Source: Azospirillum sp. CAG:239 (GTDB lineage: Bacteria; Pseudomonadota; Alphaproteobacteria; RF32; CAG-239). Taken from it: a stretch of 64,000 bases of DNA. The stretch covers positions 137,284 through 201,283 of the forward strand of contig FR885511.1 of the NCBI GenBank assembly GCA_000436375.1, read 5' to 3'. The notes beneath the pieces were generated by a model that did not search any database, was not told the origin of the DNA, and saw only the letters and a program-made list of their open reading frames with translations. A program made the position numbers and the translations under genes. Positions 1-64,000 of this stretch are shown piece after piece. Numbering within the stretch: the first letter of the stretch is position 1; the number at the start of each line of letters is the position of its first letter.

Positions 1-1
1 T

Positions 2-769
2 AGGGAAAGAACGGTAAAAAAGGTTCTGGTGGTTGACGACAGTGTGAACGATGGGCTGGCCATGCGCCGGGCCAAAGAGCGCCTGCAAGGCAAAGAAAAG
101 GAATTTGAACTGGTTTATATGGCTGTTTATGCCGTTGAAAAGGCTACCAGCCTGGTTGACGTTTATGCTGACATCTGCCCGCAACCCAGGTTCTTTCAGT
201 GGAATTATATGTATCATCCGGGTTTGTTGCCGCAGGCATGTTTGGACATTGACGGTGTTTTATGTGTTGACCCGACGGCGGAAGAAAACGATGACGGAGA
301 GAAATACCGTCAGTTTATTTTGAATGCGCGGCCATTATTTGTGCCGAATGACAAGGTAAAGGCGCTGGTTACTTCCCGTTTGGAGAAATATCGTCCCGAA
401 ACCGAGAGATGGCTGGCTGAAAACGGCGTGAAATATGAAAAGCTTTATATGCTTGATTTGCCTTCCAGAGAGGAACGAATCCGCCGCGGCGTTCATGCTT
501 CATTCAAAGCCGAAATTTATAAAAAACTGAAAGACGCTCATTTGTTTATTGAGAGCAACCCGCTACAAGCCGCGGAAATACGCAGGCTAAGCGGAAAGCC
601 GGTAATATGTACCGAAACGGACGAATATTCGGAGCATTCCGGTATGGAAAACATTCCGGTACGAACCGTCCGATCCTGTTCGAAAACGAAAAAGACGCTG
701 GTCAGATTTCTGTGTGTGTTTGTCCCTGTCAAGTCGTGGCGGCGCAAGCTGAGAAGTTTATACAAATAA
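2..769 (+). CDS. Phosphoribosyltransferase/HAD-like fusion protein, 5' partial
   Basis: The frame is open through the left edge, so the N-terminus lies outside the window. The first visible residues, RERTVKKVLVVDDSVNDG, carry the acidic PRPP-binding signature of type I phosphoribosyltransferases (two hydrophobics, VDD, then a small loop). About 70 residues on, LDIDGVL looks like the DxD nucleophile motif of HAD phosphohydrolases, VTSRLEKYR could be the Thr/Ser motif, and FIESNP lies where the acidic metal motif is expected. The C-terminus is basic. A glycosyltransferase follows 75 bases downstream on the same strand, which would suit a sugar-polymer locus, but substrate and reaction cannot be read. 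The domain calls are from motifs only. Confidence 0.6.
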   Translation, partial: RERTVKKVLVVDDSVNDGLAMRRAKERLQGKEKEFELVYMAVYAVEKATSLVDVYADICPQPRFFQWNYMYHPGLLPQACLDIDGVLCVDPTAEENDDGEKYRQFILNARPLFVPNDKVKALVTSRLEKYRPETERWLAENGVKYEKLYMLDLPSREERIRRGVHASFKAEIYKKLKDAHLFIESNPLQAAEIRRLSGKPVICTETDEYSEHSGMENIPVRTVRSCSKTKKTLVRFLCVFVPVKSWRRKLRSLYK

Positions 770-844
770 TTATTGCGGGCAGCTTTTGCTTGTAATAATT
801 GTCGAATCGGTTATTCTGGAGCATATTTGCAAAGGAGTTTCGAT

Positions 845-1822
845 ATGCCATTGATTTCGGTTATTCTGCCGGTTTACAATATTAAAGGCGAGTATCTGAC
901 CAAAGCGGTCAGGAGTGTTTTGGCGCAAAGTTTTGAGGATTTTGAACTGCTGATTGTCGATGACGGTTCGCGTCGGGAAACGGCGGCGGTTTGCGATGAA
1001 CTGGCGGCCGAGGACAAAAGGATTATGGTTTTTCATAATGTTAACCAAGGGCCGGGAAAATCGCGCAATTTTGGTTTGAGCAAGGCGCAGGGTGCGTTTG
1101 CGATTTTTATGGATCATGATGACTGGGTCGAGAAGGACTGGCTGAAGAAACTTTACGAATCGATTGTGCGCAACGATGCCGATGCCGCTTTTTGCTATGC
1201 CGACGAATATGTTGAGGAAGAGGGCGCGTTTCATGAGCTGGCGGCACCGCATTTCGGTACTGAAGTTGTCGAATTGGACGACGCTTTTCGCGACAAGATG
1301 GCGAATGTGTTTTTTGCGCCCTGGGCCAAACTGGTAAAAATGGAAATCATAAAAAGGCATAATCTGGCATTTGCCGAAGACGGCAACCGTTTCGACGACG
1401 TTCTGTTCCATATTTTTCTGAACGAATATGCCGCCAGATTTTCGTTTGTGGATGAGGTGCTGTATCATCACCGCCTGTTTGCCAATTCGATTACCGGTTC
1501 CAGCAGCCAGAATACGGATATGTATTTTGACGTTTTCAAAACCATTGAAAGCGCGGCGGCCAAATGTGCGGCCGACGGTATCAGCGTTAAGAGAATCATT
1601 GACCGCAACATGAATTTTTTCTGCAGTGCGAATGATATTATCAAATCGCGCAAGGAATTTATCGGGAAGATGCGGTCTTACATTAAAAAATTCGGTCTGA
1701 AAGACGTGTTGCGCAAGCAAAGGAATCGGAAAATCAGGCACTGGCTGTTTACCGCCGATAAAAAAAACGGCGTTTTGCGCGTTTTGGGAATTTATCTGAT
1801 GAACGGGCGGAAAAAGTCCTGA
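845..1822 (+). CDS. Family 2 glycosyltransferase (325 aa)
   Basis: This is a GT-A fold inverting glycosyltransferase. The N-terminus [12 protein letters not shown] is the usual family 2 opening, LLIVDDGS is the nucleotide-binding acidic motif at about residue 36, and DHDDW near residue 95 fits the metal-binding DxD. The ATG at 845 is chosen because AAAGGAG lies just upstream and the family motif starts immediately; the longer frame upstream looks like leader sequence. No membrane segment is obvious, so a cytoplasmic or membrane-associated enzyme is likely. The preceding PRTase/HAD gene suggests a surface polysaccharide or glycolipid context. Donor and acceptor sugars are unknown. Confidence 0.85.
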
Positions 1823-1892
1823 ATCTCTCCTTGAAAAGAAAAAAGCTTTCCGTTATAAAAAGAATAAATTTTTGCATTTGAGGAGTTTTGCC

Positions 1893-3005
1893 ATGGGATT
1901 TAATTGCGGTATTGTCGGTTTGCCGAATGTCGGAAAATCGACGCTGTTTAACGCCCTGACCCAGACGATTGCCGCGCAGGCCGCCAATTTTCCGTTTTGC
2001 ACGATTGAGCCGAACACCGGCCGCGTGGCGGTTCCGGACGCGCGTCTGGACAAGCTGGCCGAGATGGTTAAGCCGAAAACGGTTACGCCTACGCAGTTGG
2101 AATTTGTCGACATTGCCGGACTGGTTAAAGGCGCGTCCAAGGGTGAGGGACTGGGCAACCAGTTTCTGGCCAATATTCGCGAAGTTGACGCAATTATCCA
2201 TGTGTTGCGCTGTTTTGAAGACGACAACATTACCCATGTCGAGGGAACGGTAGACCCGATACGCGATGCGGAAATCGTTGAAACCGAGCTGATGATTGCC
2301 GATTTGGATTCTCTTGAAAAGCGTTTTGAACAGCTGGCGAAAAAAGCCAAAACCGGCGGTGACAAAGACGCTAAAATCAAGGTTGAGGTTATGGAACCGA
2401 TTATTAAGGCGCTGCGCGAAGGCAAGCCGGCACGGTCGGCCGCACCGTCCAAAGACAATAAGGACGCTTACAAAGAGTATAAGATGCTGCAGCTGCTGAC
2501 TTCCAAGCCGGTGCTGTATGTCTGCAACGTTGACGAGGATTCCGCGGCGACCGGCAACGCGTTTTCGCAAAAGGTTTTTGCCAAGGCGGAAGCCGAAGGT
2601 GCCAAAGCGGTTATTATTTCGGCGGCAATCGAATCGGAGGTTGCACAGTTGGACAGCGAAGCGGAAAAGAAAGAGTTTCTGTCAGCTCTGGGGTTGGAAG
2701 AAACCGGATTGTCGAAAATTATTCGTGCCGGGTATGAGCTGCTTGGCCTGCAGACCTATTTTACCTGCGGCCCAAAGGAAGTTCGGGCCTGGACTTTTCT
2801 GAAAGGTTCCAAGGCGCCGCAATGCGCAGGCATTATTCATTCCGATTTTGAACGGGGTTTTATTCGCGCGGAGACCATTTCCTACGATGATTTTGTCATG
2901 CTCGGCGGCGAGCAGGCCTGCAAGGAGGCCGGCAAGATGCGTTCCGAGGGTAAGGAATATGTCGTACAGGACGGCGATGTTATGCTGTTTCTTTTCAACG
3001 TATAG
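1893..3005 (+). CDS. ychF: Redox-regulated ATPase YchF (Obg-like)
   Basis: YchF is a ribosome-associated P-loop protein of the Obg group that prefers ATP to GTP and acts in translation and stress responses. The G1 motif GLPNVGKST is at residues 9-17, the G3 region reads [12 protein letters not shown], and CNVDED near residue 210 replaces the NKxD guanine motif, as is typical of this ATP-preferring family. A C-terminal TGS-like domain follows ([12 protein letters not shown], then [12 protein letters not shown]). Length is 370 aa, close to the family norm. ATG 1893 is supported by the AGGAG at 1881-1885. A separate promoter-like region lies in the gap after the glycosyltransferase. Confidence 0.97.
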
Positions 3006-3032
3006 CGGCTGTCCTTTTTTTTGACAAAAAAG

Positions 3033-3061
3033 TTGACACAATGTGGGCTTTGTGATATTTT
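3033..3061 (+). promoter_or_regulatory. Sigma-70-type promoter for the 3112 gene
   Basis: TTGACA at 3033-3038 is followed after exactly 17 bases by TATTTT at 3056-3061 (four of six consensus positions). A second TTGACA lies 12 bases upstream at 3021. The predicted start of transcription is about 45 bases before the ATG at 3112. Confidence 0.45.
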
Positions 3062-3111
3062 TCAAGTCTGGAAATAAGAGATTTTAAATAGATTGTGTCA
3101 CTAATAAATTT

Positions 3112-3624
3112 ATGATTATGTGTGAAAGAATTGAAAGACTCGTTGTCAATGAGTTTGAAAAACTGACCGGTGTCAACGCTTCGGAAAATCAGGTTATGAA
3201 ATTTGAAGTGTTTCCGCAAAAGCGAGAGGCTCTTAAGCAGCTGCTGCGTTCGGTCTTGCCGGACTTGCGGATTTACAGTTCAGTCGGTTTGGTTACGGTT
3301 GCCGATTTTGCAAATTATATCGAAAAGGCCGAGGAAAAAAAGAAGACTTTTTTTGACAGAGGCTTGCAAATAATCCGCGAAGCGACCGGAAATGAAAATT
3401 TGTCCTTAGACGATGACCTGTATCCGGAACTCAGGCCGTCAGGAGAAGGAAACGCGTATCTTTCGGCTCAGAGCCGTTATTTTATTGCGGCGAACAGAGT
3501 TTACAACGCTTTGTCGGCCGGGCTTAAAGGACATTTTGCCTATTATCCTCCGGTTTCGCAATTGGAAAAGTGCCGGACACTGAGGGAGATGATAGACCTT
3601 TATTACCGCCGGGGTCGTTTTTGA
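3112..3624 (+). CDS. Hypothetical protein (170 aa)
   Basis: I do not recognise this protein. It is soluble and largely helical, with a Lys/Glu-rich stretch near residues 75-82 (EKAEEKKK) and no signal peptide, Cys pair or nucleotide-binding motif. The C-terminus is Tyr/Arg-rich (DLYYRRGRF). There is no good Shine-Dalgarno sequence before ATG 3112, and a second in-frame ATG at 3118 is equally possible. Codon use resembles its neighbours and it has its own promoter candidate, so it is probably a real, separately transcribed gene. Confidence 0.7.
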   Translation: MIMCERIERLVVNEFEKLTGVNASENQVMKFEVFPQKREALKQLLRSVLPDLRIYSSVGLVTVADFANYIEKAEEKKKTFFDRGLQIIREATGNENLSLDDDLYPELRPSGEGNAYLSAQSRYFIAANRVYNALSAGLKGHFAYYPPVSQLEKCRTLREMIDLYYRRGRF

Positions 3625-3642
3625 ATGAGAAGCCGTTATTTG

Positions 3643-3680
3643 GAAAGGGGTGTCTTTCAAAGATGCCCTTTCGGCATTTT
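3643..3680 (+). other. Overlapping hairpins upstream of trmL
   Basis: GAAAGGG at 3643-3649 pairs with CCCTTTC at 3666-3672, and the stem continues inward with wobble pairs to a tiny loop near 3657-3659. The same right arm can instead form AAGATGCC/GGCATTTT (3660-3680) around a CTTTC loop. The two folds exclude each other. The second resembles a weak terminator for the upstream gene; the pair could also work as an attenuator for trmL. Confidence 0.35.
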
Positions 3681-3743
3681 AAAGGCTTGCATCATTAGCG
3701 GTTTCGGAGTATCAGAGAGCAGGACGACAGAGGAGGAATTTAG

Positions 3744-4220
3744 ATGCGTTTGGCTTTGTTTCAGCCCGATATTCCGCAAAACACCGGCACGTTGCTGCGT
3801 TTGGGTGCCTGTTTGGATGTGCCGTTGGACATTATCGAACCCTGCGGTTTCATTTTTAACGAGAAGGCGATGCGCCGCGCCGGAATGGATTATTTGGAAA
3901 TGGTGTCCTGCCGCAGGCATGATTCCTGGGCAGACTTTTTGCAGTATCGGGAAGAATATCCGGAGGAATATGGGCGAATAGTTTTGTTGACGACTCATGC
4001 CAGCCGGCCTTATACCGAATTTGAATTTCGGAAAAACGATATTATCCTGATGGGACGGGAATCGGCGGGCGTGCCCGAAGAAGTGCATCAGAAAGCCGAT
4101 GCGCGGCTGCTGATTCCGATGAACCGGAACGCGCGTTCGATTAATGTTGCGTTGTCGGCGGTAATGGTTGTCGGAGAGTGTCTGCGGCAAACGGGAACAT
4201 TTCCGGTTCAGGAGGATTAG
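3744..4220 (+). CDS. trmL: tRNA (cytidine/uridine-34-2'-O)-methyltransferase TrmL
   Basis: TrmL is a SPOUT-class SAM-dependent enzyme that methylates the 2'-O of the wobble base (C34/U34) in some tRNA-Leu species. The protein opens LALFQPDIPQNTGTLLRLGA, the conserved start of the YibK/TrmL family, and later shows LMGRESAGVPEEV and IPMNRNARSINVALSAVMV, the two segments that form the SPOUT trefoil knot and cofactor pocket. At 158 aa it matches the short TrmL length without extra RNA-binding domains. The ATG at 3744 follows a perfect AGGAGG at 3731-3736. Confidence 0.95.
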   Translation: MRLALFQPDIPQNTGTLLRLGACLDVPLDIIEPCGFIFNEKAMRRAGMDYLEMVSCRRHDSWADFLQYREEYPEEYGRIVLLTTHASRPYTEFEFRKNDIILMGRESAGVPEEVHQKADARLLIPMNRNARSINVALSAVMVVGECLRQTGTFPVQED

Positions 4221-4413
4221 CCTGCCGGATTTGTCGGAACCCGGCGGAAAGCCAAGTTGCCGATTTTTCATTTGTTTTTCATAATGTTACAGATTTTTGA
4301 CAAAAATGTCATTTTTGGACTGGATTTGGGTCGAAAAATGTGATATGTTAATGGCGTCTTGGGGCTCCGAGGGGCCGTCTTACTGATCATTAAAAATGAA
4401 TAGGAACAGATTT

Positions 4414-4920
4414 ATGAATAAGAAGAGTTCTTCCGCTTTTGCGTTTAATTCCGGTGATTTTGTGGTTTATCCGGCTCACGGCGTCGGTAAAATAGCTGAT
4501 ATTGCCAAGCAGAAAATAGCCGGTTCGGAACTGGAGCTGATAGTGGTCAATTTTGACAAGGATAAAATGACGCTGAGGATTCCGATGGCCAAAGCCGAGA
4601 ACATCGGTTTGCGCAAAATTTCCGGCGCGGATACGATGAACGACGCGCTCAGCGTTCTGAAAGGCAAGGCCAAGGTAAAGAAAATTATGTGGTCGCGCCG
4701 CGCTCAGGAATATGAGAACAAAATCAATTCCGGCAATCCGGTTGCGATTGCCGAAGTTGTCCGCGATTTGTACCGCAGCGAGAATTTGGCCGAACAGTCT
4801 TACAGCGAGCGGCAGATTTATGAACAGGCGCTGGACCGGCTGGCAAACGAGGTTGCAGTCTGCGAAAATATTTCTTCAGCCGATGCAACCAAAAAGCTGC
4901 TTGACATTCTGGCCAAATAG
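4414..4920 (+). CDS. carD: CarD family transcriptional regulator
   Basis: CarD-type factors bind the RNA polymerase beta subunit through an N-terminal Tudor-like domain and stabilise open promoter complexes. Here FNSGDFVVYPAHGVGKI (about residues 11-27) is the family signature, followed by IPMAKAENIGLRKIS and then a helical C-terminal domain with the WSRRAQEYENKI segment. The start at 4414 is preferred over the ATG at 4396 because AGGAA at 4403-4407 is correctly placed only for the former. The gene stands alone and ends at a hairpin with a T-run. Confidence 0.93.
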   Translation: MNKKSSSAFAFNSGDFVVYPAHGVGKIADIAKQKIAGSELELIVVNFDKDKMTLRIPMAKAENIGLRKISGADTMNDALSVLKGKAKVKKIMWSRRAQEYENKINSGNPVAIAEVVRDLYRSENLAEQSYSERQIYEQALDRLANEVAVCENISSADATKKLLDILAK

Positions 4921-4943
4921 GCTTTGCGGCATTTGGCATTAAA

Positions 4944-4975
4944 AGGCTTTCGCTACGGCGAAGGTCTTTTTTTTG
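4944..4975 (+). terminator. Rho-independent terminator after carD
   Basis: The CTTTCGC/GCGAAGG stem around 4948-4964 is followed by a run of eight T residues ending near 4974. Confidence 0.7.
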
Positions 4976-4976
4976 C

Positions 4977-5110
4977 GACTCCGCGATTTCACAAATAAGA
5001 CTCCGCAAAAGGCCGGTTTCCTGTGCAGAAAATGTCCGGCAAGCGGAAAATGCGGTTTGCATTTTGTTGTGCATAAGCTTGTGAACAAGAAAAAAGCGGC
5101 GTTGCGAATC
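4977..5110. other. Intergenic region with DnaA-box-like 9-mers and GANTC sites
   Basis: Three 9-mers resemble the complement of the DnaA box: TGTGCAGAA (5022), TGTGCATAA (5068, a full match to TGTGNATAA) and TGTGAACAA (5080). GACTC occurs twice within repeats of GACTCCGC, and GAATC occurs once further on; GANTC is the CcrM methylation site in many alphaproteobacteria. No origin-associated gene neighbours the site, so this is only a weak regulatory suggestion. Confidence 0.2.
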
Positions 5111-5169
5111 AGCTGCAGGTTCTTTAAAAGTTAACTGTAAGTTAATTTTCAGAGGCAAGAGGCAAAGCC

Positions 5170-5580
5170 ATGTTTGAAGAACCGGAATATGTTACTTCGC
5201 AGACCGACGACATTGTGATTTCGGCTTGTCCGACGCTGGTTGAGGAAAATCGTCGCGCGCAGGAGTTCCTGTGGGGATATTATCTGCGGATTGAGAACAA
5301 TTCGGCCAAAAAAATTCAGCTGCTGGGCAAAAACTGGAATATTACCGACAGTTTCGGCAACCGTTTTTGCGATGATTCCGCCGGATTTAAAGGCGAGCTT
5401 CCCGAACTGGAACCCGGCGAATGTTTTGAGTTCAGTTCAATGATGCCTTTGAATGCCGCCGACGCCGTTTTTTACGGCAGCTGCAAAATTCAGGAAGCCG
5501 GACAGAAAACAGTCAAGGAAATTAAGATTCCGACTTTTTCGCTTTCAGCCGGGGCAAAAGCCGCGGCAGCGCTGAACTAG
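5170..5580 (+). CDS. apaG: ApaG domain protein
   Basis: ApaG is a small beta-sandwich (fibronectin type III-like) protein linked to Co/Mg homeostasis in enterobacteria; its biochemical role is still unclear. The family pattern is clear: YYLRIENNSAKKIQLLGKNW, then ITDSFGN, GELPELEPGECFEFSS and a final IPTFSLS. The usual acidic and glycine positions are kept. It is 136 aa, slightly longer than enterobacterial ApaG, mostly through a short N-terminal extension. Its stop codon overlaps the stop codon of the convergent lipoprotein gene by two bases. Confidence 0.9.
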   Translation: MFEEPEYVTSQTDDIVISACPTLVEENRRAQEFLWGYYLRIENNSAKKIQLLGKNWNITDSFGNRFCDDSAGFKGELPELEPGECFEFSSMMPLNAADAVFYGSCKIQEAGQKTVKEIKIPTFSLSAGAKAAAALN

Positions 5581-6188
5581 TTGTATTCCTGAATGATGCT
5601 GTTGTTGGCGACGTACATGTTCAGGTATTGGTAAATGTTCTGTTCCATGCGCTTGTTGAACTCGTCAAAGAGTTTGTAAACCATGCCGTTCCAGTATCTT
5701 TCCTTTTCTTCTATGTCCGTATCGGCCGGGATAGCCAGTTCGCGCCAGGCCTCAATGGAGGTTTCGGCGCTGGAGAGGTTTTTGGGGTCGGTAACTTTGA
5801 TAACGACGTATAAGGTTGCGCGATATTTGATGCGGTCTTTGTAAAAGACCTTTTCCGATTTTTCGATTTCTTCGGTAACGCTGGCATCTTTAATGATGAA
5901 TTCGGCAATTTTGTCGGAGGCGTAATCGTCGGCTTTCAGACGGTCTTTGGCCCAGAGACGGGCGGTTTTTTCAATTGAAATCGGAAACAGGTGTTCAACG
6001 TTCGGTCTGGTAAACGTCGGCGTAAATTCGGAAACAACTTCCACCCGGTTGACTTTCAGGTCAATCGGCGCCTGGTCGGTAAAGCGAGGCTCCTGATAGC
6101 GTCTGGGTTCGGCTTCGTTATTGTTGGCGCAGCCGGCGGCAAAAGCCAAAACAATCAAAAGGGCGGAAAATTTTCTAAGCTTAATCAT
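5577..6188 (-). CDS. Hypothetical lipoprotein (203 aa)
   Basis: The N-terminus is a lipoprotein signal peptide: basic MIKLRK, a hydrophobic stretch, then the lipobox AFAAGC with Cys at residue 20, so the mature protein should be lipid-anchored in the envelope. The remainder is mixed alpha/beta with no catalytic motif I recognise, plus an Asn/Tyr-rich C-terminus. It is convergent with apaG. A terminator hairpin for the upstream hslO separates it from that gene, so it probably has its own promoter. Function unknown. Confidence 0.85.
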   Translation of the reverse strand: MIKLRKFSALLIVLAFAAGCANNNEAEPRRYQEPRFTDQAPIDLKVNRVEVVSEFTPTFTRPNVEHLFPISIEKTARLWAKDRLKADDYASDKIAEFIIKDASVTEEIEKSEKVFYKDRIKYRATLYVVIKVTDPKNLSSAETSIEAWRELAIPADTDIEEKERYWNGMVYKLFDEFNKRMEQNIYQYLNMYVANNSIIQEYN

Positions 6189-6216
6189 CTTTGCAACCTG
6201 TTAACTATTTGTCCGA

Positions 6217-6247
6217 AAAAAGGCCCTTAAACCGTTTAAGAGCCTTT
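6217..6247 (-). terminator. Terminator downstream of hslO
   Basis: A 12-bp stem with one mismatch (AGGCCCTTAAAC and GTTTAAGAGCCT, 6221-6246) has a CG loop, and the minus strand continues into a T-run (A-run on plus at 6216-6221). Confidence 0.75.
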
Positions 6248-6277
6248 TCAGGATATTAGATATTGTTTAACATAAAC

Positions 6278-7198
6278 TTAATGCCGTATCAGCTCGCCTT
6301 TGTCAAAAACATATTTTTCGGAACAGAAGTTGCAAGTGGCGGAAACCTGATTATGGCTGTCGGCCAGGTTGTTGATTTCCTCTTCGCCGAAAGAGGTCAG
6401 CGTGTTGAGCAGTTTGTCGCGGCTGCAGCGGCAGCCGAAACGGTATTCCTTGTTTTTGGTAATTACCAGTTTGCTGGAATGGTAAAGCCGGTGCAGAAGT
6501 TCTTCCGGACTCAGAGCGTCGTCAAAAACTTCATCCTCTTTAAGGCTCTGCATAAATGTTACGGCTTCGTTCCAGGCTTCGTCAATGTCGGCGCCCTCTC
6601 TGACTTTTCCGCCGGTTGCCGGCAGTTTCTGCAACATGATGCCGGCCGCCTTCCAACGGCCGTTTTCTTCAGTCGGAGCTTGCAGGAAGAGCTGCAGCGC
6701 CGTTTCAATCTGCTCTGATTGTTTGAAGTAGCGCAGCGCGCATTCGGTCAGGTTTTTGCCCTGCAGGTCGACGACGCCCTGATATAAATCGGTGTCTTTG
6801 CCCTGATCGACCGTAAAGGCCAGATAACCTTCGCCCATCAGGTGCGGTGCCGCTTCAATCTCGCCTTCGGTTTTGCGAAGTTCCTGCGCTTTTTGAATGC
6901 GTTTTTCGTCGAAGGTTGCGCAGGCGCGAATCGTGCCGTCGGACGAAACGTCAACAACGACCATGGTAACGGGGCCGCTGCTTTTCGTCTGGAGCGTGAA
7001 CAGTCCGTCGTATTTCAGAGCGCTGGCGAGCAGTGCGCCGAGCGCCGCGCTTTCGGCTACAACGGCCGAAACCGGTTTGGGGTAACAGTGCTTGCCAACG
7101 ATGGTGTTGACAACCTCGTCCAGCCGAACCAGCCGCCCCATGAACGCGCCGTCTTCAATATGAAAAGATACACAATTGTCGAAATTTTTGTTAACCAA
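6278..7198 (-). CDS. hslO: Redox-regulated chaperone Hsp33
   Basis: Hsp33 is a cytoplasmic holdase that protects unfolding proteins during oxidative stress. In the reduced state four Cys bind zinc; oxidation to disulfides activates it. The zinc centre is visible as C256-x-C258 and C289-x-x-C292 at the C-terminus. The N-terminal core has the expected LGALLASALKYDGLFTLQ and GPVTMVVVD segments. Length is 306 aa. The start codon is TTG, supported by AAGGA eight bases upstream on the minus strand; the next in-frame ATG would remove conserved sequence. It is divergent from recX, so the short 66-bp gap must hold both promoters. Confidence 0.95.
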   Translation of the reverse strand: MVNKNFDNCVSFHIEDGAFMGRLVRLDEVVNTIVGKHCYPKPVSAVVAESAALGALLASALKYDGLFTLQTKSSGPVTMVVVDVSSDGTIRACATFDEKRIQKAQELRKTEGEIEAAPHLMGEGYLAFTVDQGKDTDLYQGVVDLQGKNLTECALRYFKQSEQIETALQLFLQAPTEENGRWKAAGIMLQKLPATGGKVREGADIDEAWNEAVTFMQSLKEDEVFDDALSPEELLHRLYHSSKLVITKNKEYRFGCRCSRDKLLNTLTSFGEEEINNLADSHNQVSATCNFCSEKYVFDKGELIRH

Positions 7199-7264
7199 TG
7201 GATTTTCCTTTGTATAATAAGTTTTAGCTTAATTTTATGTAATGTGTTTTAAGGAAATTTGCAA

Positions 7265-7819
7265 GTGGCGGAAGAAGAAACGGAAAGAAAAAGGCCTCGG
7301 CCGGCGCGCAAAATTACCAGGCAGCGTCTGAAAAACATTGCTTTGTATTATCTGCAGCGTTTTGAAACCTCTTCGGAGAATCTGAAAGCGGTGCTGTTGC
7401 GCCGGGTTAATGTTTATGCGTTTCAGAATCCGGACTGGAACCGGCAGGAAGCCGTCGGCTGGATTGATGAAATTGTTGCCCAGTTTGAGGGGTATGGTTA
7501 TGTGGACGATGCCCGTTTTGCCGAGATGAAAATTAAAGACTATCTGGCGGCGGGCAAATCGGTACGTTACATCAAAGGTAAACTGCAGCTTAAGGGCATT
7601 GACGAAAATATGGTTGATTCGCTTTTGGAAGGGCAGGATTACGACGAATATGAGGCGGCGCTGCGTTTGGCGAAGAAAAAAAGAATCGGGCCTTTCCGTG
7701 CCGATGAGGAAAGCCGCCGCGAAAACCGGCAAAAAGACATGGGAACGCTGGTGCGCGCCGGCTTCGGCTATGATACGGCGCAAAAAATTATGGATTTGGA
7801 GACTGTCAGTCAATCTTGA
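7265..7819 (+). CDS. recX: Regulatory protein RecX
   Basis: RecX binds RecA filaments and limits their extension, modulating recombination and the SOS response. The protein has the three-helix tandem repeats of the family: LKNIALYYLQRFETSSENLKA, then WIDEIVAQFEGYGYVDDARFAE (the most conserved block) and SVRYIKGKLQLKGI. It is 184 aa with a basic N-terminal tail. GTG 7265 is chosen over TTG 7259 because AAGGA at 7251-7255 has proper spacing only to the GTG. recA is not in the window, so the two genes are unlinked here. Confidence 0.9.
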   Translation: MAEEETERKRPRPARKITRQRLKNIALYYLQRFETSSENLKAVLLRRVNVYAFQNPDWNRQEAVGWIDEIVAQFEGYGYVDDARFAEMKIKDYLAAGKSVRYIKGKLQLKGIDENMVDSLLEGQDYDEYEAALRLAKKKRIGPFRADEESRRENRQKDMGTLVRAGFGYDTAQKIMDLETVSQS

Positions 7820-7879
7820 CAAATTTTGTCTAAAATTGTAAACTCTTGGCAGTTTGTTGTTTTGCGAAGAGTTTTTCTG

Positions 7880-9199
7880 ATGTCTCAATTTTCCATACAG
7901 GATATTGCCGCCGGCATTGACCGGCGTTTTTGGTCGCCGCGGCGTTTAAATGCGCTGTTTATGAGTCAGGTTATGAAAGACGGCGAAACCATGCGCAATT
8001 TGATTCACGGCGGCGATCAGGCTGCTTCCGATGCGGTTTTGCAGGCGTTAATCGCTTATTACGAATCCCGGGACAAAGGACAGCTGATTGAACGGATGGC
8101 GCAAATCGGGCTTGACTATCCCTTTATCGGGTTCTGGAAACAGCGTCAGGATGACAAAAACCGCGACGAATCGCAGCCCCTCCGGGAAGAGCTGGAAACG
8201 ATGAAGCGTTTGGCGGCGTATTCGGCCGCCGATCCGGACAAGTTTTGGGCTGATGATGAGGCCTATGAAAAGGCGGCGATTTTTGCCAAATATTACGGCG
8301 ACTTTTTCTATTACAGCAGGGACGGTCATTATATTGTTGACGGGACTGTGCCCGTTGCGGTTTATGAGAACAAAATGCCCTATACGCTTTTTGACGGCAC
8401 ATACCGGGAAAGCCGCTGGCTGGATTTGTCGCTTTATGACAAACCGCAGACTCTGGAGGTAAGAGATTTGTTTGCGGCGCCGTTCCCGCAGCGCAAGTAT
8501 GTTAACGCGACGGTGATTGACGTTTTGCGCAAGACGGCGGCATCCCGGAAAATGGCCAATTATGAGCGGCCTTATACCGGTAACGGGGTTCTGGACAAAG
8601 TTTGCAACGAGATTTATGACGAGACGGTGTTATCTGCTCCGAAGTTCGTGAAAGCGATAACGCTGCTGAATCGCCGTCTGGCAGATGCCTTAAATGGCAA
8701 GAGTTCTGTCGGAAACGGGGATTTTGACGCGGCGGCGATGCTGATTGAACGTTCGGGGCAATATTTTTCCGGGTTGGATTATGCCGCACAGTTTGGTTTT
8801 TATAAAAGTGATGCCGGAAAAGAGTTGATGAAGTTTTCTTTTATGACGACCTTTACACGGCGTAAAAGATTCAATGAACAGGCGATGAACAATTATGTTG
8901 AAGCCGCGGCCAATGCCGGACACTGGATGAACGGCCAGCAGCTGATCACGAAAATGATTTTGAAAAACACCCGGAATCTGGGCGGCATCAACCGCGGGTT
9001 GCTTGAGTTGAACATTATTCGTCCGCGGCCGGAAAAATTTTACGGCATGGACAGTCCGAACTTTGTCCGGATTTTGAACGAGTATTATGACCGGGATTTG
9101 GAACGAATAAATTATGGGGCGCTGGTTTTGAAGATAAAACCGGACAAAAAGGCTAATAGACCACTTTGCTTAAATACAAACCGCAGGCCGGAGCGGTAG
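7880..9199 (+). CDS. Hypothetical protein (439 aa)
   Basis: I do not recognise a family. The protein is soluble, rich in aromatic and charged residues, and lacks a signal peptide or transmembrane helices. A few segments stand out: an Arg-rich FTRRKRFNEQAMNNYVEAA stretch near residue 350, and a Tyr-rich centre (FFYYSRDGHYIVDGTVPVAVY). ATG 7880 has GAAGAG upstream. The 3' end overlaps the convergent truA by about 47 bases, so the last residues are read from DNA that is also truA coding sequence. It may be co-transcribed with recX (60-bp gap). Confidence 0.75.
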   Translation: MSQFSIQDIAAGIDRRFWSPRRLNALFMSQVMKDGETMRNLIHGGDQAASDAVLQALIAYYESRDKGQLIERMAQIGLDYPFIGFWKQRQDDKNRDESQPLREELETMKRLAAYSAADPDKFWADDEAYEKAAIFAKYYGDFFYYSRDGHYIVDGTVPVAVYENKMPYTLFDGTYRESRWLDLSLYDKPQTLEVRDLFAAPFPQRKYVNATVIDVLRKTAASRKMANYERPYTGNGVLDKVCNEIYDETVLSAPKFVKAITLLNRRLADALNGKSSVGNGDFDAAAMLIERSGQYFSGLDYAAQFGFYKSDAGKELMKFSFMTTFTRRKRFNEQAMNNYVEAAANAGHWMNGQQLITKMILKNTRNLGGINRGLLELNIIRPRPEKFYGMDSPNFVRILNEYYDRDLERINYGALVLKIKPDKKANRPLCLNTNRRPER

Positions 9200-10169
9200 G
9201 GCCGGCAGCTTTGCGGTCTTTGGCTTCCAAAATCCGTTTAACGTCATCAGGCTGCAAATGTCCGTCGCCGACCATTTTTAACGTGCCGACCATATTGCGC
9301 ACCTGATGATGCAGAAAAGAACGTGCTTCAACAATAAAACGAATCTCCTCGCCGAAGACTTCAATATCCAACTTATCCAAAGTCTTTATAGGAGATTTTG
9401 CCTGGCAGGCGGCCGCCCGAAAAGAACTGAAATCATGGTGTCCAAGCAGGTATTTGGCACCTTCCCGCATTTTTTCAACATCAAGAGGCACCGGTACCCA
9501 CCATACCCGGTTCTTTTCTAGGACTGCCGGCGCGCGGCGGTTGAGAATCCGATATAAATAACCGCGCCCTTTGGCGCTGAACCTTGCATGGAAATCTTGG
9601 CCTACTTTTTCAACACTAATCACGCAAACCGGCGCTTCCATGTCTCTTAACCGGGCGTTCATGGCTTCGCGCAATTTCCAGTCTTCCATATCCTCTTTTA
9701 GATCAAAATGCGCGACCTGGGTCAAGGCGTGGACGCCGGCGTCTGTCCTTCCCGCTCCGTAGACAACGATTTTATTGGGCACCTGCAGGCGCTTTCCGGT
9801 ACCCGTCTCCTCACGTACGTCTATGTACGCTGCGGGTCTGCGTTCCGTGGAAGCACCATCATGTGCCTCACTAAAATCATTGTCGTCTAAGGCGGCATTG
9901 GACACCTGCAGGTGCTTTCCGGTACCCGTCTCCTCACGTACGTCTATGTACGCTGCGGGTCTGCGTTCCGTGGAAGCACCATCATGTGCCTCGCTAAAAT
10001 CATTGTCGTCTAAAGCGGCATTGGACACCTGCGGGTATTCATCGGTCAGTGCCGGCGTGAAACAGCTCAGCGATTTTTGCAGATAGTCCTGAACGGACGG
10101 GCCGTCCTGTTGTTCCTGCCAGCCGAGAAGATTGGTGCCGTCATATTCGATGGTAAGTTTGTAGCGCAT
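9153..10169 (-). CDS. truA: tRNA pseudouridine(38-40) synthase TruA with a duplicated in-frame insertion
   Basis: TruA converts uridines 38-40 in the anticodon stem-loop to pseudouridine. The N-terminus MRYKLTIEYDGTN, the catalytic block GAGRTDAGVHAL with Asp143, and the C-terminal RSFLHHQVRNMVG are all intact. The unusual feature is residues 48-129: two nearly identical 41-residue copies beginning VSNAALDDNDFSEAHDG inserted between the first beta-alpha unit and the catalytic motif. Removing them gives about 256 aa with the catalytic Asp near position 61, as in ordinary TruA. The reading frame is preserved throughout, so the enzyme is probably made with a charged, likely flexible loop. It sits behind a terminator that separates it from the upstream oxidoreductase. 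Confidence 0.95.
   Translation of the reverse strand: MRYKLTIEYDGTNLLGWQEQQDGPSVQDYLQKSLSCFTPALTDEYPQVSNAALDDNDFSEAHDGASTERRPAAYIDVREETGTGKHLQVSNAALDDNDFSEAHDGASTERRPAAYIDVREETGTGKRLQVPNKIVVYGAGRTDAGVHALTQVAHFDLKEDMEDWKLREAMNARLRDMEAPVCVISVEKVGQDFHARFSAKGRGYLYRILNRRAPAVLEKNRVWWVPVPLDVEKMREGAKYLLGHHDFSSFRAAACQAKSPIKTLDKLDIEVFGEEIRFIVEARSFLHHQVRNMVGTLKMVGDGHLQPDDVKRILEAKDRKAAGPTAPACGLYLSKVVY
9781..10026 (-). repeat. Two tandem 123-bp repeats inside truA
   Basis: Copy one spans 9781-9903 and copy two 9904-10026. I count three differences in 123 positions. A third partial start (ACCTGC) follows at 10027. The unit is free of stops in the truA frame and is rich in small palindromes: CACCTGCAGGTG at 9903-9914 (12 bp, perfect), GGTACC at 9798 and ACGTACGT at 9813. 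In-frame palindromic insertions in housekeeping genes are known from Rickettsia (Rickettsia palindromic elements); whether this belongs to such a family is inference. Confidence 0.95.
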
Positions 10170-10185
10170 TGGTTTCCGTTTAAAA

Positions 10186-10211
10186 GTTAAGGGGCTTTTC
10201 TGCCCCTTAAC
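10186..10211 (-). terminator. Terminator between the oxidoreductase gene and truA
   Basis: TTAAGGGGC and GCCCCTTAA form a perfect 9-bp stem with a six-base loop, and the minus strand runs on into a short T-run. It should end the upstream minus-strand transcript before truA. Confidence 0.75.
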
Positions 10212-10240
10212 CTATCTCAATTTGTTTTAATTTGCAATGT

Positions 10241-11257
10241 TTATGCGGCTGCGGCCGGTTTGTCTGCGGAAAGGTTAAAAAAACCGAGTTTTTCCTGAAT
10301 TTTCCAGATAACGCGCAGCGCGTCAAGGGCATTCTGTCCGCTAATGCGCGGCGTGGCTTCGCCGCGGACGCAGCTCAGGAAGTGATTCAGTTCGGCGGAC
10401 AGCGGCTGGTTGGTCGGAATGAACAGCTGTTCGACGCTGCCTTTCAGGCCGTAGTTCATCCATTCCGGAATGTTTTCCGGATTGACATAGGGCATGCGCC
10501 CCTGAGAGTGGACGTTAATGCTCTGGTTGATGAAATCCATATCAATATAGTTGGTGTCGGTGGTAACCGTCAGCGTACGGACACGGGCCTGCGTAATGCG
10601 GCTGGCCGTAATGTTGGCGGTGGCGCCGTTTTCAAATTCGAGCAGGGCGGTAATGTAGTCTTTGCCCATCGGGCTTTCCTTGGTTTTGACAGAGGCTGCC
10701 TGAATGTTGACAACCGGTGATTTTACCAGCGACTGAATGACTTCGACGTCGTGAATCATCAGATCCATGGAAACGTCGACATCGGTAATGCGACCGCTGG
10801 CGGCTGACATTCTCTGTGCGGTCAGCGAACGGATTTTGGAGGTGTCGGAGAGCAGTTTGCCCATCTGTTCGACAGCCGGATTGAAGCGTTCAATGTGGCC
10901 AACCAGCAAAACGACGTTGTTTTTGGCGGCTGCGGATATCAGGCGCTGACATTCTTCTTCAGTGCAGGCCAGCGGCTTTTCCATCATGCAGTGAATGCCT
11001 TTGTTGAGGAAAAATTCACCGACGTCGGCATGGGTAACGGAAGTGGTAACAACGCTGACGGCATCAACGTTTTCGGCGACTTCTTCCATTGACGAAAAAG
11101 CCCGGATGCCGAAAGTTTCGGCGGCGGCTTTGGCCGCTTCCGGAAAAATGTCATAAACGCCGACCAATTCGACGCCGTTCAGACTTTTGTAAGTTTTCAT
11201 GTGGTTTTTGCCCATCATGCCCGCGCCGATAACGGCTACTTTGATGTTTTTAGTCAT
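10241..11257 (-). CDS. Gfo/Idh/MocA family oxidoreductase
   Basis: An NAD(P)-dependent sugar dehydrogenase of two domains. The Rossmann motif is VAVIGAGMMGKNH at residues 7-19, followed by MEKPLA near residue 91 (the catalytic Lys of the EKP motif) and VGHIERFNP near 118, then DLMIHDVEV with the catalytic Asp and His. The GHIERFNP form is common among enzymes acting on UDP-N-acetylglucosamine, such as GnnA, which makes the 3-keto sugar for 2,3-diamino lipid A, but no partner aminotransferase (GnnB) is adjacent. GAGG precedes the ATG on the minus strand. The substrate assignment is tentative. Confidence 0.88.
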   Translation of the reverse strand: MTKNIKVAVIGAGMMGKNHMKTYKSLNGVELVGVYDIFPEAAKAAAETFGIRAFSSMEEVAENVDAVSVVTTSVTHADVGEFFLNKGIHCMMEKPLACTEEECQRLISAAAKNNVVLLVGHIERFNPAVEQMGKLLSDTSKIRSLTAQRMSAASGRITDVDVSMDLMIHDVEVIQSLVKSPVVNIQAASVKTKESPMGKDYITALLEFENGATANITASRITQARVRTLTVTTDTNYIDMDFINQSINVHSQGRMPYVNPENIPEWMNYGLKGSVEQLFIPTNQPLSAELNHFLSCVRGEATPRISGQNALDALRVIWKIQEKLGFFNLSADKPAAAA

Positions 11258-11401
11258 AAGATTTTACCTCTGAAGTTAGAATGCTGCTTAAATTTAGTTT
11301 ACTTATAGCAAATTTCTTGCTAAAAAGCTTTTAACAAGTTGTTACATAATGTTACAGTTCGGCGTCGGGCCGGAAATCTATATATTCTGCGGGGTTGACC
11401 T

Positions 11402-13201
11402 ATGAATAAGTTCGGGAAGTTTTCTTTTGTTTTGATTGTTTTGGGTATTATCGGCGGCTGTTCTTCCGCCGAAAAAGGCGGTGTCGGCGATAAAATCGAG
11501 GTTGACGAGCTGATTTTTGCGCAAAATCCGGAACCGGTCAGAGGCAAGCTGGACGTTTATGCGTCGATGGCGCGCGGCGTGAAGTATAACGTTGATGTTG
11601 CCGCGCAGGAGATGAACAAAAAACTGTTTTCCCAAAATCAGAACATGGCGCCGCAGGACATTATTCAGAACATGATGAACGTTAAAAGCGGCCGGGACAA
11701 TCCGTTGTATGACAGCCTGCGTGCGTTGGACTATGCGGTAATTTACGCGATGGTCAATCTGAGCGGCAGTCGGTCGTACATTGACAGCAATATTTTCGTT
11801 AAGACTTCGCAGAATTTGGCACTGGCTTCGATAAAAGCCCACAAAGGCGCGTTGTTTGCCGCCAGGCAGCTGAAGGAAATTGCACGGCTTACGGACAAAC
11901 AGCAGAAAAAGCTTAACGACATCAATAAGAAAGAAGAACGCACCGGACGGCTGACCCCGGCGGAACTGAGCTATAAAAAGGGTTTGGAAGTCGCCTTGCT
12001 TAAGCTTAAGGAAATGTACGAAGCCCAGGCTTTTGCCGTAGCGGAGTATGCGCATCTGGTCAAGGCCGAACCGAAGGAACTGAAACTGGAAGGACGGACT
12101 TTTTATGAGCTGGACGATTTGGACAAGAAACTGACTGTGCGGGCTTTTCAGCGCTCGGCGTTTAACAACCGTTCGGAATTTGACATTGCCAAGGAAATGG
12201 GGCGTTCGTATCGTTTTCGCGAAGTCGAATACAATCTGCTGAAAAAGTATCCGGAAATCGAGCGTCTGAACATTAACGGTTATGACGTGGAAGACGAAGT
12301 TTATGCCGAAAATCTGGAGAAAAGGGCCTATGCGCTGGCGCTGGGGCTGGTAAAAAAGACCGAAGCTTACAAAAAAGCCAAGGAAGGGGAACGCGACCGG
12401 CTGCGGGTAAAGGCTTTTGACGAGCTGGGAACGGCGATATTCACGCAGGTTGAAGTTGCCTATAATCTGGTACGGCTCAGCGAAATCGACTTTGGCGTTG
12501 TCAGTAAGCAGGCCGCTGATCTTAAAAAAGACATCAAACAGCGGGAACGCGGGCGTTTGTCTGCCGATGCGGAAATCAGCCTGCTCAACGACAGGATAAA
12601 ACTGCTGGCTTTGCAAAATGAACAGAGCCAGATTGCGGCCGAAAAGGCGCTGGCTTTGCGGGCATTGTATTTTTACGCCGGTTTTTCGCCGTTTACGCAG
12701 ACGTTGCTGAAAAACGAAATCAAGGACATAGTCGTTTCGCTGCGGGCATCTTTTAACAAAGATATGGTCGAGATGCTGGCGGCAGTTCCCGCGGAAGAGG
12801 CTTATGACGAAAAAGTCAGCAACGACTGGGCCAAAAAGGAAAACTGGCTGGAAGACCTGATGGAAAACAAGCCGGAGGTACCGGCTGCGCAACCGGCAGG
12901 GTCGGCAGGACCGGCCGTTCATGCTGGTTCTGACGACATCTTTGCTCCGTATGCGGATCCGGCGTATGATCGCAAGAAGGTTATGCAGCTCGGTTCCTAT
13001 GTCGAGCGTGAAAATGCCGATTTGGAATGGAAAATGCTTCAGGAACTGTACCCAGAACTAAGATCCAAAACGCCGGAGGTTATACGCACGCGGATTAACG
13101 GACAGATTTTTTACCGGTTGGTGCTGCATTCTGAATCCGGGGGGTTCCTGTCCCTTTGCAACAGGCTGAGAGGGGACAGGGTGCAGTGTCTGCTTCGTTA
13201 A
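11402..13201 (+). CDS. TolC-like helical lipoprotein with C-terminal SPOR domain
   Basis: The N-terminus is a lipoprotein signal with lipobox GIIGGC (Cys 20). Residues of roughly 40-470 are almost entirely long amphipathic helices with alternating Leu/Ala and Lys/Glu, and the ANFNNRSEFDIAKEM-like segment (NNRSEFDIAKEMG) recalls the two-fold helical barrel of TolC-type outer-membrane factors. After a Pro/Ala-rich linker at about 495-515, residues 524-599 (VMQLGSYVERENADLEWKML, then RTRINGQIFYRLVL, and paired Cys) form a SPOR domain, which binds denuded peptidoglycan glycans. The protein is therefore probably anchored in the outer membrane and touches the wall. It begins a run of three same-strand genes ending with a coupling ATPase. 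Confidence 0.75.
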   Translation: MNKFGKFSFVLIVLGIIGGCSSAEKGGVGDKIEVDELIFAQNPEPVRGKLDVYASMARGVKYNVDVAAQEMNKKLFSQNQNMAPQDIIQNMMNVKSGRDNPLYDSLRALDYAVIYAMVNLSGSRSYIDSNIFVKTSQNLALASIKAHKGALFAARQLKEIARLTDKQQKKLNDINKKEERTGRLTPAELSYKKGLEVALLKLKEMYEAQAFAVAEYAHLVKAEPKELKLEGRTFYELDDLDKKLTVRAFQRSAFNNRSEFDIAKEMGRSYRFREVEYNLLKKYPEIERLNINGYDVEDEVYAENLEKRAYALALGLVKKTEAYKKAKEGERDRLRVKAFDELGTAIFTQVEVAYNLVRLSEIDFGVVSKQAADLKKDIKQRERGRLSADAEISLLNDRIKLLALQNEQSQIAAEKALALRALYFYAGFSPFTQTLLKNEIKDIVVSLRASFNKDMVEMLAAVPAEEAYDEKVSNDWAKKENWLEDLMENKPEVPAAQPAGSAGPAVHAGSDDIFAPYADPAYDRKKVMQLGSYVERENADLEWKMLQELYPELRSKTPEVIRTRINGQIFYRLVLHSESGGFLSLCNRLRGDRVQCLLR

Positions 13202-13231
13202 ACGACGGGCTGGCGGCTGATTAATCTGAAA

Positions 13232-13261
13232 GCGGCAGCATTTCGTAGGGAATGCTGCCGC
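13232..13261 (+). other. Perfect 11-bp hairpin between lipoprotein and pentapeptide genes
   Basis: GCGGCAGCATT and its exact inverse AATGCTGCCGC surround an eight-base loop. Only a weak T-rich tract (AATTTCTTAT) follows, so it may be a leaky terminator or an mRNA-stability hairpin that sets different levels for the two genes. Confidence 0.55.
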
Positions 13262-13341
13262 AATTTCTTATAAAAATATTTGTCAAAAAACGAAACTTAG
13301 GCTATTATCGTGAGAAACGAACCAATTTATCCGGATTGAGA

Positions 13342-14523
13342 ATGGCAGAGAAAAGCAAAAAAGATTTGGAAATAGATTCTTTACGCGACAAAGCCCGTGC
13401 GTATAAGGAGCTGCGGGCGCATCAGGCCGGGGGTTCGGAGAGCGGCGGCAGCTGTTCGTGGAGTGCGGTTTCCCGGGTTGACGAAACGGTTAAAATCGAC
13501 GGTCTGGACAATTTTCTTTCTTTCAAAATCGATTTTGTCGGCAAAAATCTGGAAGGTGGGCGTTTTGCCGGAGAGAATCTGGAAAACGCCAATTTTTCGG
13601 TGGCCAATCTGAAAGGCGTTGATTTTTCAGGCGCCAATCTGCGCGGCGTAGACTTTTCCGGCGCGGATTTAAGCGGTGCCGATTTGCGCGGCGCAGACCT
13701 TACCGGCGCGGTGCTTTCCGGCGCGCAGCTCATCGGCACGGATTTGACCGGCGCCAAACTTAACAAGGTCAAACTGACAGACATTGATATTGAGAACGCC
13801 ATTCTGCTGGATATTGAAATCGATGAACTTGCTCTGCAGGATTTGCAGGAACTGGTGGAGTATCTGGCGAAATATTATCCGCATAAGCTCAATCTCAGCA
13901 AGATGAATCTGATGTTGCTCGATTTGACGAAAATCGATCTGAAAAACGTTGATTTGCGCGGGGTTGACTTTACCGGAATCGATTTTACCGGCATTAACAT
14001 TATGGAACTGGACCTGAGCGAGTGCATCATTACGCCGCAGCAGATTGCGCAGGCGCTGGGCCGGGTGCCGACGCCCGAAGAGATGAAAATGCTGCTGGCG
14101 CCCAAAAAGAAAAAAGGCGAAAAGGGCAAGGTCGGCATAGACATGATGTCGCTGCTGCGGGATGACGGTAAAGAGTTTGGCACTTGGGACGCGCTTCATC
14201 AGGAAGGAATCAGCATTAAGCAGATTTTGGAAGCCGGCAAGAAAATATTCCGCCGCGACGCCAAGCGGCCGCCGGTCAAAGACAGCAAGACTCTGGAAGA
14301 GGTCAAATCGGCGCAGCAGAAAGCGGCGGACGAAAACAAGGCCGCGCTGCGGCGTCAGATAGAGGAACACAAACGACAGGAACTTGAGAATCGCCGCAGC
14401 AAAAAGCTTGAGCTTGAACAGGAAGTCAGGCGTGAAACCGCCGGAAAAGAGGAAAGACGCGAAGAAAAGGCGGAACGGCCGATAGACGTTCGGATTCTGT
14501 CCAGAGGCGGCAATGAGCGATGA
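13342..14523 (+). CDS. Pentapeptide-repeat protein with coiled-coil tail
   Basis: About residues 65-135 are tandem A(D/N)LxX pentapeptides (FSGANLRGVDFSGADLSGAD and so on), which fold as a right-handed quadrilateral beta helix. A helical break (LQDLQELVEYLAKYYPH) is followed by a second, shorter run (LTKIDLKNVDLRGVDFTGID). The last 120 residues are highly charged and helical, ending in Glu/Arg/Lys-rich coiled coil. No signal peptide is present, so it is likely cytoplasmic. ATG 13342 is preferred; upstream codons look like leader. It overlaps the coupling ATPase gene by 11 bp, which suggests translational coupling and a shared role, perhaps as a scaffold or adaptor. Confidence 0.85.
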   Translation: MAEKSKKDLEIDSLRDKARAYKELRAHQAGGSESGGSCSWSAVSRVDETVKIDGLDNFLSFKIDFVGKNLEGGRFAGENLENANFSVANLKGVDFSGANLRGVDFSGADLSGADLRGADLTGAVLSGAQLIGTDLTGAKLNKVKLTDIDIENAILLDIEIDELALQDLQELVEYLAKYYPHKLNLSKMNLMLLDLTKIDLKNVDLRGVDFTGIDFTGINIMELDLSECIITPQQIAQALGRVPTPEEMKMLLAPKKKKGEKGKVGIDMMSLLRDDGKEFGTWDALHQEGISIKQILEAGKKIFRRDAKRPPVKDSKTLEEVKSAQQKAADENKAALRRQIEEHKRQELENRRSKKLELEQEVRRETAGKEERREEKAERPIDVRILSRGGNER

Positions 14524-16843
14524 GCGGGGCAGCGGTGAAAAGGTAACCGGCGCGGTTTGGCTGCGCGGCATTTTATGGCTGCTGATGTCTTTTTTGTTTT
14601 TGTACGTTTGCGGAACGGCTTGTCTGGTTGCGGCGCATTTTGTTCAGAACGGCGTTAACGAAAAATCGCTGCAAGACATCAGCGGTTTTCTTCTCAAGCT
14701 GCGTCAAAATCCGGAATATTTGCTGGTCGCCTATGCCGAATGGCGGAGGGTTTTTGTTCTGGCTTTTCGTTTCGGACAGCTGAACGCGGCTTCTTTTATT
14801 CCGCCGCTGGCGCCGTTGCTGTTTTTGATTTTGACGGTCGGCGCTTTTGTCAAAAGCCCTTATTCTTTCCGGTTGTGGTACCGCCTGAACAATCATTTTG
14901 CCAATGAAGCCGATATTGAAAAGATGGGGCTTTTTAATGACGGATACGGCGTTTTCGGACGTTTTTCCGGGCGGATACTGCATTTGGGAAAGGCGTTGTC
15001 GGTTTTCGGCTGGGGTTCTCCGGGGCTGGGCAAAACCTCGACCGTGGCCATACCGAGTATTCTGGAAAGCGACCGCGTGAGCGTTGTGGCGGCAGACTGC
15101 AAAGGCTCGCTGGTAAAATATACCAGCGGCTACCGGGCTCAGCTCGGCAGGGTTTATTATTTTAACTGGAACATGCTGGACAAACCCGAATCCGGAGAGA
15201 TATGGCCGCGCTGGAATCCGTTTTCGGACGGCAATCTGCCGCCCAAAGGGTTGGAAAGGGATCACTATCTGTTGTGGATTGCGCGTTATATTGCCGGCGG
15301 AAAAGACGAAAGCTACTGGGGTAAACTGGCGGGAATTGCCTTGGAGGGACTGTTGCAGTTCTACGTTTCGAAAACGGAACAGGCATCCGCCAACGATTAT
15401 TTCCTCGGCAAACTTTTGGATAACGGCAAACTGAGTGCGGAAGACAAGGATATTCTGCTCAGCTATTATGCCTTGATGCCGGAGGAATATTCCGCGCCGG
15501 CGATTGACAATCTGCAAAACAACCGGCTGACGATCGACAACTATCTTCCCGTCGGCAGCTGGGAAAATATTCCGCCTGCCTGGCAGGGAAAGGAATTTTG
15601 CTTTGCAATGATGGTTGACTGTCTGATTGAACGCTATTATACCATCCGGCAGGAAGAAGCCGGCCGGGCTTACGGACGCTGGAAAACCATGCTCGGCAGC
15701 TTTATCCGGGAAGCGGCGTTCTTTGGTTATCATCCCCGCGCCAACCAGGTTATGCAGCATTTGTATTATCTGACCAAAAAACAACGGAAGATGATTTTTG
15801 CCGTGATGCTGGAACCTTTGATGGTTTTTCGCAAAAATTCGGTTCGGGAGCGGACTTCGTCCAGCGACCTGATTTTGTCCGACCTGCGGAAAGAGCCGGG
15901 CATAAAAACGGTTTATACGGTTGCCGACAATCGTCCGGCGGCTTTTATGACGCGTTTTTTTACGGATATGCTGATAAAAACTTCTCTGGTTGCCGCACAA
16001 GAAAAAGAGGTGTCGCCGCTGCTGTTCGTTTTTGACGATTTTGAGATTCTGCCGAAGTTCGGACAGCTGCATGAGGGGCTGATTTACGGGCCGTCGGCGG
16101 GTTTGTCGTTTATGCTGTTGACCGACAATCTGAAAAACATTCACGACAATTACGGCCGCGACGGCTTGGAAGACATTATTACCAACACTTCTTATAAGCT
16201 GATGTTTGCCGAGAACAACCGCAGTCTGAGCGAGCATTTTAACCGGCTGGCGGTTTACGGCGCCAAGTCGGTGCAGATTCCGGCCACCGGAACCGGAGCG
16301 TTTCTCAAGGTCAGGGAAGGGCTTTCGGACGCCGGCTATTATCATCGGATTGCCAACGATTTGCTGAGCCGAAACCGGGAAAACATTGTCCGCAAAGGGC
16401 AGCATCTGCTGCTGGCACAGGGATATTATCATTTGCCGGTGCGAATCGATTCCTGGTATTTTCTGCGTGACGAAGGGCTGAAGGGGAAAGCGCTGAGCGG
16501 TACGGCCTATTTTCTTGATGCCGGAACTGCGGCGCAGCGCAACGCACAAGACGCGGAAGCGCCGGCGCTGCTGACCGTGCTGCGCGACGCGGGTATTCAA
16601 GTTGAGCGGGAGGAAGAGGTTGACGCGTATCTGGCTGACCAGATAGACGTGGTGGCCGAGGGCGTGATGAAATCTCCGCAGGACAAACAAAATGCCCTGG
16701 CCGAGGACATTTCGGAACGCTGGAGCAAAGAAGGGCGCTTTGACGAGGAAAGAATGCCGGAAACTGCTGACGAATGGTGGATGAAAGAGGATTCTTTTTC
16801 GGTCAGCAAAGACGTTGAACAAAATCCGTTTGAAAAGAGCTGA
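14513..16843 (+). CDS. VirD4/TraG-type coupling ATPase, isolated from other T4SS genes
   Basis: Two transmembrane segments (about residues 19-44 and 92-110) precede an ATPase domain. Walker A is GSPGLGKTST near residues 168-177, the following VVAADCKGSL and RWNPFS correspond to the VLDxKGE and WNPL blocks of VirD4/TraG proteins, and Walker B is LLFVFDDFEIL near 503-513. A long insertion of mainly helical sequence separates the two Walker motifs, where the all-alpha domain normally sits. Coupling proteins bring substrates to type IV secretion channels; no virB/tra gene is visible within the window. At 776 aa it is on the long side. The Asp pair in Walker B (DD rather than DE) is a notable variation. 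Confidence 0.85.
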   Translation: MSDERGSGEKVTGAVWLRGILWLLMSFLFLYVCGTACLVAAHFVQNGVNEKSLQDISGFLLKLRQNPEYLLVAYAEWRRVFVLAFRFGQLNAASFIPPLAPLLFLILTVGAFVKSPYSFRLWYRLNNHFANEADIEKMGLFNDGYGVFGRFSGRILHLGKALSVFGWGSPGLGKTSTVAIPSILESDRVSVVAADCKGSLVKYTSGYRAQLGRVYYFNWNMLDKPESGEIWPRWNPFSDGNLPPKGLERDHYLLWIARYIAGGKDESYWGKLAGIALEGLLQFYVSKTEQASANDYFLGKLLDNGKLSAEDKDILLSYYALMPEEYSAPAIDNLQNNRLTIDNYLPVGSWENIPPAWQGKEFCFAMMVDCLIERYYTIRQEEAGRAYGRWKTMLGSFIREAAFFGYHPRANQVMQHLYYLTKKQRKMIFAVMLEPLMVFRKNSVRERTSSSDLILSDLRKEPGIKTVYTVADNRPAAFMTRFFTDMLIKTSLVAAQEKEVSPLLFVFDDFEILPKFGQLHEGLIYGPSAGLSFMLLTDNLKNIHDNYGRDGLEDIITNTSYKLMFAENNRSLSEHFNRLAVYGAKSVQIPATGTGAFLKVREGLSDAGYYHRIANDLLSRNRENIVRKGQHLLLAQGYYHLPVRIDSWYFLRDEGLKGKALSGTAYFLDAGTAAQRNAQDAEAPALLTVLRDAGIQVEREEEVDAYLADQIDVVAEGVMKSPQDKQNALAEDISERWSKEGRFDEERMPETADEWWMKEDSFSVSKDVEQNPFEKS

Positions 16844-16939
16844 TAATTTCTTTTTCTGTTTTTGCCGCTTGAGGTTGGCAAAATTTCTGCTATATTCTGA
16901 CAATAACAGTTCACTTTGGTTGAAAAGAATCGCAAAGAC

Positions 16940-18262
16940 ATGGAAGACACCCTTTTTTCGTCACAGGTTAAACGGCCGCTTGCCGACCGTCTGCGTCCGC
17001 AGACTTTGGCCGAAGTCGTCGGGCAGGACCACATCGTGGGAGAAGACGCGCCGCTGGGCAGAATGGTAAAGTCCGGAAAAATATCTTCGTTTATTCTCTG
17101 GGGGCCGCCGGGCTGCGGAAAAACCACGATTGCGCGTCTGATTGCCGAAAACACCAATCTTTATTTTGAACAGATTTCGGCGGTTTTTTCCGGCGTGGCC
17201 GATTTGAAGCGGGTTTTTCAATATGCGCAGGACCGCCGGGCGACACAAGGGAAGGGCACGCTGTTGTTTGTCGACGAAATCCATCGTTTTAACAAGTCGC
17301 AGCAGGACGGTTTTCTCCCCTACGTGGAAGACGGCACGATTATTCTGGTCGGTGCCACTACCGAGAATCCTTCTTTTGAGCTGAATGCGGCGCTGTTGTC
17401 CAGATGCCAGGTGTTTGTGCTGAACCGTCTGGATGCCGACGCTTTCGAGCAGCTTTTGCAGCGCGCCGAAAGGGAAACCGGCCGCAGACTGCCGGTTGAC
17501 GAGGAAGCGCGCGCGTTTATGAAAGAGATTGCCGACGGCGACGGGCGCTATATTCTCAATCTCTGTGAAAGCGTGTTTGCCTATGCCAAGGAAGGAGAAA
17601 ACTTTGACAAGGACAGCATTCTGAAAATCGTGCGGTCGCGGGCACCCATATATGACAAGGGGCGCGACGGGCATTATAATCTGATTTCGGCCGTGCACAA
17701 ATCGCTGCGCGGTTCCGACGTAGACGCGGCCCTGTATTGGGCGGCGCGCATGATTGAGGCCGGTGAGGATCCCAAGTATCTGCTGCGGCGGCTGACCCGT
17801 TTCGCGGTTGAAGACGTTTCTCTGGCAGATCCGAACGCGGTAACGCAGGCGATTGCCTGCTGGGAAACTTATGAGCGGCTGGGTTCGCCGGAAGGCGATC
17901 TGGCGATTATGCAGCTGGTGGCTTATCTGGCGACGGCGCCGAAGTCGGTCGGCGTTTACAAGGCCATGTACAAGGCGCGGGAACTGGCGCGGAAAACCGG
18001 TTCGCTGATGCCGCCGAAAAACATTCTCAACGCGCCGACGAAACTGATGAAACAGCTTGGCTACAGCGAAGGTTACGAATATGATCCCGATTGTGAAGAC
18101 GGTTTTTCGGGCGCCAACTACTTTCCTGACGGCATGAACCGGGTTAAGATTTATTTTCCGGTTGACCGCGGTTTTGAACGCGAGATTAAAAAACGGGTCG
18201 AATATTTTGACAATCTGCGCCGCGAGAAGCAAAAGGCCAAAAAGAAAGAGGGGCAGGAATGA
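16940..18262 (+). CDS. rarA: Replication-associated recombination protein A
   Basis: RarA (MgsA) is an AAA+ ATPase acting at stalled replication forks, related to clamp-loader subunits and to eukaryotic WRNIP1. The start RPLADRLRPQTLAEVVGQDH is characteristic, Walker A is GPPGCGKTT at about residues 54-62, Walker B is LLFVDEIHRFNKSQQD near 108, and sensor 1 is GATTENPSFE. The C-terminal tetramerisation region includes KAMYKARELARKTG and the YEYDPDCEDGFSGANYFPDG segment. The ATG at 16940 is used because the family signature begins shortly after. Its stop overlaps the crcB start (ATGA). Confidence 0.96.
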   Translation: MEDTLFSSQVKRPLADRLRPQTLAEVVGQDHIVGEDAPLGRMVKSGKISSFILWGPPGCGKTTIARLIAENTNLYFEQISAVFSGVADLKRVFQYAQDRRATQGKGTLLFVDEIHRFNKSQQDGFLPYVEDGTIILVGATTENPSFELNAALLSRCQVFVLNRLDADAFEQLLQRAERETGRRLPVDEEARAFMKEIADGDGRYILNLCESVFAYAKEGENFDKDSILKIVRSRAPIYDKGRDGHYNLISAVHKSLRGSDVDAALYWAARMIEAGEDPKYLLRRLTRFAVEDVSLADPNAVTQAIACWETYERLGSPEGDLAIMQLVAYLATAPKSVGVYKAMYKARELARKTGSLMPPKNILNAPTKLMKQLGYSEGYEYDPDCEDGFSGANYFPDGMNRVKIYFPVDRGFEREIKKRVEYFDNLRREKQKAKKKEGQE

Positions 18263-18618
18263 GCGTGATTGCGGCAATTTTTGTCGGCGGCGGCATCGGG
18301 TCGGTGCTGAGGCATCTTCTGTCTTCGCGAATCGGCAACCACTGGGGAATTATGCTGGTCAATGTTCTCGGGGCGATGCTGATCGGCATGGCGTATGCGT
18401 ATTTTGCCGACCGAGCCAGTCTGCGTCCGGAAATCAGGGCTTTTATTATTACCGGTCTGTTGGGTGGTTTTACGACTTTTTCGACTTACATGCTTGATTT
18501 TAATCTGTTGCTCGGCAGTCGGCGGATTTATGAGGCGCTGTTTTATCTGCTGGGTTCGGTGGCGGTCGGAATTGCATTTTTGGTTGTCGGAATAAAAATC
18601 GCCAAAATGTGTTTTTAA
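18259..18618 (+). CDS. crcB: Fluoride channel CrcB/Fluc
   Basis: Fluc proteins are dual-topology dimeric channels that expel fluoride. The 119-aa protein has four hydrophobic segments and the family signatures GGGIGSVLRH near the N-terminus, NVLGAMLIG, and GGFTTFSTYM (residues 69-78), which holds the Phe-box and polar track. It overlaps rarA by four bases and is thus probably translated from the same mRNA. No fluoride riboswitch motif was seen in front of the operon. Confidence 0.95.
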   Translation: MSVIAAIFVGGGIGSVLRHLLSSRIGNHWGIMLVNVLGAMLIGMAYAYFADRASLRPEIRAFIITGLLGGFTTFSTYMLDFNLLLGSRRIYEALFYLLGSVAVGIAFLVVGIKIAKMCF

Positions 18619-18678
18619 GCTTTGTTGACAATTTTGTCCAACTGCTCTATCCTTATATCAAAAGCAAGGGAGAGCAAA

Positions 18679-19482
18679 ATGTTGGAATTGGCGGAAGACG
18701 AACAGCAGGCTTTTATCGAGGACAGCAAAAAAAGGGTTTTGGGCGGTTTGAAGGCCTCGAAACGACCGACGTTTACGTTGGTATTGGGCGCTCAGGGCGT
18801 CGGAAAGTCTTCGTTGACGGCGCGTTTTGAAAATGCGGCGGTCATTTCGCCGGACGCTTATGTTGCCGATTATTATGCCGCCGTCGGCATTGATCCGCGG
18901 GATAATCCGTATGACCTGGAAATCGGTGATTTTGCAATGAGAGTGACGCAGGAAATTTTGACCGAAGCGGTACGGCGGAAATATGACATCGTTTATGACG
19001 CGATGTCGATGTCCGACGCGGGCAGGCTGGTCGGCGGCGTGAAGTCGCTGGGATACGGCGTAGCGTTGAAAGCGGTTGTCAACGACATGTATGCCAGCGC
19101 CTTGAATGTCGAGGAACGTAAGCTCAGATATGACGAGGATTATACCGAATATGTGCGCGGGAAGGGCGCGTATCCGCAGGGAAACCCATTGGAGGTGGAC
19201 AGCGGCGATTCAATTATCCGATCAATGGAAATGATGGATTTTCTGGAAAAAGCCGACAAAAAAGGTGTTAAAATAGAAGTTTATCGGACCGGCGAAAAGG
19301 AACCGGCGTTTGTGACCGGGCAGGGCGGAGATTTTGCCGCTTTCGCCAAAACGGTTGCTGTCGGTGACAAAAGCGGGAACATGGAACGCTGTTGCAAACT
19401 GGTCAGAAAGGCGATAAACGCCGGCAAAGAAGATGCGGTTATGCGTCTGAAAAGACTGGAAAGCGAGTTGAGCAGCCGTTGA
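18679..19482 (+). CDS. Zeta-toxin-like P-loop kinase
   Basis: GAQGVGKSSL (about residues 36-45) is a Walker A loop, and the order of later elements matches zeta toxin/UNAG-kinase type proteins: ISPDAYVADYY (substrate-binding acidic loop), YDIVYDAMSMSD (strand with Asp), and NVEERKLRYDEDYTEYVRGK, where the Arg-rich lid helix is expected. Zeta toxins phosphorylate UDP-N-acetylglucosamine, but chromosomal relatives may have other targets. ATG 18679 follows AGGGAGAG. No epsilon-type antitoxin is recognisable; the next gene is a small helical protein of unknown role. Expression may follow rarA-crcB, since the gap is only 60 bp. Confidence 0.7.
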   Translation: MLELAEDEQQAFIEDSKKRVLGGLKASKRPTFTLVLGAQGVGKSSLTARFENAAVISPDAYVADYYAAVGIDPRDNPYDLEIGDFAMRVTQEILTEAVRRKYDIVYDAMSMSDAGRLVGGVKSLGYGVALKAVVNDMYASALNVEERKLRYDEDYTEYVRGKGAYPQGNPLEVDSGDSIIRSMEMMDFLEKADKKGVKIEVYRTGEKEPAFVTGQGGDFAAFAKTVAVGDKSGNMERCCKLVRKAINAGKEDAVMRLKRLESELSSR

Positions 19483-19579
19483 TGAAAAGTTTGAATTTAA
19501 GAATTTTGTTTATCATTAAAATTTGTGAAATATGAAAGAAAAAGCAAAGAAGGCTTTATTGAGGGCATCAGGAGCAGTT

Positions 19580-19819
19580 ATGCTGAGAGAATTTGCCAAG
19601 GCTCTGGCAGAAATGAAAACTGCCGAAATAAACGATCTGGCTGCCGTTTTGAAAGAAGAGTACGGGATTGTGCCGGCAAAGTTGGAAATAAAGGAAGCTG
19701 CAGAAAACGTTTCCATAACGAAAAGCCCGAAACAGGTTTTGAAAAAGCAACAAAACCGGGATTATTTTGTGCCGAGGAAAATGGGCAAGGTGTGTTTGAA
19801 ACCGAAAAAGAGGTTTTGA
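19580..19819 (+). CDS. Small helical protein, ribosomal L7/L12 N-domain-like
   Basis: The segment EMKTAEINDLAAVLKEEYGI resembles the N-terminal dimerisation helices of ribosomal protein bL12, whose usual form has a Leu-rich helix ending in a EEFGV-like turn. The remainder is basic and ends KPKKRF. ATG 19580 follows AGGAG at correct distance; an in-frame ATG at 19532 without a ribosome site would add 16 residues. The frame one base over (from 19525) gives an Arg/Cys-rich product without character and is rejected. It is followed by a good terminator. Function unknown; the resemblance to bL12 is weak. Confidence 0.55.
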   Translation: MLREFAKALAEMKTAEINDLAAVLKEEYGIVPAKLEIKEAAENVSITKSPKQVLKKQQNRDYFVPRKMGKVCLKPKKRF

Positions 19820-19830
19820 AATTGAGCGAG

Positions 19831-19868
19831 AAACTGCCGCGGATGGGAAAATCCGGGCAGTTTTTTTT
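19831..19868 (+). terminator. Rho-independent terminator
   Basis: AAACTGCC plus CGGAT pair with ATCCG plus GGCAGTTT around a GGGAAA loop, followed by eight T residues. It ends the rarA-to-small-protein transcript before rluC. Confidence 0.9.
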
Positions 19869-19925
19869 ATTCTAAATTAAGAAGTTTTGATATATACTGG
19901 CGCAAATTTGCGAAAGGAAACACAA

Positions 19926-20861
19926 ATGCCGGGCGTGAGCTTAATTAAGGTAAGAGAATCAGATGACGGAATGCGTCTGAACCGTTGGTTTTTGAAATAT
20001 TATCCCGGACTGCCGCTGGGACGGTTTCAAAAACTGTTGCGCACCAAGCAGATTAAGGTTGACGGCAAAAAAGCCGAGGCTAATCTGAAACTGGCGGCCG
20101 GGCAGGAAATCAGGGTGCCGCCGCTGGACGAGGAAAAGGCGGCGCCGCACCGCGAGACCGGCGTTTCGGTCAAAGACGCAGCTTTTATTCAGTCGCTGCT
20201 CCTTTATAAGGACGACAACATTCTGGTTTTAAATAAGCCTTCCGGTCTGGCAGTGCAAGGCGGGAGCAAGACAACCCGGCATGTCGACGGCATGCTGGAC
20301 GCGTTGACATTCGGAACGGAAGAACGGCCGAAACTGGTGCACCGGATTGACAAAGACACCAGCGGTCTGCTGGTTTTGGCGCGGAACCGAAAATATGCCG
20401 ACCTGCTGACCAGGGCATTTCGGGAACATACGCTGCCAAAAACGTATCTGGCGCTGACGGTCGGTTGTCCGAATCCGGAAGAGGGCGTTATTAAAGCGCC
20501 GCTGGAAAAGGCCGGCGAAAGAAGCCTGATTTCGGAAGGCGGCAAACCGGCCGTGACCGAATACAGGGTCTTGGACAGTGCTGCAGACCGTTTTGCCTTG
20601 GTGGAGGCCAGACCTTTGACGGGACGGACCCATCAGATTCGCGCACATTTGGAGTATCTGGGAATGCCGATTGCCGGCGATGACAGATATTTCGGCGGCG
20701 AGAGCCGGAAAAAATTTGCGATGATTGCAGATAAACTGCATCTGCACGCTTACAAAATCGACTTGTCGGTCATATATAATAAAAAACTTGTGCTCAGGGC
20801 GCCGCTTCCGGCTTATTTTAAAGCGGACCTGGAAGCGTTGGGAATTGGTTTTAAGGAGTAA
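19926..20861 (+). CDS. rluC: 23S rRNA pseudouridine synthase of the RluC/RluD family
   Basis: RluA-family enzymes isomerise uridines in 23S rRNA. An S4-like RNA-binding domain (GMRLNRWFLKYYPGLPLGRF, then TKQIKVDGKK) precedes the catalytic domain with HRIDKDTSGLLVLAR, whose Asp is the nucleophile, and RPLTGRTHQIRAHL. Length of 311 aa and the S4 domain fit RluC better than RluA. GAAAGGA precedes the ATG. asmA follows seven bases later. The choice between RluC and RluD cannot be settled by eye. Confidence 0.9.
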   Translation: MPGVSLIKVRESDDGMRLNRWFLKYYPGLPLGRFQKLLRTKQIKVDGKKAEANLKLAAGQEIRVPPLDEEKAAPHRETGVSVKDAAFIQSLLLYKDDNILVLNKPSGLAVQGGSKTTRHVDGMLDALTFGTEERPKLVHRIDKDTSGLLVLARNRKYADLLTRAFREHTLPKTYLALTVGCPNPEEGVIKAPLEKAGERSLISEGGKPAVTEYRVLDSAADRFALVEARPLTGRTHQIRAHLEYLGMPIAGDDRYFGGESRKKFAMIADKLHLHAYKIDLSVIYNKKLVLRAPLPAYFKADLEALGIGFKE

Positions 20862-20867
20862 TAACAA

Positions 20868-23051
20868 ATGAAAAGACTGGTTAAAATTCTGGGAACGGTA
20901 ATTTTCAGCCTGATTATCATTATTGCCATCGGCGGCTATCTGTTTGTGCGCAATTTTGACCTGAATCAGTACAAGTCTTATGTGGAGGATATTGTTGACA
21001 AGCAACTCGGGCGCAAACTTGCCATTAAGGGCAACGCGTCGGTAGGCATTTCGCTGATTCCGACGCTGGTTGTCGAAGATGTCGAGCTGGCAAACGCTCC
21101 GTGGGCCGCCCAGCCGCAAATGGTTAAAGTACAGCGTCTGGAAATTAAGCTCTCGCTGCTGCCGTTGCTGCATAAGCAGGTTGTGATTGACAATATTGAG
21201 CTGGTTCGGCCGGAAATTTATCTGGAAACGGCGGCTGACGGCAAAAACAACTGGGATTTCGGTACTTCGGCGCAAAAAGTTGACGTAAACGAGGTGCTGA
21301 AGCCGGACAACGCTTCCCTGACTCCGCAAAAGCAGGAGCTTATCCGCAAGGCGGAAAGTAAGACGGCTAATCCGGCCGCCGCGGTGCTGGCCGGTTTTGC
21401 CGCGAAAAACGTTTCGATTGCCGACGGTGTCGTTCAATATGCCGATGCAAAGTCGGGCAAGACGACAAAAGTTGTCATTAACGCCTTTAATCTTGAAGAA
21501 GAGAGCATGGACGACAATATTACGGCAGCTTTCGACGTTGTTTTCGACGGCCAGACGATCAAGGGCAAAACGGTTCTCGGCTCACTGAATACGCTTTTGG
21601 ACGGCGAAGCGCCGTATCCGTTCGACTTGAATGCGTCCGCCTATGGCATTAACCTGACGGCGCTGGGCACGGCTCGAGATTTGTTTGGGGAGCCGGTTTA
21701 TGCCGCCGACATTAACGTTTATAATCCGGCCGGAAATATGGGAGCACCGGAAACGACGCTGAAAGCTTCAATTACGGGAACGCTGAAAAACGTCGCGGCG
21801 GAAATCAAGACGCTCAATGTTGTTAACAATCTGATTACGGGTAAAGTCCGCGCCGACATTTCGGGTAAGGTTCCGAGCATAAATGCGACGCTTAACAGCG
21901 ATAAAATCAATTTGCAGAATTTTAATTCAAGCAGCAATTTTGCCTTTGAGCTGTCGTCAATAATCAGTGCGGCCGAAGCCAGTCCGCTGGTTCCTGACAC
22001 GGCGGTTCCGTATGACGTTATGAAACAGGTTAACGCCAAGCTGGATTTGAAAGTTAAAAAACTGGTTGTCAATCCCGGCATGAGTGCCGACAATGTTTCG
22101 GTCGGCGCCAATCTGCAAAACGGCGTGCTGAACGTGAACCCGCTGCAGCTGAATTTCGGCGGCGGCGACATTGCGGGAACGCTGACGGTCAATGCCAACA
22201 CAAAGTCTCTGAAACTGGACGTGACCAGTTCGAACATTTTGCTGCAGAATCTGCATCAGGAATTTCAGATTGCGGGTCCGGGAGATTTCGGTATTGTGTC
22301 GGGCGGCAATACGGACATTAAAATTACGCTGACGGCCGCCGGCAGCACCTATCGCCAGCTTGTTCAGTCGCTCAGCGGCCAGATAATCGGCATTGTCAAC
22401 GAATCGGTTATTCAGACCGGCAACGTTTCTTTCTTTACCGGAAATTTCATTTCTCAGCTTCTGAACGTGATGCCGTTTGTCAAGAACAGCAATAAGAAGA
22501 TGGAGCTTAACTGCGCGGTTGTCCGGGCGGATTTGGGCGGCGGTAAAGCGGTCTTTCCGAAGGGCATTGCCCTGCAGTCAAATCTGCTGAAACTGGTCAG
22601 CAACGGCAGCGTGAATCTGATTAACGACAAAATTGATTTCGACGTTCGTCCTTTTTCGGGCAAAATTGTCGATACCAATGCGGTTCAGGCGCTGTCGTCC
22701 TTTATCAAGGTTAAGGGAACGATAGAAGACCCGAAAATTGCCCTTGACGACAAAGCGGCGCTCAAGTCGGTGGTCGGCGTGGCTCTAACCGGTCCGGCTT
22801 ACTTGGGCTCCAAGCTGGTTGACGCCGATCCGGCGCCGTGTTATACCGCTTTGCAAGGAACCCCTTATCAGAATAAGTTTCCGGCACCGACGGCCGCCGA
22901 AAAGGCCGCGACCGACGTTTATAACGGTGCGGGCGATGCCGTCGACGACAGCGTCAAGGCCGTAAAAGATACGGTTAAAGGAACCGCCAAGGGACTGGAA
23001 GATACGGCCAAGGGCATTCTCAACATGTTTAAGCAGCCAAAAGGAAAATAA
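20868..23051 (+). CDS. asmA: AsmA family envelope protein
   Basis: AsmA-like proteins are anchored in the inner membrane by one N-terminal helix and extend a beta-rich groove through the periplasm; members are linked to phospholipid transport to the outer membrane. Here the anchor is at residues 7-27 and is followed by LDxxxYKxYVEDIVDKQLGRKL, the typical first block, and IPTLVVEDVELANAPW. The C-terminal AsmA_2-like section contains VRADLGGGKAVFPKGIALQS and DKIDFDVRPFSG. A Lys/Ala/Thr-rich helical tail (VKAVKDTVKGTAKGLEDTAK) follows. Length is 727 aa. It is probably co-transcribed with rluC and the downstream ATP12-like gene. Confidence 0.9.
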   Translation: MKRLVKILGTVIFSLIIIIAIGGYLFVRNFDLNQYKSYVEDIVDKQLGRKLAIKGNASVGISLIPTLVVEDVELANAPWAAQPQMVKVQRLEIKLSLLPLLHKQVVIDNIELVRPEIYLETAADGKNNWDFGTSAQKVDVNEVLKPDNASLTPQKQELIRKAESKTANPAAAVLAGFAAKNVSIADGVVQYADAKSGKTTKVVINAFNLEEESMDDNITAAFDVVFDGQTIKGKTVLGSLNTLLDGEAPYPFDLNASAYGINLTALGTARDLFGEPVYAADINVYNPAGNMGAPETTLKASITGTLKNVAAEIKTLNVVNNLITGKVRADISGKVPSINATLNSDKINLQNFNSSSNFAFELSSIISAAEASPLVPDTAVPYDVMKQVNAKLDLKVKKLVVNPGMSADNVSVGANLQNGVLNVNPLQLNFGGGDIAGTLTVNANTKSLKLDVTSSNILLQNLHQEFQIAGPGDFGIVSGGNTDIKITLTAAGSTYRQLVQSLSGQIIGIVNESVIQTGNVSFFTGNFISQLLNVMPFVKNSNKKMELNCAVVRADLGGGKAVFPKGIALQSNLLKLVSNGSVNLINDKIDFDVRPFSGKIVDTNAVQALSSFIKVKGTIEDPKIALDDKAALKSVVGVALTGPAYLGSKLVDADPAPCYTALQGTPYQNKFPAPTAAEKAATDVYNGAGDAVDDSVKAVKDTVKGTAKGLEDTAKGILNMFKQPKGK

Positions 23052-23056
23052 GAACG

Positions 23057-23563
23057 ATGCAGAACTATCTTGAAGAGGCGCAAAGGGAAATTGCAAAAAA
23101 CCGCGGCGAGGTTATTGACCGGCTGGTAAGGTATTCACTGACCGACATGCTGTTGTTCTGGGGACAGGAAAAAGACCTGATTGAGCGGCAGACCGAAGCC
23201 TGGGGGCCGATTTTGAAGTGGGCCAGGGAGGAGCTTGACGCCAAATTCGTTACCACGCAGAGCCTTGACGTTCCCGAAGAAAACCGGACTTCCGGCTATC
23301 GGCTGAAGCAGTTTATGGAAACGCTTTCCGACCGGGAACTGACAGCCTTTTATGCCGCGGCGCTGAAAATGCGTTCGGTGCTTTTGGCCGCGGCGCTGGT
23401 CAAAGGAAAAATAAATTCCGAAGAAGCTTTTCGCGCCGCCTTTCTGGACGAATTGTGGCAGGCTGAAACCTGGGGCGCTGACGAAGAGGCCGAAAACCGA
23501 CGACAGATGATTAAAAACGAAATTTGCGAAATAGAGAAGTTTTTGCATAGTTCCGATGAATGA
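23057..23563 (+). CDS. ATP12-like F1-ATPase assembly chaperone, short form
   Basis: ATP12 binds the alpha subunit of F1-ATPase before hexamer assembly and is shared by alphaproteobacteria and mitochondria. The C-terminal signature is clear: WGPILKWAREELDA at about residue 48, then ALKMRSVLLAAALVKGKINSEEAF and FLDELWQAETWGADEEAENR. The usual N-terminal part of roughly 70 residues is absent: the protein is 168 aa rather than about 230-250, starting close to the helical bundle. ATG 23057 follows asmA by five bases, leaving no space for a longer frame. Whether the short form works alone is unknown. Confidence 0.85.
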   Translation: MQNYLEEAQREIAKNRGEVIDRLVRYSLTDMLLFWGQEKDLIERQTEAWGPILKWAREELDAKFVTTQSLDVPEENRTSGYRLKQFMETLSDRELTAFYAAALKMRSVLLAAALVKGKINSEEAFRAAFLDELWQAETWGADEEAENRRQMIKNEICEIEKFLHSSDE

Positions 23564-23569
23564 AAACCG

Positions 23570-23857
23570 ATGGACAAAGAAGTTTATTTGAAAATAGACG
23601 GCCGCGTTCAGGGTATCGGGTTTCGGGCCTGGGCAGTGCGCACGGCGCGGGAACTCGGCGTTTCCGGATGGGTGCGCAATGTCGACGACGGCACGGTGGA
23701 AATCCGTATGAAAGGCGCGGAAGAACAGATAGACGAGATGATTAAGCGGACCTACCGCGGGCCGTCGCTGGCAAGAGTTGACGAAGTCCGTTTTCTGACG
23801 CGGCCGCCGAGTTATTTTCTGCCCGAAGTGATGCCCGGCATTTTTACCCGCATATAG
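23570..23857 (+). CDS. acyP: Acylphosphatase
   Basis: A small alpha/beta enzyme that hydrolyses acyl phosphates such as carbamoyl phosphate or 1,3-bisphosphoglycerate. The signature GRVQGIGFRAW places the phosphate-binding Arg at residue 19, and the catalytic Asn is N37 in SGWVRNVDDGTVEI. At 95 aa it is family length. It starts seven bases after the ATP12-like gene and probably shares its mRNA. The C-terminus PPSYFLPEVMPGIFTRI departs from the usual short final strand. Confidence 0.93.
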   Translation: MDKEVYLKIDGRVQGIGFRAWAVRTARELGVSGWVRNVDDGTVEIRMKGAEEQIDEMIKRTYRGPSLARVDEVRFLTRPPSYFLPEVMPGIFTRI

Positions 23858-23942
23858 CCGATTTGGCTAACGGCTGCGGCTCTTGTTTTCGGTTGTCCAG
23901 AGCATATCTCCTAGACGGGAAATTATTTTAGGAGATTTGAAA

Positions 23943-24242
23943 ATGCAAGTAGAGAAGACCAAGGAAAATCTGAAAAAGTGTATCTGTATGGACTGTCCGT
24001 CTTACACGATGGGCTGCAAAATCCGTTCCATACCGGAAAACCTGTTTAAGCTGGCCGAAGATCTGGAAAAGGTCGATCATTATGAAAAGATGTTCTGCGC
24101 TTTCAGCAAGAGCGAGTGCATTAAGGAAGACAAAGGCTGCATTTGTCCGGAATGCGAAATACATAAAATGTATGATTTGAACCGTGAGGATTACTGCATT
24201 GTTTCCGGCGGCATTCCCGAATACGGAAAAAATCCGAATTAG
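23943..24242 (+). CDS. DUF2769-type Cys-rich protein
   Basis: This 99-residue protein carries at least eleven Cys in paired arrangements: CICMDCPSY, MGCK, MFCAFSKSECIKEDKGCICPECEI and DYCIV. The pattern CIC-x-x-CPxY with a later CICPEC is that of DUF2769 proteins, whose function is not established; metal or Fe-S binding is an inference from the Cys spacing. AGGAG at 23930-23934 supports the ATG at 23943. It begins a short same-strand group with two helical-repeat proteins. Confidence 0.8.
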   Translation: MQVEKTKENLKKCICMDCPSYTMGCKIRSIPENLFKLAEDLEKVDHYEKMFCAFSKSECIKEDKGCICPECEIHKMYDLNREDYCIVSGGIPEYGKNPN

Positions 24243-24257
24243 GCCGGGAGAGCCGAT

Positions 24258-25157
24258 ATGTTCGGACAGCGTCTTAACTTTTTCAGGCGGAGCGGCCGAC
24301 GGGGCGACATCCTCCGCGTTTACCGGGGTGCCTTTGACGAGGCGGCCGAAAGCGGAAATCCGGATGTGAAAATCCGTGCGTTCAGCCAGGTGGTCGACTT
24401 CTGCGCTTCGTCTGGTTTGTGCCGTACTGACGACAGCATTAAGCGCAACAAGGTAATGTACTGGACATATAATAACCTCGGTGACGCCTGGGTGGCCAAA
24501 ACCTATCAGAATCCGTCCGAAAAGAACGACGCGCTGCGCAAGGCCGTCGGCTGTTACCGCGAGGCTGTGAACGTTGCCCGCGATGAAGCGGAAAAGATAA
24601 ATTCGCTGCAGCGAATCGCCGCCATATACAAACAGATCGGTGATGTCGGAAATCTCAATAAAACGAGGGAAGCGATTGTGCATTCGCTTGGCGACGAATA
24701 TAAGAGGCTGGGATATATGCGTCTGGCGCAGAATAACCGGGAAAATCCGAAAACCGCCGAGTGGCTTGAAAAGGCTTTGGCCTATGTGACCAGAGAAGAG
24801 GTTTCGTTTCTGGGCAAGTGTCAGAATACGCTTTCCATCTGCAAAATGCTGGCTCAAAGTTACAAAGATGCCGGCGACAAGGCAAATGCCCGGCGGATAG
24901 GACGGCTGTTGCACAAGACGGCGCGGCTGACCATTCAGGCTATGGAGGATAAGACAACAGCGGAAAAGAGCCGGGAAAAACAATTGGAATGGTACGGAAA
25001 AATGCTGGAGGTCGCTTTGGTTTACGGGAAAGGCGACCGCCGGCTGAAAAAGCAGACGGCCGGGCGGATTGTCGGCCTGCTGGAAGAAGGGGAGCGTATT
25101 ACTTCCGACGGAATGTCGTATGGGCGTGACGGGCTGAAAAAAATGCTTTCTGTCTGA
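24258..25157 (+). CDS. Helical-repeat (TPR-like) protein, 299 aa
   Basis: The protein consists of consecutive helix pairs with TPR-like features: ALRKAVGCYREAVNVARDEA, NSLQRIAAIYKQIGDVGN, WLEKALAYVTREEV and MLAQSYKDAGDKANARRIG. A helical-repeat scaffold without catalytic residues is likely. The basic start (MFGQRLNFFRRSGRRGD) could touch membrane lipids or nucleic acid, though this is speculative. GGGAGAG precedes the ATG. It shares style with the next gene, so the pair may have arisen together or act together. Confidence 0.72.
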   Translation: MFGQRLNFFRRSGRRGDILRVYRGAFDEAAESGNPDVKIRAFSQVVDFCASSGLCRTDDSIKRNKVMYWTYNNLGDAWVAKTYQNPSEKNDALRKAVGCYREAVNVARDEAEKINSLQRIAAIYKQIGDVGNLNKTREAIVHSLGDEYKRLGYMRLAQNNRENPKTAEWLEKALAYVTREEVSFLGKCQNTLSICKMLAQSYKDAGDKANARRIGRLLHKTARLTIQAMEDKTTAEKSREKQLEWYGKMLEVALVYGKGDRRLKKQTAGRIVGLLEEGERITSDGMSYGRDGLKKMLSV

Positions 25158-25233
25158 GAGAGGTTTTTAATTGTGGACAGAAGGATTTTTGCGATGTAGG
25201 ATTTTTATTATTGAACAATGTGGGGGAAAAGTG

Positions 25234-25800
25234 ATGACGACAATTCTGGATACCCTGAAAAACACGGCAGACGAAGAAAAAGCGGCAACGGCGCTGGCGG
25301 CTTTTGCCCGGGAAAATCCCGAGGCGCTCGAAACGATCATTAAGGCCAATCAACTGTTTTTGGAGAAGTTTGCCCCGTCCGGCGGCGAAAATCTGTACAA
25401 CGCCTATCGGGAAACGGCCCGCGCCTATAAAAAGAAAAATCTGATTCAGTCCAATTATCCGTATGATTCTCAAAATTATGCCGAAGCAGCGGCCTATTAT
25501 CTGAAAGCGGCGGAGACGGCTCCGGATGCGGGACGGAAACTCAGTTCTCTGGACGGCGCGGCTTCAATGTACTGGAATCTGGACGACAAAAAGCAATGGT
25601 GCCGGGTAAAGCTGCAGCAGGTTCCGTCGGTATCCGACAAAGACAAGACGCGGCTGTATATGGACATTGCCCGGGAGACGGCCGACAAAAAACAGCAGAA
25701 AGAGCTGTATGCCAAGGCTTTGGCTTATGCGGCACAGATGTCCGGCGATGACGACGTCAGGGCTGAAACCGTCAATCGGCTGAAAAAGCTGACCGAATAA
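25234..25800 (+). CDS. Small TPR-like protein, 188 aa
   Basis: Like its upstream neighbour, this protein is built of helix pairs: YNAYRETARAYKKKN, NYAEAAAYYLKAAETAPDA and KQQKELYAKALAYAAQMSGD fit the TPR register. An N-terminal all-helical domain rich in Ala/Glu lies before them. ATG 25234 follows a GGGGGA ribosome site, with an adjacent GTG at 25231 as an alternative. A strong terminator ends the unit. The partner protein is unknown. Confidence 0.72.
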   Translation: MTTILDTLKNTADEEKAATALAAFARENPEALETIIKANQLFLEKFAPSGGENLYNAYRETARAYKKKNLIQSNYPYDSQNYAEAAAYYLKAAETAPDAGRKLSSLDGAASMYWNLDDKKQWCRVKLQQVPSVSDKDKTRLYMDIARETADKKQQKELYAKALAYAAQMSGDDDVRAETVNRLKKLTE

Positions 25801-25807
25801 AAGACCA

Positions 25808-25830
25808 AGCTCCCGCCGGGAGCTTTTTTT
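25808..25830 (+). terminator. Rho-independent terminator
   Basis: AGCTCCC and GGGAGCT form a perfect 7-bp stem around GCC, followed by seven T residues. Confidence 0.9.
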
Positions 25831-25920
25831 CTGCAGAAAAAGGTTGATTTTTTCCGCCAACAGGCGATAATTCCGTTCATTCTGAATGCTTATTATGGTT
25901 TAACTCTAAATACAGTTTTT

Positions 25921-26337
25921 ATGGAAATTATTTATGTTGAAGACGCCATGCTTAGAAATTTATTTCTGGCAGCGGTTGACTTGTTTTCGATTTCTTTGCT
26001 GGCTGCTGCCGCAGGCGCGCTATTGGCAAAAAGAAGAACGCTGATGTACTGGTGGGTTATGATGGCCGGTTTTTTTGCCTTTGTTGTTACCCTCAGTTTG
26101 AGTCTTCTGACCGGAAATTTGGTTTTACTGTTGGGCGGAATCGGATTTTTGGCAGTGCTGCCTTTATCCTATTGCCGCCAAAAAAGAATTATTCTGGCGG
26201 AGGAGGCGGAAAAAGAACGACTGCGGAAAATTGAACGGGAATTCAAAAGGCAGGCGGTTATCAAAAATGTCGTCGACAAAGTTAAAGCCGACGATTATTC
26301 ACGGTTTATGCCGAAAGCTGAAAACCGCGAAGCGTGA
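25921..26337 (+). CDS. Small membrane protein with basic cytoplasmic tail
   Basis: Two or three hydrophobic segments lie in residues 11-85 (LFLAAVDLFSISLLAAAAGA, WWVMMAGFFAFVVTLSLSLL and LVLLLGGIGFLAVLPLSY), then a charged helix (EEAEKERLRKIEREFKRQAV) forms the C-terminal tail. No family recognised. The ATG at 25948 gives an equally plausible start, nine residues shorter. It has its own terminator and is not part of a larger operon. Confidence 0.65.
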   Translation: MEIIYVEDAMLRNLFLAAVDLFSISLLAAAAGALLAKRRTLMYWWVMMAGFFAFVVTLSLSLLTGNLVLLLGGIGFLAVLPLSYCRQKRIILAEEAEKERLRKIEREFKRQAVIKNVVDKVKADDYSRFMPKAENREA

Positions 26338-26348
26338 TTTACGCTAAA

Positions 26349-26377
26349 GGCATCGTCGAAAACGATGCCCTTTTTTT
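26349..26377 (+). terminator. Rho-independent terminator
   Basis: GGCATCGT and ACGATGCC pair around a CGAAA loop, followed by seven T residues that overlap the last bases of the convergent trhP gene. Confidence 0.88.
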
Positions 26378-27776
26378 AATCGGAATTATTTATCAGTTCC
26401 CGGTATTCGGCTTTCTTATGGCTGAGGCGAATATGGTCTTCCGGGGTTAAAACAGCCGGTTTGCGGGCAATTACGTATTGCGGCAGAAGTTTTCTGACTT
26501 CTTCGGCGGGTTTGCCGAAAGCGGCCGCATTAATGCGGATTTTTTTGCCTTGTCCGGCCGAAACACGCGGGGTAATCTCGCCGGTTTCGGCATCTTTAAA
26601 TTCGGTTAAGGTCAGGCGCAGGTTATCAAGCGTGCCGGGAAGCAGAAATTCGATGAATTCGCCGCCGTTAATGTAGTTGCGGACTTCAAAGATTGCGTCA
26701 TCGCCCTGCCATTCGACAATGGAACCGGCAAAAAGCCAATCGCCCAAGGTGCGCGTGTATTCGTAGTTTTGGGATATGTTGGTCAGCGGCCCGTCATGAA
26801 AGCCGAGGCAGTAACCGCGGTTTTGCAGCGTGTTTAAATCCGGCATGTATTTTTCGAAGTTCCAGTCCTGCGGCGCCTTGTACCAATCGTCGATGGCCTG
26901 CCGATAAGCGCGGGCAACGACAGCGGCGTAGTATTCGGTTTTGTTGCGCCCTTCGACCTTGAGCGAATCCATGCCGATGCCGAGCAAATCGGGCAGGCGC
27001 GGCAGCAGGCACATGTCTTTGGAGTTGAGCATGTAACCGCCGTGTTCGTCTTCAACGACTTCATAATATTCGCCGGGGCGGAAGTCCTCTTCCAGCAAAA
27101 ATTCGAAAGCGTCCCTGTTGTCTTGGTTGATTTCGATTGCCTTGATTGAGCCGTCTTTCAGCCGCAGATGCAGCTTGTAGTGCCAGCGGCAGCAGTGCGC
27201 ACATTTGCCCTGATTGGCACTGCGATCGGCAAGATAGTTTGAAATCAGGCAGCGGCCGGAATAGGACATGCACATGGCGCCGTGCATGAAACATTCAAGC
27301 CGGACGTCCGGGCATTGTTCGCGAATTTCCTTCATTTCGGCGAAAGTTACTTCGCGGCCGAGAACGCAGAGTTTAGCTCCCTGCGTCTGCCAGAATTTTA
27401 CCGCCTGTGCCGAACAGATGTTGGCTTGCGTGGAGACGAACAGACTGAGTTCCGGCGCATGTTCCCGAACATACATGAAAACGCCGGGATCGGCAATCAG
27501 CACGCCGTCCGGACGCAGCCGGCGCAGAGTGTCGACAAATTGCGGCAGTTTGGCAACATCGCGGTTGTGCATGAACAGGTTCAGGGTCAGGTAGATTTTT
27601 TTGCCGTGTTTATGAACGAATTCAATGCCTTCCTCAAGCTCTTCAAGCGAGAATTTTGACTGGGCGCGGAGACACATGTCCGGCGTGCCGGCATAGACGG
27701 CGTCGGCACCGTATAAAATTGCGGTTTTGAGCTTGACCAGTGAGCCGGCGGGAAGCAGAAGTTCTGACTTGTGCAT
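26376..27776 (-). CDS. trhP: U32 family protein, tRNA hydroxylation protein TrhP (YegQ)-like
   Basis: Although named U32 peptidases, YegQ/TrhP proteins are needed for prephenate-dependent 5-hydroxylation of U34 in tRNAs. The ELLLPAGSLVKLKTAILYGADAVY start, the ADPGVF and VSTQANICS segments, and the signature ECFMHGAMCMSYSGRCLISNY are conserved; the Cys of this block with GKCAHCCRW likely hold the Fe-S cluster. Length (466 aa) fits TrhP rather than the longer RlhA. It lies five bases behind the DUF3108 gene on the minus strand. Its 3' end touches a terminator of the plus strand. Confidence 0.88.
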   Translation of the reverse strand: MHKSELLLPAGSLVKLKTAILYGADAVYAGTPDMCLRAQSKFSLEELEEGIEFVHKHGKKIYLTLNLFMHNRDVAKLPQFVDTLRRLRPDGVLIADPGVFMYVREHAPELSLFVSTQANICSAQAVKFWQTQGAKLCVLGREVTFAEMKEIREQCPDVRLECFMHGAMCMSYSGRCLISNYLADRSANQGKCAHCCRWHYKLHLRLKDGSIKAIEINQDNRDAFEFLLEEDFRPGEYYEVVEDEHGGYMLNSKDMCLLPRLPDLLGIGMDSLKVEGRNKTEYYAAVVARAYRQAIDDWYKAPQDWNFEKYMPDLNTLQNRGYCLGFHDGPLTNISQNYEYTRTLGDWLFAGSIVEWQGDDAIFEVRNYINGGEFIEFLLPGTLDNLRLTLTEFKDAETGEITPRVSAGQGKKIRINAAAFGKPAEEVRKLLPQYVIARKPAVLTPEDHIRLSHKKAEYRELINNSD

Positions 27777-27781
27777 GGCTT

Positions 27782-28561
27782 TTAATCCTTGATGGTTATG
27801 TTTTGGGTAAGAACCTGAAGTCTGCCGAGAGGGGTGGAATCGATTTCAATTTTGGCTATAAACGGCAGTTTTCTGACGCCGTCTTCCATAATCCAGAAAT
27901 ATATCGGTTCGTCCTGCGTTACGTCCCAGAGCAGGTCGTCGCCGGAGGAGCCGAGACTGTCGATGTACATTGAACATTTGACGGCTTCGCCTTTATACGG
28001 CAGGGTTTCGTCGTTCAGCAACTCTTTGCCTTCGTCTTTGAAAATAACGTCGTAGCGGCGTTTGCCGTCAAAGACCTCCATGCGGGAATCGCAGAACTTG
28101 AATCGGTTGTACTGGCGGGCAAGTTCGGCAAAAACGGTTTGCAGGTCGGTGGTGTCTTTGTTTTTGGCGTCGGGCAGGATGTCGACTTTTTTCTCTTTGC
28201 CGTTTTTGGCGCTCAGACGGTACAGCGGCTTGCCGTTTCGGTCATAGACGAGTTCGCGGCTGCGGCTGGTAAAGCGAGACTGCGACTTGTATTTGTAGCT
28301 GCGGGTTTCCATATTGTCGCCGTTGATTTTGCCGGTAGTGGCGTAATCGGCGCGGAAAGGGTACAGCGTGTCAAACAGACCGTTGGTTTTGACGGTTGAT
28401 TCGACCCGATATTCGGTCGAGGTAAGCGCATATTCGAAATTGGTGCGGCTGGCGTCGAAGGGACCGATTTGGACGCTGAAGTCGTGCCGAACCGAAAAAG
28501 CCTGAGCCGGTTGGATTCCGAGCAGCAGCGCCGCCAGCAAAAATGCGGGAGTTTTCTTCAT
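27782..28561 (-). CDS. DUF3108 domain periplasmic protein
   Basis: An N-terminal signal peptide ends at about AQA-F (residues 19-22), so the protein is exported. The mature part is beta-rich with the DUF3108 pattern: an early strand pair (FSVQIGPFDASRTNFEYAL), SRELVYDRNGKPLYRL, and late YFWIMEDGVRKLPFIAKIEI. Members are thought to be periplasmic or outer-membrane associated proteins of unknown role. It precedes trhP in the same transcription direction but shows no functional connection. Confidence 0.82.
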   Translation of the reverse strand: MKKTPAFLLAALLLGIQPAQAFSVRHDFSVQIGPFDASRTNFEYALTSTEYRVESTVKTNGLFDTLYPFRADYATTGKINGDNMETRSYKYKSQSRFTSRSRELVYDRNGKPLYRLSAKNGKEKKVDILPDAKNKDTTDLQTVFAELARQYNRFKFCDSRMEVFDGKRRYDVIFKDEGKELLNDETLPYKGEAVKCSMYIDSLGSSGDDLLWDVTQDEPIYFWIMEDGVRKLPFIAKIEIDSTPLGRLQVLTQNITIKD

Positions 28562-28633
28562 TTGTTTTAGTCTTTCTTAAACAATTCCGCCTATTATTAT
28601 CACAAAAAATATTTTAATAAAGGACTAATTGAA

Positions 28634-29539
28634 ATGGCAAAAAAAGTTTTGGTGCTGATGGGCGGCTTTTCTGCCGAACGCGAGGTTTCTCTGACCACCG
28701 GAAAATGCGTTTGCGCGGCATTGAAAAGAGCTGATTACGAAGTGGTTCCCCATGATTTGCAGAACGGGTTTGAACTGGTTGAAACTTTGAAGAAAGAAAA
28801 GCCGGACGTCGTTTTTAACGCCTTGCACGGAAACTGGGGCGAAGACGGCGAAATTCAGGGTTTTCTCGACGTATTGCAAATTCCCTATACGCATTCGGGG
28901 CTGAAGGCTTCGGTTTTGGGCATGGACAAATCACTGACCAAGGAACTGGCCTCGGAAAACGGTATCAAGGTTCCTCAGGGCGAAAAGATGATTTTCCGCA
29001 AGTTTAAAGCTGAAGGCACGTTTTTAAAGATGCCGTATGTGATAAAGCCGGTCAGCGACGGTTCGTCGGTGGGCGTATATATTATCCGCAAAAAAGAAGA
29101 TCTGGAAGCGGTTCGTTATGAAGACGACAGAGAGGTTCTGATTGAGGAATTTATTGACGGCAAGGAACTTACCTGTATGGTTTTGGGTTCTCAGGCGCAT
29201 GTGGTGACGGAATTACGGGCAAGCGATGAATTTTATGATTATCACGCCAAATATACCGCCGGTGCGACTCAGCATATTCTGCCGGCAGAAATTCCGGAGG
29301 ATGCGGCCAATCGCTGCAAGCTTTATGCGGAACATCTGCATAATATTCTCGGCTGCAGGGGCGTGTCTCGCTGCGATTTCCGCTACAATCCCGAAGACGG
29401 GGTCGTTTTGCTGGAAATCAACACGGCGCCGGGAATGACCGATTTGTCTTTGGTTCCCGAACAAGCCAAATATATCGGCATCGGTTATGAGCGGTTGTGT
29501 TCATATCTGGTGGAAAATGCTTCCTGCCGCAAGATTTAA
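28634..29539 (+). CDS. ddl: D-alanine--D-alanine ligase
   Basis: Ddl joins two D-Ala with ATP to make the terminal dipeptide of peptidoglycan stems. It is an ATP-grasp enzyme: VLMGGFSAEREVSLTTG is the N-terminal glycine-rich loop, HGNWGEDGEIQGFLDVL the substrate-binding block, KPVSDGSSVGV the ATP loop, and LLEINTAPGMTDLSLVP the metal-binding C-terminal motif (Glu, Asn). Length is 301 aa. AAAGGA precedes the ATG. It opens the envelope gene cluster that runs to rodA, though ddl is more often found with murC-ftsQ. Confidence 0.97.
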   Translation: MAKKVLVLMGGFSAEREVSLTTGKCVCAALKRADYEVVPHDLQNGFELVETLKKEKPDVVFNALHGNWGEDGEIQGFLDVLQIPYTHSGLKASVLGMDKSLTKELASENGIKVPQGEKMIFRKFKAEGTFLKMPYVIKPVSDGSSVGVYIIRKKEDLEAVRYEDDREVLIEEFIDGKELTCMVLGSQAHVVTELRASDEFYDYHAKYTAGATQHILPAEIPEDAANRCKLYAEHLHNILGCRGVSRCDFRYNPEDGVVLLEINTAPGMTDLSLVPEQAKYIGIGYERLCSYLVENASCRKI

Positions 29540-29575
29540 TGGCAAGTTCCGGGAATTTTAAACGGGGTGTTTTTT

Positions 29576-30502
29576 ATGGCATTGAGAAAAGTTGTCGTTA
29601 TCGCCGGGCCGACGGCATCTGGAAAATCGCAGCTGGCGGTCGATGTTGCCCGCGCCTGTCGCGGCGTTGTGATTAATGCCGATTCAATGCAAGTTTATCC
29701 TGATACGCCGGTTCTGTCAGCAATTCCGTCCGCCGCCGAGAGAGGCGGAATAGAACATTGTCTGTACGGCGTGTTTCCGAGTTCGAAAAACGGAACCGTC
29801 GTCGAATGGCTGGTGCTGGCAGCCGGGGAAATCCGCCGGATTTGGAGCGAAGGCAAATTGCCGGTCGTCTGTGGCGGTACAGGACTGTATATTGACAATC
29901 TGATTAACGGAACGACGCCGATACCCGAGGCTGAGCCGGAGGTCAGACATAAGGTGGCTGAAGCCGCGGCTGCGGAGGGAATACCGGCTCTGCATGCCAG
30001 ACTCTCGACCGTCGATGCCGTAACGGCCGACCGGTTGAGCCCGAACGACAGCACAAGAGTCAAAAGGGCGCTGGAAGTTTTTTATCAGACAGGCGTACCG
30101 TTGTCGGTCTGGCATCGGCGGCCAATGGTTCAGAAATTGCCGGAAGCCGAATTTGTCACGTTGAAAATTTTGCCGCCAATGGCAGAACTGGACGAACGCT
30201 GCGTCCGGCGTTTTGACAAGATGATGGCGGCCGGCGCCTTGGACGAGGTTCGGCGGCTGAAGGCCATGAATCTGCCGGCTTCGCTGCCGGCGATGAAAGC
30301 GCTCGGCGTGCCGGAACTGCTTGATTTTCTGAACGGCGTCCGTTCGCTGGAGGAAGCCGTCGGTCTGGCAAAACTGCATACCCGCCAGTATGCCAAGCGT
30401 CAACGCACCTGGTTTAAAAACAAGTTGGCGGCGGACGTTGTTTTGGACGCGTGTTATCAGGGGGCGGAAAATATTATTTTTGATGTTAAAAAACGATTAT
30501 AG
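29576..30502 (+). CDS. miaA: tRNA dimethylallyltransferase MiaA
   Basis: MiaA adds the isopentenyl group to A37 of tRNAs that read codons starting with U. The P-loop GPTASGKS is at residues 11-18, followed by INADSMQVYPD, GGTGLYIDNLI, and the Arg/Lys-rich TRQYAKRQRTWFKN near the C-terminus, all family signatures. ATG 29576 is selected over GTG 29567 because ACGGGG gives correct spacing. It is 308 aa. The 78-bp gap before mreB may hold a separate promoter. Confidence 0.97.
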   Translation: MALRKVVVIAGPTASGKSQLAVDVARACRGVVINADSMQVYPDTPVLSAIPSAAERGGIEHCLYGVFPSSKNGTVVEWLVLAAGEIRRIWSEGKLPVVCGGTGLYIDNLINGTTPIPEAEPEVRHKVAEAAAAEGIPALHARLSTVDAVTADRLSPNDSTRVKRALEVFYQTGVPLSVWHRRPMVQKLPEAEFVTLKILPPMAELDERCVRRFDKMMAAGALDEVRRLKAMNLPASLPAMKALGVPELLDFLNGVRSLEEAVGLAKLHTRQYAKRQRTWFKNKLAADVVLDACYQGAENIIFDVKKRL

Positions 30503-30556
30503 CGCTTGCACAAAAGCCAATATGGTTATAAAAAACAAGATAATACTAAATTCTGA

Positions 30557-31619
<1,063 letters not shown>

Positions 31620-31621
<2 letters not shown>

Positions 31622-31722
31622 AATCTGCCCGGCGGCAAGGCAGAGCCATTTTGTGCGGTTTCGGAAAATTGAATGTTGTTTTCCTGCGTGCGAGGTGACT
31701 TTGCCGCCGTCGAGCGGATTTT
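31620..31722 (+). other. Foldable intergenic RNA between mreB and mreC
   Basis: AAAATC plus GGCGGCAAGG at the left (31620-31640) faces CTTTGCCGCC plus GATTTT at the right (31699-31722), giving paired closing arms across about 100 bases. Inside, GGAAAA at about 31663 and TTTTCC at 31679 can pair. T-rich sequence follows the right arm. It may be a partial terminator or a processing site that sets mreB above mreC. Confidence 0.45.
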
Positions 31723-31752
31723 AATTTTTGATTGATTAGAAGTTTTTGGAAA

Positions 31753-32634
31753 ATGAAGCGTCGCAAGGTCTTATTTATACAACTCAGTCAAATCAGACTT
31801 TTGGCCAAAAAGTTTGCGATTGTGATTTTGTTTCTTTCAGCCTTTGTCATGATGCTGATTAACAAGACTGACACGGTCATTATTGAAAAAACTTCTTCGA
31901 TGGCAACCGACGTGGTCAGCCCGCTGATTGATGTGCTGGTTGTTCCGGCACGAACGCTGGCCGGCGTTTTTGATTATTTTCGCGATTTAAGTAAAATATA
32001 TGACGACAACAGGAAGCTGCGCGCTGAAAACAACCGTCTGCAGATTGTCAGTGACAAGGCTCGGGCTTTGGAAATTGAGAATAAGCTTCTGGCAAAGCTT
32101 TTGAACTATACGCCGCCGCCAAACGCCAAATTTGTAACGGCGCGGGTTATTGCCGAAGAGGGCGATGCCTTTTCGCATTCGATTATAGCCTATACGGGAC
32201 GTGACAGCGGCGTTAAAAAGGGGCAGGTCGTCATGAGTGACAACGGGGTTATCGGACGTGTCGACAAACCGGGCAAGATGTACTCCAAAATCATTCTGAT
32301 TACCGACATTAACTCGAAAATTCCGGTAATGGTCGAACGAACCCGGGTTCGCGGCATATTGTCCGGCGACAATACGACAGTGCCGAAAATGATATTTATT
32401 CCGTTGTCGGCGAAACTAACCGTCGGCGACCGCATCATTACCTCCGGCGTTGCCGGCGTTTTTCCGCCCGGACTGCCAATCGGCAAGATAAGCTCCATTG
32501 AAAAAAACAGCGTTAAAATCAAGACGTTCGGCAATCTTGACCGTTTGGAGTATGTGAAGATTATTGACTACGGCCTTGACGGGGAAGAAAGCGCTTCCGA
32601 AGAAACTCCGGAAAAGGGCGTCGGCGATGAATGA
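31753..32634 (+). CDS. mreC: Rod shape-determining protein MreC
   Basis: MreC is a bitopic inner-membrane protein whose periplasmic domain forms tubes and activates PBP2. A transmembrane helix (about residues 20-38) is followed by a coiled coil (YDDNRKLRAENNRLQIVSDK) and two beta-barrel domains with VVMSDNGVIGRVDKPGKM and ITSGVAGVFPPGLPIGKIS, the conserved blocks. It is 293 aa. Its stop overlaps the mreD start by eight bases. Confidence 0.95.
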   Translation: MKRRKVLFIQLSQIRLLAKKFAIVILFLSAFVMMLINKTDTVIIEKTSSMATDVVSPLIDVLVVPARTLAGVFDYFRDLSKIYDDNRKLRAENNRLQIVSDKARALEIENKLLAKLLNYTPPPNAKFVTARVIAEEGDAFSHSIIAYTGRDSGVKKGQVVMSDNGVIGRVDKPGKMYSKIILITDINSKIPVMVERTRVRGILSGDNTTVPKMIFIPLSAKLTVGDRIITSGVAGVFPPGLPIGKISSIEKNSVKIKTFGNLDRLEYVKIIDYGLDGEESASEETPEKGVGDE

Positions 32635-33145
32635 CGAATGGAGCGAAAACCTGACTCTGTATTTTCAGCGGCTGCTGCCTCTGCTGTTTTCGCTGCTGTT
32701 GTTGTTTGTTTCGTATATTCCGCTCGATTTGCCGGTTTCGAACAACATTCGTCCGGCGGTGGGAATGATTTGCACTTATTTCTGGCTGCTGCATCGTCCC
32801 GACGTATTTAACCTGTTGTCGGTATATCTGCTGGGTCTGACCGAAGACGTTATCAGTTCGGCGCCGTTCGGTTCAAACATTTTTGCGCTGCTGGTTCTGT
32901 ATGTGCTGGTAACGAATCTTTCCCGTTTTTTCAATGCTAAGCCGTTTGTCATTATCTGGTATGGCTTTGCGTTGCTGTCGCTGGTTACTTTTCTGAGCCG
33001 CTGGCTGCTGGTTTCGGTTTATTACAGTCATTTTCTGCCGCTGGCGACGGTTATGTTCAGTTATCTGGTTACGGCGGCGGCTTATCCGATTTTGAGCCTG
33101 ATAAACGTTTTTGTGCAGAACCGGCTGATGACGGACGAGGAGTGA
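32627..33145 (+). CDS. mreD: Rod shape-determining protein MreD
   Basis: A small inner-membrane protein of five or six helices that partners with MreC. The family pattern is weakly conserved but position in the operon, length (173 aa) and the segment FNLLSVYLLGLTEDVISSAPFGSN, which matches the conserved LxGLxxDxxxxxPLG motif of MreD, support the call. ATG 32627 lies inside the mreC 3' end, implying translational coupling. Its final codons contain the ribosome site for mrdA. Confidence 0.9.
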   Translation: MNDEWSENLTLYFQRLLPLLFSLLLLFVSYIPLDLPVSNNIRPAVGMICTYFWLLHRPDVFNLLSVYLLGLTEDVISSAPFGSNIFALLVLYVLVTNLSRFFNAKPFVIIWYGFALLSLVTFLSRWLLVSVYYSHFLPLATVMFSYLVTAAAYPILSLINVFVQNRLMTDEE

Positions 33146-33146
33146 G

Positions 33147-34970
33147 ATGAACCGCGACAACGACAAAGGCAAAGTTCTTATCCGGCGCTCGCTGATTATG
33201 GCGCTGATAAAGTTTTTGTTGCTGATGGTAATTATCGCCCGTCTGTATTACTTGCAGGTTTACCAGGCGGACCGCTACAAGACGCTGGCTGACGAAAACC
33301 GGATTTCGACCCGGCTGCTGGTTCCGCCGCGGGGGATTATTTTTGACCGCAACGGGGTAACAATTGCCAGCAATCAACAGAATTTTCAGGCGCTGATTGT
33401 CGCCGAACAGGCGCCAAACGTTCAGGAAACGCTGGATGCTTTTAAGAAAATCATGCCCTTGAGCGAAGCCGAGGAGGAACGGATAAAAAAAGACCTGAAA
33501 CGCAATCGCAGTTTCGTGCCGATTAAAATCCGCGACAATCTGTCCTGGGAGGAGGTTTCCCGGATTCAGCTCAACGCACCGGACTTGCCGGGAATTGTCA
33601 TCGACGAAGGGTTGACCCGCTATTATCCTTTTGGTGCGGGTATGGCTCATATTCTGGGATACGTGTCTTCGGTTTCGGACAAAGATGTGAAAGACGATCC
33701 GCTGCTTGAGGTTCCGGGATTTAAAATCGGCAAGTCGGGAATAGAGAAATATCTGGAAAAAGCGCTGCGCGGCGAGAGCGGCAACTTGAAACTGGAAGTA
33801 AACGCCTACGGGCGGATTATGAAAGAAATTGAACGGGTGGACGGTATTCCGGGCAAAGACGTGCAGCTGACGATAGATTCGCGGCTGCAACAGAAGGCTT
33901 TTGAGCTGTTTGGCGAGGAGAGCGGCGCCGCCGTGCTGCTTGACGTACATACCGGCGAAATTCTGGCTTTTGTGTCGGCGCCCTCATTTGACCCGAACAT
34001 GATGACGCAGGGACTGAGCACCGAAGACTGGAACGCGCTGCTGCACAATGAGCGGAATCCTCTGACCGACAAGGCGATTTCCGGGCAGTATTCGCCGGGT
34101 TCGACGTTTAAGATGATTGTGGCGCTGGCCGCTTTGGAAGCCGGCGTCATCAAACCGGAAACGCGTACGTACTGCGCAGGCAAAATGTTTTTGGGTAACC
34201 ATGCCTTTCACTGCTGGAAAAAAGAAGGACACGGGCATCTTAACGTTGTTGAGGCGTTGCAGCATTCCTGCGATATTTTCTTCTATGAAACGGCTCAGAA
34301 ACTGGGAATCGAGAAAATTGCCGATATGGCGCGGCGTTTCGGTCTCGGTTCTAAAATCAACATCGGTCTGGAAAACGAGAAGGCCGGTTTGATTCCCGAC
34401 AAGGAGTGGAAACTCAGGCGTTTTGGCGAGCCGTGGCAGCAGGGTGAAAGCCTGATTTCCGGTATCGGACAGGGATATATTCTGACTACGCCCCTGCAAT
34501 TGGCGACGATGACTGCGCGGCTGGTTAACGGCGGTTATGAGATTAAACCGACATTTCTGAAAGTTTCGGACGGGGAAAAGAGCAAGATTAGGAAAATAGA
34601 CGTATCGCCGACCAATTTGGAGTTGATTAAAGAGGGCATGTATGCGGTTGTCAACAAGCCCGGCGGTACGGCCTGGCGTTCCCAGTTCGATTATCACGGT
34701 CAAAGAATGGGCGGTAAAACCGGTACGACTCAGGTGCGCCGGATTACGATGAAAGAGCGCCGCGAAGGCATCAAAAAGGAGAGCGAGCTTCCCTGGCGTC
34801 TGCGCAACCATGCGTTGTTTGTCGGCTATGCGCCGCATGACAATCCGAAATATGCGGTGGCGGTGTTGGTTGAACACGGCGGCGGCGGTTCCTCGGTTGC
34901 GGCACCGCTGGCCGGAAAAATTCTGAGAGAGGCGGTTATGCTGGATCCCACCCGGGAAGAAGTTCGTTAG
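33147..34970 (+). CDS. mrdA: Penicillin-binding protein 2 (MrdA), elongasome transpeptidase
   Basis: PBP2 is the monofunctional class B transpeptidase of side-wall synthesis, working with RodA. An N-terminal anchor (residues 15-36) precedes the dimerisation module with PPRGIIFDRNGVTIASN. The catalytic SxxK is STFK with Ser319, the SxN position is occupied by SCD at 374-376 (typical of this PBP2 class), and KTGT is at 524-527. The C-terminus shows FVGYAPHDNPKYAVAVLVEHGGGGS. It is 607 aa, and starts one base after the mreD stop codon. Confidence 0.97.
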   Translation: MNRDNDKGKVLIRRSLIMALIKFLLLMVIIARLYYLQVYQADRYKTLADENRISTRLLVPPRGIIFDRNGVTIASNQQNFQALIVAEQAPNVQETLDAFKKIMPLSEAEEERIKKDLKRNRSFVPIKIRDNLSWEEVSRIQLNAPDLPGIVIDEGLTRYYPFGAGMAHILGYVSSVSDKDVKDDPLLEVPGFKIGKSGIEKYLEKALRGESGNLKLEVNAYGRIMKEIERVDGIPGKDVQLTIDSRLQQKAFELFGEESGAAVLLDVHTGEILAFVSAPSFDPNMMTQGLSTEDWNALLHNERNPLTDKAISGQYSPGSTFKMIVALAALEAGVIKPETRTYCAGKMFLGNHAFHCWKKEGHGHLNVVEALQHSCDIFFYETAQKLGIEKIADMARRFGLGSKINIGLENEKAGLIPDKEWKLRRFGEPWQQGESLISGIGQGYILTTPLQLATMTARLVNGGYEIKPTFLKVSDGEKSKIRKIDVSPTNLELIKEGMYAVVNKPGGTAWRSQFDYHGQRMGGKTGTTQVRRITMKERREGIKKESELPWRLRNHALFVGYAPHDNPKYAVAVLVEHGGGGSSVAAPLAGKILREAVMLDPTREEVR

Positions 34971-34984
34971 GAGCAGGTCGGAAA

Positions 34985-36124
34985 ATGTATAAACCTTATG
35001 AAACAAGTTTCAGAAACCAGAGCATGACTATCCGCGAAAAGCTGTATAACATCAGTTTTTCGTATGTGATGTTTATCGTCATTCTTGCCGCCATCGGCAT
35101 TGTCATGCTGTATTCGGCCGCGAACGGCAACTGGAGTCCTTGGGCGATTAACCAGCTGATACGTTTTGGCATGGGGTTTGCGGTAATGATTGTGCTGGCA
35201 CTGACGGACATTAAGCTGTTGCTGCGCTATGCCTACGTATTTTATTTCATTACGCTGATTTTGCTGGTGGTCGTTGAAGTGGCCGGGCATACGGGTATGG
35301 GCGCCACCCGCTGGATTAACCTCGGCTTTATCAAACTGCAGCCGTCGGAGTTTATGAAAATAGCCATGGTTTTGGTGCTGGCACGTTATTTTCATACGTC
35401 GTCGCTGCAGAGTATTGAAAGCGTGCGCGGCATTATTCCGCCGCTGCTGATGGCAATATTTCCGGCATTTCTGATTGTGTTACAGCCGGATTTGGGAACG
35501 GCGCTGATGCTTATTTTTACGACGGCGGCAATGTTTTTTGTCGTCGGCGTGCAGATTTGGAAATTTGTCGTCGTTTTTATCGGCGGACTGATAACCATTC
35601 CTTTTGCATGGCATTTCCTGCACGATTATCAGCAGAACCGTGTGTTGACTTTTCTGAATCCCGAACGTGACCCGCTGGGCGCCGGTTATCATATTATTCA
35701 GTCGAAAATTGCACTGGGTTCCGGCGGCGTGTTCGGCAAGGGATTTTTGAAAGGGTCGCAAAGCCATTTAAACTTTTTGCCCGAGAAACATACCGACTTT
35801 ATTTTTACGATGCTTTCCGAGGAGTTTGGTCTGGTCGGCGCGGTTCTGGTCGTGATTTTAAATATTCTGATTCTGGCTTACAGCTATTCTTTTGCGCTTA
35901 AGAGCACGAGTTATTTCGGCAAGCTGCTGGCCATCGGTTTGGCGACTAACTATTTTATGTATGTCTTTATTAATATTGCGATGGTTTTGGGGTTGCTGCC
36001 GGTGGTCGGCATTCCGCTGCCGCTGATTTCCTACGGCGGTACGGTTATGCTTTCCATTATGGCCTCTTTCGGCATTATCCTTTGCGTACATATTAACCGG
36101 AACGTTCCGCTCGGCAAGGATTAA
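34985..36124 (+). CDS. rodA: Peptidoglycan glycosyltransferase RodA (MrdB)
   Basis: RodA is the SEDS-family lipid II polymerase of the elongasome. About ten hydrophobic helices are visible, with the SEDS signatures GATRWINLGFIKLQPSEFMK, LQPDLGTAL, and FIFTMLSEEFGLVGA containing the periplasmic loop Asp/Glu. The end VVGIPLPLISYGGTVMLSIM is conserved. Length is 379 aa. GGAGCAGG precedes the ATG, and a good terminator follows about 130 bases after the stop, closing the envelope operon. Confidence 0.97.
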   Translation: MYKPYETSFRNQSMTIREKLYNISFSYVMFIVILAAIGIVMLYSAANGNWSPWAINQLIRFGMGFAVMIVLALTDIKLLLRYAYVFYFITLILLVVVEVAGHTGMGATRWINLGFIKLQPSEFMKIAMVLVLARYFHTSSLQSIESVRGIIPPLLMAIFPAFLIVLQPDLGTALMLIFTTAAMFFVVGVQIWKFVVVFIGGLITIPFAWHFLHDYQQNRVLTFLNPERDPLGAGYHIIQSKIALGSGGVFGKGFLKGSQSHLNFLPEKHTDFIFTMLSEEFGLVGAVLVVILNILILAYSYSFALKSTSYFGKLLAIGLATNYFMYVFINIAMVLGLLPVVGIPLPLISYGGTVMLSIMASFGIILCVHINRNVPLGKD

Positions 36125-36251
36125 ACCTTGTATAACGGGAAACGAATACCGGATTGGCGGGTTACTGTATGCCCAAAAAATTTTCTTCTTAGAAGTCTCA
36201 TTTTCCGGGGGCTTGTAAAGCTTTGTACGGTTAAATCCGTAAAGGCAGAAT

Positions 36252-36285
36252 AAAAAACCCGTTTTTCAGACAAAAACGGGTTTTT
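36252..36285 (+). terminator. Terminator after rodA, possibly bidirectional
   Basis: AAAACCCGTTTTT and AAAAACGGGTTTTT pair around CAGAC. Runs of T on both strands mean it could also end the convergent transcript that finishes at 36290. The 127 bases between rodA and this hairpin hold no gene that I can see. Confidence 0.88.
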
Positions 36286-36289
36286 GCGA

Positions 36290-37879
36290 TTAGTCCATTT
36301 CCCGGGTTGGGATATGTGCGGGAAGCGCCAGCATCGGTTTTCCGTGTTCCTTTGGTTCTTTTTCTTGTTCCGGCCGCTGTTTCCGCTGAATGTTTTCCTT
36401 TATTTGTTCGGCGCTTTTAGCCGGTGTAATGTCACCGTTGTAAATACCGAGTTTAATTTTGACCTTGTTGGGCAGCGTTTTCAAATAAGGGGCGTTGACA
36501 TTGACTTTTTCCGGCGCGTCCTTAACTTTCATATCAAATTCAAGGGCTGCGGCAAGCAGTTTGTCTCGGAACTCGTCGGTTTGAATGTCTTTGAAAGCGA
36601 TGACTTTGATACCGTTTTTACGATTGGCCTCCATCATCATCCGAAAATATTCGTAATTCAGCGGATTGCCGTCTTTGGAACCCATGTCGACTTTGACGCT
36701 GCCGCGGTTGTCGGTTTTTTCAAAGCTGTAACGGGCACCGCCGTCCTGTGGGTTCTCGGCAGCGTAAGCTTCTGAGGGAATTACGTCGACAATTACGGAC
36801 TGTTGGTCGGCTTTGACAGCCGTAACGGTGCGTTTGGGCCGACCGTTGCGGTCGAGATCCTTTTGACAGTGTTCTTTAAGCGGTTTAATCCATTTGTCGG
36901 CAAAGGTCCCTTCAATGACAACAGGCAGTCTTGCGTCTTTTTCGATCGGAACGAGGGTGCTGTTAACGACGGCCTGCGGCTGTTTTTCCGTCTTGCGGAC
37001 AAGTCCGGACAACTGCTCGGGGGGAATGAACCCTTTGCCTTTGACATAAAGTCTGGCCAGAGCGTTGAGATCGGTAATTTCGTATCCCTGAGCGATAAGA
37101 TTTTCACGATACTCGTCGAAAGGCGTTTTGTCCGAGCTATGCCGTTTTGTATTGTCGGTTTGTTCGTTCCTTGGATTGTGATTGCGGCGGTCGCTGTGTG
37201 TTTCTTCATTGCGCCTGTCTTTTTTGTCATCTCGGGCTTCCTGGCTGCTGTCATGCCGAGTCTGACTGTTTCTTTCGTCGTTTCTGCGCTCGGAACGGTT
37301 GCCGTTTTTGGCGTTGCCGCGAGGTTTGCGTTCGGGGAAAGTTACAAATTCGCCGATTTGTCCGTAATCCAGCCGGCCGCGGATTGAACGGAACTTTTCC
37401 CACAGTCCGTTTTCGTCATTAATGGTAATGCCTTTTTCCTGAAGGCGGCTTTTGTATTCTTCGAAGCGTTCGCGCTGGGTCTTGCGCGTTTTCTTTTCTT
37501 TGCGTTCTTCTGTTGGGGAGGTTGTTTCGACATGGCCGGCGGCAGTCTCTTCGAGCCGGATGTCAGCCAGAGCTTCAAAGCTGTTGAGGCTTGTTGGCTT
37601 TTTGCCGTTTGGGGGCGTTGACGGTTTTGTGCTGGTATCTGTCTCTGCCTTTTTTTCTTTTTTCACGGTTTCGGTAGGGGTCGGAGATTCGGTCTTTGAG
37701 GAAACGGCACCGGTTTCTTCGACGCAGTTCTGGTAGATGCGTGCTGGCATTCGTTCTTCGCCGTAAATTTTAAATGCCAGTTTCAGCGCTTTTTCGTTTT
37801 TTATTTTTGCACCCAGAGAAACAAGCGTATCGCGGTATTCTTCAAATCTGACTTCCCATTCTTCTTTTTTGGGCGGCAT
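36290..37879 (-). CDS. Three-repeat charged protein of unknown function (529 aa)
   Basis: Three related segments of about 40 residues occur at roughly 11-50 (RFEEYRDTLVSLGAKI), 136-177 (RFEEYKSRLQEKGITI) and 252-291 (PFDEYRENLIAQGYEI). Each has a F-x-EYR-x-x-L start, a short Gly turn and a closing helix. Linkers between them are Lys/Glu/Asn/Arg-rich and likely disordered (NGNRSERRNDERNSQTRHDS). Residues 305-500 form one ordered domain (ADKWIKPLKEHCQKDLDR, then NYEYFRMMMEANRKNGIKVI) that looks alpha/beta. GGAGGAG precedes the ATG. No family recognised; the layout suggests a linker or adaptor built of small binding repeats. Confidence 0.8.
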   Translation of the reverse strand: MPPKKEEWEVRFEEYRDTLVSLGAKIKNEKALKLAFKIYGEERMPARIYQNCVEETGAVSSKTESPTPTETVKKEKKAETDTSTKPSTPPNGKKPTSLNSFEALADIRLEETAAGHVETTSPTEERKEKKTRKTQRERFEEYKSRLQEKGITINDENGLWEKFRSIRGRLDYGQIGEFVTFPERKPRGNAKNGNRSERRNDERNSQTRHDSSQEARDDKKDRRNEETHSDRRNHNPRNEQTDNTKRHSSDKTPFDEYRENLIAQGYEITDLNALARLYVKGKGFIPPEQLSGLVRKTEKQPQAVVNSTLVPIEKDARLPVVIEGTFADKWIKPLKEHCQKDLDRNGRPKRTVTAVKADQQSVIVDVIPSEAYAAENPQDGGARYSFEKTDNRGSVKVDMGSKDGNPLNYEYFRMMMEANRKNGIKVIAFKDIQTDEFRDKLLAAALEFDMKVKDAPEKVNVNAPYLKTLPNKVKIKLGIYNGDITPAKSAEQIKENIQRKQRPEQEKEPKEHGKPMLALPAHIPTREMD

Positions 37880-37945
37880 GGTGCTTTCTCCTCCGATTTT
37901 AATATGAGGTCAATATAGCACAAAAAAAGTTTTTTGTCTATTTTT

Positions 37946-38668
37946 TTATTGGCCGAGCAGTTGTTCCAGTTCGTCCAGAGTTTGAGCTTTGAGATAGGGA
38001 TTGCAGTGTTTTTCGAGGCCGATTGATACGGGACCGGCCGGAAGTCCTCTGCCGAGGCGCTCCTGAGCTTCGGCGACATATCTGCGCAGCTCCGGATTGT
38101 GCGGGTCATAATGAACGGCGAAAGCCATACCGTGCATGGTATATTCGTGTCCCGGATAAAACAGGGTATCGTCCGGGAGTTTTTTTATCTTATTCAGGGA
38201 AACGAACATTTCTTTGGCCGTCCCTTCAAACAGGCCGCCTATGCAGAGGTTGAATAAAGTGTCGCCGGTAAACAACGCTTTGTCGTCGGGAAAGTACCAG
38301 AGGATGTGGCCGCGGGTGTGTCCGTCAACTCTGATGATTTCGGCTTTGGTGTTGCCCAGCATCCAAATGTCGCCGTCTTTGACTGTTTCGTCCAGGCCGG
38401 GGATGCGGTTTGCGTCGTATTCGGCGCCGACGACTCTGGCATGAAAGAAGTTTTTGATTTCAAGATTGGCGTCGGTATGATCATAATGATGATGCGTGTT
38501 GAGAATGTAGGACGGTTTGCGTCCGAGCTGCTCACAACGGCTAATGACGGGTTCCGCTTCCGACGGATCAACAACGGCAGAGACGCCGGTTGCCTTGTCG
38601 GTCAGCAGGTACGCGTAATTGTCCATGCGTCCGGCGCGGCACAATATCGTTTCAATGTCTAGACTCAT
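37946..38668 (-). CDS. gloB: Hydroxyacylglutathione hydrolase (glyoxalase II) or related metallo-beta-lactamase fold hydrolase
   Basis: Glyoxalase II hydrolyses S-lactoylglutathione, completing methylglyoxal removal. The metal motif is THHHYDHTD with HHHYDH at residues 59-64, then VDGHTRGHILWYF and LFTGDTLFNLCIGGLFEG supply further ligands, and YPGHEYT is the glyoxalase II glutathione-site signature. At 240 aa it is slightly shorter than E. coli GloB. Start is supported by GAGG on the minus strand. It follows the HD-GYP gene by 20 bases. Confidence 0.92.
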   Translation of the reverse strand: MSLDIETILCRAGRMDNYAYLLTDKATGVSAVVDPSEAEPVISRCEQLGRKPSYILNTHHHYDHTDANLEIKNFFHARVVGAEYDANRIPGLDETVKDGDIWMLGNTKAEIIRVDGHTRGHILWYFPDDKALFTGDTLFNLCIGGLFEGTAKEMFVSLNKIKKLPDDTLFYPGHEYTMHGMAFAVHYDPHNPELRRYVAEAQERLGRGLPAGPVSIGLEKHCNPYLKAQTLDELEQLLGQ

Positions 38669-38688
38669 TTATACCTCGTTTGTTTTAA

Positions 38689-40368
38689 TCAGAGATAGTC
38701 GTCGGGATTGATTTCGTCAATCTGCTGCGGCGAAATATACTGTTCGGCATAATCCATATATACTTTGCCGGTAATAAAAACCTTGTACAGGTCAGGGTCA
38801 ATGTGGCCGGTATTTTTCATCTCCTGCATAATGCGCAGGACTTCGGAAAGCTTTTTGGGTTCTTTATACGGGCGGTCGTTGGCTGTCAACGCCTCAAAGA
38901 TGTCGGCGATGGCCATGATTTTGGCCGGAACGGACATTTCATCGCCGGTAAGGCCGTTGGGATAGCCTTTGCCATCGACGCGTTCATGGTGGGCGCCGGC
39001 ATATTCGACGACTTTGGACAGTTCTTTGGGGAAAGGCAGCGCCTTGAGCATATCGATGGTAACAACGATATGTTCGTTGATTTTTTCCCGTTCTTCCTTG
39101 TTGATGGTTCCCTGACGGATTTCGAGATTATAGAGTTCGCCGCGGTTATATTGTCCGAAAATGTGGTCGTCGCGGTTTTGAAGCAGGTTTTCCCAGCTTG
39201 GGCGCTCATAGAGCTCCGGCCATCTGACGTTGTCGCGTTCGGCCCAGGAAAGTCCGAGCATGCGGTTGAAATAGCGGATGAATTTTATTTTGGAAAGGCG
39301 CTCCAGCCGCTGAATGTCATCGTCGGTCAACGGTGCGTCGCCGATGTTGCAGTCGGCGATGAAAGCAAAATCGTTTTCCAGCTGTTTGACTTTGCTGACA
39401 AATTCGGCCTGAAGGTTTTCCTGCTTGTCGACGTTGTTCAAACGTTTTTTGAGGTATTCGATGTGAGCGTCGCGACGCAGAATCTCAAAACGGTCACGGA
39501 TTTCGTGAATGCGGTTGTAAATGGTTTCGAGCTTGGTAGCCTTGTCGACAATGTATTCAGGCGTGGTAACCTTGCCGCAGTCGTGCAGCCAGGAGGCAAT
39601 ATGCAGTGCATACCAGTCTTCGGGACTCATTTCGAAATTGCGCAGCGGGCCGCTTTCTTCCTGCACCGCGGCGGTTGCCAACAGGCGGGCAATGACCGGA
39701 ACGCGCTGGCAGTGTGCGCCGGTATAGGGCGACTTGGCGTCGATGGCACGGGCCAGAACTTCAATGAAAGATTCCAAAAGCTGACCGTAGGCTTCGTTCA
39801 TGCGGCGGTTTTCGAGAACCAAGCCGGCCAAGGATAAAACAGACTGAACGGTTTTCTGCATTTCGGAAGTGAAGACGACGGTTTTGCCGTTGTAGTCCTG
39901 CGGGTTGACGAACTGAGCAATGCCGACGATGTTTTCCTTGCGGCTGACAATCGGGAGCGTAAGAACCGAAATCGTGCGGTAGGCATTGGTTTCGTCGTAG
40001 GCGACAAAGAAAGAGTTGTCCAAGTCGGGCGAACCGTACAGGTTGGCGGTGTTGACGACCTCGTTGTTAAAATAGCAGATTTCGACGACCGATTTCGGAT
40101 TTTTGGTTTTGCGCTCGGGCAAATATACGGTCTGAAAAAGCGTCAGGTTGTCCGACCCGCGCAGCGCGGTGCGCTGAGACTTATTGAAACTGTAATCCAG
40201 ACTGAGGAAATTATCGTCATTCAGGGTGTAGAAAAAGCCGCAGTCGGCGTTGCATATGTTGGCGGCCGTGTCCATGATGTTTTCGATGACGACAGTAAAA
40301 TCCTTCTCGGCAATGAGAAGATTGTTGAGTTTCAGTAAGTCGGGCAGAATGTCTGCATTGGCGGCCAA
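38689..40368 (-). CDS. GAF-HD-GYP protein, putative cyclic-di-GMP phosphodiesterase
   Basis: Residues of about 10-190 are a GAF-type sensory domain (VIENIMDTAANICNADCGFF; LTLPIVSRKENIVGIAQFVN). A helix leads into the HD-GYP domain, with LHDCGK at about 260-265 and GAHHERVDGKGYP at about 457-469, and finally IADIFEALTANDRPYK. HD-GYP enzymes degrade cyclic-di-GMP to GMP or pGpG. The interval between the HD and GYP parts is about 195 residues, much longer than the usual 60, because of a charged helical insertion (for example VDKQENLQAEFVSKVKQLEN). The start codon is TTG with GAGGAA upstream. Confidence 0.92.
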   Translation of the reverse strand: MAANADILPDLLKLNNLLIAEKDFTVVIENIMDTAANICNADCGFFYTLNDDNFLSLDYSFNKSQRTALRGSDNLTLFQTVYLPERKTKNPKSVVEICYFNNEVVNTANLYGSPDLDNSFFVAYDETNAYRTISVLTLPIVSRKENIVGIAQFVNPQDYNGKTVVFTSEMQKTVQSVLSLAGLVLENRRMNEAYGQLLESFIEVLARAIDAKSPYTGAHCQRVPVIARLLATAAVQEESGPLRNFEMSPEDWYALHIASWLHDCGKVTTPEYIVDKATKLETIYNRIHEIRDRFEILRRDAHIEYLKKRLNNVDKQENLQAEFVSKVKQLENDFAFIADCNIGDAPLTDDDIQRLERLSKIKFIRYFNRMLGLSWAERDNVRWPELYERPSWENLLQNRDDHIFGQYNRGELYNLEIRQGTINKEEREKINEHIVVTIDMLKALPFPKELSKVVEYAGAHHERVDGKGYPNGLTGDEMSVPAKIMAIADIFEALTANDRPYKEPKKLSEVLRIMQEMKNTGHIDPDLYKVFITGKVYMDYAEQYISPQQIDEINPDDYL

Positions 40369-40467
40369 ATTCTTTATTCCTCTGCTAATTATTTGTCATA
40401 TTATATAGACAGGGACTCGATATAATCAAGGAATTTTGCAAAGCTTGCACATTTTAACGCCGCCGCG

Positions 40468-41574
40468 TCAACTGATGCGGGAAATCAGGTAGTTTACGTC
40501 GTCTTCGTTGAGGTCTTCGCCGGCGCTGCCGAAAGTCAAAATACGCTCAATTACCTTATGGATGAAAGAGCTGCGGTCGGAGCGGCGGCAGTCGAAACGG
40601 ATGTCCTTGATAACGTTCAAGGCGCTGAAGACAGCCGGAAACATGCTTTTGGGAATGAAAGCCTTGCGCAGCAGGTTGCGAATCATAAAATCCAGCTGCG
40701 TGTTATACAGAATTTTGCGGACTTCGGTAATCGGCGTGTTGGACAAGTAGACCAGCGCATATTCAAAAAACTTCAAATCGCCCATGCAAACGGCGCGGAC
40801 GACCAAAGTCGGCGTCAATCGGTTGGATGTGTACAGCTGATGCACCAACTCTTCAATCTGCTTGTCGGAGCTGTATTCTTCGGAAATTTTCAGCGTTGCC
40901 TTTTCTTTGACCTGTTCAATGATGTCGGTGGCGATGTTGTCCGGCAGGTTATGCGAAACAATCAGGTGGCGTTGCAGCTCTTCGGAAAGGGAGTTGACGA
41001 TTTTTTCAATAACCGAAACCGGCAGTTCGGCGCGATAAACCAGCCGTTTTTTGATGTTGTCGCTTTCCGGATATTTTTGCACAATGCTGGTGTAAGTGCT
41101 TTCAAGAATCCGTGCCGAATCGTTTGAGATCAATGTACCGACAACCTCTTCCGGACATTTGTCGACAATGTACTGCGAAATGTCTTCAGAAAGGTTTTGG
41201 CGCTGGGCGACGGCTTTCTGCTTGTCGATGTTCTGCATTTCAAGAATGCTGATCAGGTCTTCCCGGGTCAGGTTGGCATAATGTTTGATGAACGGAACGG
41301 CAACGCTGGCCTGATCGTTTATCAGCCTGAACGCAACGTCGCGGGGAATGCTTTTGCAGTTTTTCAGGCTGTCGGAGAGAATTTCGCGAACCTTGACCTC
41401 AATGTCTTCAACCATGATGCGGAAAATGTCTTCGGCCAGTTTGAGGCCTCTTTCGGTAATCAGTCCGCCGTCGTAATAAGCCGTGACTTTGCGGGCCGTA
41501 CTGCCTTTGTTTTCTACGGAAGGGTTCTGGGATAAAAGTTTTATGTCGTTTGCAGTTAAGACGTTCTTATCCAT
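40468..41574 (-). CDS. DUF2336 domain protein
   Basis: This all-helical 368-residue protein matches the alphaproteobacterial DUF2336 style, with runs such as LAEDIFRIMVEDIEVKVREI, LINDQASVAVPFIKHYANLT and LVVRAVCMGDLKFFEYAL. The family resembles HEAT-like repeats and often appears near signalling genes, but no activity is established. It lies upstream of the HD-GYP gene on the same strand, 99 bp away, so a shared signalling role is possible. The DNA upstream of 41574 holds an AT-rich stretch suited to a promoter. Confidence 0.85.
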   Translation of the reverse strand: MDKNVLTANDIKLLSQNPSVENKGSTARKVTAYYDGGLITERGLKLAEDIFRIMVEDIEVKVREILSDSLKNCKSIPRDVAFRLINDQASVAVPFIKHYANLTREDLISILEMQNIDKQKAVAQRQNLSEDISQYIVDKCPEEVVGTLISNDSARILESTYTSIVQKYPESDNIKKRLVYRAELPVSVIEKIVNSLSEELQRHLIVSHNLPDNIATDIIEQVKEKATLKISEEYSSDKQIEELVHQLYTSNRLTPTLVVRAVCMGDLKFFEYALVYLSNTPITEVRKILYNTQLDFMIRNLLRKAFIPKSMFPAVFSALNVIKDIRFDCRRSDRSSFIHKVIERILTFGSAGEDLNEDDVNYLISRIS

Positions 41575-41697
41575 GGGACAACCTGTATGTGTTTACCATA
41601 TTTCTATGATAATGTATTATTGTACAAAAATCTCATTAATTTTTTGTTACAAATCTGCATATATAATACGCGGTCTTTCTGTTTAGTCAAATTTTTT

Positions 41698-42621
41698 TTA
41701 TTTTTTGTCCTCTAAGTCGGGCAGCCTGACGAAACCGAGTTCGGCTTCGTCAAAATTGGTCAGTTCATAGAAAGTTATGGTGTAGTCCAGCAATCCGGCA
41801 AAGTTTTTGAGATTGGAGTCAAACAACATGGTATGGGCCAGGGAACGTCCGAAGACCGGTTTTTCGCGGTATTCGATTTCGGCGCGGTAAAGGCGCATTT
41901 GTTCATAGTTAACGCTGCTGTTGAGGCGCAGTGCATAAGATTTCATCGAATCGTAAAGGCTGGGAAAAGTCTTGTAGCGATAACTTTGGTCCTGCCGGTC
42001 GTCTTGGGGTTTAAGACCTTTGTCGGTGTACCAGGCGAGTTCCTTATACAGCGAGTTTCCTTCGCGGACGATGCGATTGGTTCCCCAGTCGCTTTCGATG
42101 GCTGCGGCGGCCATTAACAGGGACGGCGGCACGATATCGACCTTGAGTTCCAGCCGTTTGAGCAGAATATCGTAACGGCGCCGGCCTTTCATGCGGGTAA
42201 AAATGTCGTATTTGACGGCTTTTTCCTCAACAAACCTTTCCTGTTCGGGGGTAAGGTCGGCGCCTTCCAAAAATGCGGCGCGCAGTTCGCGTACGGCCAG
42301 CCGCTCTTCGCGAAGTTCGTCACTTAGCTTCAGCGCCAGCGGGCCGATAATCTGCAGGAACAGTTTGTTGCGCCGGTTGGCGTCGGAAATCCTGTCAAAG
42401 TCAGTCGGCAGATTGGTAAGAAAGATGGGGGGATAAACCCAGTCGGGCATATAAATGTAATCTTTATAGCCGTACAGTTCGTATTGTTTTTCCAGCTGGG
42501 CAACGGTAACGTCAGTCAGATAGAGACCGTCCGGCCGGATATCCACTTTGGTTTTGGCTGCGGCATTTGCGGCGGCAATCAGAAAGACGGACAAGAACAA
42601 CCGGAACAGAATTTTTTTCAT
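41698..42621 (-). CDS. Bax-like N-acetylglucosaminidase of the glucosaminidase family
   Basis: An exported muramidase/glucosaminidase-type protein. A signal peptide (residues 1-21) precedes the catalytic domain, where LLMAAAAIESDWGTNRIVREGNSLYKE holds the catalytic Glu and the conserved REGN-L block of the Bax/FlgJ group (in flagellar FlgJ: EgNNlFG). The Tyr-rich SYRYKTFPSLYDSMKSYAL segment completes the fold. It probably trims peptidoglycan in the periplasm. Its ATG begins directly after the nfuA stop codon. Confidence 0.85.
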   Translation of the reverse strand: MKKILFRLFLSVFLIAAANAAAKTKVDIRPDGLYLTDVTVAQLEKQYELYGYKDYIYMPDWVYPPIFLTNLPTDFDRISDANRRNKLFLQIIGPLALKLSDELREERLAVRELRAAFLEGADLTPEQERFVEEKAVKYDIFTRMKGRRRYDILLKRLELKVDIVPPSLLMAAAAIESDWGTNRIVREGNSLYKELAWYTDKGLKPQDDRQDQSYRYKTFPSLYDSMKSYALRLNSSVNYEQMRLYRAEIEYREKPVFGRSLAHTMLFDSNLKNFAGLLDYTITFYELTNFDEAELGFVRLPDLEDKK

Positions 42622-43167
42622 TTAGGCATCTTTATCGTAGTTTTCGACTGATTTTACTTCGGGAATATAGGTTTTGAGAATTTTTTCCACCCCTTCTTTC
42701 AATGTAACCAGAGCATAGGGGCAACCTTTGCAGTTGCCTTGCAGTTCGACATATACGACACCGTTTTCGAAACTTCTGAAGACGATGTCGCCGCCGTCCT
42801 GACGAATGGCCGGACGAATACGGGCGTTGATCAGGCTGGTAATTTCGCGAACGACGTTTTCCGGGCTGCGGTCGGCCGGATTTTCGACGACGGCCTGTTC
42901 GCCGGTGGCAAAGAAATCCATAATTTCTGCAAGTATCTGCGGTTTAAGGTCGTCCCAGGACGCGTTGTTTTCCTTTGTTACCGAAATCATGTCGGAAGTG
43001 AGAAAGACCGACCTGACGCCGCCGAGGTCGAAGATGGCTTCGGCCAACGGCGATTTGCGCAGAGATTTGGCGTCAACAAATTCGGCCGTGCCGGAACGCA
43101 GAACTTTTTCGGCCGGAAAGAAGTTGATAACGTTGACGTCTGGGGTAATCTGGGTTTCAATAAGCAT
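42622..43167 (-). CDS. nfuA: NifU family Fe-S scaffold/carrier (NfuA type)
   Basis: NfuA proteins carry a [4Fe-4S] cluster to client enzymes. The N-terminal Nfu_N domain (residues 1-85, TQITPDVNVINFFPAE onward) is followed by the NifU C-terminal domain with GNCKGCPYALVTLKEGVEKIL, the cluster Cys being C146 and C149. IRPAIRQDGGDIVF is the other conserved block. Length is 181 aa. The combination of Nfu_N and C-terminal NifU domains is common in alphaproteobacteria and mitochondria (NFU1). Confidence 0.96.
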   Translation of the reverse strand: MLIETQITPDVNVINFFPAEKVLRSGTAEFVDAKSLRKSPLAEAIFDLGGVRSVFLTSDMISVTKENNASWDDLKPQILAEIMDFFATGEQAVVENPADRSPENVVREITSLINARIRPAIRQDGGDIVFRSFENGVVYVELQGNCKGCPYALVTLKEGVEKILKTYIPEVKSVENYDKDA

Positions 43168-43170
43168 AGG

Positions 43171-44208
43171 TTATTCCTTGTTTGGTGCTGGTGTATTGAT
43201 TTTGTCGACAATCCGGTTCATCAGCGTCTGAGCTTTCAGAACATAGAATCCCAGGGCAGCGAGATGATTTGGCGCGCCGAGACTGTCGAGTTTGCCGTTG
43301 CGGACAACGGCCGGGTTAATTTGTGCCGCGTTTTCCAGAGCTTTGAGCATGGACGTCCAGATACCGTAGGCGTCTTTTTTGACAATGATGTTTTTGTAGT
43401 CGTGCCCGAGCGCCTTAAACAGCAGATAGTAAGCATAGGCCTTGCCCTGTCCGTAATAGAAAACATCGTCGGCTTTCGTGTCAATCAAATCTGCGCTGTT
43501 TTCGCGGATTTGGCGTTCCAGCTGCCGGGTGGCGTTTTTCCAGAGATCCGAGCGGGCACGGTTAAGAAGCAGTGTCAGGTCTTCAGGGTTTTTGTACCAG
43601 ACTTCGCTGCCGTCGGCCAGCGCGGCATTGAACTTTATCAGGTGTTTGCGTGCCTTGCGGTATTGGGTATTGGCCGAAGGTGCCGGCAACAGCCGGTTGG
43701 TCGGCGAAAACATCCATACCGTTCCCGGATATTTGAGCAGAACGGCGGCTTCCTGCAGGTGGTGCGGCAAATCGTCAGCCATGACAAGATTGCCGGTGCG
43801 CTCGGCAAAGCCGGAGGAGAACTTGGCCAGCGTGTCAAACATGCCGAGCTGGAACGCCGGCATGTTGTCGAGAAAATAAGACGGAAAGAAGAACGGCAGG
43901 TTCGGCGTCCACATTTTTTCGTTAACTTCGCGGTTAATGATGAATGCCATCATGTCGACCGTTGCCGACTGGTTGGTTTCAGGCTCCTTGATTTCGTAAG
44001 AAGTGTTGGTGTCGATGCTGCTGACCATCAGACCGCCAATCGGGTAATAGAGAAAAACCAGTGCCGCAAAAGCAATCAGAATAACATGCCACCAGGAACT
44101 GACGAACAAAACCAGATAGTCCGGAAGACGCGAAAGCCGGGGCAAAACTTTTTGTTTGAAAAAGGCTGCCGTGCGGCTGGTCAGGTCTTTAAACTGAAAC
44201 TTTGGCAT
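43171..44208 (-). CDS. DUF2333 family inner-membrane protein
   Basis: A single transmembrane helix (about residues 32-56, LFVSSWWHVILIAFAALVFL) precedes a large periplasmic domain. Segments such as FFPSYFLDNMPAFQLGMFD and KADDVFYYGQGKAYAYYLLF fit DUF2333, an uncharacterised proteobacterial family. The gene overlaps murJ by 20 bases and abuts nfuA, so it is in the murJ operon. GAGGAAA precedes the ATG. A role in envelope biogenesis is an inference from position. Confidence 0.85.
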   Translation of the reverse strand: MPKFQFKDLTSRTAAFFKQKVLPRLSRLPDYLVLFVSSWWHVILIAFAALVFLYYPIGGLMVSSIDTNTSYEIKEPETNQSATVDMMAFIINREVNEKMWTPNLPFFFPSYFLDNMPAFQLGMFDTLAKFSSGFAERTGNLVMADDLPHHLQEAAVLLKYPGTVWMFSPTNRLLPAPSANTQYRKARKHLIKFNAALADGSEVWYKNPEDLTLLLNRARSDLWKNATRQLERQIRENSADLIDTKADDVFYYGQGKAYAYYLLFKALGHDYKNIIVKKDAYGIWTSMLKALENAAQINPAVVRNGKLDSLGAPNHLAALGFYVLKAQTLMNRIVDKINTPAPNKE

Positions 44209-45784
44209 TATTTTTCCTCTTGCGTTTTAACATTTTCAGAATTTCGCTGATGTCCAGCACCCGAGTCAGTTTAGCGAAGAGCAGAAAACTTGCAAGCCCC
44301 AAAATGCCCAACAGCCCTAAAACGGCGATTTTAGGCAGAACGGGGAAAGCCAGCCAGTTGCCGAAACCGAAATTGATGCCGGTCTGAATACCAAGCATTA
44401 TAATGCCCATCAGCAGCGAAGACAAGGCAATCAGCAGGATTTTTTTGACAAGTTCGGGCGAAAACCGCCAATAAGCGCGTTTTTTGAGACCGCGGACATA
44501 CTGCCAGAGCGAGATGACGGCGGCCAGTGTCGTGGCGGCGGCAATGCCGACGTGACCGAACGGCTTCATCAGCAGCAGGGCAAAAACAATATTGGCAATC
44601 AGTACGACGACAGAATATTTGACGGGCGTTTTGGTGTCGCCGCGGGCAAAGAAATTGGGGGCCAGCGCTTTGACGACGACATAAAGCGGCAGTCCGACGG
44701 CATAGGCAATCAGGGCGTTGGCGGTCATAACCGTATCATGCGCGCCGAATTTGCCGTGCTGGAAGAGAATGTTAATAATCGGCTCGGCGAGGATAACCAG
44801 CATGACTGCCGCGGGCAGCGAAAGCAGGATGCCGTATTCGACGGCTTTGTCCTGTGTGCGGCGGGCTTCTTCATTGTCGCCGGTTTTGAGCTGGCGGGAA
44901 AGAATAGGCAGCAATGCGACGCCGATGGCGGCGCCGACGACGCCGAGCGGCAGCTGCTGCATGCGGTTTGCATAATAAAGCCAGGATATGGCGCCAGTGC
45001 CGACCAGCGAAACCAGAACCGTGTCGACAAACATGTTAATCTGATAGACGCCGGCGCCGAGCATCCCGGGAGCGATGCGGCGAAACAGCGTTTTGATTTC
45101 GGGGTCGCGAACCAGCCGGCCGATGTTGAAATGGGGGCGGACAAACACGCCTTCGCGCCGCAGAAACCAGCTTAGCCAGAGGATTTCGAGAAAGCCGGCA
45201 ACCGTGACGCCGACAGCGATGCCGTGGGCTGGCGAAATGCCGAAAGGAGCGAACAGAAAAGCCGAAACCGCCATCATCAGGTTCAGAATAACCGGCGACG
45301 CGGCCGGCGCGGCAAAGCGTCCCAGCGAATTCAGAATCCCGGACTGAAAAGAAACGATGGAAACAAACAGCAGAAAGGGGAAGGTTATGCGGGACAGGAC
45401 AACCGCCAGTTCAACCTTGCCGCCGCTTTCGGCGAATCCTGGCGCTAAAGCGACGACAACCGCCGGCATGAAAATTTCCATCAGTATAATGAACAGAGTC
45501 AGAAAAAATACCAGTACGGAAATGGCTTGTGCGGCGAATCTGATGCCGTTTTCGCGTTCGCCGACCGCCAGTTTCTGCGAGAGCATCGGAACGAAGGCGG
45601 TCGTAAAGGCGCCTTCGCCGAAAAGACTGCGGAAGAAATTGGGGAGTTTGAAGGCGACAAAAAAAGCGTCGGAAACGGCGCCGGCTCCGAGAATGTTGGC
45701 CAAAACCATATCCCGGACAAAACCGGTAATGCGGCTGATGAGCGTGAAGCCTCCGAATGCGGCGATTGATTTGAAAAGTGACAT
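44189..45784 (-). CDS. murJ: Lipid II flippase MurJ
   Basis: MurJ (MOP superfamily) moves lipid II across the inner membrane for peptidoglycan synthesis. The N-terminus MSLFKSIAAFGGFTLISRITGFVRD contains the conserved SRITGFVRD, followed by DAFFVAFKLPNFFRSLFGEGAFTTAFVP. Fourteen hydrophobic segments are expected and the length of 531 aa fits. The C-terminal cytoplasmic tail is basic (LKRKRKNNAKVSV). It heads a four-gene minus-strand operon with DUF2333, nfuA and the Bax-like gene. Confidence 0.97.
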   Translation of the reverse strand: MSLFKSIAAFGGFTLISRITGFVRDMVLANILGAGAVSDAFFVAFKLPNFFRSLFGEGAFTTAFVPMLSQKLAVGERENGIRFAAQAISVLVFFLTLFIILMEIFMPAVVVALAPGFAESGGKVELAVVLSRITFPFLLFVSIVSFQSGILNSLGRFAAPAASPVILNLMMAVSAFLFAPFGISPAHGIAVGVTVAGFLEILWLSWFLRREGVFVRPHFNIGRLVRDPEIKTLFRRIAPGMLGAGVYQINMFVDTVLVSLVGTGAISWLYYANRMQQLPLGVVGAAIGVALLPILSRQLKTGDNEEARRTQDKAVEYGILLSLPAAVMLVILAEPIINILFQHGKFGAHDTVMTANALIAYAVGLPLYVVVKALAPNFFARGDTKTPVKYSVVVLIANIVFALLLMKPFGHVGIAAATTLAAVISLWQYVRGLKKRAYWRFSPELVKKILLIALSSLLMGIIMLGIQTGINFGFGNWLAFPVLPKIAVLGLLGILGLASFLLFAKLTRVLDISEILKMLKRKRKNNAKVSV

Positions 45785-45909
45785 GTTTTTCCGTCGATTT
45801 TTTCTAAAAAACTGTTATTTGTTAAGACAATTTTATTGATTTGCCGGTAGTATATTGTATAAATAGCTAATAATCTATTTATATTGTGCAGTTTCCGACA
45901 AGTTTGTTG

Positions 45910-45938
45910 TTGACAAAACGGGATTATATTGCGATAAT
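45910..45938 (+). promoter_or_regulatory. Near-consensus sigma-70 promoter
   Basis: TTGACA (45910-45915), 17 bases, then GATAAT (45933-45938). A transcript would begin near 45945 and run into the 90-residue gene at 45974. Confidence 0.8.
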
Positions 45939-45973
45939 AGACAAAAATAGCAAGAGAATTTAGGAGAAGTTTT

Positions 45974-46246
45974 ATGGATAATAAAGAACAGAAATTAGAA
46001 ACGGCCAGAGCCAAACTGGACATTAAGAGAATTAAGGACAACAAGGTTTTGGCTGCGAGCAAGGAGCTGGTTGCCGGCGGCGCCGTATCTCTGGCGCAGG
46101 GGCTTGAAAGAGACTATGGAACAAATGTTACGGAATTTTTTAAAGAAGGGGCTGTCAAAAGTTTGCATTCTACATTAGAACGGAACTGGCTTTCTCAGGG
46201 AAAGACGCCATCCGGCTATGTGAAAGACGGTGTTGAGCGTATCTGA
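45974..46246 (+). CDS. Small hypothetical protein, 90 aa
   Basis: Excellent expression signals frame this gene: the promoter at 45910 and AGGAGAAG before ATG 45974. The product is a charged helix-rich protein (DNKEQKLETARAKLDIKRIK) followed by LVAGGAVSLAQGLERDYG and a Lys-rich tail. There is no export signal or known motif. It stands alone between the divergent murJ operon and the convergent typA, and it is closed by a terminator. Strong signals suggest an abundant protein or a well-expressed mRNA. Confidence 0.8.
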   Translation: MDNKEQKLETARAKLDIKRIKDNKVLAASKELVAGGAVSLAQGLERDYGTNVTEFFKEGAVKSLHSTLERNWLSQGKTPSGYVKDGVERI

Positions 46247-46284
46247 ACAATGCGTTGAGATAAAACTTCTTCAGAAAAATTTAT

Positions 46285-46311
46285 GACCCGTGAAACGCGG
46301 GTCTTATTTTT
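46285..46311 (+). terminator. Terminator for the 45974 gene
   Basis: GACCCG and CGGGTC pair around TGAAACG, followed by TTATTTTT. Confidence 0.75.
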
Positions 46312-46319
46312 GCATAAAA

Positions 46320-46349
46320 AACAGCCTGATTTAATCAGGCTGTTTTTGT
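46320..46349 (-). terminator. Terminator for typA
   Basis: AACAGCCTGAT and ATCAGGCTGTT form a perfect 11-bp stem with a TTA loop; T residues follow on both strands, so it can act in either direction. Confidence 0.88.
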
Positions 46350-46360
46350 TTGGTTTTAGC

Positions 46361-48178
46361 TTAAGAGGCCAGGTCCGGTTTGGCGCGTTTGCGGGCAATC
46401 GGATCCAGAATCCGTTTGCGTAGGCGGATGGTTTTCGGCGTGACTTCAAGGAGTTCGTCAGCCTGAATATAAGACAACCCCTGTTCCAGCGTGAGTTTGC
46501 GCGGCGGAACCAAGTCAATCGCCTCGTCCTTGCCGGCAGCACGAATATTGGTAAGCTGTTTGGCTTTGGTCGGGTTGACTTCCAAATCGTTGGATTTGGT
46601 ATGTTCGCCGATTATCATGCCGACATATACCGGAACGCCGGCGTCAATGAACATCGGACCGCGGTCCTGCAGTTTCCAAAGCGAGTAGGCGATGGCGGTG
46701 CCGGCTTCGCTGGAGATAAGCACGCCGTTGCGGCGGGTGTCGATATCGCCTTTGTAAGGTTCGTAAGCATAGAAAATGCGGTTCATGACGCCGGTGCCGC
46801 GCGTATCGGTCAGAAATTCGGAGTGATAGCCGATAAGGCCGCGGGACGGCGCATGGAAAATCAGGCGGACTTTGTTGCCGACCTGCGAGGGAATCATTTC
46901 AATCAGTTCGGCGCGTTTTTGTCCTAGTTTTTCAACAACGACGCCCGAAAACTCCTCGTCAACGTCAACGACGACTTCTTCAACAGGTTCCAGCAACTGT
47001 CCGTTTTCGTCTTTTTTCATCAGAACGCGCGGACGGGAAATGGAAAGTTCGAAACCTTCGCGGCGCATGGTTTCAATCAGAACGCCGAGCTGAAGTTCAC
47101 CGCGTCCGGCGACTTCGAAAGAATCCGTCGAATCGGTTTTGGATATACGCAGGGCGATATTGCCTTCGGCTTCTTTGCAAAGGCGATCCCAAATCATGCG
47201 GGAGGTAACCTTATCGCCTTCGCGTCCGGCCAGCGGCGAATCGTTGACCGAAAAAGTCATGGCCAGGGTCGGCGGGTCAATCGGCTGCGCGTGAATGGCT
47301 TCGGAAACTTCCGGCGCACAGATGGTGTCGGCAACCGTTCCCTTGACGATACCGGCAACGGCAACGATGTCGCCGGCATGAGCTTCGTCTTTGCTGACGC
47401 GGTTGAGACCTTCATAAGCCAGAATTTTGGTAATGCGGGTGCGTTCGACTTCGCCCTGTTCGTTAATGACTTTGACCGAATCATTGACCTTCAGGCTACC
47501 GGAATGTATTTTTCCGGTCAGAATGCGGCCGATGAACTTGTCGGCTTCCAGCGTGGTAGCCAGCATGGAGAAAGGTTTGTCGGGTTCGCAGGCCGGTTCC
47601 GGCACATAAGACAGAATCAGTTCAAACAGCGGGGTAAGGTCTTTCTTTTCGTCGTTCATGTCCTTGACGGCCCAGCCATTGCGCCCCGAAGCATAAAGAA
47701 CCGGGAAGTCGAGCTGTTCGTCATTGGCGTTGAGGCTGACAAACAGGTCAAAGATTTCGTTTAGAACCTCGTCGACGCGGGCGTCGGACTTGTCTGCCTT
47801 ATTGATGACGACAATCGGTTTGAGGCCGACTTTTAAGGCTTTGCCCAGAACGAACTTGGTCTGAGGCATCGGGCCTTCCGACGAATCGACAAGCAGAACG
47901 ACGCCGTCAACCATGGACATGATGCGTTCGACTTCGCCGCCGAAATCCGCGTGGCCCGGGGTGTCGACAATATTAATATGCGTATCTTTCCACTGAACGG
48001 AAGTGCATTTGGATAAAATGGTAATGCCGCGCTCTCTTTCCAGATCGTTGCTGTCCATGACGCAGGTTTCGACTTTCTGGTTTTCGCGGAAGGTGCCGCT
48101 CTGTTTCAGGAGGCCATCAACCAAAGTGGTTTTGCCGTGGTCGACGTGGGCAATAATGGCAATGTTTCTTCTCTTCAT
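46361..48178 (-). CDS. typA: Translational GTPase TypA/BipA
   Basis: TypA is an EF-G-like ribosome-binding GTPase used in stress and cold adaptation and in 50S assembly. G1 is [10 protein letters not shown] at residues 10-19, the switch region has [11 protein letters not shown]3 is [14 protein letters not shown] and G4 is NKADK. Domain V and the family-specific C-terminal domain ([20 protein letters not shown]) are present. Length is 605 aa. A structured leader lies upstream on the minus strand. Confidence 0.98.
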
Positions 48179-48183
48179 GTTTT

Positions 48184-48315
48184 TTCTTTCCTAAAAACTT
48201 GTCGTGTCATGGGCTTAACCGCCCATGCCTGCCTTTGTGCACATTGCGGCGCTTCTTTTGACGGAGCCGTTGCGTAAGGAAAAATGTGCACTCAAATTCC
48301 GGCAGTAATTAAATT
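48184..48315 (-). promoter_or_regulatory. Structured 5' leader of typA
   Basis: On the minus strand the 48238-48291 segment is closed by a 9-bp inverted repeat, GTGCACATT with AATGTGCAC, with GC-rich arms inside. A second hairpin, CATGGGC with GCCCATG (48208-48227), lies between it and the ribosome site. The rest of the 320-base gap up to 48499 contains no gene that I can support. Confidence 0.5.
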
Positions 48316-48321
48316 CGCCCT

Positions 48322-48349
48322 ACAATACCGCTTTAAAATTAAAATTCAA
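48322..48349 (-). promoter_or_regulatory. Candidate typA promoter
   Basis: Reading the minus strand, TTGAAT (48349-48344), 16 bases, then TATTGT (48327-48322); four of six positions match at each box. Transcription would start near 48315, just upstream of the leader hairpins. Confidence 0.4.
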
Positions 48350-48498
48350 GATTTTAGTGAAATATCTGATTGAAAAGTTTGTGCAATGATGTTAAATCTT
48401 TGGCGATTTAAAACGTATTTTTCTGAGCCTGGATATTATTCGGCCCGAGAAGCTTGTATTTAGCTGAAATTTTTTATTCACTTAAATATTTTTGCTTT

Positions 48499-48936
48499 AT
48501 GGATTCAATTATTTTTATTGCCGCGGCGGTTTACGCGTGCATCTTGGTTATTTTGGGCGGATACTGCTCATACAGGCGTTTTCGCGAAGTGTTCGGAAAC
48601 GGTTTGTCCGAACGCAGAGACGGCGATTTGTTTGTGCTTCGCAATTATTTCAATGCCGGACTGGTGCCGAAAATGCCAAGAATTGCACTGGTTGAATGTC
48701 TGACGATCTTAGGGTTGTTTTTGTCTTTGACCGCAGTGCCCGACGCCGAGATATTTACCGCCGGCGCCATGCAGTTTGCCGGGGTGCTGGTTCTGTCTCT
48801 GGCAGCTGCATTTCTGTCGGTCAGGGCGGTAATTTTTTTGTCGCAGTTTCTGGTCGACATATGCTGCGTTTTGTTTCTGACAGTTATCGCTGCCGTTCTT
48901 TTAATCGGCTGGCGGCGAATGAGATTTTGGAAATAG
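48499..48936 (+). CDS. Small membrane protein, 145 aa
   Basis: Four hydrophobic segments are visible (IIFIAAAVYACILVILGGYC near the N-terminus, ALVECLTILGLFLSL, AGVLVLSLAAAFLSV, and LVDICCVLFLTVIAAVLLIG) with short polar loops, and a C-terminus ending in basic residues (RRMRFWK). No ribosome site is obvious before ATG 48499. No family recognised. It sits between two minus-strand genes with codon use like the rest of the genome, so it is probably real. Confidence 0.6.
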   Translation: MDSIIFIAAAVYACILVILGGYCSYRRFREVFGNGLSERRDGDLFVLRNYFNAGLVPKMPRIALVECLTILGLFLSLTAVPDAEIFTAGAMQFAGVLVLSLAAAFLSVRAVIFLSQFLVDICCVLFLTVIAAVLLIGWRRMRFWK

Positions 48937-48945
48937 ATGTCGCTG

Positions 48946-48978
48946 TCAAAAAAAGCCCTCTCCTTGGAGAGGGCTTTG
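48946..48978 (-). terminator. Terminator for the adenosine kinase gene
   Basis: AAAGCCCTCTCC and GGAGAGGGCTTT form a perfect 12-bp stem with a two-base spacer; the minus strand then runs into a T-run. It can also stop the plus-strand gene ending at 48936. Confidence 0.88.
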
Positions 48979-48980
48979 GT

Positions 48981-50000
48981 TTAGGCCCTTTTGCCGTATT
49001 GGCGGAGGCGGTTGCGAACAAAGCCGCGCAGCGAAACCTCCGGGCGGGCGCCGTAATGACTGATGATTTCGGCCGCGCAGATGCCGCCAATCATGGCGCA
49101 GGTGCCGAGACTGCGTTCCTGGGTTATGCCGTACAGAAAACCGGCGGCATACAAATCGCCGGCACCGGTCGAATCGACGACGTCGTCGACTTTTTCGGCT
49201 TCGACAAAGATTTTGACGCGGCCGTTGACAACGACCGAACCTTTGGCATTGCGGGTAACGGCGGCGATTTCGACCAGCGGCTTGACCAAATCGAGCGCTT
49301 TGTAGAAGTCGTCTTCGGCAAACAGGGTTTTGAGTTCTTCCTCATTGCCGAAAAGAATGTCGACATGATCTTTTATCAAATTGACGATTTCGTCCTTATT
49401 GCGCAGCAGGCAGGATTTGTCCGACAGGCTGAATGCGACTTTGCGGTCGTGTTTGTGTGCCAGTTCGCAGGCCTTGATGACGGCTTCCTTGGCTGAACCC
49501 TCGTCCCACAGGTAGCCCTCCAGATAGGTGATTTTGGCGGCGCGAATGGTTTCTTCGTCAATGTCGTCGGCGGTCAGACGTTTGGAGGCGCCGAGATAAG
49601 TGAACATGGAGCGTTCGGCGTCCGGCGTAACCAAAACAATGCTGCGGCCGGTGGAGGGGCCTTCGGTCAGCGGCCTGGTAAAGAAATCGATGCCGGCGGC
49701 GCCGATGTTGCGCTGGAATTCCTGTCCGAGTTCGTCGTCATGGACTTTGCCGATGAAAGCGCAGTCGGAGCCCAGCGAGGCGAGGCCGGAAACGGTATTG
49801 GCCGCCGAACCGCCGGAAACCTCGCGTTCGGGAATGAGGTCGGCATAGATTTTGCCGGCGTCGGCCGCTTCGACCAGCGTCATGCCGCCTTTGGGCAGGC
49901 TGCGTTCCCGGAGAAAGCCGTCGCCGACCTTGGCCAGAACGTCGACGATGGCGTTGCCGATGCCGACGACATCATAAAGGGTGGAATCTTTGTTAATCAT
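48981..50000 (-). CDS. PfkB-family kinase, probable adenosine kinase
   Basis: Ribokinase-fold enzyme. The N-terminal GGSAANTVSGLASLG and EVSGGS region binds the sugar, and the C-terminal VDSTGAGDLYAAGFLYG holds the catalytic Asp and anion hole. FLRERSLPKGGMTLVE and DDIDEETIRAAKITYLEGYLW resemble alphaproteobacterial adenosine kinases, which act on adenosine more often than on sugars, giving AMP salvage beside apt further along. Substrate remains an inference. Start ATG 50000; length 339 aa; ended by a strong terminator. Confidence 0.9.
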   Translation of the reverse strand: MINKDSTLYDVVGIGNAIVDVLAKVGDGFLRERSLPKGGMTLVEAADAGKIYADLIPEREVSGGSAANTVSGLASLGSDCAFIGKVHDDELGQEFQRNIGAAGIDFFTRPLTEGPSTGRSIVLVTPDAERSMFTYLGASKRLTADDIDEETIRAAKITYLEGYLWDEGSAKEAVIKACELAHKHDRKVAFSLSDKSCLLRNKDEIVNLIKDHVDILFGNEEELKTLFAEDDFYKALDLVKPLVEIAAVTRNAKGSVVVNGRVKIFVEAEKVDDVVDSTGAGDLYAAGFLYGITQERSLGTCAMIGGICAAEIISHYGARPEVSLRGFVRNRLRQYGKRA

Positions 50001-50072
50001 TTTGTTGTCCTAAATTCAGTTGCTTTTATCCGAGTTTTAATATGCTTTGGGCAAACAGGCAAGGGGGCAAAT

Positions 50073-50104
50073 AAAAAAAGACCTTATAAACAAAGGCCTT
50101 TTTT
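50073..50104 (-). terminator. Terminator for the ferredoxin gene
   Basis: AAAAGACCTT and AAGGCCTTTT pair with one mismatch; T-runs flank on both strands. Confidence 0.7.
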
Positions 50105-50129
50105 CAGAAAATTGCTCCGACTAAACGGA

Positions 50130-50369
50130 TTATTCGTTAGCGTTCGGCCAGTTGGCGGCGTTTTCGGCGTTGAATTTAACCCATTTTTCGTCAGCTTCGT
50201 CATCGGGAGTGATTGCTTCCTGCGGGCATTCGGAAATGCATACGCCGCAGCTGATGCAGGTATCGGGATCGATAACCAGCTGAGTTTCGCCTTCATGGAA
50301 AGCGTCTACCGGGCAAACGTCTACGCAGGATTTGCATTTGACGCAAGCGTCATTAACAACAGAAACCAT
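50130..50369 (-). CDS. Bacterial-type 2[4Fe-4S] ferredoxin
   Basis: A 79-residue electron carrier with two clusters: C9, C12, C15, C19 followed by Pro, and C38, C41, C44, C48 followed by Pro. The first motif is [12 protein letters not shown] and the second [12 protein letters not shown]. The short acidic tail ([20 protein letters not shown]) is longer than in clostridial ferredoxins and typical of the FdxA-like group. AGGAG precedes the ATG. It is transcribed alone between divergent htpG and the adenosine kinase gene. Confidence 0.95.
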
Positions 50370-50473
50370 AATATAACTCCTAATTTAGTTCATTTAAACA
50401 TCGGCTCCAATTTAGCAATTTTATCCTGAAATGCAAGCAAAAAAGACAGGGGGGGATTTTTTTGCCTGGCAAA

Positions 50474-50503
50474 CTTGCGAAACGGCGCGCCGCTTCCCAT
50501 ATA
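50474..50503 (+). promoter_or_regulatory. RpoH (sigma-32)-type promoter for htpG
   Basis: CTTGCG (50474-50479), 16 bases, then CCCATATA (50496-50503). Alphaproteobacterial heat-shock promoters have CTTG at -35 and a C-rich CCATAT-like -10. The start would be about 40 bases before the htpG ATG, consistent with heat-shock control of this chaperone. Confidence 0.65.
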
Positions 50504-50545
50504 TTAGGATAAATCGAAAGAAATATTTTTCGGGAGAAAGAACAA

Positions 50546-52384
50546 ATGAGCGACAAGTTGAATTTTCAGGCCGATGTCAGCAAAATGCTCGATATTGTGG
50601 TCAATTCGCTGTATTCGGAAAAGCAGATTTTTCTGCGCGAACTGATTTCGAATGCCAGCGACGCCTGCGACAAGCTGAAATATATGGCGCTGACGCATCC
50701 GGACATTGCCAGAGAATCCGGAAAAATGAAAATTTGGATTACGCCGGATGCGGAGAAAAACACGCTGACAGTGGCCGACAACGGTATCGGCATGAACCGT
50801 GACGACCTGATTAACCATCTGGGCACGATTGCCAAGTCGGGTACGGCCGATTTTGTGAAAAACGCTTCCGACAACGGTTCGGCGGTAGATTTGATCGGGC
50901 AGTTCGGCGTCGGGTTTTATTCGGCGTTTATGGTGGCCGACAAGGTCGAAATCCTGACCCGGCGCGCCGGCGAAGACAAAGCCTGGTTCTGGGTTTCAAA
51001 CGGCGTGGACGGCTTTGAAATCCGTGAAGCGGAGAAGAAGACCAACGGTACGGAAATCAAGCTGTTTTTGAAACAGGACGAGAGAAACTACACCGACAGC
51101 ATTTATCTGCGGCAGATTATCCGCACCTATTCCGACCACATCAACTATCCGATCGTGCTTTGTCTGGGCAAGGCCGGCGAAGAAACCGTCAACAGCGCTT
51201 CGGCTCTGTGGACGCGCAATAAGGCCGAAATTACTCCGGAACAGTATAAGGAATTTTATCATCACGTTTCCAAAAATTTTGACGAACCCTGGATGACGCT
51301 GCATTTTAAGGCCGAGGGCAGCATTGAGTATACCGGGCTGCTCTATATTCCCGGAACGGCGCCGTATGACCTGTTTCAGCCGGATCGCAAACAGGGGCTG
51401 AAACTTTATGTCAACCGCGTGTTTATTTCCGAAAAGGTTGAGGAACTGCTGCCTTCTTATCTGCGCTTTGTCCGCGGCATTATCGACTCGTCGGATCTGC
51501 CGCTGAACATTTCCCGCGAGATGCTGCAACAGTCGCCGCTGATTGCCAAAATCCGGCAGGGCACGGTTTCCAGAATCCTCAAGGAGCTGAAAAAACGCAG
51601 CAAGGATTATGAGGATTATAAAAAGTTCTGGGACGCTTTCGGCATTGCGTTTAAGGAAGGTATTTACGAGGATTTTGCCAACCGGGAGGAAATTGCCGGC
51701 CTGTCGCGTTTCGTTTCGACCAACGACACCGAGAAGCTGACGTCGCTTGACGATTATATCGGCCGCGCGCAGCCGGAACAGAAGGCGATTTATTACATTA
51801 CCGGCGATGACGTCAAGACGCTGGTCAATAATCCGCAGCTGGAGGCCTTTAAGGAAAAAGGTCTGGAAGTTTTGCTGCTGACCGATCCGATTGACGAGTT
51901 CTGGACACAAACGCTCGGAACATACAAGACTTTTGCCGTTAAGCATGTTTCGCAGGCAGATATTGACCTGTCGTTTAAGCGCGAAGGCCAAAAGGCGGAA
52001 GAGGGTGACCTGAAGAAGCTGACCGATTTGCTCGGCGAAATGTTTAAAAACGAGGTCGGCAAGGTCACGACCACCGACAAACTGACCAAATCTCCGGTCA
52101 GCCTGACGGTCGAGGCCGGGCAGATGAGCATTCATCTTGAGCGGCTGATGCGCAACCATCAGCAACAGACGGCATTTGCCAGCACGCGAATCCTGGAATT
52201 GAATCCGTATCATCCATTGATTATCCGGCTGGCAGAGGCAATGGGCGACGAAGCCCTGAAGCCGAAAGTCGAAGAAGTAGCGCGGCTGCTGCTGGATCAG
52301 GCGAAAATTGCCGAAGGCGAATGTATCAGCGACCCGTCTTTTTACAGCGAGAAGATGAGCGAGTATATTCTCAAATCGTTTTAG
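50546..52384 (+). CDS. htpG: Chaperone HtpG (Hsp90)
   Basis: HtpG is the bacterial Hsp90 ATPase. The GHKL ATP-binding motifs are present: ELISNASDACDKL, DNGIGM at about residue 76, and GQFGVGFYSAFMVADKV. Middle-domain catalytic Arg lies in ISREMLQQSPLIAKIR. The C-terminal dimerisation region ends in EYILKSF. The length, 612 aa, is standard. GGGAGAAAG precedes the ATG, and the promoter is of the heat-shock type. Confidence 0.98.
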   Translation: MSDKLNFQADVSKMLDIVVNSLYSEKQIFLRELISNASDACDKLKYMALTHPDIARESGKMKIWITPDAEKNTLTVADNGIGMNRDDLINHLGTIAKSGTADFVKNASDNGSAVDLIGQFGVGFYSAFMVADKVEILTRRAGEDKAWFWVSNGVDGFEIREAEKKTNGTEIKLFLKQDERNYTDSIYLRQIIRTYSDHINYPIVLCLGKAGEETVNSASALWTRNKAEITPEQYKEFYHHVSKNFDEPWMTLHFKAEGSIEYTGLLYIPGTAPYDLFQPDRKQGLKLYVNRVFISEKVEELLPSYLRFVRGIIDSSDLPLNISREMLQQSPLIAKIRQGTVSRILKELKKRSKDYEDYKKFWDAFGIAFKEGIYEDFANREEIAGLSRFVSTNDTEKLTSLDDYIGRAQPEQKAIYYITGDDVKTLVNNPQLEAFKEKGLEVLLLTDPIDEFWTQTLGTYKTFAVKHVSQADIDLSFKREGQKAEEGDLKKLTDLLGEMFKNEVGKVTTTDKLTKSPVSLTVEAGQMSIHLERLMRNHQQQTAFASTRILELNPYHPLIIRLAEAMGDEALKPKVEEVARLLLDQAKIAEGECISDPSFYSEKMSEYILKSF

Positions 52385-52389
52385 TTTAC

Positions 52390-52414
52390 AAAGTCCCGCT
52401 TCGGCGGGACTTTT
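52390..52414 (+). terminator. Rho-independent terminator after htpG
   Basis: AAGTCCCGC and GCGGGACTT close a TTCG tetraloop, with T residues following. The stable UUCG-type loop is characteristic of strong terminators. Confidence 0.88.
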
Positions 52415-52436
52415 CAGTTTGCCCGGTCGGCAAGTT

Positions 52437-52670
52437 TCAGTCGACCAGTTCTATTTTCATGCGCTTGTTCAATAGAAACGATATATAGTTCAAATGTCCC
52501 AAAAAGCGTATTTCGCCGCTTAAATGTTCTTCAATAAACTTCAGCGGTATTTTACTTTGCGCGCTGAACTCTTCCGGCGTCAGCTTCAATTCCGCCAAAG
52601 CCCGGCGGAAACTTTCGCCGTACTCTGAACGCAATCGCCGTAAATTTTGTTTTCTGATTTTGTTTCCCAT
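52437..52670 (-). CDS. Small HTH-like protein (77 aa)
   Basis: Residues of about 18-60 (FRRALAELKLTPEEFSAQSK, then IPLKFIEEHLSGEI) fit the helix-turn-helix of XRE/Cro-type regulators, where the second helix carries the short turn AQSKIPLKFI. The C-terminus contains a hydrophobic strand (YISFLLNKRMKIELV) suited to dimerisation. AAGGAGG precedes the ATG. A structured RNA with a terminator stands immediately upstream on the same strand, so its expression may depend on read-through. Confidence 0.65.
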   Translation of the reverse strand: MGNKIRKQNLRRLRSEYGESFRRALAELKLTPEEFSAQSKIPLKFIEEHLSGEIRFLGHLNYISFLLNKRMKIELVD

Positions 52671-52696
52671 AACTTCCTCCTTTGCAAGGTTTTGCT

Positions 52697-52872
52697 AAAA
52701 ACAAAACCGCTCCCAAAATGAGAGCGGAGGAGCTTCAAACTGTATAGAGACAGCACGCTTATTCGTCCGCGAAAGCGGCTTATTTCGCGTCATCCTCCAC
52801 AGATGGAGGTTATAATCGGTTCTCTATAAGGAGCTTGAAGGCTCCGCCATAAGTCTAACCATTCTTATGGCA
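52697..52872 (-). ncRNA. Candidate structured RNA or attenuator leader, about 175 nt
   Basis: Read on the minus strand the segment starts with the 8-bp hairpin GCCATAAG/CTTATGGC (52871-52846), then GGAGC/GCTCC (52845-52830). TATAGAGA (52827-52820) can pair with TCTCTATA (52747-52740), and GGAG-CTTCAA (52845-52835) with TTGAAG-CTCC (52736-52727), giving a rod with a bulge. Inside lie CCTCC/GGAGG (52809-52794) and CGCGAAA/TTTCGCG (52789-52768). It ends in CCGCTC/GAGCGG (52727-52707) with TTTTGTTTTT, a terminator. It could be a free sRNA with a 6S-like rod or a cis-acting leader of the downstream 77-aa gene. Identity unknown. Confidence 0.55.
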
Positions 52873-52878
52873 AAACTG

Positions 52879-52906
52879 ATTATAAAAGCAAAAAACTATT
52901 TTGCAA
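52879..52906 (-). promoter_or_regulatory. Promoter for the 52697-52872 RNA
   Basis: On the minus strand TTGCAA (52906-52901), 16 bases, then perfect TATAAT (52884-52879). Transcription would begin near 52872, right at the first hairpin. Confidence 0.6.
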
Positions 52907-52983
52907 TCAGTATTCGGTCATTAAATTGATTTTAATCTTTTGGCGCTATGCTTCCGGCAGAGTAACAAAACAGGAAAATTACA

Positions 52984-53664
52984 ATGATTTATGCGGCTTA
53001 CGGCCTTGTTTTCGGCCTTTTTATCCCTTATCTGGCACGGCGTTTCAGCAAGTTTATGCCGGCAACGCCGGCTTATGCGTTGTATCGAATCCTCAAGCCG
53101 GTTCGCAGCGTTTCGTGTGCCAAACGCGCCGGCAATCCGGAATACCGGCGGCTGATGACCAGATACCGCATGCGCAGCATCGGCTGGGGAATCGTTGCCG
53201 CGGCAATCAGCTATCTGGCGGCGGAGCGGTTCAGCGACATTTATATCGTCTGGTATCTGGGACTGATTTGGACGCTGCTGCTGTTGACCGAAATCGACAA
53301 CCGCATGATGTTGCTGCCGGATATTCTGACCGTGCCGCTGCTGATTGCCGGCTTTGCCTATTCGGTGTTTGTCAGCCAGTGGGTTATTCCGGCGGAAAGC
53401 GTGCTCGGCGCCGTAACCGGTTATATGCTGCCGGTGGTTGCCAGCGCGTTTCTGGTTTGGAAAAACAAGGACGCTTTCGGGGGCGGCGACATCAAACTGC
53501 TGGCGGCGCTTGGCGCCTGGCTGGGTATGGAGCTGGTAATATATACGATGATTTTGGCCAGCGTGCTGTTTGTGCTGTATGCGCTGGCACGGCGGATGCG
53601 GGTCGGCGCTTTCGGGCCGGCGATTACGATTGCCGCAATAATGATTGCTTTTTACTTTTTCTAG
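52984..53664 (+). CDS. A24-type prepilin peptidase, N-terminally short
   Basis: A polytopic membrane Asp protease. The two catalytic Asp are in TEIDNRMMLLPDILTVPLL near residue 102 (first motif D-x6-D pattern) and GGGDIKLLAALGAWLG near 160. About seven hydrophobic segments are visible. At 226 aa it lacks most of the cytoplasmic N-methylase domain of PilD, so it probably cleaves but may not methylate; TadV/CpaA-type peptidases are also short. No pilin gene occurs in the window. ATG 52984 has GGAAAATTACA upstream, a weak ribosome site. Confidence 0.85.
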   Translation: MIYAAYGLVFGLFIPYLARRFSKFMPATPAYALYRILKPVRSVSCAKRAGNPEYRRLMTRYRMRSIGWGIVAAAISYLAAERFSDIYIVWYLGLIWTLLLLTEIDNRMMLLPDILTVPLLIAGFAYSVFVSQWVIPAESVLGAVTGYMLPVVASAFLVWKNKDAFGGGDIKLLAALGAWLGMELVIYTMILASVLFVLYALARRMRVGAFGPAITIAAIMIAFYFF

Positions 53665-53705
53665 GCTAAAATGAAAAACCGGTAAGTTTTTTGAGGATAT
53701 TGACC

Positions 53706-54422
53706 ATGAAGAAAAATGCAGTTGAGACCGACAGACGCAGAGTGAAAAAACTGGTGGAAGGCAAAAACTTCGACTTTCTGATTATGTCGCTGATTTGTAT
53801 GGATGCGGTCATTTTGGGGCTGATGACATCCGATGCGATGAACCGTTTCTTTGAAGGCGGGCTGTTTATTCTCGACCGTCTGTTTATGGCTATCTTCATT
53901 ATCGAAATGATTATGAAGATTTTTGCTTTCGGCAAAAAGTTCTTCAAATCGGGCTGGAATGTGTTCGACTTTGCGGTCATTGCGATTTCTTCGGTACCGT
54001 TTGCCAGCTGGTTTATCATTTTCAGAACGTTTCGTCTGTTTCGCCTGTTGCGTTATGTCAACAAGTTTACGCGCCTTAAGCAGATGATTAACACCTTTTT
54101 GGCTCTGTTGCCGAATTTTATGGCCATGCTGCTGGTTATGGCGGTTTTCTTTTATGTTTTTGCAATTATGGCCGTTTGCCTGTTCGGTGACGTCTTTATC
54201 GAGTTTTCCGATCTGGGGTCTTCGCTGTTTGCTTTGTTGCAGGTGATTACGCTGGACGGCTGGGCGTCAAACATCGCGCGTCCGGTTATGGCGGTTTTTC
54301 CGCATTCCTGGTTGTTCTTTGTATCGTTTGTCTTTATCTCGTTCCTCATTACCGTTTCGTTCCTGATGAGTGTGGTTTCGGAAGTTGTGAGGAGGGCGTT
54401 TAATCTTAAATCCCGCCTTTAA
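53706..54422 (+). CDS. Bacterial voltage-gated ion channel (BacNaV/Cav-like)
   Basis: A single six-helix subunit, forming a tetramer. S4 reads FIIFRTFRLFRLLRYVNKFT (about residues 103-122) with Arg at every third position, the voltage sensor. The selectivity filter is TLDGWAS near residue 181, between the TLESW of NaChBac sodium channels and other forms; the expected Glu is Asp followed by Gly. S6 (FVFISFLITVSFLMSVVSEV) is followed by a short tail. ATG 53706 follows GAGGA. Length 238 aa fits. Ion selectivity is unknown. Confidence 0.88.
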   Translation: MKKNAVETDRRRVKKLVEGKNFDFLIMSLICMDAVILGLMTSDAMNRFFEGGLFILDRLFMAIFIIEMIMKIFAFGKKFFKSGWNVFDFAVIAISSVPFASWFIIFRTFRLFRLLRYVNKFTRLKQMINTFLALLPNFMAMLLVMAVFFYVFAIMAVCLFGDVFIEFSDLGSSLFALLQVITLDGWASNIARPVMAVFPHSWLFFVSFVFISFLITVSFLMSVVSEVVRRAFNLKSRL

Positions 54423-54594
54423 AAATTTGTATAATGGACGTCTAGTACAGATTTTGTGAGTTGAAAAAATGCTCATGTACTAATGTGTACACTCCGCTTT
54501 TTTCACTCTTAAATCTTACTATACGTCTCATTCTCCAAATTTTTGTAAAACTTCGTATAATGGACGTTTCGGACAGAAACCCGTAAATAAAAGC
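54423..54594. other. Intergenic region with a 13-bp direct repeat
   Basis: GTATAATGGACGT occurs at 54429-54441 and again at 54555-54567, each preceded by AAAA and a T-rich tract. Each contains a TATAAT. No open frame of note lies between. They may be two alternative promoter -10 regions or a duplicated control site, but no matching -35 is clear. Confidence 0.35.
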
Positions 54595-54627
54595 AACGCC
54601 TCCGGCTTAAAAGCAGGAGGCGTTTTT
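54595..54627. terminator. Rho-independent terminator
   Basis: AACGCCTCC and GGAGGCGTT form a 9-bp stem around a 12-base loop, followed by TTT on the plus strand. It lies between the channel gene and the convergent 54644 gene. Confidence 0.75.
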
Positions 54628-54643
54628 CGGGTTCAGAAATGTT

Positions 54644-55183
54644 TTACATTTGGGCGCGGCCTTCTTTGAATTCGTCAAGCAGTCGGTCGATGACAAGTTC
54701 GGTTTCCTTGTCGTACTTCATGTCCGACGTCAGAATCAGCAGAGTCATTGCCTGACGCATGAAAACCTGTGTCCTTTTGTCGCTGCAGATGTCCGTGACC
54801 CTGATGCCGTCGATAATATAGTTTATCAGGGCCAGTTCCTTCTGTCGGATGATTTTGGCAAAGCAGTCGTAACCGTATTCGTAGCGTCCCATCAGCGCGC
54901 TGGTATATTCCTTGAGCACCTGAACGTCGGTTCTTTCGTGATATGCTTTGGCAAAAGCATAGACCAGCGTTTTGTAGGTGGAACCGCTGAGTTTGATATG
55001 CAGCTGGCGTCTGAACAGCAGTTCGGTTATCAGCTGCTTGTCCTTTTGCAGTCGTTGCCAGAATTTTTTAAACTGCCGGCGATACTTCTTTTGTTCGTCG
55101 CCGAAAATTTTGTACACGTCGGCGGTGTAATGCAAGTCGCCGAGATTTTCAAAAACCCGCTTACGGATGTTTAAATTTTCCAT
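54644..55183 (-). CDS. Hypothetical protein, 179 aa
   Basis: An all-helical soluble protein with many Lys/Arg and aromatic residues (FGDEQKKYRRQFKKFWQRLQ). No motif for a known family was seen. It starts three bases after the preceding gene's stop, without its own clear ribosome site, so it is probably translated by coupling. Two such unknown genes form one unit, ahead of groESL on the opposite strand. Confidence 0.72.
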   Translation of the reverse strand: MENLNIRKRVFENLGDLHYTADVYKIFGDEQKKYRRQFKKFWQRLQKDKQLITELLFRRQLHIKLSGSTYKTLVYAFAKAYHERTDVQVLKEYTSALMGRYEYGYDCFAKIIRQKELALINYIIDGIRVTDICSDKRTQVFMRQAMTLLILTSDMKYDKETELVIDRLLDEFKEGRAQM

Positions 55184-55186
55184 AAC

Positions 55187-55555
55187 TTAGTAAAGTTTTT
55201 TGTTAAAAATATTATAGTAGTTCAAGATACTCAGCAGTAGCTTCGTATCCATTACATAGTCAGGGAACAGACAGACGACGGTCAGATAGCGTTTGAAAAC
55301 GGGTTTCGTTTCGTCGTTGAAATAAATCTGTATGAGCCGGCAGAGCATGTCATGTTCCGCTTCATGCAGTTCCTTCAGGCTGTCGGTATCGGGGCAGTTG
55401 TTTTTTGCTTCGTCTTGCAGCGTGAAAAAATATCTGCGGAGGGTCTCATCGGTTTCGGCATCGGCAAATTTTTGCAAAAGTTCTAAAGGCGTTTGGGAAA
55501 AATCGACCGGACCGACAACATTCAAAAGCTGTTTTTTTAAATCCTGTGCTTTCAT
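55187..55555 (-). CDS. Hypothetical protein, 122 aa
   Basis: A small helical protein rich in Asp/Glu and Leu (DSLKELHEAEHDMLCRLIQ). No export signal, metal site or known fold was recognised. It is the first gene of a two-gene minus-strand unit. The start region has no strong ribosome site. Tyr/Asn-rich C-terminus (SILNYYNIFNKKLY). Confidence 0.7.
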   Translation of the reverse strand: MKAQDLKKQLLNVVGPVDFSQTPLELLQKFADAETDETLRRYFFTLQDEAKNNCPDTDSLKELHEAEHDMLCRLIQIYFNDETKPVFKRYLTVVCLFPDYVMDTKLLLSILNYYNIFNKKLY

Positions 55556-55678
55556 ATTTCTGAATTTTTGGGTGAATATATCTATACTAATAAGAAATCA
55601 GGCTTTTATTATTAGAATATTTGGCTTTTTTTGTCAAAAACAAATTACGGTCGGAAAGGAATTTTTTTGCCGCCGCGC

Positions 55679-55708
55679 TTGACAATGCCCTGGCGAAACA
55701 CTAACTAA
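55679..55708 (+). promoter_or_regulatory. Possible groESL promoter
   Basis: CTTGACA has its TTGACA at 55679-55684 and is followed 17 bases on by TAACTA. The -35 fits either sigma-70 or RpoH, but the -10 is poor and no CIRCE operator (TTAGCACTC-N9-GAGTGCTAA) is visible. The rest of the 210-base gap holds no gene. Confidence 0.3.
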
Positions 55709-55765
55709 AGTACTAGAAAAATTTAATTCTGCTTAAACCAACCTATTAAAGGAGCTGAAAAGATT

Positions 55766-57729
<1,964 letters not shown>

Positions 57730-57751
57730 AGCCCGGCGAAGGTTAACTCCG

Positions 57752-57784
57752 AAAAAAGAGCCCTTATCTAAGGGCTCTTTTTTT
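57752..57784 (+). terminator. Rho-independent terminator after groEL
   Basis: AGAGCCCTTA and TAAGGGCTCT form a 10-bp stem with TC between, followed by seven T residues. Confidence 0.92.
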
Positions 57785-57788
57785 ATGA

Positions 57789-57916
57789 TTCGAACGTAAC
57801 ACTACCTGCGTCAGCAGGTAGATGTAGACATTCCAGCCCAGCCGTCAGGCTTGCGAAGCCTTTGGGCTGGGCGAACGTAAGTTCGAAACAGTTAATACCA
57901 CTTGCGTTAGCTGGTG
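57789..57916. repeat. Branched palindromic element downstream of groEL
   Basis: TTCGAAC (57789) and GTTCGAA (57881) close a region that contains two hairpins: CTACCTGC-GTCA-GCAGGTAG (57802-57821) and CCAGCCCA (57833) with TGGGCTGG (57863), the latter holding an inner hairpin AGGCTT-GCG-AAGCCT (57847-57861). A third hairpin of similar style, CCAC with GTGG (57898-57916), follows. The regular arms and shared TGCGT loops point to a REP-like or mobile palindromic repeat rather than a terminator. Confidence 0.55.
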
Positions 57917-57971
57917 GAAGTTTATGAAATATTAATCTCGAAAGCTTATGATAGGGAAAAAGGTGGCGGAA

Positions 57972-58418
57972 ATGGATTTTGAGAATCTTGAGGAACTGAA
58001 AACGCTGCGAGCGCGAGGCGTATTGAGCGAAGAGCAGTTCGAACGGCATTATAACCGAATGGCGCAGCGGGTTTTGAATGACCGGAAAGAGAAAGTCCGC
58101 AGTAAAAACGGTTTGGTTTATCTGTTGTTGGCTTATTTTACCGGAACAATCGGGCTGCACAATTTTTACGCCGGGTATTATAAACGCGGCGGCGTTCAAC
58201 TGTTTTTGACACTGATTTCCTTTTATATGTATTATATTCCGTTGCTGGTTACGGCGTTTTGGGCGCTGGCCGAGTTTCTGTTCATCAATCACAGCGCCGG
58301 CGGCATACGGTTTCGCGGCAGTCGGGCAGTCATCTGGCTGTGGCGTTTGGCCGGTCTGGCTTTTCTGGCATTTCAATATTACCGGGGGCAGGATTATCTG
58401 CTTTCCGCGGGTTTGTAG
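57972..58418 (+). CDS. TM2 domain protein with SHOCT-like N-terminus
   Basis: The N-terminal segment (LEELKTLRARGVLSEEQFER) is like the SHOCT/short coiled domain, and LAYFTGTIGLHNFYAGYYKR followed by GGVQLFLTL is the TM2 domain with two helices. Two or three more hydrophobic helices follow. ATG 57972 has AGGTGG upstream; ATG 57948 would add eight residues. The role of TM2 proteins is unknown; the pairing with the next SMR gene may reflect co-transcription (9-bp gap). Confidence 0.82.
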   Translation: MDFENLEELKTLRARGVLSEEQFERHYNRMAQRVLNDRKEKVRSKNGLVYLLLAYFTGTIGLHNFYAGYYKRGGVQLFLTLISFYMYYIPLLVTAFWALAEFLFINHSAGGIRFRGSRAVIWLWRLAGLAFLAFQYYRGQDYLLSAGL

Positions 58419-58427
58419 GAGATTAAA

Positions 58428-58751
58428 ATGAGTTATGTTTATTTGCTGGCGGCGATCGTCTGCGAGGTTTTTGCTACAACGTTTCTTAAAGCGGCAAACG
58501 GCTTTACGGTATTGCTGCCAAGTTTGGCCGTAGTTTTCGGATATGGCGGGGCCTTTTATTTTCTGAGCCTGAGCCTGTCCGGCATTCAACTGGGAACGGC
58601 TTATGCGATATGGTCCGGTTTGGGAATCGTTCTGGTTTCGGTTGCGGCATATTTTGTTTATCATCAAAAACTTGATGCGCCTGCAATTGCCGGTATGGCT
58701 TTGATTATTTGCGGCGTTTTGGTTATCCGGCTGTTTTCGAAAACAGTGTGA
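58428..58751 (+). CDS. SMR family small multidrug transporter
   Basis: A four-helix dimeric proton antiporter. The essential membrane Glu is E13 in AAIVCEVFATTFLKAA, equivalent to Glu14 of EmrE, and AYAIWSGLGIV contains the conserved Trp of helix 3. At 107 aa it is the standard length. TAGGAG precedes the ATG. The substrate (cationic dye, guanidinium or other) cannot be read from sequence. It is followed by the AT-rich promoter region of tRNA-Gly. Confidence 0.93.
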   Translation: MSYVYLLAAIVCEVFATTFLKAANGFTVLLPSLAVVFGYGGAFYFLSLSLSGIQLGTAYAIWSGLGIVLVSVAAYFVYHQKLDAPAIAGMALIICGVLVIRLFSKTV

Positions 58752-58831
58752 GTAAAAAAAATTGCAAAAATTTAAAATTAGGGCTTGCATTTTTTTTCGG
58801 ATATGGTAATTAATATCTCGTTCTACAGAAT

Positions 58832-58906
58832 GCGGGTATAGCTCAGGGGTAGAGCGCAACCTTGCCAAGGTTGATGTCGAGGGTTCAAATCCCTTTGCCC
58901 GCTCCA
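58832..58906 (+). tRNA. tRNA-Gly (GCC anticodon)
   Basis: The 75-base sequence folds as a cloverleaf: GCGGGTA pairs with TGCCCGC, the anticodon arm is AACCT-TGCCAAG-GTTG with GCC, and the T arm is GAGGG-TTCAAAT-CCCTT. CCA is encoded. It is read at 58832-58906, and a hairpin with T-run follows at 58913. Confidence 0.96.
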
Positions 58907-58912
58907 ATTCTC

Positions 58913-58937
58913 AACCAGCCGAGAGGCTGGTTTTTTT
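58913..58937 (+). terminator. Terminator of tRNA-Gly
   Basis: AACCAGCC and GGCTGGTT with a GAGA loop, followed by T residues; the same hairpin recurs at 59135-59160. Confidence 0.85.
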
Positions 58938-59134
58938 GTTTCAGGGCAAAGGGATTTTTCAAATCCCTGTCTGGCTCGTAGGTTCATTAACATTCACCAA
59001 CTCGCTGCGGTCACTCGTTTTGTAAATGTTTTATCGCCGCTGTCGCAGGCTCAAAACATTAACCAAACATCGTCTCTTGCGGTAAAAACAGCCGGATGGC
59101 GGCTGTTTTTATCCTCGAGCCCGCTCCAATTCTC

Positions 59135-59160
59135 AACCAGCCGAGAGGCTGGTTTTTTTT
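59135..59160 (+). terminator. Second copy of the tRNA-Gly terminator
   Basis: The same AACCAGCC/GGCTGGTT hairpin as at 58913, with eight T residues. Confidence 0.8.
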
Positions 59161-59274
59161 GTTTCAGTTTTATTTTCTGTGATAAAAGGCGGTTTTTGTG
59201 CTGTAAAAACTGCAATTAAATGTTATCAGATTTTATTTTTCTGCTATAAATGTAATATATTCAGAAAGTTAAAC

Positions 59275-60723
59275 ATGGTGGAAAATATGACGGAGAATTT
59301 GTTTAAGCGGATTTTAACCCCGGTACGTCTGCGGAAATCAGATATCGGCGGTCGTGTTCCGTTGGAAGAATTTTTCAGCGACAAATCGCGTATTATTTAT
59401 TCTTCTTCTTTTCGGCGTTTGCAACAAAAGGCGCAGGTCTTTTCTCTGGAACTTAATTCAAGTGTGCGCTCGCGTTTGACGCATTCGCTGGAGGTGGCTG
59501 ATATCGGGAAAATTCTGGCCAGCAAAATAGCCCGGCGTTTATGTGCCGAGGGAAAGATAAGCGCGGAAAATGCCGTTGAGATTCCGGCTGTCGTTGAAAA
59601 CGCCTGTTTGATGCACGATATCGGCAATCCGCCGTTCGGACATTTCGGAGAGGCGGCGCTGGTTAAATGGGCGGAAGACAATCTGGAAAGTTATGCGAAA
59701 GATTTGCAACTCGATTATGCGGCAATAAAGTCGCTTTTGGCGGATTTTTATGAGTTTGACGGGAATCCGCAGGGAATTCGAATCGTCAGTCGCCTGCATT
59801 GCGAAAAAGATGAATTTGCTCTGAATCTGACAGTGCCGTCGCTGTTGTCGGCAGTCAAGTATGCCAGAACTTCCGGAGAAGAGAAAGCCGGTCGCAAAAT
59901 CAGAAAAAAGGCCGGTTATTTCAAATCGGAAGAAGCACAGATAGAAAAGGCGTATCGGCTTATCGGCTGGCCGAAGGGATTTCGTTATCCGCTGACTTAT
60001 ATCATGGAAGCTGCTGACGATATATCCTATTGTTTGAGCGACGTTTCGGATGCCATTGCCAAAGGGATTATTACGCCGGCCGAATTTTTGAAAGAGTTTC
60101 ACGAGATGTGGGAACAAAAATACGGGCGTGAAGAAATACCGGTTAAAAGTCTGGCCGAGAAAGAGAGCGTTCGGGATTTCGGCGTTGAAATCTGTATCGA
60201 AATCAGTCATAGAGCCGTGGAGGCTGCCGCAGAAGCATTTGTCCGGCGTTATGACGCGTTTTGCGACAGTTCGGCGGAAGAGCTGATTACCGAAGATATG
60301 CCGATGGGACGCGTTTTGAACGTAATTAAGGATTTTTCGGTTAAAAGGATTTATCAGTCGAAAGAAGCGGAAAGTATCGAGCTTTCCGGTTATGCGGTTA
60401 TTTCGGGGCTGCTTGAACGTTATTTTGGCAGGTTGCTGAAACTTCCGCGGGCTGAGTTTGAGGCTTTTGTCGCCGGAAAGAAAGTTGGCGGAAGGGCTTA
60501 TGAGCAGCATTTGTTCAATCGCCTGTCAAAACGTTGTCTCAAGAGTTATCAGAATCAGTTGAAAGAATGGTTTGCCGATGAAGATGCCGTCCGTCTTTAT
60601 GGTCCGGACGGTCTGGAATGGTGGCTGCGGGTGCATTTGATTGTCGATCATGTCAGCGCGATGACGGATGATTTTGCGCTTTTTGAATATCAGATGTTTG
60701 AGGGTATCCGGATTAACAATTAA
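59275..60723 (+). CDS. dgt: dGTP triphosphohydrolase
   Basis: Dgt hydrolyses dGTP to deoxyguanosine and triphosphate. HD-domain ligands are clear: SRLTHSLEVADIGK (His), NACLMHDIGNPPFGHFGE (His-Asp) and YIMEAADDISYCLSDVSDAI (distal Asp). The N-terminal SRIIYSSSFRRLQQKAQVFS is the typical opening of the family. ATG 59275 gives 482 aa; ATG 59287 is a second possible start with GGTGG upstream. It lies with an ASCH-type gene and a nitroreductase in one run. Confidence 0.95.
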   Translation: MVENMTENLFKRILTPVRLRKSDIGGRVPLEEFFSDKSRIIYSSSFRRLQQKAQVFSLELNSSVRSRLTHSLEVADIGKILASKIARRLCAEGKISAENAVEIPAVVENACLMHDIGNPPFGHFGEAALVKWAEDNLESYAKDLQLDYAAIKSLLADFYEFDGNPQGIRIVSRLHCEKDEFALNLTVPSLLSAVKYARTSGEEKAGRKIRKKAGYFKSEEAQIEKAYRLIGWPKGFRYPLTYIMEAADDISYCLSDVSDAIAKGIITPAEFLKEFHEMWEQKYGREEIPVKSLAEKESVRDFGVEICIEISHRAVEAAAEAFVRRYDAFCDSSAEELITEDMPMGRVLNVIKDFSVKRIYQSKEAESIELSGYAVISGLLERYFGRLLKLPRAEFEAFVAGKKVGGRAYEQHLFNRLSKRCLKSYQNQLKEWFADEDAVRLYGPDGLEWWLRVHLIVDHVSAMTDDFALFEYQMFEGIRINN

Positions 60724-60737
60724 ACGCGGAGACGCCG

Positions 60738-61118
60738 ATGAAATATACCATGAAGTCCAACTACATTTCGTTTAACAAAATGAAAAACAATGAGTGTCAT
60801 GTCGAAGTCAGGTTGTTTGACAAGAAAAGGCAGCAGCTGAAAATCGGCGATGTGATTGAGTTTGTCAATTCGCGTACACAGGAAAAGCTGTTGACGCAGC
60901 TGCGCGGCATAGCAATTTTTGAGAATTTTGAAGACATGGTTGACTATCTGACGCCACAGCTTCTGGGATATGATAACAAAGACGAACTGATGCTGCGTTT
61001 TGAGCGGCTGTATCCGGCCGATATGGTCAGCAAGTTTAATCTGGTTGGGCTGTTTGTAAAGAATATGACGACCGAACTGCTTGAAAAAGCCAGAGACGAG
61101 AAATATTTATCTTTATAA
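60738..61118 (+). CDS. ASCH/PUA-like domain protein
   Basis: A small beta-barrel protein of 126 aa. The segment LKIGDVIEFVNSRTQEKLLTQLRG followed by FENFEDMVDYL and RLYPADMVSKFNLVGLFVK has the pattern of ASCH domains: a Gly-Asp strand pair, a Phe-rich loop and a closing strand. Such domains bind RNA or nucleotides, with individual roles mostly unknown. It starts 15 bases behind dgt with GGAG upstream, probably in the same transcript. Confidence 0.75.
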   Translation: MKYTMKSNYISFNKMKNNECHVEVRLFDKKRQQLKIGDVIEFVNSRTQEKLLTQLRGIAIFENFEDMVDYLTPQLLGYDNKDELMLRFERLYPADMVSKFNLVGLFVKNMTTELLEKARDEKYLSL

Positions 61119-61137
61119 CAATTCAGCGGGGGCGAAT

Positions 61138-61737
61138 ATGGAAGAGAAGTTTTTACGCTTGGCCGAGAAACGCCGGTCGGTTTATAATTTGGGAAAACGA
61201 AAAATTCTGGCGGAAGACGAGGTTGTCCGCCTGGTTGAAGGTATGGTTAAAAACTGTCCGTCTGCTTTTAATTCGCAATCGGGACGGGTTGTCGTTCTGT
61301 TCGGCGAAAATCATCATAAACTGTGGAATATTGTCAAAGATGCCTTGCAGGCTAGGGTTCCTGCGGAAGCCTTCGGCAAAACAGAGGAAAAAATAAATTC
61401 GTTTGCGGCCGGATATGGTACGGTTCTGTATTTTGTCGATGATCAGGTTACAGCGGATTTACAGGCTAAATTTCCCTTGTATGCCGATAATTTTCCGGTC
61501 TGGGCCGAACAGGCAAACGGCATTTTACAGTATATGGTCTGGACTTCGCTGGCCGAAAATAATGTCGGAGCCAGCCTGCAGCATTATAATCCGTTGATTG
61601 ACGAAAAGGTGCGTGAAGAATGGCGACTGCCGCAAAGCTGGCGACTGAGAGCGCAGATGCCGTTTGGCAGCATTGAAGCGTCTGCGGGTGAGAAAACTTA
61701 TCTGCCAATGGATATGCGGCTTAAGGTGTTTAAGTAG
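61138..61737 (+). CDS. Nitroreductase family oxidoreductase
   Basis: An FMN-dependent reductase of the short Frm2/YdgI-like type (199 aa). RLAEKRRSVYNLGK is the flavin-phosphate-binding N-terminus, CPSAFNSQSGRVVVLFGENH the conserved Asn/Ser region, and WTSLAENNVGASLQHYNPL the central block that stacks with the flavin. The electron acceptor is unknown. ATG 61138 follows a GGGGG-rich ribosome site and lies about 20 bases behind the ASCH gene. Confidence 0.88.
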   Translation: MEEKFLRLAEKRRSVYNLGKRKILAEDEVVRLVEGMVKNCPSAFNSQSGRVVVLFGENHHKLWNIVKDALQARVPAEAFGKTEEKINSFAAGYGTVLYFVDDQVTADLQAKFPLYADNFPVWAEQANGILQYMVWTSLAENNVGASLQHYNPLIDEKVREEWRLPQSWRLRAQMPFGSIEASAGEKTYLPMDMRLKVFK

Positions 61738-61741
61738 GCAA

Positions 61742-62260
61742 TTAGTAATGCAGGAGCGCAATATTTTTAGCCGATTTTGGGAGATGTGTTTTCCCCTTTA
61801 AATTATCCAGCTCAATTAAAAAAGCGGTACCGGCAACTATGCCGCCTATTTTTTCGATAAGTTGGCAGGCTGCGCAAATTGTTCCTCCGGTAGCAAGCAA
61901 ATCGTCGACAACCAAAACTCTTTTTCCCGGTTCAACGGCGTCCTGATGAATTTCCAGCGAATCGGTTCCGTATTCAAGCTCATATTCGATTCGTTCGACT
62001 TTGGACGGGAGTTTTCCCGGCTTGCGTATAATAACCAGACCGGCACCAAGTTTGTATGCCAAAGGAGCTCCGAAGAGGTAGCCGCGAGATTCTATGGCGG
62101 CAATGTAATCGATGTTTTCATCTTTAAAGTTAAAATAGATTTCATCGATAATTTGTCGGAAGACTTCAGGTTTTTTCAGCGCGGTAGTGATGTCGCGAAA
62201 TATAATTCCCGGTTTGGGAAAGTCGGGGATATTGCGGATATAGTCTTTCAGATTTAGCAT
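61742..62260 (-). CDS. apt: Adenine phosphoribosyltransferase
   Basis: Apt converts adenine and PRPP to AMP. IPDFPKPGIIFRDITT is the typical N-terminus, ESRGYLFGAPLAYKLGAGLVIIRKPGKLP contains the active-site loop and adenine-binding residues, and VLVVDDLLATGGT is the PRPP signature. Length is 172 aa. It is convergent with the nitroreductase. With the adenosine kinase gene at 48981, it suggests active purine salvage. Confidence 0.97.
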   Translation of the reverse strand: MLNLKDYIRNIPDFPKPGIIFRDITTALKKPEVFRQIIDEIYFNFKDENIDYIAAIESRGYLFGAPLAYKLGAGLVIIRKPGKLPSKVERIEYELEYGTDSLEIHQDAVEPGKRVLVVDDLLATGGTICAACQLIEKIGGIVAGTAFLIELDNLKGKTHLPKSAKNIALLHY

Positions 62261-62392
62261 GGTCGTCTCGGATGATTGTCAAACATGTTTAGTTTAGCAT
62301 ATCGAAACGATAAAAAAAGAAAATTTTTGCATTGTGATAAGATTTGGCTTGCAAATTAATTGATTTGACTTTATTAAAAATAGGTCAGCTGT

Positions 62393-62484
62393 GGAGAGAT
62401 GGCAGAGTGGTCGAATGCGGTTGACTCGAAATCAATTGTACTCCTATCGGGGTACCTAGGGTTCGAATCCCTATCTCTCCGCCA
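62393..62484 (+). tRNA. tRNA-Ser (CGA anticodon)
   Basis: A class II tRNA of 92 bases: GGAGAGA pairs with TCTCTCC, anticodon loop CTCGAAA has CGA, there is a long variable arm TGTACTCC-TATC-GGGGTACC, and a T arm ends before GCCA. CCA is encoded. It is followed by a terminator and marks the border to AT-rich sequence. Confidence 0.95.
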
Positions 62485-62491
62485 TTTTGAT

Positions 62492-62522
62492 TAAAAAGAC
62501 GCTTGAATGAAGCGTCTTTTTT
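62492..62522 (+). terminator. Terminator of tRNA-Ser
   Basis: AAAAGACGCTT and AAGCGTCTTTT pair around GAATG, followed by T residues. Confidence 0.85.
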
Positions 62523-62674
62523 CGTGTGCGGCGGAAACACGGGCTTTGCAGGCCATTGACTCCGCCGAAATGACTATGGTAAGCTTAGTTTAGATTATAA
62601 ATCGCAAAAATTACGACACTTACATACAATGCCTATTTTTGGCGAGTCACTTCAGTTGTTACTTGAGAGAAAAA

Positions 62675-63289
62675 ATGAAAGAGTGGATAGAAAGTTCTTT
62701 AGGCTATAACCGTTTTAGTCCTGAATTTTTAAGGCAACTAATTGAGCATGGTGCTAATAAAGCTGGTAATTATTATAATAAATATACCAAACAATATGAG
62801 GCAATATATTATAATGTATTTATAATATTAGATAAGATTAAACAGCTTGAAGAATGTGCTTTTAATAAGAATGTCTATAAGCCTTTAAGAAATTTTGGCA
62901 TAGATAATTTGTTTCATATACATCATGTTCAGGCCTCTCATATTGCTTTAAATTGTATTAATGAGTTGAAAAAAAGGGCTGGTTCTTTGAAAATGTCTGA
63001 AGATGAATATGAAAAGCTCGTATATGATACTTTATTTCTTTATTATTATGTAATAGAGAAATTTGATGAAAATAAGGCAAATCAATATGCCCTTGGAAGG
63101 ATGGGGCAAATTTTTACAGATGATGGATATCTAAAGCGTCATGAAGAAAAAAGACTTACAGGTGATTGGATTGTATTATATCGGAAAGATAACCAAAACT
63201 ATTATTTAACTCTAGCAAGACATGAAGAACCAGATGAACAGATAAAAGAAAGAGTTGTTGAAGCATTAAATTTTTTTTCTTTTAATTAA
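62675..63289 (+). CDS. AT-rich orphan gene, 204 aa
   Basis: I do not recognise the product. It is soluble, helical, rich in Lys, Asn, Tyr and Ile, with segments such as KAGNYYNKYTKQYEAIYYN and YEKLVYDTLFLYYYVIEKFD. The C-terminal third contains GDWIVLYRKDNQNYYLTLARH, which could be a small beta-strand domain. Codons are strikingly A/T-ended, unlike all preceding genes, so recent transfer is likely. ATG 62675 is chosen with GAGAG upstream; TTG 62639 is less likely. The stop overlaps the recombinase stop by eight bases in opposite directions. Confidence 0.7.
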   Translation: MKEWIESSLGYNRFSPEFLRQLIEHGANKAGNYYNKYTKQYEAIYYNVFIILDKIKQLEECAFNKNVYKPLRNFGIDNLFHIHHVQASHIALNCINELKKRAGSLKMSEDEYEKLVYDTLFLYYYVIEKFDENKANQYALGRMGQIFTDDGYLKRHEEKRLTGDWIVLYRKDNQNYYLTLARHEEPDEQIKERVVEALNFFSFN

Positions 63290-64000
63290 ATACTTTTTTC
63301 TCCTGCTCTTCGAAGCTCAGGTTTTTAGAGGCGATATCGAAGAGGGTTTGCAGGTTGACGGTTAAAGTTCCGGAGAGAAGTTGGTTTACTATTTTTGGCG
63401 AGAGATAAGCAAGGTTGAGATATTTGTAAATTGTACGCTTGGTCATTTTCTCCTGTTTCATGATGTCTTCCATTCGGATGCCTTTTTCATATAGTTTCTT
63501 AAATTTCCATGCATAGGCAAAGGTTCTGACGATCAGACGGTTGTTGTCGTTGATGCTCATCAGTCCGACCTTTCCGGCGTTATAGATATTGCTTGACAGT
63601 CCACGGTTGATGACCACCTGCTTTTCATAGATAACTTGGTTATTGGCATTATCAGCAATAAACTCCAGCGGGTCGTTGCTTTTATTCAGCGAATCGCCGG
63701 TGTAAGCCGAGAGGATTGTTGGATCAGTATTAAAAAAGAAGGTTAAGTGATCTTTTTGATAGATGATTTTATTGATGAAGTTGCGGATAAAATTGCGTTG
63801 CGCGAAATAGTCCATATCGTTGAAGTTTATCAGTTTTAAAGCCATTGCGCTGTCTTTGTTTAAGCCATTGAGATTGCCGTTAAGAATCTCAATAATGGCA
63901 TCTTTGGCGAGCTTATCAATTTGCTCCGTGGGTAGGAACAAACCCTTAATAGAATAGTAATGTCGTTTGGTAGCTTTCTTTTTGCTGTTGGCTTGATTGG
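63282..64000 (-). CDS. Large serine recombinase, C-terminal part (partial)
   Basis: The frame is open to the right edge, so only the C-terminal region is visible. It begins with NSKKKATKRHYY, as in the zinc-ribbon end of large serine recombinases, then continues with LFLPTEQIDKLAKDAIIEIL. The last third, RTFAYAWKFKKLYEKGIRME then MTKRTIYKYLNLAYLSPKIV, is the helix-turn-helix of alphaproteobacterial resolvase-type recombinases. The catalytic Ser lies outside. Large serine recombinases integrate phages and elements; its place next to a tRNA-Ser and an AT-rich gene is as expected for a mobile element. Confidence 0.72.
   Translation of the reverse strand, partial: NQANSKKKATKRHYYSIKGLFLPTEQIDKLAKDAIIEILNGNLNGLNKDSAMALKLINFNDMDYFAQRNFIRNFINKIIYQKDHLTFFFNTDPTILSAYTGDSLNKSNDPLEFIADNANNQVIYEKQVVINRGLSSNIYNAGKVGLMSINDNNRLIVRTFAYAWKFKKLYEKGIRMEDIMKQEKMTKRTIYKYLNLAYLSPKIVNQLLSGTLTVNLQTLFDIASKNLSFEEQEKKVFN

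Follow-up and report, generated by a model that had tools for sequence, protein, structure and literature searches.

What is the tandem repeat that lies in frame within truA of Azospirillum sp. CAG:239, and how has this tRNA-modifying enzyme come to carry it? The window analyzed here is a stretch of 64,000 nt of contig FR885511.1 (positions 137,284-201,283, forward strand); its own genome is labeled G000, and labels such as g1 and g40 denote genera. The locus has three parts:

9153..10169, minus strand: truA, encoding tRNA pseudouridine(38-40) synthase, 338 aa (open reading frame; PF01416; TIGR00071 178.5 bits, over its cut-off)
9897..10019, minus strand: first 123-bp unit, upstream in truA (repeat comparison)
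9774..9896, minus strand: second 123-bp unit, adjoining the catalytic motif (repeat comparison)

The units lie head to tail and differ at 4 of 123 bases in the 9774-10019 register and at 3 of 123 in the 9781-10026 register, the latter in agreement with an earlier note on this DNA that had counted three differences between two 123-bp copies; Tandem Repeats Finder reports 2.1 copies with 96% matches and no indels. Both units together make up about residues 48-129 of TruA, adding 82 in-frame codons with the frame open throughout. TruA residues 4-36 align with chain residues 7-39 of E. coli TruA (PDB 1dj0) and residues 130-337 with 40-245, and because this alignment is continuous apart from the insert, there is a single insertion point. 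It lies before the E. coli-matching segment 40-245, which holds GAGRTDAGVHA, confirming the earlier placement of 82 added residues between the first fold unit and this motif. In terms of TruA secondary structure, the insertion point would be the turn between the first helix and the strand leading into GAGRTDAGVHA. A single-sequence AlphaFold2 model of TruA has a mean pLDDT of 37 and is the basis of no structural claim here. In the 25 genomes of the bacterial family outside the window's own genus that have a TruA hit, TruA frames measure 249-295 codons stop-to-stop in 24 and 336 in G008. Elsewhere in the window, the plus strand encodes a pentapeptide-repeat-like protein (ANLxGVDFSGADL...) at 13252-14523, where the DNA contains short tandem repeats.

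Several perfect palindromes had been noted within the unit, and ACGTACGT, GGTACC and CCTGCAGG are all present. They are pieces of one imperfect palindrome of ~130 nt (9759-9889, minus strand) that exceeds the 123-bp unit and extends into the truA codons K-I-V-V:

9759..9889, minus strand: full hairpin element, model positions 1-132, including codons K-I-V-V on the 3' side (covariance model, 100.8 bits)
9897..9995, minus strand: hairpin match of the first unit, model positions 18-117, without the paired outer arm (65.9 bits; also C108:147165-147295 in the own-genome search)
9808..9830, minus strand: conserved apical core GCGTACATAGACGTACGTGAGGA of the second unit (23-base core search)
9931..9953, minus strand: conserved apical core of the first unit (23-base core search)
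9871..9884, minus strand: outer 5' arm of the second unit, GACAATGATTTTAG (arm comparison; positioned by hand)
9762..9774, minus strand: outer 3' arm, TAAAATCGTTGTC, coding K-I-V-V of TruA (arm comparison; positioned by hand)

The 23-base core occurs twice in the window, versus 0.01 occurrences expected from shuffling, and a 28-base core is common to dozens of places. The folding energy of one unit alone is modestly better than that of shuffles (z about -2); the case for a hairpin is based on covariation and not on single-unit folding. After L013 and L037 had been dropped and one L008 and one L106 copy skipped, 41 representatives remained, and 36 of these (leaving out L064, L107, L109, one L070 copy and the other L008 copy) could be aligned into one consensus hairpin with 34 pairs over 132 positions. 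In this alignment, 90.8% of paired cells are complementary, as opposed to 67.7% with shuffled partners and at most 44.7% with partners slid, and 29 of the 34 pairs have changes on both sides. In the outer helix, Watson-Crick cells account for 87.9% between cognate arms versus 50.0% between non-cognate arms; in 17 of the 36 copies the cognate arm pairs better than every foreign arm, and for four (L001, which is the window's first unit, the first copy of L056, L085 and L092) over a third of the foreign arms pair equally well. The element is thus a hairpin with a conserved apical core, conserved internal loops and covarying stems. We rejected a known RNA family as its identity for lack of Rfam matches: at gathering scores, the window and three family loci gave only tRNAs and seven loci of other groups only a cobalamin riboswitch, with no match to the element, and the surroundings of the truA insert gave no match at E<=1. 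Pfam found a domain in none of 18 insert peptides.

The element is dispersed, as had been proposed, in unrelated genes and intergenic sites of its own genome and of relatives. A DNA search of the own genome found one more related stretch, inside a 644-codon [FeFe]-hydrogenase-like open reading frame (TIGR04105 174.7 bits, under its cut-off). The covariance model gave 20 rows, which correspond to 19 places because C106:1886-2017 (minus strand) is the opposite-strand reading of another row. Four of these places fall within genes (two in truA and one each in hemW and the hydrogenase-like gene), and 15 lie outside recognizable genes as judged by inspection of open reading frames of at least 100 aa; four of the 15 (L187, L191, L197 and L202) overlap frames of 102-208 aa whose reality is doubtful. 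One noncoding copy is in the window itself:

54418..54549, minus strand: noncoding hairpin copy between two convergent open reading frames (covariance model, 113.9 bits, E 3.9e-25)

The covariance model matched 133 of 152 family genomes at E<=0.001 and, at E<=1e-4, 33 of 299 genomes sampled from the phylum, the own genome included; with at most 22 (family) and 11 (phylum) candidates scored per genome, per-genome counts are lower bounds. A profile of the insert peptide, with the consensus DASTERxPAAYIxVREDASTG from the single frame that stays open, matched in 27 of the 152 family genomes. Five genes of the family carry in-frame copies. In truA, the element is in frame in G000, G001, G003 and G004 (g1) and in G161 and G163 (g40), and the frame is broken in G005 (g1). 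It lies near the hemW N-terminus in G000-G005, G028 and G111 and more weakly in G105; further copies are in prfC of G007, in ftsY of G108, where it is cut by the contig end, and in the hydrogenase-like gene of G000 and G002. For four of the five genes we found insert-free relatives. The hydrogenase-like gene was read directly without an insert in six, and G027, G030 and G160 show the same gap in the search; prfC lacks it in the ten relatives read, and hemW of, for example, G010, G015, G016, G026, G030, G106 and G113 starts near the YIHWP motif with no insert. For truA, we read the loop in each of the 24 family loci that remain once G002 and the insert-bearing loci are set aside, and 18 have a plain 29-residue stretch between GWQ and GRTD. 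The other six (G006, G013, G017, G027, G030 and G031) have 21-44 extra residues that by eye are unlike the element. With these six (loci L010, L026, L009, L029, L013 and L032, respectively), the TruA loop appears insertion-prone.

Because the same truA site is occupied in both g1 and g40, the insertion is old and the window's copy shows no sign of recent movement. This shared site, together with the well-conserved insert DNA between G001/G003/G004 and g40, is what would be expected of an old TruA-specific domain with a tRNA- or partner-binding role that is kept by protein selection. Such a domain would not be expected to recur as the same peptide in hemW, prfC, ftsY and the hydrogenase-like gene, to vary from one unit to at least two, to be reduced to a short scar in G002 and to a 13-residue tail of the element in G162 and G166, to be missing from the plain loops described above, or to vary without regard to codon position, as detailed below. 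We reject it on the other host genes, the scars and the absent codon periodicity, and consider it extremely improbable. The outcome that the earlier note had named as decisive against mobility was a lack of any other copy combined with the same truA site in all relatives; instead, copies are dispersed and most of the truA loci read are insert-free.

Variation in unit number is not confined to truA. HemW arrays contain up to five coding 40-residue units (G004), there are several intergenic arrays, and direct repeats flank the copies in truA (LQKSN), the hydrogenase-like gene (QVSAA) and hemW (KQLPA). The earlier note had suggested that the truA copy later duplicated in tandem; the tandem state recurs in the family, and in truA it is the copy number that changes. 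Gap-free coding arrays have periods of 120, 123 or 150 bp, all multiples of three; hemW arrays interrupted by N runs have periods of 128 (G028) and 186 (G005), and the remaining arrays 114, 121, 122, 124, 125, 126, 144 and 199. Array copy numbers may be wrong because the genomes appear to be draft metagenome assemblies. The truA gene of G003 (L036/L037) is split across two contig ends inside the repeat, and further units may exist there; in G005 (L041, C2) the reading frame breaks where the second unit ends, which may be a true loss or an assembly error in the repeat.

The earlier note had likened the insert to Rickettsia palindromic elements, and profile and covariance comparisons bear this out: by these comparisons, the insert peptide is homologous to that of Rickettsia RPE1. 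Alignment of the insert peptides with nine RPE1 stretches (six from Rickettsia-named loci) by hhalign gave 97.3% with E 1.7e-11 over 27 columns. The RPE1 model matched 12 of the 18 insert peptides at E<=0.01, and the window's own 44-aa unit alone had no RPE1 match at this threshold. Against NCBIfam TIGR01045 (RPE1, cut-off 30 bits), the HemW array of G028 (47.4 bits) and the FtsY insert of G108 (30.9 bits) score over the cut-off and HemW of G002 (25.6 bits) and the window's TruA (21.4 bits, E 1.8e-4) under it; TIGR01045 is not among the best 25 families for the hydrogenase-like protein or PrfC. At the DNA level, a core-pattern scan of genome contigs gave at least 119 stretches, 80 of them listed, and among the core matches listed are Rickettsia, Holosporales, Legionella, beta- and gammaproteobacteria and Chlorobi. 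We applied the covariance model (R1), built from this family's copies alone, without Rickettsia or the other groups' loci, to 52 of the 80 listed loci, and it matched 51 (L250 had no match) in 60 rows at E<=0.01. The best row per Rickettsia-named locus has an E-value of 5.4e-19 to 2.1e-13 in 12 of the 13 given and 6.4e-9 in one, and nearly all matches to Rickettsia loci run across positions 1-132; E-values are ~1e-12 for Legionella, 2e-10 to 4e-4 for beta- and gammaproteobacteria and 1e-7 to 4e-4 for Chlorobi. Because the loci were chosen by the core pattern, these scores are partly built in; what the model adds is the fit over the full length. Copies that are coding in the RPE1 frame occur in Rickettsia open reading frames, in Holosporales (L315) and in a 264-codon open reading frame of Legionella steigerwaltii (L311). 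In L311, the RPE1-like in-frame stretch sits before a CxxCH motif, and among the same-core hairpins of Chlorobi and beta- and gammaproteobacteria (L239-L318) the arms are by eye alike within each group.

The family's element and RPE1 have in common the peptide TER.TAAY..VRED.STG in the same reading frame, the hairpin core ACGGARC...GTAC......GTACRTGAGGA, and a location both in frame inside unrelated genes and between genes. Like RPE1, the element is a repeat in the range of ~100-150 bp that folds into a long stem-loop, enters unrelated genes without breaking them (truA of G005 is the exception) and is present between genes, as at the 15 non-gene places of the own genome. It differs from RPE1 in occurring outside Rickettsia and Wolbachia, the window's genome belonging to another bacterial family, although this is the reported range of RPE1 and not a structural criterion; moreover, its outer arms are by eye unlike those of many Rickettsia copies and vary by locus, and it is often in tandem arrays and mostly noncoding in its own genome. 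Thus, of the proposal that the insert is a mobile palindromic repeat of this lineage, the dispersal in genes and intergenic sites holds and the restriction to the lineage does not. By eye, hemW of G007 has an RPE1-like N-terminal stretch and that of G027 a decayed one. The start of hemW (L358-L382) carries differing RPE1-like inserts in at least four genera (g1, g2, g9 and g12) and a decayed one in g8, as in a recurrent landing site.

How the inserts diverge indicates at which level they are conserved. In six truA sequences from two genera (G000, G001, G003, G004, G161 and G163; truA of G005, with a truncated last unit, is omitted from the counts, and G002 lacks a unit at this site), the hairpin portion of the insert has 11, 6 and 10 variable sites at codon positions 1, 2 and 3 (37 each) and the truA body 27, 19 and 142 (200 each), a difference in third-position share with a Fisher p of 1.4e-4. 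Without the window's copy, the counts are 6/4/5 in the insert versus 20/16/125 in the body (p 7e-4), and the changes in these five copies fall at 7 of 12 positions in the spacer, 3 of 6 in the apical loop, 9 of 45 in the 3' part and 3 of 60 in the 5' stem. Between hemW of G000 and G002, 4 of 120 insert bases differ, three of them in the 6-base apical loop, and synonymous divergence is 0.02 in the insert versus 0.59 in the body (p 6e-10); in the hydrogenase-like gene it is 0.13 in the insert versus about 0.4 (p 0.0013). The window's own truA insert has lower divergence at synonymous sites only. Its overall divergence is not below that of the gene, at 0.20-0.22 versus 0.22-0.24 with g40 and 0.21 versus 0.17-0.18 with G001/G004. 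The covarying stems and the lack of codon periodicity in the truA insert indicate that it is the nucleic acid, and not the encoded peptide, that is conserved; judged from these sequences, what the element's DNA appears to preserve is a hairpin and not a protein.

Inserts that are closer between genera than their genes might also reflect independent recent insertions or short-tract horizontal exchange with no constraint at the DNA level. Between G001/G003/G004 and g40, the truA inserts diverge by 0.09-0.14 and the bodies by 0.20-0.22, and synonymous divergence in these pairs is 0.42-0.48 in the first 20 codons past the insert versus 0.76-0.82 beyond codon 60, as if an exchanged tract faded out; in hemW of G000 and G002 it is 0.17 in the first 20 codons past the insert, and in the hydrogenase-like gene it dips to 0.20 on the right side. 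Because some pairs have lowered synonymous divergence beside the insert, a contribution from local recombination or exchange is possible. Exchange would not, however, concentrate changes in the truA spacer and apical loop while sparing the 5' stem, the left side of the hydrogenase-like gene has no such dip, and pairs of G000 with g40 lack such fading, yet their inserts are also without a third-position excess. Exchange in place of constraint is therefore, in our view, somewhat unlikely.

If the element is kept as a nucleic acid, it could be kept for a function. The hairpin might be an RNA or DNA signal, such as a terminator, an mRNA-stability element or a protein-binding site, that is readable in frame by chance and dispersed by function rather than selfishness. 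The strong covariation is consistent with this idea, as is the finding that in two hemW groups 5 of 9 variable sites fall in the 6-nt apical loop (p 3e-5, with the sites placed by eye and the loop picked afterwards). Moreover, by inspection, nine of the 15 non-gene copies of the own genome have a boundary no more than 14 bases from where a neighboring open reading frame ends, in a terminator-like position. On the other side, a simple terminator scan of one intergenic copy found no terminator-like site, Rfam has no match, and copies lie inside unrelated genes. G-U pairs are also rare in the alignment (32 cells versus 1042 Watson-Crick cells, of 1185), which fits copying of a DNA palindrome better than selection on RNA, and we infer that the arms are more probably copied as DNA than maintained by selection on RNA alone. 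A functional signal as the reason for dispersal is unlikely.

Arm copying may leave traces in the host sequence. In the hydrogenase-like gene, the 3' arm codes for the host residues A-N-R-L-F, which are also present in the insert-free G006, and the 5' arm is the reverse complement of the 3' arm at 14 of 15 bases. The idea that arms derive from the host is clear in this gene and fits truA and prfC. That the 3' outer arm is always host sequence inversely copied into the 5' arm has been weakened to a possibility, as insert-free hemW relatives lack the corresponding stretch. Because of these relatives, and because noncoding copies share a weak arm consensus, the arm partly belongs to the element.

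Palindromic repeats that are often extragenic and frequently in tandem also recall REP-like elements, which a resident RAYT/Y1 transposase could move. PF01797 was found neither in the own genome nor in G001, despite at least 22 scored element copies in the latter, and among the 152 genomes the Y1 transposase (PF01797) is present in 5 of 19 without the element versus 48 of 133 with it (p 0.45). This lack of association argues against a resident Y1/RAYT transposase as the mover and sets the element apart from REP/RAYT elements, making such an origin highly unlikely. According to one report, GTAG/CGTC-tagged REP elements are likewise palindromic, mainly extragenic and at times inside genes, and CGTC repeats occur in alphaproteobacteria, Rickettsiae and Chlorobi (PMC3733652); those elements are 20-40 bp long there, in contrast to ~130 bp here.

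Closer precedents are the Rickettsia elements themselves, for which one account gives a length of 105-146 bp and in-frame copies in 19 Rickettsia reading frames, and marks target duplication with "?" (PMC2229807). Other articles identify them in Rickettsia and Wolbachia (PMC3767692), mention one further Rickettsia case (PMC5656822) and consider that similar cases might exist elsewhere (PMC10969869). The protein-coding palindromic repeats of Wolbachia follow the same concept of in-frame palindromes, a likeness by description (PMC2229807, PMC3767692). Coding palindromes in nematomorph mitochondria are also inverted repeats within genes that are kept palindromic, and template switching has been proposed for them; their repeats are perfect, with arms reaching 142 bp, and they lie in mitochondrial genes and are not presented as a dispersed bacterial element (PMC6649704). 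Among the open-licence papers listed by literature searches, none reported RPE1 from this family, Legionella or Chlorobi. Two features look new: the strong stem covariation of the 130-nt hairpin and the lack of codon periodicity in the variation of the truA insert.

We conclude that the truA insert very probably consists of two tandem copies of a protein-coding palindromic element of the RPE1 superfamily, a non-autonomous hairpin of ~130 nt that is kept as a nucleic acid. In our model, this selfish hairpin would spread mainly between genes and sometimes land in a gene in its one open frame, and copies would survive in those genes where the host fold tolerates a polar loop; in TruA, the tolerated site would be the turn that joins the first helix to the strand preceding GAGRTDAGVHA. 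Recombination between direct repeats would alter the copy number, giving rise to arrays of 1-5 units and to scars that keep the 3' end only. The palindrome would most likely be kept by repair in which one arm is copied from the other (template switching), by selection acting on the nucleic acid, or by both, and the insert peptide would be a by-product. Present-day mobility, tolerance of the loop and the mode of palindrome maintenance are what we infer within this model.

It is tempting to speculate further that RPE1 is one branch of an old hairpin element that crosses phyla (Alpha-, Beta- and Gammaproteobacteria and Chlorobi), is for the most part noncoding and stays palindromic everywhere, including in genes; we hold this tentatively, at slightly less than even chances. 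If true, each host gene would carry, in addition to its protein message, a DNA hairpin that corrects itself and can use the host flank as the template for its outer arm. An RPE1-type element in another bacterial family offers numerous species and insert-free relatives for comparison. Because the truA insert is without codon periodicity, the reading of coding palindromes as selfish DNA becomes testable, and the copies in Chlorobi, Legionella and beta- and gammaproteobacteria widen the field in which to search for the mobilizing enzyme.
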